Origin: a virus
Length of the DNA stretch: 24,891 nt
Strand: one strand, 5' to 3'
Virus record (IMG/VR): IMGVR_UViG_3300020578_000406
Span: 1 to 24,891 of that record
Part shown: positions 1-24,891 of the stretch, piece by piece
How the letters are laid out: every line of letters starts with the position of its first letter
Numbering within the stretch: the stretch's first letter is position 1
Program-made: the position numbers and the translations under genes
Notes under the pieces: model-generated
What the model was told of the DNA's origin: nothing
What the model saw: only the letters and a program-made list of their open reading frames with translations
Database searches by the model: none

Positions 1-573
1 AAGGGCTGGCTGAACCTTGACCACAAGCCCGGCGTGGAAAACGTGCTAGGCTACCCGCTCAGCGTTGAGACGCGCGGGCGCGAGACGCACCTGGAGGGCG
101 TGCTACTGCTCGACCGCCCAAAGGCGCGCGAGGTGTATGACACGGCGCGCAGCCTACAGAAGGCGGGGGGCGGGCGGCGCCTGGGCTTCTCGATTGAGGG
201 CCAGGTGATGGAGCGCGACCCGAAGAACGCAAAGCGCATCATCAAGGCGCGCGTGCTCAACTGCGCTATCACGCACAACCCGATCAACGCCGACACGCAC
301 CTAGAGTTAATGAAATCGCTTATGAGCGTGGGCTACCAGACGCCGAGCGCCGCGCCCAACGGCGAGAGCCTCGCGCCGCTAGTGCCTCAACAGCTCGCTG
401 GACATATCGCCAACGCCGCCAGCCCATCTCAGAAAAAAAATTCAGAGGATGCGGCTTTAGCTGATATGATTAGAGCGCTATATGCAAACTTCCCCGCCGC
501 CCCACTCGCCGAGATCATCAAGGCGGCTCAACAGATGACGGAGGCTAGGCGAATATGCGCCGAGACGACCTAA
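1..573 (+). CDS. Prohead (capsid maturation) serine protease, 5' end outside window
   Basis: The reading frame is open from base 1, so the true start lies upstream and only the C-terminal part is seen. A GTG at 34 is internal and should not be taken as the start. The likely catalytic pair is His in LNLDHKPG (bases 22-24) and Ser in LGFSIEG (bases 190-192), the arrangement of phage prohead proteases, which cleave scaffold and capsid N-termini inside the procapsid. The gene sits just before the scaffold and capsid genes, as expected. The tail after about base 320 is low in conserved residues and holds a VGYQTP...PQQL block (bases 328-396) that reappears in the capsid protein. It overlaps the next gene by 19 bases. 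The family call rests on the two motifs and the context; the third catalytic residue was not identified. Confidence 0.8.
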   Translation, partial: KGWLNLDHKPGVENVLGYPLSVETRGRETHLEGVLLLDRPKAREVYDTARSLQKAGGGRRLGFSIEGQVMERDPKNAKRIIKARVLNCAITHNPINADTHLELMKSLMSVGYQTPSAAPNGESLAPLVPQQLAGHIANAASPSQKKNSEDAALADMIRALYANFPAAPLAEIIKAAQQMTEARRICAETT

Positions 574-1130
574 TCGAGATGATGAAAGCGGCGGGCGTCG
601 CCCCCGCAGAGGCTGAGGCTCGCGCCGACGCCACCCTCGCGGATCACGCCGCCGCGGACACCCTCACCAAGAGCCTCGACGCCCTCGCCGACGTCGCCGC
701 CGCCCAGACGCGCGCGGAGGCGGAGAACGCCGACCGCCTCGCGAAGGCTGCCACCGCCGCCGAAATCAACCTCGCCGAGACGCTCGCGCCCGCCCTTGAC
801 GCCATGCTCGCCGAGCAGCGCACCCAGAACGCGGCGCTGGCTAAGGGGCTCACCGGCGCCCTGGAGCTCATTAAGGGGCTCAAGGCTGATCTAAAGGCCC
901 TCCGCGACGCGCGCCCCGCGCCCGCGCCCGCGCCTATGGCTAAGAGCGTTGATTTCATCCCCGCCCCCGGCGAGGTGAAGGGCGCCGCCGTGGACGCGCG
1001 CGAGGAGCTCATTAAGGCTCTTACCGGCGCCACCACCACCGACGCTAACCGCGCCGCGCAGCTCATGCACGCCGCCGCCCTCCTGGAGAGCGGCGCCGAC
1101 CCCCTCGACATTCAGAAGCGTTTCTTTTAA
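555..1130 (+). CDS. Putative capsid scaffolding protein
   Basis: This 191-residue protein is Ala/Glu/Lys-rich with heptad-like spacing over about residues 25-118, so it is probably a long coiled coil. A Pro-Ala hinge (about residues 119-128) and a small C-terminal helical domain ending DPLDIQKRFF follow. Scaffolds line the procapsid interior and are removed by the protease; the position between protease and capsid gene, and the helical low-complexity composition, fit this role. The start ATG at 555 has GGAGG at 540-544 inside the end of the protease gene, so translation is probably coupled. There is no recognisable enzymatic motif. The call is by context and composition, not by a specific sequence family. 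Confidence 0.7.
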   Translation: MRRDDLIEMMKAAGVAPAEAEARADATLADHAAADTLTKSLDALADVAAAQTRAEAENADRLAKAATAAEINLAETLAPALDAMLAEQRTQNAALAKGLTGALELIKGLKADLKALRDARPAPAPAPMAKSVDFIPAPGEVKGAAVDAREELIKALTGATTTDANRAAQLMHAAALLESGADPLDIQKRFF

Positions 1131-1142
1131 GGAGCCCCGCAC

Positions 1143-2543
1143 ATGATCAGCTCTCAGAACCTCGCCGCGCTCATGGCCGACCTGAACAAGGGCACCGTGG
1201 GCTACCAGACGCCCCTAGTTCCCGCCGGGGGCTCCCAGACCGCCTCTAACCTCTCGCCGCTCATCCCGCAGCAGCTCTCACAGACGCTCAGCGTTGCTAC
1301 CTCCAGCATGGCCGACCTCAAGCTGTGGCCCATGCTCAACAAGGTTGCGGCTATGAACACCGTTGTCGAGTACAACCGCGTGCTCTCGCACGGCGCCGAG
1401 CACTCCCCGTTTATCGCTGAGGGCGGCGTGGGCGCGCTGAACCGCGCCACCTACCAGAAGGTCGCCGTGCAGATTAAGTACCTCGCTGAGCGCCGCGAGA
1501 TCACCGACGTTGCCTCTTTTGTGTCGCTTGTCGGGCCCTCCGCCGACGCCCTCGCGCTTGAGACGACGCGCGGCACCGAGGCGCTGTTGCGCCGCGTGGA
1601 AAAGGAGCTCTTCTTCGGTAACAGCACCGTCAACCCCCTCGCGTGGGATGGGATCATCAAGCAGATCAGCGACGCCGGCAACGTCGCCGACCTCCGCGGC
1701 AAGGCTGTTACGCCTAATTACCTCCAGGAGGTGCTAGGCTCGCTGTACTCCGCGCCCTTCTACGGTATGGCCTCGCACATCCTGGTCACGCCCCGCGTTC
1801 TCAGCGAGATCATCAAGCAGACCGTGACCTTTGGGCGCCACGATCAGATCAATTTCAACAACGGTATGCTAGGGTTCGGCTCGAACAACCTAACGATTAG
1901 CGCCCCCTACGGCATGATCCCCGTTGTTGCGTGCCCGTTCCTTGAGCGCCACGACCGCATCGCCCCCGCCGCGGGCGCGTCGGGCGTGTTTGACGGCTCT
2001 GTGGTCACGCCTACTATCAGCGTGCAGCCCACCGCCGCCACTAACGCCGCCTCTCAGTTTGTGGCAGCCGACGAGGGCGCCTACCGCTACCGCGTTGTGC
2101 CCGTGGGCCCGTCGGGTGTGGGCGTCGCCGTGGACACCAACGCCGTTAGCGTGGAGACGGGCGACCGCGTGAGCTTCACCATCGCGCAGAGCGACGCCTC
2201 CGCGACCGTCTCGCACTACCGCGTTTACCGTTCCGCCGCGGACGCCGCCAGCGCCGACGGCGCGCTCCTGGTGCGCGAGATCGCCAACGGCGGCGCCACC
2301 ACGGTCTTTACGGACGACAACGCCGACCTCCCCGGCTCCTCGCCTATCCTGCTGATCAACAGCGGCGCCGATCATATGGCCTACTACCAGATGCTCAGCC
2401 TGATCCGCCGCCCGCTCGCGCAGATCAATAGCAGCTACCCGTTCCTGCTGATGATGTTTGGCGCCCCCGCCGTGATGCTCCCCTCGAAGATGTGGATCAT
2501 CAAGAACGCCGGCGTGAACCCCGCGCAGGGCCTCCCCGCCTGA
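1143..2543 (+). CDS. Major capsid protein, HK97 fold, with Ig/FN3-like insertion
   Basis: This 466-residue protein forms the icosahedral shell. The first 45 residues look like a flexible N-terminal arm. The core follows: LKLWPMLNKV, then AEGG (92-95), YLAERREITDVASF (about 113-126), a long helix with GTEALLRRVEKELFFGN (144-160), WDGIIKQI, and a LRGKAVTPNYL stretch, which is the pattern of HK97-fold capsids. Residues about 290-398 are a beta-rich insert with YRYRVVPVGPSG, VSHYRVYRS and TTVFTDDN, resembling a fibronectin III/Ig-like domain. The fold then resumes with DHMAYYQMLSL. AAGGAG at 1129-1134 serves ATG 1143. None of its 24 Ile codons is ATA, unlike neighbouring low-copy genes, consistent with very high expression. 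Confidence 0.9.
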   Translation: MISSQNLAALMADLNKGTVGYQTPLVPAGGSQTASNLSPLIPQQLSQTLSVATSSMADLKLWPMLNKVAAMNTVVEYNRVLSHGAEHSPFIAEGGVGALNRATYQKVAVQIKYLAERREITDVASFVSLVGPSADALALETTRGTEALLRRVEKELFFGNSTVNPLAWDGIIKQISDAGNVADLRGKAVTPNYLQEVLGSLYSAPFYGMASHILVTPRVLSEIIKQTVTFGRHDQINFNNGMLGFGSNNLTISAPYGMIPVVACPFLERHDRIAPAAGASGVFDGSVVTPTISVQPTAATNAASQFVAADEGAYRYRVVPVGPSGVGVAVDTNAVSVETGDRVSFTIAQSDASATVSHYRVYRSAADAASADGALLVREIANGGATTVFTDDNADLPGSSPILLINSGADHMAYYQMLSLIRRPLAQINSSYPFLLMMFGAPAVMLPSKMWIIKNAGVNPAQGLPA

Positions 2544-2560
2544 GACGAGTAGGTGAGAAG

Positions 2561-2848
2561 ATGTGGCGTAGCCGAGGCTTTAAGGCAGGTGAAATCAGCA
2601 TCGCGGGCGCGCCCGTAGAGGTGCGCGATTATCTGATCACCACCCCGCAGCTCACGGACGCCCAGATCGCGCACCTAACCCGCTCTAGCGCGTGGACACT
2701 CATCACGGAGGAGGAGGAGGCGCCCCCCGCGCTCGACCTCACCCCCGCCCCCGCCCCCGCTCAGGCGCTCGCGCCGGTGGCGGGCGGCGACACTTCCCCA
2801 GAGCCCGCGCCCAAGCGACGCGGGCGCCCCAAGAAGGTTAGCCCATGA
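2561..2848 (+). CDS. Small structural-module protein with AT-hook-like tail
   Basis: This is a 95-residue protein if it starts at ATG 2561, which has AGGTGAG at 2551-2557. An upstream in-frame start at 2492 would lie inside the capsid gene and is less likely. The N-terminal half (VEVRDYLITTPQLTDAQIAHL and the following residues) looks like a small folded domain. The middle is Pro/Ala-rich and acidic, and the C-terminus KRRGRPKK matches the RGRP core of AT-hook minor-groove binders. Its role is unknown. The position directly after the major capsid gene suggests a head-associated or DNA-contacting protein, but that is inference from context only. The stop overlaps the next start (ATGA, 2845-2848). 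Confidence 0.75.
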   Translation: MWRSRGFKAGEISIAGAPVEVRDYLITTPQLTDAQIAHLTRSSAWTLITEEEEAPPALDLTPAPAPAQALAPVAGGDTSPEPAPKRRGRPKKVSP

Positions 2849-3801
2849 GCTCAGCGCTCGCCCTCCGCGGCTATGACGCCGCTTGGCTCAAAAGCACCTT
2901 CCTTCTAGGCGTAGACCTCACCCTCGACGACGGCACCGCTTACCCCGACGTGGTGTTTGAGGACGCTCTAGCGCAGGCTGAGCGCGCCATAGGCGATGAA
3001 CTAGGGCTCACCCTCGCGCCGCAGGTGATACGCGAGCGCCAAGACCGAGAGCCTGGGCTGAGCGCGGGCTGGTATCCGATACGCACGCGCCACCGCCCCC
3101 TGATCGAGGTACAGGAGCTCGCCGTGCTCTACGGGCGCTCAGTCTCGCGGGCGATACTGCCGGCGACCTGGGCGACCATACCCGAACCTATGGCGGGGCA
3201 GATACACATCATCCCCACCACCGACGGCGCGGCGAGCTATGTGATCAGCGGCGGGCAGCCAATCATTCTAGGTTTCGGCGGGATGAGCGGCGTAGACCCG
3301 TATATTCCCGCCTACTTCGAGATCACCTATAGCGCTGGCTTCCCGCTCTACACCGGCGCGGCGACTATCCCCGCCGGCGCCTTGAGCGTCGAGGCCCCGA
3401 TAGGGCGCGCCTTCCAGGACATTTACAGCGCGAGCGCCTCAACGGGCGCCACGGTAAGCGCGAAGGGCTTTGAGAGCCTCACGCTAACGCGCACGGGCGC
3501 GAGCACCGCCGCGCCCCTCGCCGTGACTTGGACGGTAGACACCCTCCCCGCGCCGATAGTGCGCGCTGTGGGGCTGCAAGGCGCCTCCCTCGCGCTGAAT
3601 ATCGCGGGCGACCTCATCGCGGGCGCCGGTATCGCGCAGCAGTCACAGGGGATCGACGGGCTGAGCCAGAGTATCGCGACTACCGCCAGCGCCACCAACG
3701 CGGGCTATGGCGCGCGACTAGGGCAGTTTGAAAAGGAGCTCAAGGCGCTAATGAAAACGCTTAAGGCCACCTATCGCGCCTTCAATATCGCGGCGCTTTG
3801 A
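2845..3801 (+). CDS. Head-tail connector / adaptor protein
   Basis: This 318-residue protein starts at ATG 2845, overlapping the previous stop by 4 bases. The N-terminal half has features of connector proteins that dock under the portal: WLKSTFLLGVDLTLDDG followed by an acidic helical stretch (EDALAQAERAIGDEL), then PIRTRHRPLIEV and a P-x-W segment with GQIHIIP. The C-terminal half (from about residue 170) is beta-rich, then has an Ala/Gly-rich region ending in a Lys-rich helix (FEKELKALMKTLKATYRAF). The position after the capsid gene and before the neck and tail terminator proteins supports the call. The exact equivalent in model phages cannot be fixed without structure comparison. Confidence 0.65.
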   Translation: MSSALALRGYDAAWLKSTFLLGVDLTLDDGTAYPDVVFEDALAQAERAIGDELGLTLAPQVIRERQDREPGLSAGWYPIRTRHRPLIEVQELAVLYGRSVSRAILPATWATIPEPMAGQIHIIPTTDGAASYVISGGQPIILGFGGMSGVDPYIPAYFEITYSAGFPLYTGAATIPAGALSVEAPIGRAFQDIYSASASTGATVSAKGFESLTLTRTGASTAAPLAVTWTVDTLPAPIVRAVGLQGASLALNIAGDLIAGAGIAQQSQGIDGLSQSIATTASATNAGYGARLGQFEKELKALMKTLKATYRAFNIAAL

Positions 3802-3810
3802 GGTCGCGCT

Positions 3811-4629
3811 ATGCAGCTCCCATCACGCGCCCCCGTTAAGCTGATACCCCGGGCAGACTTCAAGCCAGAGGAGTTCAGAAAGCTCATCTTCGCGCAGGGG
3901 CTGAATGTGCGCTGGGAGCAGTCGTGCTTGTGCCCGTGCAACGCGCCCATAGCGGCCAGCGGCTTTCAGAGCACTTTGACACCGACCGCGGCGACGACGC
4001 GAAACCGCCCCGACTGCCAAGCGTGCAACGGGCGCGGCTACCTCTATCACGACGCCCAAGAGATCAAGGCGCTAGTGACGGGGGCGCGCAAGACGGATGA
4101 GCGCTTTAGCCAGGTGGGAGGCTCAGAGTACGCGGACGGGCAGATAGGGCTCTCGCTACTGCCTGAGCATTTGCCCGCTATGGGCGACCGCTTCACGCTG
4201 ATAGATGCAGAGCTTATCTATCGCGAGGTCATAACGCGCGGCGCGAGCGCCACAGACACCCTAACCTATCCCATATCGCGGCGCGCTCACGACCTCGCCG
4301 GCGGGGCTGTTACTTTCGGCGTGCGGTACGCGCGCAGCGCCGCCCTAGACGGAACGGTCACGGGGGGGCGCGCCTTTGTGGAGGGCGTGGACTTCACCAC
4401 CACCACGGGCGCGCTAGTGTGGACAGCGCCCGACGCCCCGCCCGCCGGCGCGCGGGTGGCGCTGGAGTACTACACGCACCCCGCCTACATCATCACGGGG
4501 CAGCCGCACGCGATACGCGACGCCTATAAGCAGTTCAAGGCGCCCGCGCCGTTCCATATCTCGCTCCCCATTTACGCGGAGGCGCGCTTAGAGCAGTACG
4601 GCGCCCCCCGAGAGGGGGCGGGCCCATGA
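3811..4629 (+). CDS. Neck/head-completion protein with Cys-rich (zinc-like) motif
   Basis: This 272-residue virion protein lies between the connector and the gp10-like gene. Its N-terminal part has CLCPC (Cys39, 41, 43) and then CQACNGRGY (Cys69, Cys72). The CxxCxGxG core is the signature seen in DnaJ-type zinc knuckles, so a metal-binding site is likely. The rest is beta-rich (YREVIT, GVDFTTTTGALVW, VALEYYTHPAYI) and ends with a conserved-looking HISLPIYAEARLEQYG. Half of its Ile codons are ATA (7 of 14), matching the phage tRNA with CAU anticodon. Function is inferred from position; the phage family has no specific assignment that I can prove from sequence. Confidence 0.6.
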   Translation: MQLPSRAPVKLIPRADFKPEEFRKLIFAQGLNVRWEQSCLCPCNAPIAASGFQSTLTPTAATTRNRPDCQACNGRGYLYHDAQEIKALVTGARKTDERFSQVGGSEYADGQIGLSLLPEHLPAMGDRFTLIDAELIYREVITRGASATDTLTYPISRRAHDLAGGAVTFGVRYARSAALDGTVTGGRAFVEGVDFTTTTGALVWTAPDAPPAGARVALEYYTHPAYIITGQPHAIRDAYKQFKAPAPFHISLPIYAEARLEQYGAPREGAGP

Positions 4630-5330
4630 GCCTCAGCACGGGCATTGATCAAGCGAGCCGCCTAGCGCGCGCTTATCGGGTGGCGGAGGTAGTGGCAGCG
4701 GCGTGGAAGGCTGAAGCGCAGAGCTACGGGCTCAGGAGCACGCTAAACATCTACAAGCGCGGCGTTCAGATACGCGAGGTGAGCGTCTCGCACGTGATCA
4801 TCTCACTCAGCGGGATAGTTCCGCTGATGATCGAGAACGGGGTAGCGGCGCACGATATGAGGCGCTATCTACTCCGCACGCAGCGCCCGGGCGCCTCGCC
4901 GATACGCTATGTGAAGAAGGGCCCGCGCAAGGGTGAGCCCTACCGCTTCATTATGTTTGGGCGCACAGGACGCGATATAGACACCTACGGGGGGCGGGGC
5001 GCGAGGCGCGAGGCGCGCCAGCTCGCCCCGTCGATGAGCGGAACGGGTGGACGCCTACTCATCGGGGGGCGCTATAGCAACCCCTCAGCGCACTACATTA
5101 ACAAACTAGGTATCCGCTCGACCTCCCCCGCGCTGAGCGGAATGGTAAGGTTAGAGGCGACCACCACCGCCGCGGCGGGCGAACCCGGCACGAATACCAC
5201 CTATGCGGCGTGGCGGACGGTCAGCACAAAGCGCGCGGACGCTTGGCAGCACCCGGGGCGCCCCGCCGCTAACCTCGCGGCGCGCGTCGCCGCTCAAATC
5301 CCCCAGCTAGTGGAGGCCGCCGGGCTATGA
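4626..5330 (+). CDS. HK97 gp10-like neck/tail-completion protein
   Basis: This 234-residue protein overlaps the preceding gene by 4 bases (ATGA at 4626). The N-terminal half is helical followed by VSHVIISLSGIVPLMIENG. The C-terminus contains AAWRTVSTKRADAWQHPGRP and an Ala-rich helix. The pattern of an RTVS strand, Trp and HPG just before a terminal helix recurs in HK97 gp10-like proteins that sit at the head-tail joint. The middle is Arg/Gly-rich. It is probably a joining or completion protein present in few copies; the assignment is from motif and order. Confidence 0.6.
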   Translation: MSLSTGIDQASRLARAYRVAEVVAAAWKAEAQSYGLRSTLNIYKRGVQIREVSVSHVIISLSGIVPLMIENGVAAHDMRRYLLRTQRPGASPIRYVKKGPRKGEPYRFIMFGRTGRDIDTYGGRGARREARQLAPSMSGTGGRLLIGGRYSNPSAHYINKLGIRSTSPALSGMVRLEATTTAAAGEPGTNTTYAAWRTVSTKRADAWQHPGRPAANLAARVAAQIPQLVEAAGL

Positions 5331-5938
5331 TCCATCATCACGCCCTCGCAGCGCTACAGCCCGCGCTAACGTACTATTTCACCCCCGCGAATAAGGCCGC
5401 CTGGCTCGCGCTGTTCACCGATGTCGCCAGCTCTACGGCGCAGCTTGAGGCGCTCTATTTAGAGCTCACCGCCACGCGCCCCGACCTACGCCCCTACGCA
5501 CAAGCGGGCCTCGCGAAACCGCCATGTGTGATAGCACAGCTCACGGCGCGCCGCGTCACCGACCGCCCGCTAGGTGGCACGTGGAACGGGGGCGAGAGCC
5601 TAATCAGCGAGCAGAGCGCTACGCTGGAGATTATGGCGCGAGGTGCAGACGAGGCCGACGCACTCGCTTATACCGTGCTCAAGGCGCTGCAACAGGCGCG
5701 GGGCGACTTCCTCGCAAACGGCTATATCTACATCGAGACGGGCACAATGAGCGAGCTAGCGCCTCACGAGACGCTCAGCGCCGAGGAGCTAGGCGTTTAT
5801 GTGCGGCGCCTCGAAATGCGCGGGCGCGTAATGGAGGGCGTAACGCGGCTAGGCGCGTGGGATAGCACGCTAGGCCCCCTCACCATAGGGCTCACCCCCG
5901 CGGGGCGCGTGGAGCCTCTCACGCACTCCGAATTCTGA
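5327..5938 (+). CDS. Putative tail terminator / tail-completion protein
   Basis: This 203-residue protein starts at ATG 5327, overlapping the previous stop by 4 bases. Its position immediately before the sheath gene is where contractile-tailed phages keep the tail terminator, the ring that caps the tail tube and binds the neck. The sequence alternates strands and helices (SATLEIMARGADEADALAYTVL, GYIYIETG, YVRRLEMRGRV), compatible with that alpha/beta fold. I recognise no diagnostic motif, so the call rests on synteny. The stop is followed by an extended -10-like element and the sheath gene. Confidence 0.5.
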   Translation: MIHHHALAALQPALTYYFTPANKAAWLALFTDVASSTAQLEALYLELTATRPDLRPYAQAGLAKPPCVIAQLTARRVTDRPLGGTWNGGESLISEQSATLEIMARGADEADALAYTVLKALQQARGDFLANGYIYIETGTMSELAPHETLSAEELGVYVRRLEMRGRVMEGVTRLGAWDSTLGPLTIGLTPAGRVEPLTHSEF

Positions 5939-5944
5939 TACAAT
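5936..5944 (+). promoter_or_regulatory. Candidate extended -10 promoter before sheath gene
   Basis: TGATACAAT overlaps the stop of the preceding gene. It fits the TGn extended -10 form with TACAAT, and the 35 bases between it and ATG 5979 include a GGAG-type ribosome site. No good -35 is visible at 16-18 bases upstream. The same TGNTACAATCGC block occurs at 12304, at the same 43-base distance from a start codon. Confidence 0.4.
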
Positions 5945-5978
5945 CGCGGCGACGTTCACCCAGGCAGGAGAAACACCA

Positions 5979-7625
5979 ATGCCGAGCACCCTAACGCTAT
6001 CCGGGCTGCCCGCCACCGCGCGCCCCGGCATCTACGCGCGAATTGACGCTAGCGCCCTCAGCGGCGGCGCCCCCGATAGCGGGCGCCTCGCGCTTGTGGG
6101 CGACTTCCCCACCTTCCCCACCGCTACCCCCGTCGAGTTCTCATCACGGCGCGCAATGAGCGCCTATGACACGAGCGACGCCGACCTAGCGCAGCTCGCC
6201 GCGCTGGCGTTCAACCCCTCCAACGACCCCCTCGCCAACCGCGGCGCCTCCGCGTTGATTATGGTCAACGCGCGCGAGAGCTGCACCGCCGCGAGCATCG
6301 ACCTGGGGCCCGTAGTGCTCACCTCGCGCATCTACGGCCCGCGCGGCAACCGCCTAAACGGCGCGCTTACCGTGAGCGGCGATAACCTGAGCCTCAGCCT
6401 AAACCGCGGGGGGCTCAGCGAGAGTTTCAGCGCGACCTCTAACGCGCTATTCAGCATCACCAACAGCACCGGCGGGGCGCTCACGCTCACCGTGGCGGCG
6501 GGGGTGATCACGCTTGAGGCAAGCGGCGGGGTGATCCTCGCCACCATCACCAGCGCCGAGGCGCCCGACCTCCGCGCGGCTGTGGCGATCCTCGACGGGC
6601 TAAGCAACGTGAGCGCCGCGCTCATCGAGCCTGGCCTAGTCACCCTCGCCGAGCTCGACTACACCTCCGCGAGCATCGCCACGGCGGCCACCTACAGCTT
6701 CAAGGCGCCGGGGCGCGCGCTCACCGTAGCGCTGAGCGCCTCGCGCCTAGTCAGCGCGGCGCAGGACACCACCAGCAGCGCCGGCTCGCTGAGCTCAGGC
6801 GCTTTGAGCGCATCAGGCGGCGCGCAGGGGAGCGAACTAGGGTGGGCGGCAGCCCTCGCCGCTATTGAGGCTCAGAGCGTGCAACTAGTGTGCGCCTTCA
6901 CCACCGACAGCGGCGCCCACGCGCTACTCCCGGCGCACCTCACCGCGGCGGCCCTCGCGGGCTACGAGCGCCAGGTCTACAGCGCTCTAGCCTCTACTAC
7001 CACCCTCGCGGCGGCGCGCCCCCTCGCCGCGGCGCTGAACAACCCCGCTATCGCGCTCGCCGCCCAGAGCGTGACGCTCTACGACCCCCGCGGGCGCGTG
7101 GCGGCGCTCGACGCGCGTTATACGGCGCTCATGCTCGCCGCGATGCAGGCGGGAAGCGACATAGGCGAGCCTCTCACGCGCAAGCGCCCCGCGATCCTCT
7201 CGACCTCTCAGGTTTGGGATACTCACGCGGACATCGAGACGGCGCTACGCGCGGGGCTGTGCGTGATCAGCCGTGACACGCTAGGGCCGCGGGTGGAGCG
7301 GAGCCTCACGACCTGGCTTGAGGATAACAATCCCGTTTATACCGAAATTAGCGCCTATGAGAGCGTGCTGTTTAGCGTGCGTGACCTCCGCGTCGCCCTC
7401 GCCGACCAGATAGGGCGCCCGACGAAGGCGAGCCAGATGAGCCTCATTGAAAGCCGCGTTAACGCGCGCCTCGCCGCACAGGTGCAGGACGGGCGCATCA
7501 AGGCCTATCAGGGCGTGACGCTTGAGGACTTAGGCGACCAGGTGGCGGTCAGCTATCAGGTCGCGCCGGTGGAGCCGCTTAATTTTATCGCCATCACCGC
7601 TATTGCCCAGCGCATCAGCGCCTAA
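5979..7625 (+). CDS. Contractile tail sheath protein
   Basis: This 548-residue protein forms the contractile outer tail tube. The C-terminal third is the most diagnostic: RKRPAILSTSQVWDTHADIE, then GLCVISRDTLGPRVERSLTTW, the DNNPVYTEISAYESVLF stretch, RDLRVALADQIGRP and a terminal GDQVAVSYQVAPVEPLNFI strand pair, the arrangement of sheath C-terminal domains that interlock between subunits. The N-terminal half is an Ala/Ser/Thr-rich beta region (YGPRGNRLNGALTVSGDN). CAGGAG at 5964-5969 precedes ATG 5979. Most Ile codons are ATC/ATT with only two clear ATA, in keeping with a high-copy protein. It is followed at once by the tube gene, as in other contractile phages. Confidence 0.88.
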   Translation: MPSTLTLSGLPATARPGIYARIDASALSGGAPDSGRLALVGDFPTFPTATPVEFSSRRAMSAYDTSDADLAQLAALAFNPSNDPLANRGASALIMVNARESCTAASIDLGPVVLTSRIYGPRGNRLNGALTVSGDNLSLSLNRGGLSESFSATSNALFSITNSTGGALTLTVAAGVITLEASGGVILATITSAEAPDLRAAVAILDGLSNVSAALIEPGLVTLAELDYTSASIATAATYSFKAPGRALTVALSASRLVSAAQDTTSSAGSLSSGALSASGGAQGSELGWAAALAAIEAQSVQLVCAFTTDSGAHALLPAHLTAAALAGYERQVYSALASTTTLAAARPLAAALNNPAIALAAQSVTLYDPRGRVAALDARYTALMLAAMQAGSDIGEPLTRKRPAILSTSQVWDTHADIETALRAGLCVISRDTLGPRVERSLTTWLEDNNPVYTEISAYESVLFSVRDLRVALADQIGRPTKASQMSLIESRVNARLAAQVQDGRIKAYQGVTLEDLGDQVAVSYQVAPVEPLNFIAITAIAQRISA

Positions 7626-7639
7626 AAGGAGCCCCTTAA

Positions 7640-8068
7640 ATGCCAGCCTACAGAGCAATCAGCGGCGCGAGCTGCAAAGTTTATCTAGCGGCGACCGGTC
7701 AAGAGGTGGGGTGGGCGACCGGCGTAGACGTGACCGAGACTATTACGAATGTGCGCGTGGACGTTATAGGCGACCTCGACAGCGCCGAAATCACGCCGGT
7801 GCGGCGCGCTGTGACGATGAGCGTCGCGGCTATGCGTATCCAGCGCACCCCCCTTGAGGCGCTAGGCGTGTGGAGCCAGGGCGACACGGCGACCATACTA
7901 GCAACGCCCGCGCTGGACTTCGCGGTGATAGACGACACCACCGGCGAGGCGCTTTTGACCTTACAGGGGTGCAAGCCCTCGACACGTACTTTCCGCGTAG
8001 ACGCATCGTCGCTCTTTTCGGAGAACCTAAGTTTTGACGTGCGGCGGATCATCTACCCGGGCGCTTGA
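7640..8068 (+). CDS. Tail tube protein
   Basis: This 142-residue protein lies directly after the sheath gene. The length and the beta-strand-rich pattern (SCKVYLAATGQEVGWATGVDV, VDVIGDLDSAEITPVRR, LSFDVRRIIYPGA) fit the single-domain inner tube of contractile tails. AAGGAG at 7626-7631 gives an optimal ribosome site for ATG 7640. The call is supported by order (sheath, tube, chaperone, tape measure) and size more than by any catalytic motif. It is followed by a structured 53-base gap. Confidence 0.8.
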   Translation: MPAYRAISGASCKVYLAATGQEVGWATGVDVTETITNVRVDVIGDLDSAEITPVRRAVTMSVAAMRIQRTPLEALGVWSQGDTATILATPALDFAVIDDTTGEALLTLQGCKPSTRTFRVDASSLFSENLSFDVRRIIYPGA

Positions 8069-8082
8069 GTTTACCGCCCTCA

Positions 8083-8120
8083 GCGCCTAGAACATAGGCG
8101 CCGCGCGAGGAGGCGGCGCC
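8083..8120 (+). promoter_or_regulatory. Two mutually exclusive hairpins holding the ribosome site of the chaperone gene
   Basis: Hairpin A pairs GCGCCTA (8083-8089) with TAGGCGC (8095-8101) around loop GAACA. Hairpin B pairs GGCGCCGC (8097-8104) with GCGGCGCC (8113-8120), and its 8-base loop GCGAGGAG carries most of AGGAGG (8108-8113), 8 bases before ATG 8122. They share 8097-8101, so only one can form. No U-tract follows, so a simple terminator is unlikely. A translational control role for the following gene is inferred. Confidence 0.55.
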
Positions 8121-8121
8121 C

Positions 8122-8571
8122 ATGTTTCAGCAACTCAAAAACTCGAGCTCATCGCCGCCGCAACCGCCCGCGCAAGAGCCGCCCGCCGGCTTAGAGCGGG
8201 TGTTAAACATCGAGACGGAGCTAGGCGGCCAGGTGCGGCGCTGCACCGTCACGGCGCGCGTAATGGACTTGAGCGCGAAGATCGCCCGCGACCGCCTCGC
8301 GGCGCAGCTCGCGGCGCCCTCGCGCTTTGACGACCTCCCCGCCGCGGCGCAGCTCAGAATATGGGCGACCGCGACGCTGGCGCAGGCGATCACCGACGCG
8401 CCGCCCTGGCTGAGCGAATGGGCGGGGCTTTATGACCCGCTACTCTTCGCGCTCTTCGAGGAGGTGACGGCGCACGAGCGCGCATTTTTTCGCGGACACT
8501 TGGCGGAGGGCGCAGGCGCAGCGCCAGAGCCCCGCGTGGAGGTTAAGCGCCTCGCTCTACCCTCCCTTTGA
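8122..8571 (+). CDS. Tail assembly chaperone (unshifted, G-type product)
   Basis: This 149-residue protein lies between the tail tube and tape measure genes, the fixed place of tail assembly chaperones, which coat the tape measure protein while the tube polymerises. It begins with a Ser/Pro-rich stretch, then a small alpha/beta domain (VLNIETELGGQVRRCTVTARV, helices to GLYDPLLFALFEEVTAHERA). AGGAGG at 8108-8113 serves ATG 8122. Near its end it contains GCA TTT TTT CGC (8482-8493), and a second open frame continues from there to the tape measure start, so a fraction of product is probably frameshifted, as is usual for this gene pair. The family is recognised by position and architecture. Confidence 0.75.
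   Translation: MFQQLKNSSSSPPQPPAQEPPAGLERVLNIETELGGQVRRCTVTARVMDLSAKIARDRLAAQLAAPSRFDDLPAAAQLRIWATATLAQAITDAPPWLSEWAGLYDPLLFALFEEVTAHERAFFRGHLAEGAGAAPEPRVEVKRLALPSL
8485..8490 (+). promoter_or_regulatory. Candidate programmed ribosomal frameshift site (T6)
   Basis: Six T's are read TTT TTT in the chaperone frame, in strongly GC-rich surroundings. Phe-tRNA can re-pair perfectly after a +1 or -2 slip. Either enters the frame that is open to 8759. The direction is not the -1 shift most common for this gene pair. Confidence 0.55.
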
Positions 8572-8761
8572 GCCTTGCCCCCTCGACCCGACGCGCCCCA
8601 ACGCGCCCGCCGCTTGTGTGATTGAGCGGGGGCTAATGGCACTCAGCGACGAGGCCTTTAACGCCGCGCAACCCGCGCATAATGCTACAATAAAGGCAGA
8701 TCAGCCCGCCGTAACGGGCGTGGCGTGGATAGACGCCCAAGAGCGCGCGAGGTTTAGATGA
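8489..8761 (+). CDS. Frameshift extension of tail assembly chaperone (T part of G-T fusion)
   Basis: Reading in frame 2 from TTC 8489 there are 90 sense codons to TGA 8759-8761, which overlaps the tape measure ATG at 8758. The peptide contains SASLYPPFEPCPLDP, CVIERGLMALSDEAFNAA and VTGVAWIDAQERARFR, with normal phage codon use, and it fills the otherwise empty gap 8572-8757. Frame 2 is closed upstream at TGA 8465-8467, and the shared window with the first frame (8468-8571) includes T6 (8485-8490). A +1 slip on the first TTT, or a -2 slip on the second, enters this frame. The fused product would be about 212 residues. An alternative is independent initiation at ATG 8636 (41 residues), which has a weak ribosome site. 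Confidence 0.65.
   Translation, partial: FADTWRRAQAQRQSPAWRLSASLYPPFEPCPLDPTRPNAPAACVIERGLMALSDEAFNAAQPAHNATIKADQPAVTGVAWIDAQERARFR
8683..8691 (+). promoter_or_regulatory. Candidate extended -10 promoter before tape measure gene
   Basis: TGCTACAAT matches the TGn-TACAAT form seen at 5936 and 12304 and lies 66 bases upstream of the tape measure ATG (8758). It is inside the frameshift extension, where it encodes N-A-T-I, so coding may explain part of it. No -35 is visible. Confidence 0.25.
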
Positions 8762-10293
8762 GCTCAGAGGTTACAATCAAGGTCAACCTAGACGAGACGG
8801 GCGCTATCAAGGACATTGAAACCTTAAAGCGCCACCTCGACGACCTCGCGCGACAAGCGGCGAACATCCCCACGGGCGCCGCGCCCGTCGCGCCTGGCGG
8901 GGCACCGCGCGACCCGCGGGGGCGCTTCATATCACGAGGCGGGGCGCCCGCCCCCCTCGCGGGAGCCCCTGGCGCACCCGCCGCGCCAGCGGCGCCTCCG
9001 ACCCTCGCGCAGCCCCCCGAGGCCGCCGCCGCAGGGCGGGGGGGCGCGGGCGCTATGGGCCCCGCTATCGCTCAAGCGCTGCTCAGTTTTGCGGGGCAGA
9101 GCGCGGGGGGTGTGGTGAGCGAGATAGGCGCGCGCAGCGCTAACCTTCCCTTTGTGGGGGGGCCGCTCGCGGCGTATCTAGGCATTAAGGGCGCCTCTCT
9201 ACAAGCGCGCGAGGCGCTCGCGGGGCAGGCGGCGGGGCTAGAGGGGCTGGAGGCGCAGATCGCCGGCGCCGTAGACATCGCGGGCGAGACACCCCGCGAG
9301 GCGACAGAGCGCGCCGCCGCATCAATCGCCTCTCTAGGCTTTGGCGCGGGTGAGGCGCGCCAGCTTATGGCCACCAACGCGGGGGCCTTTGGGCTCGCGC
9401 AGACATTCAGCGAGCTAGAGGGCACGCTGGGCGACCTCGCCGCCGCGCAAAAGGCGGGGCTAAGCCCGCAGATGATTAGCAGCCTAGCGGGAGCTATCAC
9501 ACAGGCGGGAACGGGCGCCGGCGGGGGTGTACAGGCGCGCGCCGCCTATGACCTAGCTTTCCAGATGCGGAACCTCGCCGAGAGCGGGCTAGACCTCCGC
9601 GGCGCGGGTGTTAATCGCTTCCTCGCCGGGATGCAGGGCGCGATAGACACGCTCGCGGGGCAGGGGATCACCACGCGCGGCGAGGGCCTCGCGGCGACCG
9701 TGCGCGCCGTGAGCGGGGCGACGAGGCGCACCGGTACCCGCCCGTTACAGATCACGCAGGCGCTAGGGGGCGCGGCGGGGGGCGCGCGTGCGGGCTTCGC
9801 GGGGCAGTTTGGGGGGCTAGTAGAGGCTGCCATACAGGCGGAGGCGTTTAGCCGCGCCGAGACGCCTCTACAGGCGCTCCAGATTATGGAACAAATGCAG
9901 GCCGACCCCCGACGGATGCAAGCGGCGCTTAGGAGCCAGCTAGGGGGGGAGGGCGCAGCGCTCGCTCTGGCTTCAATACCGGGCATAGGTGCGGGAGAGG
10001 CGCGACAGCTCGCCGGGGGGATGGGGCGCGGCGCGGACGCGCTTAGCCTACCCGCTCGACAGACGCGCGGGCAGATAGAAGCGGGGCTCGCCGTGAGCGC
10101 CGCCCAGGCGGCCGCCGATCAAGCGCTAGTGAACGCGGCGCGCAGCAACGAGGCTCTGTTAGTAGAGCTCACGCAGATCAGCGCAGACATCAAGGCCGCC
10201 GTACTGAAGTTCACCGAGACGAGCGACCTAATAACGGGGCTCGCCGCGGGTATCGCAAAGGCGCTGGACACTATCGCGAGGTTTACGCCGTGA
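8758..10293 (+). CDS. Tail tape measure protein
   Basis: This 511-residue protein sets tail length and is extruded ahead of DNA. It starts with a short strand/helix section (VTIKVNLDETGAIKDIETLKRHL), then a Pro/Ala/Gly-rich stretch (about 40-95) with DPRGRFISRG. Hydrophobic Gly/Ala-rich segments and long helical regions follow, ending with a helix-rich C-terminus (LVNAARSNEALLVELTQISADIK). It is short for the family: at about 0.15 nm per residue it predicts a tail near 75-80 nm. No lysozyme or peptidase domain is visible. It follows the chaperone pair with a stop/start overlap at 8758-8761 and precedes the baseplate hub gene. Confidence 0.85.
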   Translation: MSSEVTIKVNLDETGAIKDIETLKRHLDDLARQAANIPTGAAPVAPGGAPRDPRGRFISRGGAPAPLAGAPGAPAAPAAPPTLAQPPEAAAAGRGGAGAMGPAIAQALLSFAGQSAGGVVSEIGARSANLPFVGGPLAAYLGIKGASLQAREALAGQAAGLEGLEAQIAGAVDIAGETPREATERAAASIASLGFGAGEARQLMATNAGAFGLAQTFSELEGTLGDLAAAQKAGLSPQMISSLAGAITQAGTGAGGGVQARAAYDLAFQMRNLAESGLDLRGAGVNRFLAGMQGAIDTLAGQGITTRGEGLAATVRAVSGATRRTGTRPLQITQALGGAAGGARAGFAGQFGGLVEAAIQAEAFSRAETPLQALQIMEQMQADPRRMQAALRSQLGGEGAALALASIPGIGAGEARQLAGGMGRGADALSLPARQTRGQIEAGLAVSAAQAAADQALVNAARSNEALLVELTQISADIKAAVLKFTETSDLITGLAAGIAKALDTIARFTP

Positions 10294-11672
10294 AGGTTGA
10301 AATCTACACCGACACCCAGGCGCGAGAGATCACGGGGCACGTCACGGGCGTCACCTGGACGGCGAGCACGCGCGCACCGTACCTGAGCGCGAGCGTGACC
10401 CTCGCGGCGCCCTTCGCGCTACTCGACGAGATCGCCCCCGCCGGCGAGGGCGCCTTAGACTTGAACGCTTGGCTTGTAGTGCGCGAGATAGTCGCGGGTG
10501 CAGAGCGCGCCGTATTCGCGGGCCCCGTCACGAGCTACAACTACACGCTGAGCGCGGACAGCGGCGCGGGGCTGGAGGGGCTCAGGCGCCTCGACGCGCT
10601 CACCATCAGCGCCGCCTCACCGCTGCACCACATGAGCGAGGCTCAGATAGCGCTCAGCGCGCGCGCCGTGGGCGCCCCCGCCGGTCATATCTACCAGCTC
10701 AGCGAATGGGCGCCGATCATGCGCGAGCTCATCACAACGCCCTTTAGGGGCCCGTATCTAGGCGCCGCGCTCGCGCGCCTCTTCGAGCTACTCGCCGCGC
10801 CCTACAGGCTCCCCCGCACCCTCGCGGGCGGCGCCTCCCTCGCAGGTGTGCCCGTCGCTTACGACACCGACACGACCATCGAGCACGCGCCCGAGCGTGT
10901 GTTAGACGCGCGAGGGCTCACCGGCGCCGCAATAGCCGCCGTCTCAGCCGCCGCCGCCCCTGGGGGCTCGCCGTGGACGCTGATTAGCTCCATCTTCGAC
11001 CCCGACCCCACCATAGCGGAGCTGTTTGTGAGCCTTGAGCCCGTCGAGGACGGCGCGGCAGGCATAGGGGGCGCGCTGGGCGCCCTCCCCGTGCTCATCC
11101 ACCGCTTCCGCCCGTTCACCGTGGGGGCGCTCCCCTCCGCCGCCGCTGTGGGCGCGACGGACGCGCCCGCGCACCCACGCGCGCGCGCCTCGCTCATCGA
11201 GGGCGTTATCAGCCTCCGCGCCGCGCAGACGGACGCCGATAGGGTGAACGCCGCCTATATCACCACCCCGCTTACCGCATCCCGCGGCGTGGATAGTTTC
11301 GGGCTGATCGCTTCCCCGCGCCTCGACCCCGAGGACATAGACCGCGCGGGGCTCAGGCTCTACCGCGCACAATGGCCCTACTTTCCGCCGAGTAAGACCG
11401 AGGGCACCTTCGCGGCGCACTCGCAGTATATTGTAGACGTCACCGCACAGATCACCCAGGGGGCAGAACGCTTTATGAGCGGCGACATCTCAGCGCGCTA
11501 TTTACCGCACCTCCGCGCGGGGCTGTGGATCAAGGCGCCTATCGGCGACCACGCGCGCGAGCGGCGCTTTTATGGATACATCGAGAGCGCTACGCACTCC
11601 GTCAACGTAGGCGTCGGGGGGCTCATCACGCGCCGCTCATCGCTGAGCTTCACGAGGGGCTTTTTTGAATGA
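10290..11672 (+). CDS. Baseplate hub protein (gp27/XkdQ-like)
   Basis: This 460-residue protein starts at ATG 10290, overlapping the tape measure stop by 4 bases. It opens with a short strand section (MKVEIYTDTQAREITGHVTGVTW) typical of hub N-termini. After the middle it has DADRVNAAYI, and near the C-terminus FMSGDISARYLPHLRAGLWI and a closing strand HSVNVGVGGLITRRSSLSFTRG. These are features of the gp27-like hub proteins at the tail tip, which connect tube to spike. Position right after the tape measure gene supports the role. A lytic domain is not evident. Confidence 0.65.
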   Translation: MKVEIYTDTQAREITGHVTGVTWTASTRAPYLSASVTLAAPFALLDEIAPAGEGALDLNAWLVVREIVAGAERAVFAGPVTSYNYTLSADSGAGLEGLRRLDALTISAASPLHHMSEAQIALSARAVGAPAGHIYQLSEWAPIMRELITTPFRGPYLGAALARLFELLAAPYRLPRTLAGGASLAGVPVAYDTDTTIEHAPERVLDARGLTGAAIAAVSAAAAPGGSPWTLISSIFDPDPTIAELFVSLEPVEDGAAGIGGALGALPVLIHRFRPFTVGALPSAAAVGATDAPAHPRARASLIEGVISLRAAQTDADRVNAAYITTPLTASRGVDSFGLIASPRLDPEDIDRAGLRLYRAQWPYFPPSKTEGTFAAHSQYIVDVTAQITQGAERFMSGDISARYLPHLRAGLWIKAPIGDHARERRFYGYIESATHSVNVGVGGLITRRSSLSFTRGFFE

Positions 11673-12343
11673 TCCGCAAAGGCCCCGCGACCCGCGCCCC
11701 CGTGCTGGCCATAATGCGCGTAGTAGCGCGCAGGGTGCGCGACGGCGCCCCGTTCCTCGACCTGATAGACAGGGGCGGGCGCCTCTATAGTGATGCGGAG
11801 GTGCTAGGCTTAGGCGGCGCACCTAACGAGCTCGCCGCCGTGCCTCCCGAGGGCGCCGACGTGCTCACCCTCACCACCCCGCAGAACGCGCCGCTAGTGA
11901 TAGGCGCGTTTAGCGTCTCGACCGACCGCGCGCCCCAGGTGACGCTCAGCGGCGCGGGCGAGTATCCACCCGACGCCCTCGCGCTAGATCACGTGGCGCT
12001 CAAGAGCGGCGCGGCGCGGCTAGTGGCGGGCGACGGGGCGCTATTCGCGGCGCCCGTGCTCAGAGTACAGGGGCGCTTAGAGGTGAGCGCGGGAGCGGCG
12101 CCCGCGCTGAGCGGGGCTGTAGCCGAGCCCACGCTAGACACCCTCACGCAGTACCAGAGCGCGATTAACACCCTCGCGGCGAGCCTCGAAGCAATCCGCC
12201 TGGCGTGCGCGAGCGCGCCCAACCCCGCCGCCTTGCCGGCGCTATTGCAGGCCGCCGCCCAGGCGCTGCCGCCCGTATCGCCTACCATCGCGCCGCCCCC
12301 GAATGGTACAATCGCCAGCGAAATCATCAAAGTTGAGAGGTAA
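11669..12343 (+). CDS. Putative baseplate spike / hub-associated protein
   Basis: This 224-residue protein starts at ATG 11669, overlapping the hub stop by 4 bases. Residues about 75-150 are beta-rich with a repeated strand-turn pattern (DHVALKSGAARLVAGDGALF, VLRVQGRLEVSAG), and a helical segment follows (LDTLTQYQSAINTLAASLEAI). Together with the place between the hub and the gp25-like gene this suggests a spike or OB-fold baseplate protein (gpV/gp5 group), but no signature such as an HxH spike tip is present, so the assignment is tentative. The C-terminus is Pro/Ala-rich. A TGGTACAAT element lies near its 3' end. Confidence 0.45.
   Translation: MIRKGPATRAPVLAIMRVVARRVRDGAPFLDLIDRGGRLYSDAEVLGLGGAPNELAAVPPEGADVLTLTTPQNAPLVIGAFSVSTDRAPQVTLSGAGEYPPDALALDHVALKSGAARLVAGDGALFAAPVLRVQGRLEVSAGAAPALSGAVAEPTLDTLTQYQSAINTLAASLEAIRLACASAPNPAALPALLQAAAQALPPVSPTIAPPPNGTIASEIIKVER
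12304..12312 (+). promoter_or_regulatory. Candidate extended -10 promoter before LysM-gp25 gene
   Basis: TGGTACAAT followed by CGC matches the 5936 element, and its first base is 43 bases upstream of ATG 12347, exactly as at 5936/5979. It overlaps the coding end of the preceding gene, where it encodes N-G-T-I. No convincing -35 is seen. Confidence 0.4.
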
Positions 12344-12346
12344 CGC

Positions 12347-13975
12347 ATGAACACCGCGAGCCCCCCGCCAGGCATAGCGCCGCCGGGCATTATCGCCGAC
12401 CTTGCGCGCCTCAATATGCGCTATCTGTTAGAGCACCGGGTGAACGGCGCGCTAAAGGCGGCTGTGGCGCTCCCCCTCCCCCCGCAGGCGTACACGGACA
12501 ACGGCGAGGCGCCGCACCTCATCACCTACACGCTGGGAGGCGTGATACGCGAGCTCGCACCCCAGAAGCGGCGCACCCTAAGCCTTACGGGCTCTAGCGG
12601 CTACGACGCTCGCACAGGGCACACCCGCGAGGGGCTCATCACCGCGCAGCCGGGGCCCGTACTCCTCGCGGAGTTCAAAGCATTTATAGAAGGCTACCTC
12701 GCCGACGCGGCGCGCGAGGGGGCACAGGGCACCCTCACAACGCAAATAGGCGCGCTCAGCACCTCGACCACCCGCGAGAAGCACCAGCTACTATTCCGCG
12801 CGATTGACGAAGGCGCAAACTACGCCGTGGAGGTTATGAGCCTCCGCATAGACCGAGACGCGCAAAATAACCACTTTGGGCGCGGGTGGACGCTCACGCT
12901 GGAGGCCTACGACGAGGCGCAGCCCTTCCCGAGCGCGTTTAGCCGATATACCGACATTCTCAACGCGATCACGGGCGCCGTGAACGCCGCCGCCGCCGTT
13001 GTCGCGGTAGGGGCGCAGGCCATACAGGGCGTGAACAGCTTAGCGCGCCTCACCCTGGGCCCGCTCGACGCGCTGAGGAATGTTACCGCCGCGCTGGGCG
13101 AGGCGCTCGCGGGCGTGAGCTCGATTGCGGCGCTCCCCCGCGACCTACTCAGGCGGGCGGGCTTCGCGGCGGGCGAGGTGCGGCGCGACCTAACGCGCCT
13201 AGCGAATGACCTAGAGCGCTTCCCCTCCGCCACCGGCGCCGCGTGGGAGGCGCTCACCGTCGCGCTACTTGGCGCGGATGAGGCGCAGACGCAGTTTGAG
13301 AGCGCTAGCGCGCTGATCCCTCAGCGCGTAGACCTCGACACGTACACCACACCGCCGCTCACCTCGACCCAGACGCCTAGCACCGCGACCCCCGCGACAC
13401 CCGCCATACCCTACCCGCTCAGGCTTGGCGAGACGCTGGAGCACCTCGCGGCGCGCGTGTTAGGTAACGCGGCGCTGTGGGTGCAGATCGCAGAGCTGAA
13501 TGGGTGGATTGACGCCGAGACGCTAGGCAGCGGGCGCCCCGCGCGTGCAGGTGATCTAGTGCTTATCCCCTTGAGCCAAAGCGCACAGCCTGAGCCCACC
13601 CGCGAGCGCGACATCTACGGCACCGACCTAGCGCTAGACCAGAGCGGCGACCTACAGCTAAAGAGCGCAGACCTCGCCACCGTGAGCGGGCCGGCGAACA
13701 TCGAGCAGGCGCTAGGGCTGAGGCTCAAGACCACCACCCTTGAGCTATCATGGGCGCCCGAGTATGGACTACCAGCGCTCACCGGCACCCGAATTAGCGC
13801 ATCGAGCGCGGGCTATGTGGGCGCGCTGGTGCGCGAGCAGATTGAGCAAGACCGCCGCATTGATCGAGCGCTGTTGATTGAGGTGCGCGACGCGGGCGAC
13901 ACTCTCGCCATTCACGCAGAGGCGCGCACTACGGCGGGCGCCTTCCTCCAGACCACCACCGAGGCCCCCAGATGA
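12347..13975 (+). CDS. Baseplate protein: LysM domain fused to gp25-like wedge domain
   Basis: This 542-residue protein has an N-terminal domain of unknown type with helices and strands (about 20-195). A helical Ala-rich region follows (200-320), then a Thr/Pro linker (about 336-355) and a LysM module (356-409: YPLRLGETLEHLAARVLGN ... LNGW ... GDLVLIPL). The last part is a gp25-like wedge domain (422-536: DIYGTDLALDQSGDL, NIEQALGLRLKTTTLEL, VREQIEQDRRID). LysM in tail proteins probably contacts peptidoglycan or other baseplate parts; gp25 is a conserved wedge component. Separate genes usually carry these modules. It begins just after a TGGTACAAT element and overlaps the J-like gene by 4 bases. 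Confidence 0.75.
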   Translation: MNTASPPPGIAPPGIIADLARLNMRYLLEHRVNGALKAAVALPLPPQAYTDNGEAPHLITYTLGGVIRELAPQKRRTLSLTGSSGYDARTGHTREGLITAQPGPVLLAEFKAFIEGYLADAAREGAQGTLTTQIGALSTSTTREKHQLLFRAIDEGANYAVEVMSLRIDRDAQNNHFGRGWTLTLEAYDEAQPFPSAFSRYTDILNAITGAVNAAAAVVAVGAQAIQGVNSLARLTLGPLDALRNVTAALGEALAGVSSIAALPRDLLRRAGFAAGEVRRDLTRLANDLERFPSATGAAWEALTVALLGADEAQTQFESASALIPQRVDLDTYTTPPLTSTQTPSTATPATPAIPYPLRLGETLEHLAARVLGNAALWVQIAELNGWIDAETLGSGRPARAGDLVLIPLSQSAQPEPTRERDIYGTDLALDQSGDLQLKSADLATVSGPANIEQALGLRLKTTTLELSWAPEYGLPALTGTRISASSAGYVGALVREQIEQDRRIDRALLIEVRDAGDTLAIHAEARTTAGAFLQTTTEAPR

Positions 13976-15369
13976 GCTATACCCCCCGAACGCGCGAGGA
14001 GCTCGCGCGCCTCGCGCTAGGCGCGATCATCGCCCGCTCAGACCTGAGCGACACGGCCCGCGGGAGCGTGATAGACACGCTCAGCCAGGCAATAGGCGCA
14101 CTCGCCGCGAGCGTGGAGCAGCAGATAGGGCGCGTGCGCGAGGCCTTTGACTTTAGGGCGGCCACGGGCGCAGAGCTCGACGCGCGGCTCCTAGAGCTAC
14201 CGCTGAGCACCATCAGCCGCCTACAAGCGACCCGCGCGAGCGGTACAGCGCGTCTCACGGTGACGGCTAGCGCCTCGCCCCGCACCCTTGAGGCGGGCGC
14301 GACGTTCAGCGCGAGCGCGGCGCCGGCGCTGATCTTTCAGACCCTCGCGCCACTAGTGATAGGCGCGGGCGTCACGGCGATTGACGCGACCGTTGAGGCG
14401 CTCGACGCGGGGCGCGCCGGCAACATCGCAGCCGGCGCGCTCGACACCTTAGACAGCGCCCCGCCCTATGTGATAGCCGTCACCAACCCAAGCGCCTTTG
14501 GCGGGGGGCTCGACGAGGAGGGCGACGAGGCCTTGAAGCGGCGCGCCCAGCTCTACTTGCAGAGCCTGGCGCGCTCACAGCCCGCAGCCTTGCGCTATCT
14601 CGCCCTCGCCCTCGCGAGCACCGCGGGGCGTATCATTCTCGCGGACGTGTACGAGCCTGACACCTCGCCGGGCTATGCGGAGCTTTACATAGACGACGGC
14701 ACCGGCGCGTTAGCAGCACGCACGGCGCCCGGCGCGCAGTACACCGACACCGCGGGCCCCGCCGGCGCGCGCGTGCTCTACTTTGACGCGCCCGCAGTCC
14801 TCGCGCCCGTGCCCCAGATATACAACGGCGCCGCGTGGGTAGACCTCGCGCCGAGCGCCTACCGCGCCATACCTGAGCGCGGCGTGATCTACTTGAACGG
14901 GGGCGCTATCGGCGCGGGGGTAGCGTGGAGGCTCAAGCCCTACACGGTTTATACAGGGCTCATAGCTGAGCTACAGCGCGAGGTGGAGGGCGACCCCGCC
15001 AACCCCTCCGCCACGCCGGGCGCGCGCGCGGCGGGAACGCGCGTGCGGGTGTTACCCGCGCTCCCCTTCACGCTCAACTTCGATCTAACCCTGCTCCCGA
15101 CGGGGGGCGCCGACCTCGACGCGCTCAGCGCCCAGCTCACCGCCGCGCTGATCGACCTCACCTACAGCCTAGACATCGGCGCGCCGCTGTTTGTGGCGCA
15201 GATCATCGCGGCGGCTATGGCGCTTGAAGGCGTCGCCAACGTGCGCGCCTACCGCCAGGGCACCGGCGGCACCGCCACGCCCGAGCCGCTTGATGACGTG
15301 TACCCCCCGCTGGATCGCGTGTTACGCATAGGGCGCCTTACGCTAGTGCCCACCTCCGAGGAGACTTAA
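13972..15369 (+). CDS. Baseplate J-like (wedge) protein
   Basis: This 465-residue protein starts at ATG 13972, overlapping the previous stop by 4 bases. It shows the J-like signature: N-terminal helix with EELARLALGAIIARSDLSDTA, the strand SGTARLTVTASASPRTLEAGA, and further on the DEEGDEALKRRAQLYLQSL motif with SQPAALRYLALA, typical of the gpJ/gp6 wedge family. A beta-rich insert (about 230-320) and a C-terminal part with ATPEPLDDVYPPLD follow. It forms the outer ring of the baseplate wedge with the gp25-like protein. The order gp25 then J is conserved in contractile phages, which supports the call. Confidence 0.85.
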   Translation: MSYTPRTREELARLALGAIIARSDLSDTARGSVIDTLSQAIGALAASVEQQIGRVREAFDFRAATGAELDARLLELPLSTISRLQATRASGTARLTVTASASPRTLEAGATFSASAAPALIFQTLAPLVIGAGVTAIDATVEALDAGRAGNIAAGALDTLDSAPPYVIAVTNPSAFGGGLDEEGDEALKRRAQLYLQSLARSQPAALRYLALALASTAGRIILADVYEPDTSPGYAELYIDDGTGALAARTAPGAQYTDTAGPAGARVLYFDAPAVLAPVPQIYNGAAWVDLAPSAYRAIPERGVIYLNGGAIGAGVAWRLKPYTVYTGLIAELQREVEGDPANPSATPGARAAGTRVRVLPALPFTLNFDLTLLPTGGADLDALSAQLTAALIDLTYSLDIGAPLFVAQIIAAAMALEGVANVRAYRQGTGGTATPEPLDDVYPPLDRVLRIGRLTLVPTSEET

Positions 15370-16899
15370 ATGGACAAGGTACGTTTAGAGCCCCTAGAGC
15401 GCGCCGAGCTCATCGACACGCTAGCATTGCAAGGCCTCACCTATGAGCACATCCGCCGCGCGCTGGGCGCCGAGTTGGGGGGGAGCGCCACGGCGACCGC
15501 GCGCGGGCGCGGCGGACTGCTCAGCTTGCCCAGCGGTAACTACAACCACGCGCTAGGCACCCTCACCTTGAGCACATTTAGCTATTTGGAGCTCACGCAG
15601 GGCGGCGCGGCGCTGAGCGGGGGGCAGACCGCCGCCCCCGAGGCGCGCATTGTGCGCTTTAACAGCGCCGACAGCGACCACCCTAACCACCCCATAGACA
15701 TTAGCGCCCAACGCACGCCAGGCACCTCCTATACGCTGTGGGCGCGCTTTGTGCGGATCACCACCGACCTAGACGCGCGGCGCAAGTGGAGCGTGACGCT
15801 AAACGCTGAGGTGAGCGCCACTATCGCCACCCGCGAGCGCGAGCGCGTTGAGTTCACCGTGACCACCGGCGCGACACCCGCCGACAGCGGAGAGAGCGTA
15901 TGGGTAGCGCTACTCACCTACAGCGTCACCGTAGGGGGCGCTTTTGTTAGGGGCAGCTTCTACCACGCACACAGCGCCGCCGACGCATTTATCGCGGAGC
16001 AAGAGTTTCTCGACGGAGAGGCGCGGCTAGGCCTCGACGCGAGCTTGATCACCCTGCTCACGGCGGGCGGGCGCTCGCTGGGGATCATAGAGCACCTCGC
16101 GCTACTGCGCGCCCAGCTCTACCGGCTACTGCACAAGGGGAGCGGAGATAGCGTGACGCCGGCGGGAAGCGCAACGTGGCGAGGCACCCCGCGCTTTAGC
16201 CTGGCGGGGGTGGCGCAGGAGATAGACGACCTCGACGGGCGCATTAGCGATCTAGCCACCCGCGCGACGGCGCTTGAGATCGACACGCGCGGCGCGCGTG
16301 ACGAATACAGCCTGATCATTCATGCGCGTATGATCTTCGACATCAACGACACGACGGCAACGCTTGAGACGGTCTACCAGAGCGGCTATCCGGGCTTTGT
16401 GCCTGGCGTGAGCGTGTTTCTCAAGTTTGACCGCACATATAACGCCGGCTCAGGCGTATTTAACGGCGCCGCGTTCTCGAACATCGCCGAGGCTATCGAC
16501 ACATTTTCGCGCCCCGTTATCTGTTTCTCGACCACCATCAGCCCCCTACCGCTCAACGCGGCGCTGATAGTGGGTGAGAGCGTGCGCGCCATAGGGCACG
16601 ACGAGCCGCGCGACGGCCTCGAAGCGCCCGACGTGCGAAAGACGCTTGTGCTATCCGCTAAACGCCTGGTGCGGAACGCATTTATCGCGGAGCCGCTCGC
16701 CGACAATATCAGCCGCTATACGCGCGTGCGCGAGTACACTTTCAAAGAGACATACGGCGGCGCCGATGTAGCGGAGAACGCCATAGCTTACGCGCTACGC
16801 TTTGGCGAGAACGGCGACGGCTACTACACCAACGCCGACGACAAGATCATTCTACACGTTGCTTTCCAGCTGCGCCTAGCCACCCGTGAGGCCATCTAA
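15370..16899 (+). CDS. Baseplate/fibre-associated structural protein, function not recognised
   Basis: This 509-residue protein has its ATG immediately after the J-like stop, with GAGGAG just upstream. An N-terminal helical segment (EPLERAELIDTLALQGLTYEH) is followed by beta-rich regions, a central part with SFYHAHSAADAFIAEQEFLDG and a helical SLGIIEHLALLRAQLYRLLH. The C-terminal domain contains VFLKFDRTYNAGSGVF and ends with GYYTNADDKIILHVAFQL. No named domain is recognised. The place between the wedge gene and the collagen-like fibre suggests a component that attaches fibres to the baseplate. Confidence 0.5.
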   Translation: MDKVRLEPLERAELIDTLALQGLTYEHIRRALGAELGGSATATARGRGGLLSLPSGNYNHALGTLTLSTFSYLELTQGGAALSGGQTAAPEARIVRFNSADSDHPNHPIDISAQRTPGTSYTLWARFVRITTDLDARRKWSVTLNAEVSATIATRERERVEFTVTTGATPADSGESVWVALLTYSVTVGGAFVRGSFYHAHSAADAFIAEQEFLDGEARLGLDASLITLLTAGGRSLGIIEHLALLRAQLYRLLHKGSGDSVTPAGSATWRGTPRFSLAGVAQEIDDLDGRISDLATRATALEIDTRGARDEYSLIIHARMIFDINDTTATLETVYQSGYPGFVPGVSVFLKFDRTYNAGSGVFNGAAFSNIAEAIDTFSRPVICFSTTISPLPLNAALIVGESVRAIGHDEPRDGLEAPDVRKTLVLSAKRLVRNAFIAEPLADNISRYTRVREYTFKETYGGADVAENAIAYALRFGENGDGYYTNADDKIILHVAFQLRLATREAI

Positions 16900-17954
16900 T
16901 GATCACAGCTTACGCCAGCTTTAACCCCTCGCCGATCACCGCCACGCCGCGCGACCGCACCGAGAGCACAAGCGCCCTCCCCCTGAGCGGCCTACAGCTC
17001 TACGGGGGCGCCGTGGACAGCGCCAACCCCAGCGCCACTTTTAGCTTCGCGTGGAGCGTCTTAACGCTACGCGCGGGGCAGACTGCGACCATCGCCACCC
17101 CCACCACTCAAAACACGCTCCTAAACGGCGTTAATGATGTGTGGGGTGATGTGCGGGTGCTTCTCATCGCGACCAACACGGCGACGGGCGAGACGAGCGA
17201 GGCAGACCCCCGCTTAGCGCCCGCTACGGCGATCACGACACTTCACCTAGAGAGCGTGGCCCGCGAGCTCACGCGCCCCGCGATAGGCTCGCGCGAGTGG
17301 TGGTATGCGCTAGACACCATCACCGCAACCCTCGACACCCTCGACACCAGCGGCACCACGATAGACAGCGCGAGCATCAACGAGGCGGGCGAGCTGCTCT
17401 TAGACCTGAGCGACGGAACCACCATCAACGCGGGGGTGGCGAGGGGGCCCGCAGGTGCAACGGGCGCAACGGGCGCGACGGGCCCCGCAGGCGCCGCAGG
17501 TGCAACGGGCGCGACAGGCGCGACGGGCGCAACGGGCCCCGGCGCCTACTCACAAACGATCTGGCACACCTACGACGGCGGCACGGTAAGCGCGGGGGTG
17601 AACCCTAATAAACTCCTTTGGGCCGTGGGCCCGTACCGCGCCCACATCGCCCTCGCCGTGACCCGCCTAAGCGCTAGCGCGCTCGACGGGGGCGTCGCCA
17701 CAAACAACCTACCCGTTCACGGGGTGCTCATCACCGCTGACACGTTCAAATCAGGCGCCGCCAACGCGGGCGCCGCAACGATTTTCGCCACACTCAACCT
17801 CACGCAAGGCGCCACGTCGCACAACAGCACCACAGCCACAACGACTACCAGCGCGATCATCCCCCAGGGGCATCTCTTCGGCGTGCTCATCGGCGCGACG
17901 AGCATAGGCGCGCTAAACGGCGTGACCCTAGAGCTCAACTGCGAGGCGCTGTAA
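16899..17954 (+). CDS. Collagen-like tail fibre protein
   Basis: This 351-residue protein has a TAATG junction with the previous gene. Residues about 35-105 form an Ig/PKD-like beta section (FSFAWSVLTLRAGQTATIATPT, VWGDVRVLLIATN). Residues 150-180 hold a turn-and-strand motif with LLLDLSDGTTINAG leading into eleven G-X-Y triplets (residues 183-215: GPAGATGAT type, bases 17445-17543). The C-terminal part is a beta-rich domain ending VTLELNCEAL. Collagen-like repeats in tail fibres make a trimeric rod that carries the receptor-binding head. It probably binds the host surface; the receptor is unknown. Confidence 0.7.
   Translation: MITAYASFNPSPITATPRDRTESTSALPLSGLQLYGGAVDSANPSATFSFAWSVLTLRAGQTATIATPTTQNTLLNGVNDVWGDVRVLLIATNTATGETSEADPRLAPATAITTLHLESVARELTRPAIGSREWWYALDTITATLDTLDTSGTTIDSASINEAGELLLDLSDGTTINAGVARGPAGATGATGATGPAGAAGATGATGATGATGPGAYSQTIWHTYDGGTVSAGVNPNKLLWAVGPYRAHIALAVTRLSASALDGGVATNNLPVHGVLITADTFKSGAANAGAATIFATLNLTQGATSHNSTTATTTTSAIIPQGHLFGVLIGATSIGALNGVTLELNCEAL
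17445..17543 (+). repeat. Collagen-like G-X-Y triplet repeat in fibre gene
   Basis: Eleven Gly-X-Y triplets are encoded by repeats of the 9-base unit GGCGCAACG and near variants. The repeat lies between the Ig-like part and the C-terminal head of the fibre protein. Confidence 0.9.
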
Positions 17955-17955
17955 A

Positions 17956-18756
17956 ATGTTAGGCGGCTACGGCGACCCCGAGGCGGGGGGGCTGGGCTAC
18001 GGCGACCCCGAGCCCGGCGCGCCCCTCCTCGAAGAGGGCTACGGCGATCCTTACGGCGCGCTGAGCGTGCACGTACTGAGCGCGGGCACACTCCCCCACC
18101 AGGGCGGCGCGCTGTTTGAGCTAGGCGGGCTGATACCGCTAGAGCTCGCGCCGTACCGCGCCTCCATCACCCGCGCGGACACCGGCGCGCAGGTGTTCTT
18201 TTACAGCGGGCGAGCGGGGCAGGGCGCCGACCTCTACCCCGAGCGGGGGCGCCTCACGTGCTTCTCACCGCGCGCCGCCGCCAGCACCTATACACTCACG
18301 CTCTTCTACGGGGCGGGCTTTGCGTCGCGCATCGAGCTAATAGGCGCTGTGACCGTCGCGCCCTCCCCGCGCCTCCGCCCGCGGTATGCGCTCGCGCGCG
18401 CTTTCCCCTCGCTCTACGCGACGGGCGCCCGCGCCCTCACCGACCGCCCTATAGACGACGCGAGCACCACGCCCCCCGCGCCAGGCGCCCTTGAGGGGCT
18501 CATAGACGCCGCCGCGCTGATTATAGGGGGGCTGGGCACGGGCGCCGCCACCCTCACCACGGCGGGCGCCGCGAGGGGCGCGAGCGCTGTGAGCGTTGAG
18601 GCTACTTTAGGCTTTGGGGAGGCGGGGCGCGCGTGGATAGGTGGCGCGCTCTACGGCTACCAGGTCACGGCGCCTCTCACCTTGACCCTCACCCCCACGC
18701 TCAGCGCGCCGCTCGACGCCGGCGCGGAGGTCTTGGCCCATGCTTACCCCGCGTAA
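17956..18756 (+). CDS. Tail/baseplate-associated protein with N-terminal GYGDP repeats
   Basis: This 266-residue protein starts at ATG 17956, just after the fibre stop. The first 35 residues carry three GYGDP motifs separated by Glu/Pro/Gly-rich spacers (bases 17965-18051). They are followed by a beta-rich domain (ALSVHVLSAGTLPHQGGALFEL, STYTLTLFYGAGFASRIELIG) and a Gly/Ala-rich region. A C-terminal strand pair (GGALYGYQVTAPLTLTLTPTL) completes it. No named family is recognised. Position between the fibre and the gpI-like gene suggests an adhesin-associated or fibre-assembly protein. It overlaps the next gene by 17 bases. Confidence 0.5.
   Translation: MLGGYGDPEAGGLGYGDPEPGAPLLEEGYGDPYGALSVHVLSAGTLPHQGGALFELGGLIPLELAPYRASITRADTGAQVFFYSGRAGQGADLYPERGRLTCFSPRAAASTYTLTLFYGAGFASRIELIGAVTVAPSPRLRPRYALARAFPSLYATGARALTDRPIDDASTTPPAPGALEGLIDAAALIIGGLGTGAATLTTAGAARGASAVSVEATLGFGEAGRAWIGGALYGYQVTAPLTLTLTPTLSAPLDAGAEVLAHAYPA
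17965..18051 (+). repeat. Three GYGDP peptide repeats
   Basis: GGCTACGGCGACCC occurs twice, and a third copy (GGCTACGGCGATCC) follows at the protein N-terminus. Spacing is irregular (10 and 13 residues). Confidence 0.85.
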
Positions 18757-19576
18757 CCGCATCGCCGAGGCGCGCGCCGCCACCCTCGCGAGCCACGCCG
18801 GCGGCGCAGACCTCGAGAATCTAGGCACGCTCTACGGGCTCCCCCTCCCGCGCCTCGCGCGTGGACAGGACGCCACCGCGCGCGCGATACTGCGCGCCAC
18901 GCTCTACAGCGCGCGCGGCACCTACCCCGCGACCCTCGCCACCCTCCGCGAGCTCTACCGCCCGTATGAGATCACTCTAGCGGGGGCTGAGCTGAGCGCG
19001 GACGAGAGCGCCGCGACCATAGAGCACGAGGACATCACCGCGGCGTGGGCGGGGCGCCTGGTGCGCTGGGAGGTGGAGGGGGAGCCCGGCGCGCTCTTCG
19101 CCGTGCAGAGCGCCAGCGCGGGCGCCCTTACGCTTGAGCGGGCGCGCACCCTCCACCACACCACGCCCCCCACCTCGACCGCCGCGCCCCTTGTGGGCGC
19201 CCTCGCGCTGCTCCCCTGGCGGGCGAGCGAGCCCACACCCGGCGACGGCGACGAGCTCGCGCCCGGTGTGGACGCCCCCGCGACGCTCATTATTGACACC
19301 GAAGCGCCGCGCGTCGAGGTGCCCCCCTCCTACTACCACGAGGGCGACGACCCCACCGAGACGGCGAGCGGCGAGCCTTACGGGCTGCACGTGCTTAGCC
19401 TCTTCGACGGCGACCCCGCCGTACCTTCACTAGGCGACCAAACGCTAGGCCCTTTCCCGTTATACTTCCCCGGCGCGGGCGTGGACGGCACTACGCGCGC
19501 GATCCTTGACCCGCTTTTAGCGGCGGGCGTGAGGTTGCGAATGACCCTCACGCTTGACGACGAGAGCCCATTCTAA
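18740..19576 (+). CDS. Baseplate/tail protein, P2 gpI-like
   Basis: This 278-residue protein starts at ATG 18740 inside the previous gene. The N-terminal half has a pattern of the gpI group: DLENLGTLYGLPLPRLARGQ, then helical RAILRATLYSARGTYPATL and LRELYRPYEIT. The middle contains GRLVRWEVEGEPGALFAVQS. The C-terminal part is Pro/Glu-rich, then a strand pair (TTRAILDPLLAAGVRLRMTLTL). In P2-like phages gpI bridges the wedge to the fibre. Here three other genes lie between it and the J-like gene, so its exact role is inferred. Confidence 0.5.
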   Translation: MLTPRNRIAEARAATLASHAGGADLENLGTLYGLPLPRLARGQDATARAILRATLYSARGTYPATLATLRELYRPYEITLAGAELSADESAATIEHEDITAAWAGRLVRWEVEGEPGALFAVQSASAGALTLERARTLHHTTPPTSTAAPLVGALALLPWRASEPTPGDGDELAPGVDAPATLIIDTEAPRVEVPPSYYHEGDDPTETASGEPYGLHVLSLFDGDPAVPSLGDQTLGPFPLYFPGAGVDGTTRAILDPLLAAGVRLRMTLTLDDESPF

Positions 19577-19586
19577 CGGAGGCAGC

Positions 19587-19979
19587 GTGAGCATTGACCT
19601 GATAGACATCAAGACGTGCAGCCTGAGCGCCGTGATCGCCTGGGGGATAGTGGAGGCGCTCAAGCCCGCGCTCACGCTCGCGGGCTTTGCGGAGAAGGGG
19701 CCGCGCTACGCGCTCGCCGTGCGCCTCGCAGCGCTCGCGGTGGGCGCGGTAGTGGGGCTGGGCATACACCCCGCGCTAGACGGTAAGGGGGGCGCGCTTA
19801 CCGGCGCGGCGATAGGGGCCGCGGCGGGCGCGCTCAACGCGCTCATAGTCGCCCAAGTGAAAGCGCGCTTGAGGCGGGCGGGTGAGGGCGCGGGCGGAGG
19901 TGCGGGCGCGGGCGAGGGCGCGAGCGCGGGCGCTGGCGAGAGCGCGGAGGAGGGGGGGCGCGATGAGCAGCCCCGCTAA
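19587..19979 (+). CDS. Holin-like small membrane protein
   Basis: The chosen start is GTG 19587, 4 bases after GGAGG (19578-19582), giving 130 residues; an upstream TTG at 19554 lies within the previous gene. Two hydrophobic segments are visible: LAVRLAALAVGAVVGLGI (about residues 45-62) and GALTGAAIGAAAGALNALIV. A charged turn (HPALDGKGG) separates them, and a hydrophilic Gly/Ala/Glu low-complexity tail follows. This is the layout of two-segment phage holins, which make the membrane lesions that start lysis. It lies at the end of the tail module, where lysis genes are usual. No endolysin is next to it. Confidence 0.55.
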   Translation: MSIDLIDIKTCSLSAVIAWGIVEALKPALTLAGFAEKGPRYALAVRLAALAVGAVVGLGIHPALDGKGGALTGAAIGAAAGALNALIVAQVKARLRRAGEGAGGGAGAGEGASAGAGESAEEGGRDEQPR

Positions 19980-20220
19980 GACCGCCGCCGCCGTGGACTT
20001 TGTGACAAAGGGGCTCGCGGCGCTGAGCCTCCCGCTAGCGATATGGGCGCTCAACCTCGCGGGGGAGCGGGCGCAGGTGGAGCTACGCCTAAAGAACCTG
20101 GAGGACGCCCAGCAAGCGCACACCGCGCAACTGCGGGCCGTTGAAAAGACCCTAGAGAGCCTCGACACCACCGCGCGCTTTATCCTCCGCGACCTTGAGC
20201 GCGCCCGCACCCCGCGCTAA
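19963..20220 (+). CDS. Small membrane-anchored coiled-coil protein (spanin or XhlA-like)
   Basis: This 85-residue protein starts at ATG 19963, overlapping the holin-like gene by 17 bases, with a GGAGGAGG run just upstream. A short N-terminus is followed by one membrane segment (FVTKGLAALSLPLAIWALNLA), then a charged coiled coil (QVELRLKNLEDAQQAHTAQL). One membrane helix with a coiled coil is the form of i-spanins and of some holin accessory proteins such as XhlA. Location in the lysis end supports a lysis role. Which of the two it is cannot be told from sequence alone. Confidence 0.5.
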   Translation: MSSPAKTAAAVDFVTKGLAALSLPLAIWALNLAGERAQVELRLKNLEDAQQAHTAQLRAVEKTLESLDTTARFILRDLERARTPR

Positions 20221-20236
20221 GCGCCAGGGCCCCACC

Positions 20237-20509
20237 ATGCACGCAACCTCCGCCATCACTCTTGCGACGCTCACCGCCGCCGCCATCGCCGCCGCCGCGC
20301 ACAGCGCCTCACGCACGCACGACGGACACCAAGCGCAGCACACCGCCGCGCAGGTGGAGCGCACTTTAGACACCGCGCGCCGGTTGGAGCGTCGCTTTGT
20401 GCGCGCCGCGGATGAGCTGAGGGCGCAACGTGAGCAAGAGCAAGGCGCGGCGGGCGGCGCGTGCATAGAAGCGCCCCCGAAGCCCGCACCGCTCAACGTG
20501 TCGCGCTAA
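20237..20509 (+). CDS. Small secreted or membrane-anchored coiled-coil protein (spanin-like)
   Basis: This 90-residue protein, read from ATG 20237, begins with a hydrophobic segment (ITLATLTAAAIAAAAHSA), then a charged coiled coil (QVERTLDTARRLERRFVRAA, ELRAQREQEQG) and a short Pro-rich end with one Cys. The shape resembles an i-spanin; there is no lipobox, so an o-spanin is unlikely. The ribosome site is weak (CCAGGG), so coupling to the previous gene or another start is possible. It ends 27 bases from the convergent tRNA-Leu. Confidence 0.45.
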   Translation: MHATSAITLATLTAAAIAAAAHSASRTHDGHQAQHTAAQVERTLDTARRLERRFVRAADELRAQREQEQGAAGGACIEAPPKPAPLNVSR

Positions 20510-20536
20510 GAGCGGCGCGGGCCCCGCAGGGCACAA

Positions 20537-20620
20537 TAGCCAGGGCGGGAATTGAACCCGCACGCCTCGAAGGGCGCCAGAACCTAAATCTGGTGCGTCT
20601 ACCTATTCCGCCACCTGGCC
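20537..20620 (-). tRNA. tRNA-Leu(UAG)
   Basis: Read on the - strand, GGCCAGG pairs with CCTGGCT as the acceptor stem (G1-U72 wobble), with discriminator A73. The D-stem is GCG/CGC. The anticodon stem CCAGA/TCTGG holds loop TTTAGGT, giving anticodon UAG. A long variable arm (CGCC CTTCGA GGCG) and T-stem GCGGG/CCCGC with TTCAATT confirm the class II leucine tRNA. CCA is not encoded. It decodes CUA, a codon used in many genes of this window. Confidence 0.93.
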
Positions 20621-20625
20621 GTGCA

Positions 20626-20698
20626 TGGGCGCGAAGGGGATTGAACCCTTGACCGACCGGTTATGAGCCGGGCGCTCTAACCGCTGAGCTACACGCCC
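20626..20698 (-). tRNA. tRNA with CAU anticodon, probably tRNA-Ile2 (AUA), possibly tRNA-Met
   Basis: Read on the - strand, GGGCGTG pairs with CGCGCCC as the acceptor stem (T6-G67 wobble), discriminator A. D-stem GCTC/GAGC has an 8-base loop AGCGGTTA; the anticodon loop is CTCATAA and the T-arm AAGGG TTCAATC CCCTT. CCA is not encoded. Loop length, T43 and a GGTC variable part resemble bacterial tRNA-Ile2 more than elongator Met; position 27-43 is a mismatch. AUA is frequent in the low-copy genes. If it is Ile2 it would need host lysidine synthetase. Confidence 0.85.
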
Positions 20699-20732
20699 CT
20701 AGACACCCGCCACGCTAACGCCCGCGCGCCGC

Positions 20733-22649
20733 TCAGTCAAGGATCACCAGGCGCCCGGCGGCGTCGCGCTCGCCCTCAATTCCCTTACGCCAGACCCGCG
20801 ACGCCCACGGATCAGCGCTCATAGCCACGTCAGGCGTAAAGGGGCGCATCGCGGCGACCATGAGCCGCGCGAGCTCATCAGCCGCCGCCGGCGCCCGCGC
20901 CTCTTCGACCTCGCACAGAATTTCATCATGGATGAAGGCGACGGGGCGCGCCCCGTAGAGGGGCGAGGTGCTATCAAGCCAGCACGCGCGCACCACATCA
21001 ACGAGCGCAGTTTTAGCGCCGTCGGCGACGAGCCCTTGAAAGTAGGTGTTAGCCCCGTCGGTGAAGCCCACGGCGCCGCGGCGGCGGCGCGTACGGTGCT
21101 GCACCACAAAGCCCCGATCAACCGCGCGCATTACCTGGGAGAAGTAACCGCGCATCTCAGGCCACGCGCTAAACCACGCATCACGCAGCGCCAGCGCCTC
21201 CGCGGGGCTGAGCGTGACCCCGTATGAGGACTGCGCGAAGCCCACGAGCCCCTCCACCCCGAGCCCGCCGGGCAGCCCGAAGTTAGGCACTTTGGCGAGG
21301 CCGCGCAGGCGCTTAATCTCAGCGTCGCCCGCCTTGCGCCGCGCTACCGCCTCCTCATAGCTGCACTTCGCCAAATCCGCCGCCAGCGCTAGGTGGAGGT
21401 CGCGCCCGCTGTTGATCGCCTCCGCCATGCGCGACGGGAGCCCCATATCGAGACACACCTGGGCGAGCGCCACGAGCTCCGCCGTCGCGTAGTCGGCGCC
21501 CACGTACACGCACCCCGGGCGGGCGCGGAAGCACTCACGTACGCCCCCCTCCCGCGGGAGCTGTTGTAGGTTAGGCTCTAGGCACGAGGCGCGCCCCGAC
21601 CTCACGAGCACGTTCCAGCGCGGGCTAAGGACACCGCGCGCGGCGCTCTCAAGCACGGGGCCGAATGTGCCGAGGAGTTTATCGACCTCCGCCAATTCGG
21701 CGAGGGCGCGCAGAGTAGCATCACCCGACCCGGCGAGCACCTCGCCCGCCGTCGAGGGCGCCCCCTTTTCCGTGCGCGGACACTCCGCGGCGCCGTAGCA
21801 GAGCTCGACCGCCGCGGCGATCCCTCGCGCGTTCTTACTCCCATCTTCGCGAATGAGCCCCGCCGCGCGCGGGAGCGCTGATAGGTCGCGCTTGCGCCGC
21901 TCAAGCGCCACGCGCCACTCCTCGACGCTCTCAGGCGAGGTGCGGAGCCCCCAGGCGCGCAGATGAAAGAGCGCCCAATCCGCCGCGCATTGAAGCGAGA
22001 AGGACGCCCACGAGCGCAACACCACCGCGCCCCCTGATCGCGTTGTCGCGCGCTCATCAATCTCTACGCCGCGCTCGCGCACCGCCGCGGCGAGCCCCTC
22101 ATACTGCGCGCGCCAAACAAGCGCCGTCACCCGCGCATCATCAAGCGCATAGCGCCGCGCCTCCTCGCTCCACTCGCTGAACGGCACGCCCACGAGGCGC
22201 CCGTACTGATAGCGGACGCTATCGGGCGCGCTCTTCGAGGCGCCTATATCCACCCCCACAAGGGCGAGGGCGAGCGAGGCGAGCGAGACACCGCCCGAGA
22301 CGATAGGGCGCCCTACGCCGGGGTGCTTTTCCCACCCGAGGGCGAGCGCCCGCAGGCGCTCAGCGATCCCCGTATCCCACACTTGGCCGGCGTCATAGAG
22401 CGACCAGACACACGCGGCGAGCGTCGGCACCTCGCGACACAGGCACGCCAGATCAAAAGCGATGTTATGGCCCACGAGCCACCCCGCATCAGGGCGCGCC
22501 GCCCAGACGTGGACACGCGCCACCGCCTCCGCCGCTGTGAGGAGCTCAGGGGCGCCCTCACCCTCGACCATCGACACACACGCCACGCGCGGCGCGACGC
22601 GCCCGGGGGCGATGAGTTCAGTTTCGCAATCAAGCGTTAGATTGATCAT
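20733..22649 (-). CDS. DNA polymerase, family A, with 3'-5' exonuclease
   Basis: This 638-residue replicative polymerase carries both activities. Exonuclease: LTLDCETE (Asp7, Glu9), GHNIAFDL (Asn62, Asp66) and YALDDARV (Tyr167, Asp171), a full DEDDy-type set. Polymerase: EPNLQQLPR (358-366), motif A YVGADYATAEL (Asp386), motif B RGLAKVPNFGLPGG (Arg449, Lys453, Phe457), motif C AFIHDEILCEV (His574, Asp575, Glu576). At the position of Klenow Tyr766 there is Gly461, which is unusual. There is no 5'-3' exonuclease domain. The start ATG at 22649 has GACGGTGA a few bases upstream. It follows the ssDNA-binding candidate and nuclease on the same strand. Confidence 0.93.
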   Translation of the reverse strand: MINLTLDCETELIAPGRVAPRVACVSMVEGEGAPELLTAAEAVARVHVWAARPDAGWLVGHNIAFDLACLCREVPTLAACVWSLYDAGQVWDTGIAERLRALALGWEKHPGVGRPIVSGGVSLASLALALVGVDIGASKSAPDSVRYQYGRLVGVPFSEWSEEARRYALDDARVTALVWRAQYEGLAAAVRERGVEIDERATTRSGGAVVLRSWASFSLQCAADWALFHLRAWGLRTSPESVEEWRVALERRKRDLSALPRAAGLIREDGSKNARGIAAAVELCYGAAECPRTEKGAPSTAGEVLAGSGDATLRALAELAEVDKLLGTFGPVLESAARGVLSPRWNVLVRSGRASCLEPNLQQLPREGGVRECFRARPGCVYVGADYATAELVALAQVCLDMGLPSRMAEAINSGRDLHLALAADLAKCSYEEAVARRKAGDAEIKRLRGLAKVPNFGLPGGLGVEGLVGFAQSSYGVTLSPAEALALRDAWFSAWPEMRGYFSQVMRAVDRGFVVQHRTRRRRGAVGFTDGANTYFQGLVADGAKTALVDVVRACWLDSTSPLYGARPVAFIHDEILCEVEEARAPAAADELARLMVAAMRPFTPDVAMSADPWASRVWRKGIEGERDAAGRLVILD

Positions 22650-22652
22650 GTT

Positions 22653-22686
22653 TCACCGTCGCAGGGCTCAAAGCCCGCTGCTTATA
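22653..22686 (-). promoter_or_regulatory. 5' leader of polymerase gene with possible hairpin and -10
   Basis: On the - strand, TATAAG (plus 22681-22686) lies 17 bases from a weak -35-like TGTAAC (plus 22704-22709), followed by a hairpin GGGCT TTG AGCCC and GGTGA before ATG 22649. The 74-base gap to the upstream gene is less GC-rich than its surroundings. A promoter or processing site is plausible but weakly supported. Confidence 0.25.
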
Positions 22687-22723
22687 GGGTGCGGAGTTAA
22701 GTAGTTACAGGCGCTTAGATCGC

Positions 22724-23218
22724 TTAGAGCGCCGCCGGGAACCAATGAATCTTAGTGAACGACGACCCGCGCTTAGTCTCGATAGCCTCCGAGCGGAAGC
22801 GGACGCGCAGACCGCGGGCGGGCTGCTCTGGGCCGGTGAGCGCCTCCATCACCTCCCGACCGAAAGAGCGCGGATCACCGTTAGGATTGAGCGCGCACAC
22901 GAGCGCCTTGATATTGATCAGGTAGGGGCGCTCATCGGCCTTCGCCACCCAATCCCAGCACACCACAGGCTCCACCGACGGCACGGCGATAGCGCGGAAG
23001 GACGCCACAAAGATAGGGCGGTTGTTGTTCTTGGCGCTACTCACCACCTTGAGCTCCAGCACCTCAAGCTCCCCCGCAAACCCCGCCGGGATATAGCCGT
23101 TCCGCGCGGGCGCTGCCTCGATTGAACCGAAGTTATCCCACGGCGAGGGCTGAGCCCCCCCCATCGGCGCGGCGGGCGCAGCGCCCCACCCCTGATTATT
23201 GTTCTGATTCCAGGTCAT
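22724..23218 (-). CDS. Putative single-stranded DNA-binding protein (DUF669-like)
   Basis: This 164-residue protein reads from ATG 23218; GGAG sits 8 bases upstream. An earlier ATG at 23236 would place that site within the coding region, so 23218 is preferred. About 35 residues at the N-terminus are Asn/Gln/Gly/Ala-rich. The core has GYIPAGFAGELEVLELKVVS, NRPIFVASFRAIAV, a Trp-rich CWDWVAKADERPYLINIKAL and RVRFRSEAIETKRGSSFTKI, consistent with an OB-type single-strand binding protein encoded next to phage polymerases. It lies between the nuclease and polymerase genes. The low-complexity part is N-terminal and there is no acidic C-terminal tail of the classical SSB kind. Confidence 0.6.
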   Translation of the reverse strand: MTWNQNNNQGWGAAPAAPMGGAQPSPWDNFGSIEAAPARNGYIPAGFAGELEVLELKVVSSAKNNNRPIFVASFRAIAVPSVEPVVCWDWVAKADERPYLINIKALVCALNPNGDPRSFGREVMEALTGPEQPARGLRVRFRSEAIETKRGSSFTKIHWFPAAL

Positions 23219-23270
23219 AAGACACTCCAAAGACACAGCCCACGGAGGGCGAGGTTAAAGAAGCCACAAG

Positions 23271-23303
23271 GGCGAAATAAGAACACGCGAGAGGCTCGCG
23301 CGC
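23271..23303 (-). terminator. Candidate intrinsic terminator downstream of nuclease gene
   Basis: On the - strand, CGCGAG pairs with CTCGCG around CCT, extendable by GU/CG pairs, then TGTTCTTATTT follows, a rare T-rich run in this GC-rich sequence. It lies 11 bases after the stop of the nuclease gene (23314) and before the ssDNA-binding gene. It could end or attenuate transcription of the nuclease. Confidence 0.45.
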
Positions 23304-23313
23304 GTGCGGTATT

Positions 23314-24891
23314 TTAGCCGCGCACGACTAAATCAGCGAGGGGGGTGAGCGCGTAGGAAGCGTGGCGCCAGAGCATCGAGGAGCTATCAACGCGCACGAT
23401 GGACGCGCCGCCAAACACCGACCAACCGCGCTCAGCGATGACAAGCCCCAGGAGCGCCCAGCCCTTAGCGTAGTCCATCCCGGGCAGGTAGCACCCGTGC
23501 GCGCGGGAGAGCTCAGCGATGAGCGGGGCGATGAGCGCCTCCGCCTCCGCCGCGCCCGAGGCGTGGCAGTCAATCAGCAGGAGCCGCGCGCCCACGCTCA
23601 CCGACGCGGGGGGCGTAAGCGCCACAGGCGCCACGGGCGCCGCCACAGGCGCGGGAGCCTGAGCGGGCGCCGGAACGGGCGCGGGAGGCGCCAGAGGCGC
23701 GGGCGCGGGAGCCACAGCAACAGGCGCGGGAGGAGGCGCGGGAGCCACCACGACAGGCGCGGGAGGAGGCGCGGGGGCCACCGCGACAGGCGCAGGAGGG
23801 GGCACGGGAGGGGGCGCCCCCCACCCCGCGAGCAGGTCATCAAAGCTGAAACTATCCACATCAGACGGCGCGGGGGGAGGGGGCGCGTCGGAGGGCAGGA
23901 TAACACCCCCCGCCAAATCCGCGAGGAGCTGTAGCCGCTCTTTATTCGCCGCCAGCGTCTCGCCCGAGGGCTCGCGCGCCTGGTAGGCGGCGAGGAGGGC
24001 GGGTGACAGCGCCGCGACGCGCTCAGTCACCGCGGCGCGCGCCTCACCCGCGTTCAGCGCGCTGAGGCTCTTACCCCCGTAGGTGACGCGAGCGCGCTTA
24101 GGCGCGGGGCCCTCGACCTCCGCGCCGTCGGGCAGCCCGTCAGGCGGATTGAGCTGATAGTAGGCCTCGCCGTCCACCTCGAAGGGCGAGCGCCCCAAGC
24201 GCTCAAGCGCCACATCATCATCATCCACCCACGGCGAGACGACAGGGGGCGCGCCCGTCGAGGGCGCCGACGGGGCGGCGGGGCGCGCCTGGACAACCGG
24301 CGCGAGGGGGGCAGGGGTGGCGGGCGCGGCGGCGCCTTTGCGCGCGGCGAGCGCCGCCAAGAAGCTAGACGGATCAGAGCTGGAGCTAGACATAAAGCCT
24401 TGAACCTCAAGAACGACCGCCGCGGCGCGGCAGTCGGTGAAAAAGGGGCAACCGCCGAAGCGATCACAAGCGGAATAGTTAGGCGCGACGTCGCCCCAGG
24501 AGGGCGCCGCCGCTTGGACAGACTGAGCGCGCGCCACCTCGCCGAGCGCCTCGACGCCCTCGACAAGATCAGCGGCGCCCCAGGTAACAGAGGACACGGC
24601 CACACGGTAAGGGGCGGCGGTTTCGCCGTACACGAGGCGGAAGGTGAGGGGCTCACCGAGCGGGCCGAGGTCGCCCAGCGCGCCCACAAGCGCGGCGTGC
24701 GAGTAGAGGAGCGCTTGAGGATCAGCGCGTAGTTCATACTCGCCCTTTTGCGAGCTGAGCGACCCGACGGTCTTGTGATCCGTTATGCGCGCATAGCCGC
24801 CCCCCACCGCGAGCTCTACGAGGTCAACACGCCCGCGCACAGGCACGGGCCACCCCGCCGGCGTGAACGCGAAATCAATTTCTATCTGAGC
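23314..24891 (-). CDS. PD-(D/E)XK nuclease (Cas4/AddB-like), multidomain, 5' end outside window
   Basis: The frame is open to the window edge (A-Q-I-E-I-D-F... at the first bases), so the N-terminus is missing; the GTG at 24846 is internal. GRVDLVEL and ARITDHKT supply the acidic and D-x-K residues of the RecB-type nuclease core, followed by a Q-x-x-L-Y. Later ACDRFGGCPFFTDC has three Cys that could hold an iron-sulfur cluster with a fourth Cys upstream. A Pro/Ala linker (bases about 23620-23820) with an 11-residue tandem repeat joins the nuclease part to a C-terminal region of about 95 residues (GARLLLIDCHASG ... GMDYAKGWALLGLVIAERGW) that I do not recognise. It probably acts in recombination or end processing with the polymerase. 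Confidence 0.75.
   Translation of the reverse strand, partial: AQIEIDFAFTPAGWPVPVRGRVDLVELAVGGGYARITDHKTVGSLSSQKGEYELRADPQALLYSHAALVGALGDLGPLGEPLTFRLVYGETAAPYRVAVSSVTWGAADLVEGVEALGEVARAQSVQAAAPSWGDVAPNYSACDRFGGCPFFTDCRAAAVVLEVQGFMSSSSSDPSSFLAALAARKGAAAPATPAPLAPVVQARPAAPSAPSTGAPPVVSPWVDDDDVALERLGRSPFEVDGEAYYQLNPPDGLPDGAEVEGPAPKRARVTYGGKSLSALNAGEARAAVTERVAALSPALLAAYQAREPSGETLAANKERLQLLADLAGGVILPSDAPPPPAPSDVDSFSFDDLLAGWGAPPPVPPPAPVAVAPAPPPAPVVVAPAPPPAPVAVAPAPAPLAPPAPVPAPAQAPAPVAAPVAPVALTPPASVSVGARLLLIDCHASGAAEAEALIAPLIAELSRAHGCYLPGMDYAKGWALLGLVIAERGWSVFGGASIVRVDSSSMLWRHASYALTPLADLVVRG
23705..23803 (-). repeat. Three tandem 33-bp repeats in nuclease linker
   Basis: Three copies with a 33-base period (starting at 23705, 23738 and 23771 on the + strand) encode PPPAPVxVAPA in the nuclease. 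The copies differ at a few bases, mostly in a valine/alanine codon pair. Confidence 0.85.

Follow-up and report, generated by a model that had tools for sequence, protein, structure and literature searches.

A capsid-arm-like segment in the tail of a phage prohead protease and its possible role in procapsid entry

Why should the tail of a head maturation protease resemble the N-terminus of the capsid protein of the same phage? The question arises at one end of a viral contig of 24,891 nucleotides (the window, that is, the whole stretch of DNA analysed), and it touches on a wider one: how prohead proteases enter procapsids in the right number and become activated inside them is poorly resolved. 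The original prediction had read the resemblance as a docking or packing signal, as a common cleavage signal, or as the trace of a partial duplication or recombination.

The head genes and the shared block

The features needed for the argument are listed below, all on the plus strand; a hyphen in a motif marks a cut.

1..573, +: prohead (head maturation) serine protease of the S78/assemblin type; the 5' end lies off the window edge, and the gene is complete in locus L002
22-24 (His) and 190-192 (Ser, in LGFSIEG), +: protease catalytic residues, placed by alignment
313..318, +: candidate autocleavage junction Lys105-Ser106 (LELMK-SLMSVGYQTP) at the end of the catalytic domain; K157/S158, invariant or near-invariant, in the protease alignment A5
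316..423, +: the block, a stretch of the protease tail that resembles the capsid N-arm at 1194-1304, with its core at 328-396 and disorder predicted; local alignment to the capsid N-terminus, z 8.2
433..567, +: C-terminal helical hairpin of the protease, 3' of the block, from helices in the AF2 model
555..1130, +: scaffold-like protein rich in K-(A/S/G) sites and without the block, placed between protease and major capsid protein as SPO1 gp3.3 is
1143..2543, +: major capsid protein (MCP), HK97-type, Herelleviridae-like (phrog_752, E 3e-62)
1143..1190, +: residues 1-16 of the MCP, a predicted propeptide with ADLNK at its end, by alignment to the propeptides of A511 and 812
1191..1304, +: mature N-arm of the MCP with the common block (core 1197-1277), placed by the junction and block comparisons

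What the window retains at 1-573 is the C-terminal portion of the protease, which matches phrog_1028 (head maturation protease, E 6.7e-28); H60, S116 and E118 are conserved in alignment A5. The Pfam S78 score of this protein is 18.4, just below the cut-off of 21, which is passed by its phage K and SPO1 relatives, and a Foldseek comparison places its AF2 fold near the herpesvirus assemblins (E 1.1e-4) and T4 gp21 (E 0.012). It is a prohead protease of the S78/assemblin type. The solved capsids nearest to the window MCP are 9vel (SPO1 gp6.1) and 9row and 5lii (phage 812).

The window carries a Herelleviridae-like head module, with homologous MCP, protease and scaffold in the same order. In Herelleviridae (SPO1 gp3.2/gp3.3/gp6.1; K/812; A511 Cps) the order is portal, protease, scaffold, MCP, and the block and the junction of K with S, A or G are present there as well. 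Unlike these phages, the window clade has a block sequence of its own (GYQTP...PLVPQQL), and its relatives' contigs are about 40 kb against Herelleviridae genomes of about 130-165 kb; the closest relatives, all IMG/VR contigs, reach at most 44 kb. The comparison bearing on family-level placement covers the head genes alone, in which the closest sequences are unclassified IMG/VR contigs and the MCP is about 26% identical to that of the named Herelleviridae phages SPO1, K and A511.

Open reading frames resembling tail sheath, tape measure, baseplate and DNA polymerase genes, labels which come from reading their translations, indicate that the window is most likely a contig of a contractile-tailed phage. 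Positions 1-24891 make up the whole of contig C3 in a bacterial bin of 1028 contigs, 88% complete; because host genes are absent at its flanks, the contig is probably misbinned or from an infecting virus and not a prophage. Elsewhere in the window, collagen-like GAT/GPAG repeats lie at 17430-17530 in a tail-region frame (16899-17954), and tandem-like repeats of 33 bases at 23720-23780 encode PAPPPAPV repeats in a nuclease-like protein on the minus strand (23314-24891).

The block itself is real, reading VGYQTPSAAPNGESLAPLVPQQL at 328-396 of the protease gene and VGYQTPLVPAGGSQTASNLSPLIPQQL at capsid residues 19-45 (1197-1277). The run of identical bases, first given as 17, is confirmed as identical and measures 18 (327-344 and 1196-1213). 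This DNA identity alone is weak evidence and nonsignificant, because dinucleotide shuffles lead one to expect 0.48 17-mer repeats per window and several further repeat families of at least 17 bases occur within it. At the protein level the window pair scores 69, against a mean of 33.6 (sd 4.8, maximum 61) for 1000 shuffles of the protease. A few other Ala-rich pairs of reading frames in the window reach 70-91 through composition, so that the window by itself is insufficient to settle the matter, and its pair turned out to be among the weaker own-pairs of the set described below.

Pairing of the two segments among relatives

Loci with both a protease and an MCP gene were collected from IMG/VR scans and named phages (167 in all), and the last 130 residues of each protease were aligned with the 110 N-terminal residues of the capsid protein. 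Removal of near-duplicates left 114 distinct protease/capsid pairs. Their mean own-pair score was 86.8, with 101 of the 114 above 50 and 104 above 40, whereas shuffled tails gave a mean of 27.3 and a 99th percentile of 42. Comparison of relatives for both blocks, which had been proposed as a check, makes the match certain, and chance as its origin is ruled out by the 114 pairs. In the window's phage and about 100 distinct relatives the segment in the protease tail is some 30-40 residues long. The pairs span the window clade, Herelleviridae (including SPO1, K and A511), a Thermus phage, and Pseudomonas and Bordetella phages. In Brochothrix phage A9, for example, the protease reads KSMTTGYEHGGTDQTDGSALRRQSLATKITDLTYG and the capsid KSMTTGYNHGGTDQFNGQALRRQSLANDLKNLTYG, and in Thermus phage Cumys the two read AVLTAGDPHALDPKSGLTGVPAIRRESLEG and AVQTAGDPHALDFKAGLSGVPAIRLESLEA.

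Searches of the whole records of 11 relatives (6 named Herelleviridae and 5 window-clade contigs) returned two matches each, at the capsid and protease genes, and none elsewhere, which rules out the block as a general targeting tag on other head proteins. Nor does it occur in the scaffold frame between the protease and MCP genes, or in the scaffolds of the relatives.

The two segments also vary together. To keep the match itself from shaping the blocks, these were delimited in the alignment of each family separately; own protease-capsid comparisons then scored 75.3, against 35.7 for distant capsid-capsid, 30.3 for protease-protease and 29.7 for protease-capsid comparisons. Set against the capsids of other phages, protease blocks score about 86 at capsid identities of at least 60%, about 72 at 40-59% and about 33, near the null, below 40%. 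A single duplication followed by drift should leave a protease block that fits any phage's capsid equally, and it does not. In a tree of 94 blocks, a quick tree from a short alignment of 42 columns, protease and capsid blocks cluster by phage lineage, and a topology that unites every protease block in one clade is rejected (AU p 0.0034, delta lnL 104). The own-versus-other scores and the tree together rule out one ancient duplication with independent drift.

A recent partial duplication or recombination, one of the origins first proposed, is not borne out either: the pairing extends across many phage families, and identical residues use the same codon at 1091 of 2278 positions, where 1027 are expected from codon usage. 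Codon identity so near expectation tells against recent duplication or gene conversion, and for the same reason the match is maintained mainly at the amino acid level and not via recent copying of DNA. The block could also be a functionless leftover: a relic of a protease-capsid fusion, or the product of several rounds of partial duplication or gene conversion that carried the 5' end of the capsid gene into that of the protease. Recurrent copying of this kind could produce lineage-wise pairing, and the 18 identical bases in the window agree with it. The codon usage gives no signal of recent copying, however, and with long retention over many families and a similarity bounded at the cut site, we consider such a leftover very improbable.

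The pairing has limits. HK97 has no block common to the gp4 tail and gp5 (p 0.9), T4 gp21/gp23 gives p 0.058, and the block is absent from a Leptospira record. HK97 gp5, whose maturation junction we take to be Lys-Ser, does have FNK-SLG in sequence at the junction; it differs from the window family in lacking the common block and in having its scaffold fused to gp5. The Bacteroides phages DAC19 (L015) and SJC03 (L182) keep the capsid N-arm while their protease tail is replaced by unrelated sequence. Loss of one block with retention of the other had been named as an observation that would speak against a shared signal, and it exists in part in these two phages, which form a natural test case for block function. 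In one IMG/VR clade (L062, L073, L077, L080, L088, L090 and L091) the protease block is weak or degenerate, GxGxGxxLxxxxLE against GxGFxLRxESLE in the capsid, and some of its proteases have a long insert before the block (about 140 residues in L090). Because of the exceptions in HK97, T4, DAC19/SJC03 and Leptospira, the block is a feature of one large head family and not of prohead proteases generally.

A common cut site and the imitation of the mature capsid arm

The annotated mature capsid protein of A511 starts after ...EDALK23, and in the phage 812 structures 9row, 9rox and 9roz the capsid chain starts at S25, after ...EDVVK24. The start of the block coincides with this capsid junction of K with S, A or G. 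The near-invariant K-S of the proteases lies where the catalytic domain ends, and in 68 of the 83 pairs tested both proteins have K followed by S, A, G or T ahead of the block. A lysine cut site common to protease tail and capsid is well supported by these sequence comparisons. By homology, the capsid protein of the window's phage would be cleaved at its K junction, and Lys105-Ser106 is a candidate self-cleavage site of the protease.

Over the 35 residues downstream of the junction, own pairs score 83.7 against 40.2 for permuted pairs (maximum 48.3), while the 15 residues upstream show no own-specific similarity (11.2 versus 10.6 permuted). Because all own-specific similarity lies downstream, the protease tail is, as judged from sequence, an imitation of the mature capsid N-arm, the portion that stays in the shell, and not of the propeptide; the block as a propeptide is ruled out by the unlike upstream side.

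The scaffold helps to separate a cleavage signal from something more. Of the 11 lysines in the window scaffold, 10 have A, S or G as the next residue, as do 26 of 64 lysines in the remaining virion reading frames (Fisher p 0.0025), and repeated (V/L/I)xK(S/A) sites occur in the SPO1, K, A511 and other scaffolds. These K sites are probably cut by the same protease, and the scaffold probably chopped up. Such sites without the block imply that the block is more than a cleavage motif. Of the common cleavage signal first proposed, the shared cut site stands, and cleavage alone is too narrow an account. That likeness exists just because one protease cuts both proteins, with nothing past the cut site of importance, would agree with the shared junction and with the mapped capsid junction in A511 and phage 812, but the similarity runs some 30-35 residues past the cut and the scaffold sites have no block, making this account improbable.

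In two loci, protease and scaffold lie in one uninterrupted frame (L024, 2714-3976; L156, 2432-3886), explicable either by fusion of the two proteins or by a start of the scaffold nested within the frame, on the pattern of lambda C/Nu3; L024 keeps the block mid-frame, SLVSYQTPSEAQGIGALVPQQL. In the window, unlike these two, protease and scaffold overlap in different frames (555-573).

AF2 models the catalytic domain of the protease with confidence, and likewise a helical hairpin at the C-terminus (helices 197-215 and 221-241, pLDDT 82-95); between them the block comes out as a disordered stretch, with pLDDT below 50 at residues 159-169 and 178-197 (L002 numbering). A flexible segment between two folded parts, as predicted here, is what would be expected of a docking or substrate segment. 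The corresponding model of the MCP is poor over residues 8-134 and was not counted as evidence. A profile search of the hairpin against the HK97 gp4 C-terminus gave no match, and its treatment as a clear homologue was dropped.

How the segment may act

We give a probability of about one half to the reading that the block is a self-cleaved, capsid-mimicking docking segment, in which we infer the partner, the docking function and the autocleavage in the window's phage. The protease would be laid out as a catalytic domain, a K-S autocleavage junction, a flexible mimic of the N-arm and a helical hairpin. During assembly the segment would bind the surface that receives the capsid N-arm, on the capsid lattice or the scaffold, and so deliver the protease to its proper site inside the procapsid and in the right number. 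Once the shell is complete, the protease would cut the junctions of K with S, A or G in the scaffold, at the capsid N-terminus and in its own tail, the last of these cuts freeing the catalytic domain. The two segments would change together because both must fit one partner surface.

Of the roles first proposed, a docking or packing signal would best fit the data and the work on SPN3US. In that phage an active truncated protease without the full C-terminal propeptide is missing from proheads (PMC7411985). The SPN3US protease removes its own C-terminus, and phiKZ likewise (PMC5694885). N-arm helices adjoin scaffold contacts in procapsids of 80alpha, P22 and phi29, and in D3 Prohead 1 the flexibility of the capsid N-arm may expose the cut site (PMC12749128). 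Against the docking reading count the HK97 and T4 results, by which docking in other phages needs no such mimic, and DAC19/SJC03, with an N-arm and no protease block; the helical hairpin could instead be the true packaging signal.

The main rival places the partner within the enzyme. An exosite on the catalytic domain would read the N-arm downstream of the cut, and the tail would fill this exosite and hold the enzyme inactive until the K-S self-cut in the prohead. In protease and capsid alike the block begins at the cut and lies on the primed side only, co-variation with the enzyme would be required here too, and the self-cut C-termini of the SPN3US and phiKZ proteases (PMC5694885) agree with it. 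The scaffold sites, however, are presumably cut without any block, AF2 leaves the block disordered and not docked in the active site (a weak test, the model being built from 28 sequences), and the activity of truncated SPN3US protease in vitro implies that the tail there is not simply an inhibitor or activator (PMC7411985). Both docking and exosite predict co-variation and they differ in the binding partner; we regard the exosite as unlikely. Least probable of all, with a very slim chance, is that the C-terminal fragment, once self-cleaved, remains lodged at an N-arm site in the mature shell as a pseudo-capsid element of the virion. Remus and 521B proteases have been detected in virions by mass spectrometry, but the available part of that report does not assign the detection to a part of the protease (PMC6563214).

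The docking reading has partial parallels in known systems. The SPN3US gp245 and phiKZ proteases also have a C-terminal propeptide that is self-removed and has been proposed as a prohead-packing signal (PMC5694885, PMC7411985), and by analogy the window protease may remove its own; the cut there is after Glu (AXE), and capsid mimicry is not described for those proteases in the available parts of these papers. Herpesvirus UL26/UL26.5 has the related protease fold and a protease that has a segment in common with another assembly protein and cuts itself at R and M sites (PMC12474303). The shared part there is the scaffold, encoded by overlapping genes, whereas in the window family it is the capsid N-arm, in separate, co-varying genes; the block is common to the MCP and not to the scaffold, as a shared scaffold tail of the herpesvirus type would be. 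The T4 capsid-targeting sequence (CTS) is likewise a short segment that directs internal proteins to the prohead, where the maturation protease cuts it (PMC5694885). The CTS is an N-terminal propeptide, upstream of the cut, where protease and capsid are unlike here, and the block is a C-terminal segment whose likeness is to the mature arm of the capsid protein, on the downstream side.

We found no published mention of the protease/capsid pairing in the open-access literature; subscription papers on A511, SPO1 and Twort-like phages lay outside this scope, so that earlier notice is possible. The conserved capsid-like tail makes the question of protease entry and activation testable in SPO1, A511 and K/812 and offers a ready sequence handle. 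With it the capsid cleavage junction of many phages could be predicted from their sequences, and the block may be a natural tag by which proteins could be loaded into capsids of this kind. More tentatively, at slightly under even odds, we propose that in Herelleviridae, and in phages with this head module that infect unrelated hosts, the maturation protease may enter the procapsid as a mimic of a capsid subunit, its tail occupying N-arm sites in the shell or scaffold, and release itself at the capsid cut site. If true, this would be a recruitment route by capsid mimicry, distinct from the shared-scaffold, delta-domain and N-terminal targeting-sequence routes.

Follow-up and report, generated by a model that had tools for sequence, protein, structure and literature searches.

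A tail assembly chaperone with a frameshifted extension, placed before the tape measure gene, is known from the gpG/gpGT pair of phage lambda, where the shift is -1 (PMC5009743). A +1 slip at UUU_CGU was shown by mass spectrometry for the influenza A protein PA-X (PMC3498833), and UUU_CGN +1 sites are prevalent in plant amalgaviruses, with all four CGN codons found at the proposed sites (PMC5052127); for both, P-site re-pairing from UUU to UUC has been proposed (PMC3498833, PMC5052127). In 2020, a TTT-CGC near the stop codon was proposed as the shift site in HF1-like haloviruses (PMC7230728). The published descriptions of the UUU_CGN motif that we found concern eukaryotic viruses and one haloarchaeal virus group, and PRFect, a predictor of prokaryotic frameshifts, states that a general motif for forward shifts has not been identified.

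The DNA analysed here, called the window, is the whole stretch of 24,891 nucleotides (1-24891), and its sequence makes it very probable that it carries a tail assembly chaperone gene in which ribosomes undergo a programmed +1 frameshift at UUU_CGC. A frameshifted chaperone is already known as a kind and the phage lineage of the window is new; the new aspect appears to be the breadth of UUU_CGN in bacterial phages, of which no description was found in the searchable literature, most subscription journals lying outside its scope. The window resembles a myophage genome fragment and was binned in a bacterial MAG; it also encodes a head protease, a major head protein, a sheath, a baseplate J protein and, on the minus strand, a family A DNA polymerase. 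The features of the chaperone locus are the following:

5979-7625, plus strand: tail sheath (phrog_279, E 3.6e-41)
7640-8068, plus strand: presumed tail tube, directly after the sheath (phrog_985 virion structural protein, E 1.2e-11)
8107-8113, plus strand: Shine-Dalgarno (SD) GAGGAGG of the chaperone, read directly from the sequence, with the start ATG at 8122
8122-8571, plus strand: tail assembly chaperone ORF, zero-frame product of 149 aa (lambda gpG-like role)
8458-8466, plus strand: SD-like block GAG GAG GTG, synonymously frozen across relatives
8474-8476, plus strand: frame-2 codon, possible independent start (ATG in 9/14 loci, ACG in the window)
8488-8493, plus strand: candidate +1 slip site TTT_CGC (in-phase TTT_CG conserved in relatives)
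8492-8761, plus strand: frame-2 (T-like) domain, 89 codons past the slip plus the TGA at 8759-8761 (conservation, dN/dS, AlphaFold2 model)
8758-10293, plus strand: presumed tape measure protein, 511 aa, placed by position (relatives via tblastn)

By gene order, the chaperone ORF sits between the sheath and tube ORFs and the presumed tape measure ORF; the tube and tape measure identities were drawn largely from gene position, and the presumed tape measure ORF had no family match in Pfam or PHROGs. Sequence searches of Pfam, PHROGs and PDB gave nothing usable for the window chaperone or the frame-2 protein, and a homologue from a bacterial genome contig (L024) matched the PHROGs profile phrog_25000, 'tail assembly chaperone', with an E-value of 6.4e-5. 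The original prediction was that a T6 run inside the chaperone ORF, at 8485-8490 (in-frame TTT TTT, then CGC), lets ribosomes enter a hidden second frame by a +1 or -2 slip. The coordinates that it gave for this frame were all exact: the frame is open from 8468 to the TGA at 8759-8761, holds 90 codons counted from 8489, takes up the whole gap between the two ORFs (8572-8757), and has a stop that overlaps the start of the 8758 ORF in an ATGA (8758-8761).

Taken in the window alone, the openness of frame 2 is moderately unusual and not strong evidence: the frame stayed open by chance in about 3% of the simulations (synonymous recoding plus a shuffled gap), and long open stretches also occur in other shifted frames of the GC-rich window. 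T6 itself occurred as five hits in three tracts on both strands of the window, vs 1.1 expected. The case for frame 2 is decisive because both the frame and the junction are retained in 14 distinct loci, and because the codons read only in frame 2 are under selection. This set, from which duplicates were removed and in which the window is included, comprised relatives with the same chaperone at ~80% identity (IMG/VR contigs L009-L012) and at ~50% (L033-L043), as well as distant homologues from two bacterial genome contigs, with chaperone identities of 39% (G056/L016) and ~27% (G145/L024). The frame-2 ORF was present in all 14 loci, always in one frame relative to the chaperone, and was open to a stop close to the next gene or, in the truncated L009 and L034, as far as the contig end. 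Outside the overlap, the frame-2-only codons gave dN/dS values of 0.02-0.24 in pairs with measurable dS, and their substitutions were concentrated at third positions, indicating purifying selection and therefore that frame 2 encodes a protein. This conservation identifies frame 2 (8468-8761) as a genuine second domain that the tail assembly chaperone has kept, and supports the prediction of a hidden frame that is reached by frameshifting within the shared region. The proteins of the window, L024 and L016 had no credible match among cultured phages, and that of L010 had no match in plasmids.

TTT_CG was found in phase 0 at the junction of all 14 distinct loci, including the two distant ones. 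The codon before the slip codon was TTT in nine loci, TTC in four and TAC in one, and the A-site codon was CGC (n = 9) or CGA (n = 5); T6 was absent in five loci, all of which retained TTT_CG. In the 12 aligned loci the slip Phe was always TTT, the adjacent codon was TTT in eight, TTC in three and a Tyr codon in one, and TTTCG formed a five-base run of invariant columns in the 12-row DNA alignment. Only ~13% of the Phe codons in the L016 phage contig are TTT, yet the slip codon there is TTT. Since T6 is variable, with its first TTT (8485-8487) unconserved across loci, whereas TTT_CG is invariant, T6 is not the signal that had been expected; relatives did conserve the open second frame (14/14), but not the T6 (9/14).

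Both +1 and -2 slips are permitted at T6 loci, where UUU could re-pair with the UUU two bases back, as in the window and eight other loci. A Mu-like -2 slip, which would give AFFFADTWR, is nevertheless very improbable: the TTC_TTT_CG and TAC_TTT_CG loci keep the same frames and re-pair well at +1 only (UUU to UUC), so that conserved -2 re-pairing is absent, and the members of the Herelleviridae compared below have ACN, AAC or TCC before TTT_C. Of the two predicted directions, +1 is thus the most likely, and -2 is disfavoured by the poor re-pairing at the TTC and TAC loci. The homopolymer of six in a GC-rich contig might also suggest that RNA polymerase slips on T6 or that the metagenome assembly contains an indel error, but the same frame change is seen in 14 distinct contigs, five without T6, and in finished phage genomes, which leaves this explanation scarcely credible. 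With T6 missing in five loci, -2 slippage and transcriptional slippage were ruled out as common mechanisms. The invariance of TTT_CG agrees with Phe-tRNA slipping by +1 (UUU to UUC); UUU_CGN thereby replaces T6 as the proposed signal, and the likely direction is settled in favour of +1.

The site at 8488-8493 is the sole in-frame TTT_CGN in the window ORFs, vs seven TTC_CGN; none of the seven Phe-CGN pairs elsewhere in the window uses TTT (3.0 expected), which is suggestive of avoidance, and the overall count (8 vs 9.7 expected) gave avoidance no support. A slow A site is not obvious, because no Arg codon is used more often in the window than CGC, and a downstream RNA structure or stem-loop found no support (fold z +0.9; covariation term -0.09). 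A second in-frame T6 lies at 11661-11666, at the extreme end of the 10290-11672 ORF (ending in GFFE and the stop) and beside the point where this ORF and the 11669 ORF overlap; past the stop, the +1 frame continues for just 115 nt.

In the scheme that we infer for the occurrence, efficiency and assembly role of the slippage, most ribosomes would stay in frame 1 to 8571 and yield the short chaperone of 149 aa, and a minority would slip +1 at UUU_CGC (8488-8493). With the A site (CGC, Arg) empty, the P-site tRNA-Phe (anticodon GAA) would re-pair from UUU to its cognate UUC (8489-8491), and translation would resume at GCG 8492 in frame 2, giving a chaperone-T fusion of 212 aa with the junction ...ERAFF/ADTWRRAQ.... 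Residues 1-123 would be common to the short form and the fusion, and the zero-frame tail past the slip codon has 26 residues. If lambda gpG/gpGT is a guide, the two products would cover the tape measure protein and bring in tube subunits.

Along the chaperone, synonymous conservation is highest at codons 113-122, a stretch that lies directly before the slip and is only in part covered by a frame-2 reading. Here GAG GAG GTG is codon-invariant in 11-12 of the 12 loci, while neighbouring conserved codons vary, and GAGGAGGTGA, in the region of this SD-like block (8458-8466), is unique in the window. The block is a candidate stimulator of the slip or a candidate SD for a separate frame-2 start. As a stimulator, GAGGAGGTG ends ~21 nt before the slip codon, a greater distance than the SD effect described for prfB allows. 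As an SD, its core lies ~8 nt before the frame-2 codon at 8474-8476, a good spacing, and this codon is ATG in nine of the 14 loci. These observations, together with the synonymous freezing of the block, would agree with a separate frame-2 protein made by internal initiation, instead of or beside the frameshift, but this is unlikely: five loci from several lineages (the window, L011, L034, L016 and L024) have ACG at this position, L024 is without the SD-like block, and in the Herelleviridae the frame-2 overlap goes down to five codons with no start codon inside. An internal start cannot replace the frameshift, because the start codon is unconserved and TTT_CG would be left unexplained; in some phages, internal initiation of a separate T protein is possible.

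The products of the proposed +1 frameshift were modelled with AlphaFold2 as two halves, the chaperone and the frame-2 part, run separately and not as one fusion chain. The chaperone model (pLDDT 78.5) has a beta hairpin and helices; the last of these helices (residues 105-127) runs across the slip residue F123 and is followed by a zero-frame tail of mostly low-confidence coil. The frame-2 part is predicted as a helical domain (mean pLDDT 80), the first helix of which would continue the last helix of the chaperone. Foldseek searches of viral models matched the chaperone model with a probability of 1.0 to annotated tail assembly chaperones of the Herelleviridae (Lactobacillus phages and Bacillus phage JL); no significant match was found for the chaperone in PDB or for the T domain in BFVD. 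Profile comparison of the window with Herelleviridae chaperones was marginal (hhalign probability 33, E 4.6e-4) and kept to one diagonal as far as the slip site. The predicted models thus point to a fold-level relationship between the window chaperone and those of the Herelleviridae, the match being strong at the level of fold only.

Sixteen Herelleviridae sampled across many genera were compared with the window. In every one the second ORF was in +1 and the overlap held a single in-phase TTT_C, located at the junction. The junction was TTT_CGN in 13 of the 16; LP65 has TTT_CTC, LfeInf TTT_CTG and Yucatan TTT_CAA, so that CGN is a preference in this family. The three phages are natural A-site variants (LfeInf, L048 2113; Yucatan, L053 1867; LP65, L047 chaperone 3' end). 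SPO1, K and 3-521 carry TCC_TTT_CGT, which is exactly the influenza A PA-X site UCC_UUU_CGU. The slip Phe is an invariant column in an alignment with ~20% overall identity, and the other Phe codons in 15 of the ORFs are 51 TTT vs 28 TTC. Like the window, the Herelleviridae (for example SPO1 gp10.2/gp11.1) have the chaperone fold, the second ORF in +1, an in-phase TTT_C ending the last helix, and the gene order sheath, tube, chaperone, second ORF, and tape measure or tail lysin. They differ from it in the T domain, in the marginal sequence similarity and in the three members without CGN, whereas the window lineage has the frozen SD-like block upstream and a zero-frame tail longer than in most of them. 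The SPO1 database record already annotates +1 ribosomal slippage for the chaperone and, with this annotation and the TTT-CGC proposal for HF1-like haloviruses, the original prediction overrated how unusual a +1 site would be.

HF2, one of the HF1-like haloarchaeal myoviruses, has a chaperone ending in AAG TTT CGC AGA TAG and a following ORF in +1, which confirms the proposed TTT-CGC arrangement in its DNA; the window has the same TTT CGC and +1 second ORF, but HF2 has an archaeal host and a chaperone of a different family (phrog_14268/12163). Influenza A PA-X and the amalgaviruses share the slip motif and the proposed re-pairing, but involve eukaryotic ribosomes and unrelated proteins, and the PA-X efficiency is ~1%. 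As in G/GT-type genes, the window has a short ORF between tube and tape measure, a conserved overlapping frame and a chaperone fold; as in the UUU_CGN class, it has the in-phase motif in the overlap and the second frame in +1 (14/14 loci). One motif ties an uncultured phage lineage, the Herelleviridae and haloviruses to the influenza PA-X site, and it is likely that UUU_CGN is a general +1 signal on bacterial, archaeal and eukaryotic ribosomes and serves the chaperones of several distant lineages of tailed phages. UUU_CGN is accordingly a candidate for a general forward-shift motif of the kind addressed by the PRFect statement, and the A-site CGN preference becomes testable in E. coli and Bacillus.

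The comparison also fills in the half that chaperone annotations have lacked: in these phages, the second ORFs often carry the label hypothetical or RNA polymerase. In phage K (L061 25538-26074), A511 (L064 4531-5124) and LP65 (L047 23530-23976), the database label of the +1 second ORF is 'RNA polymerase beta subunit', a name that the T domain appears to carry in error.
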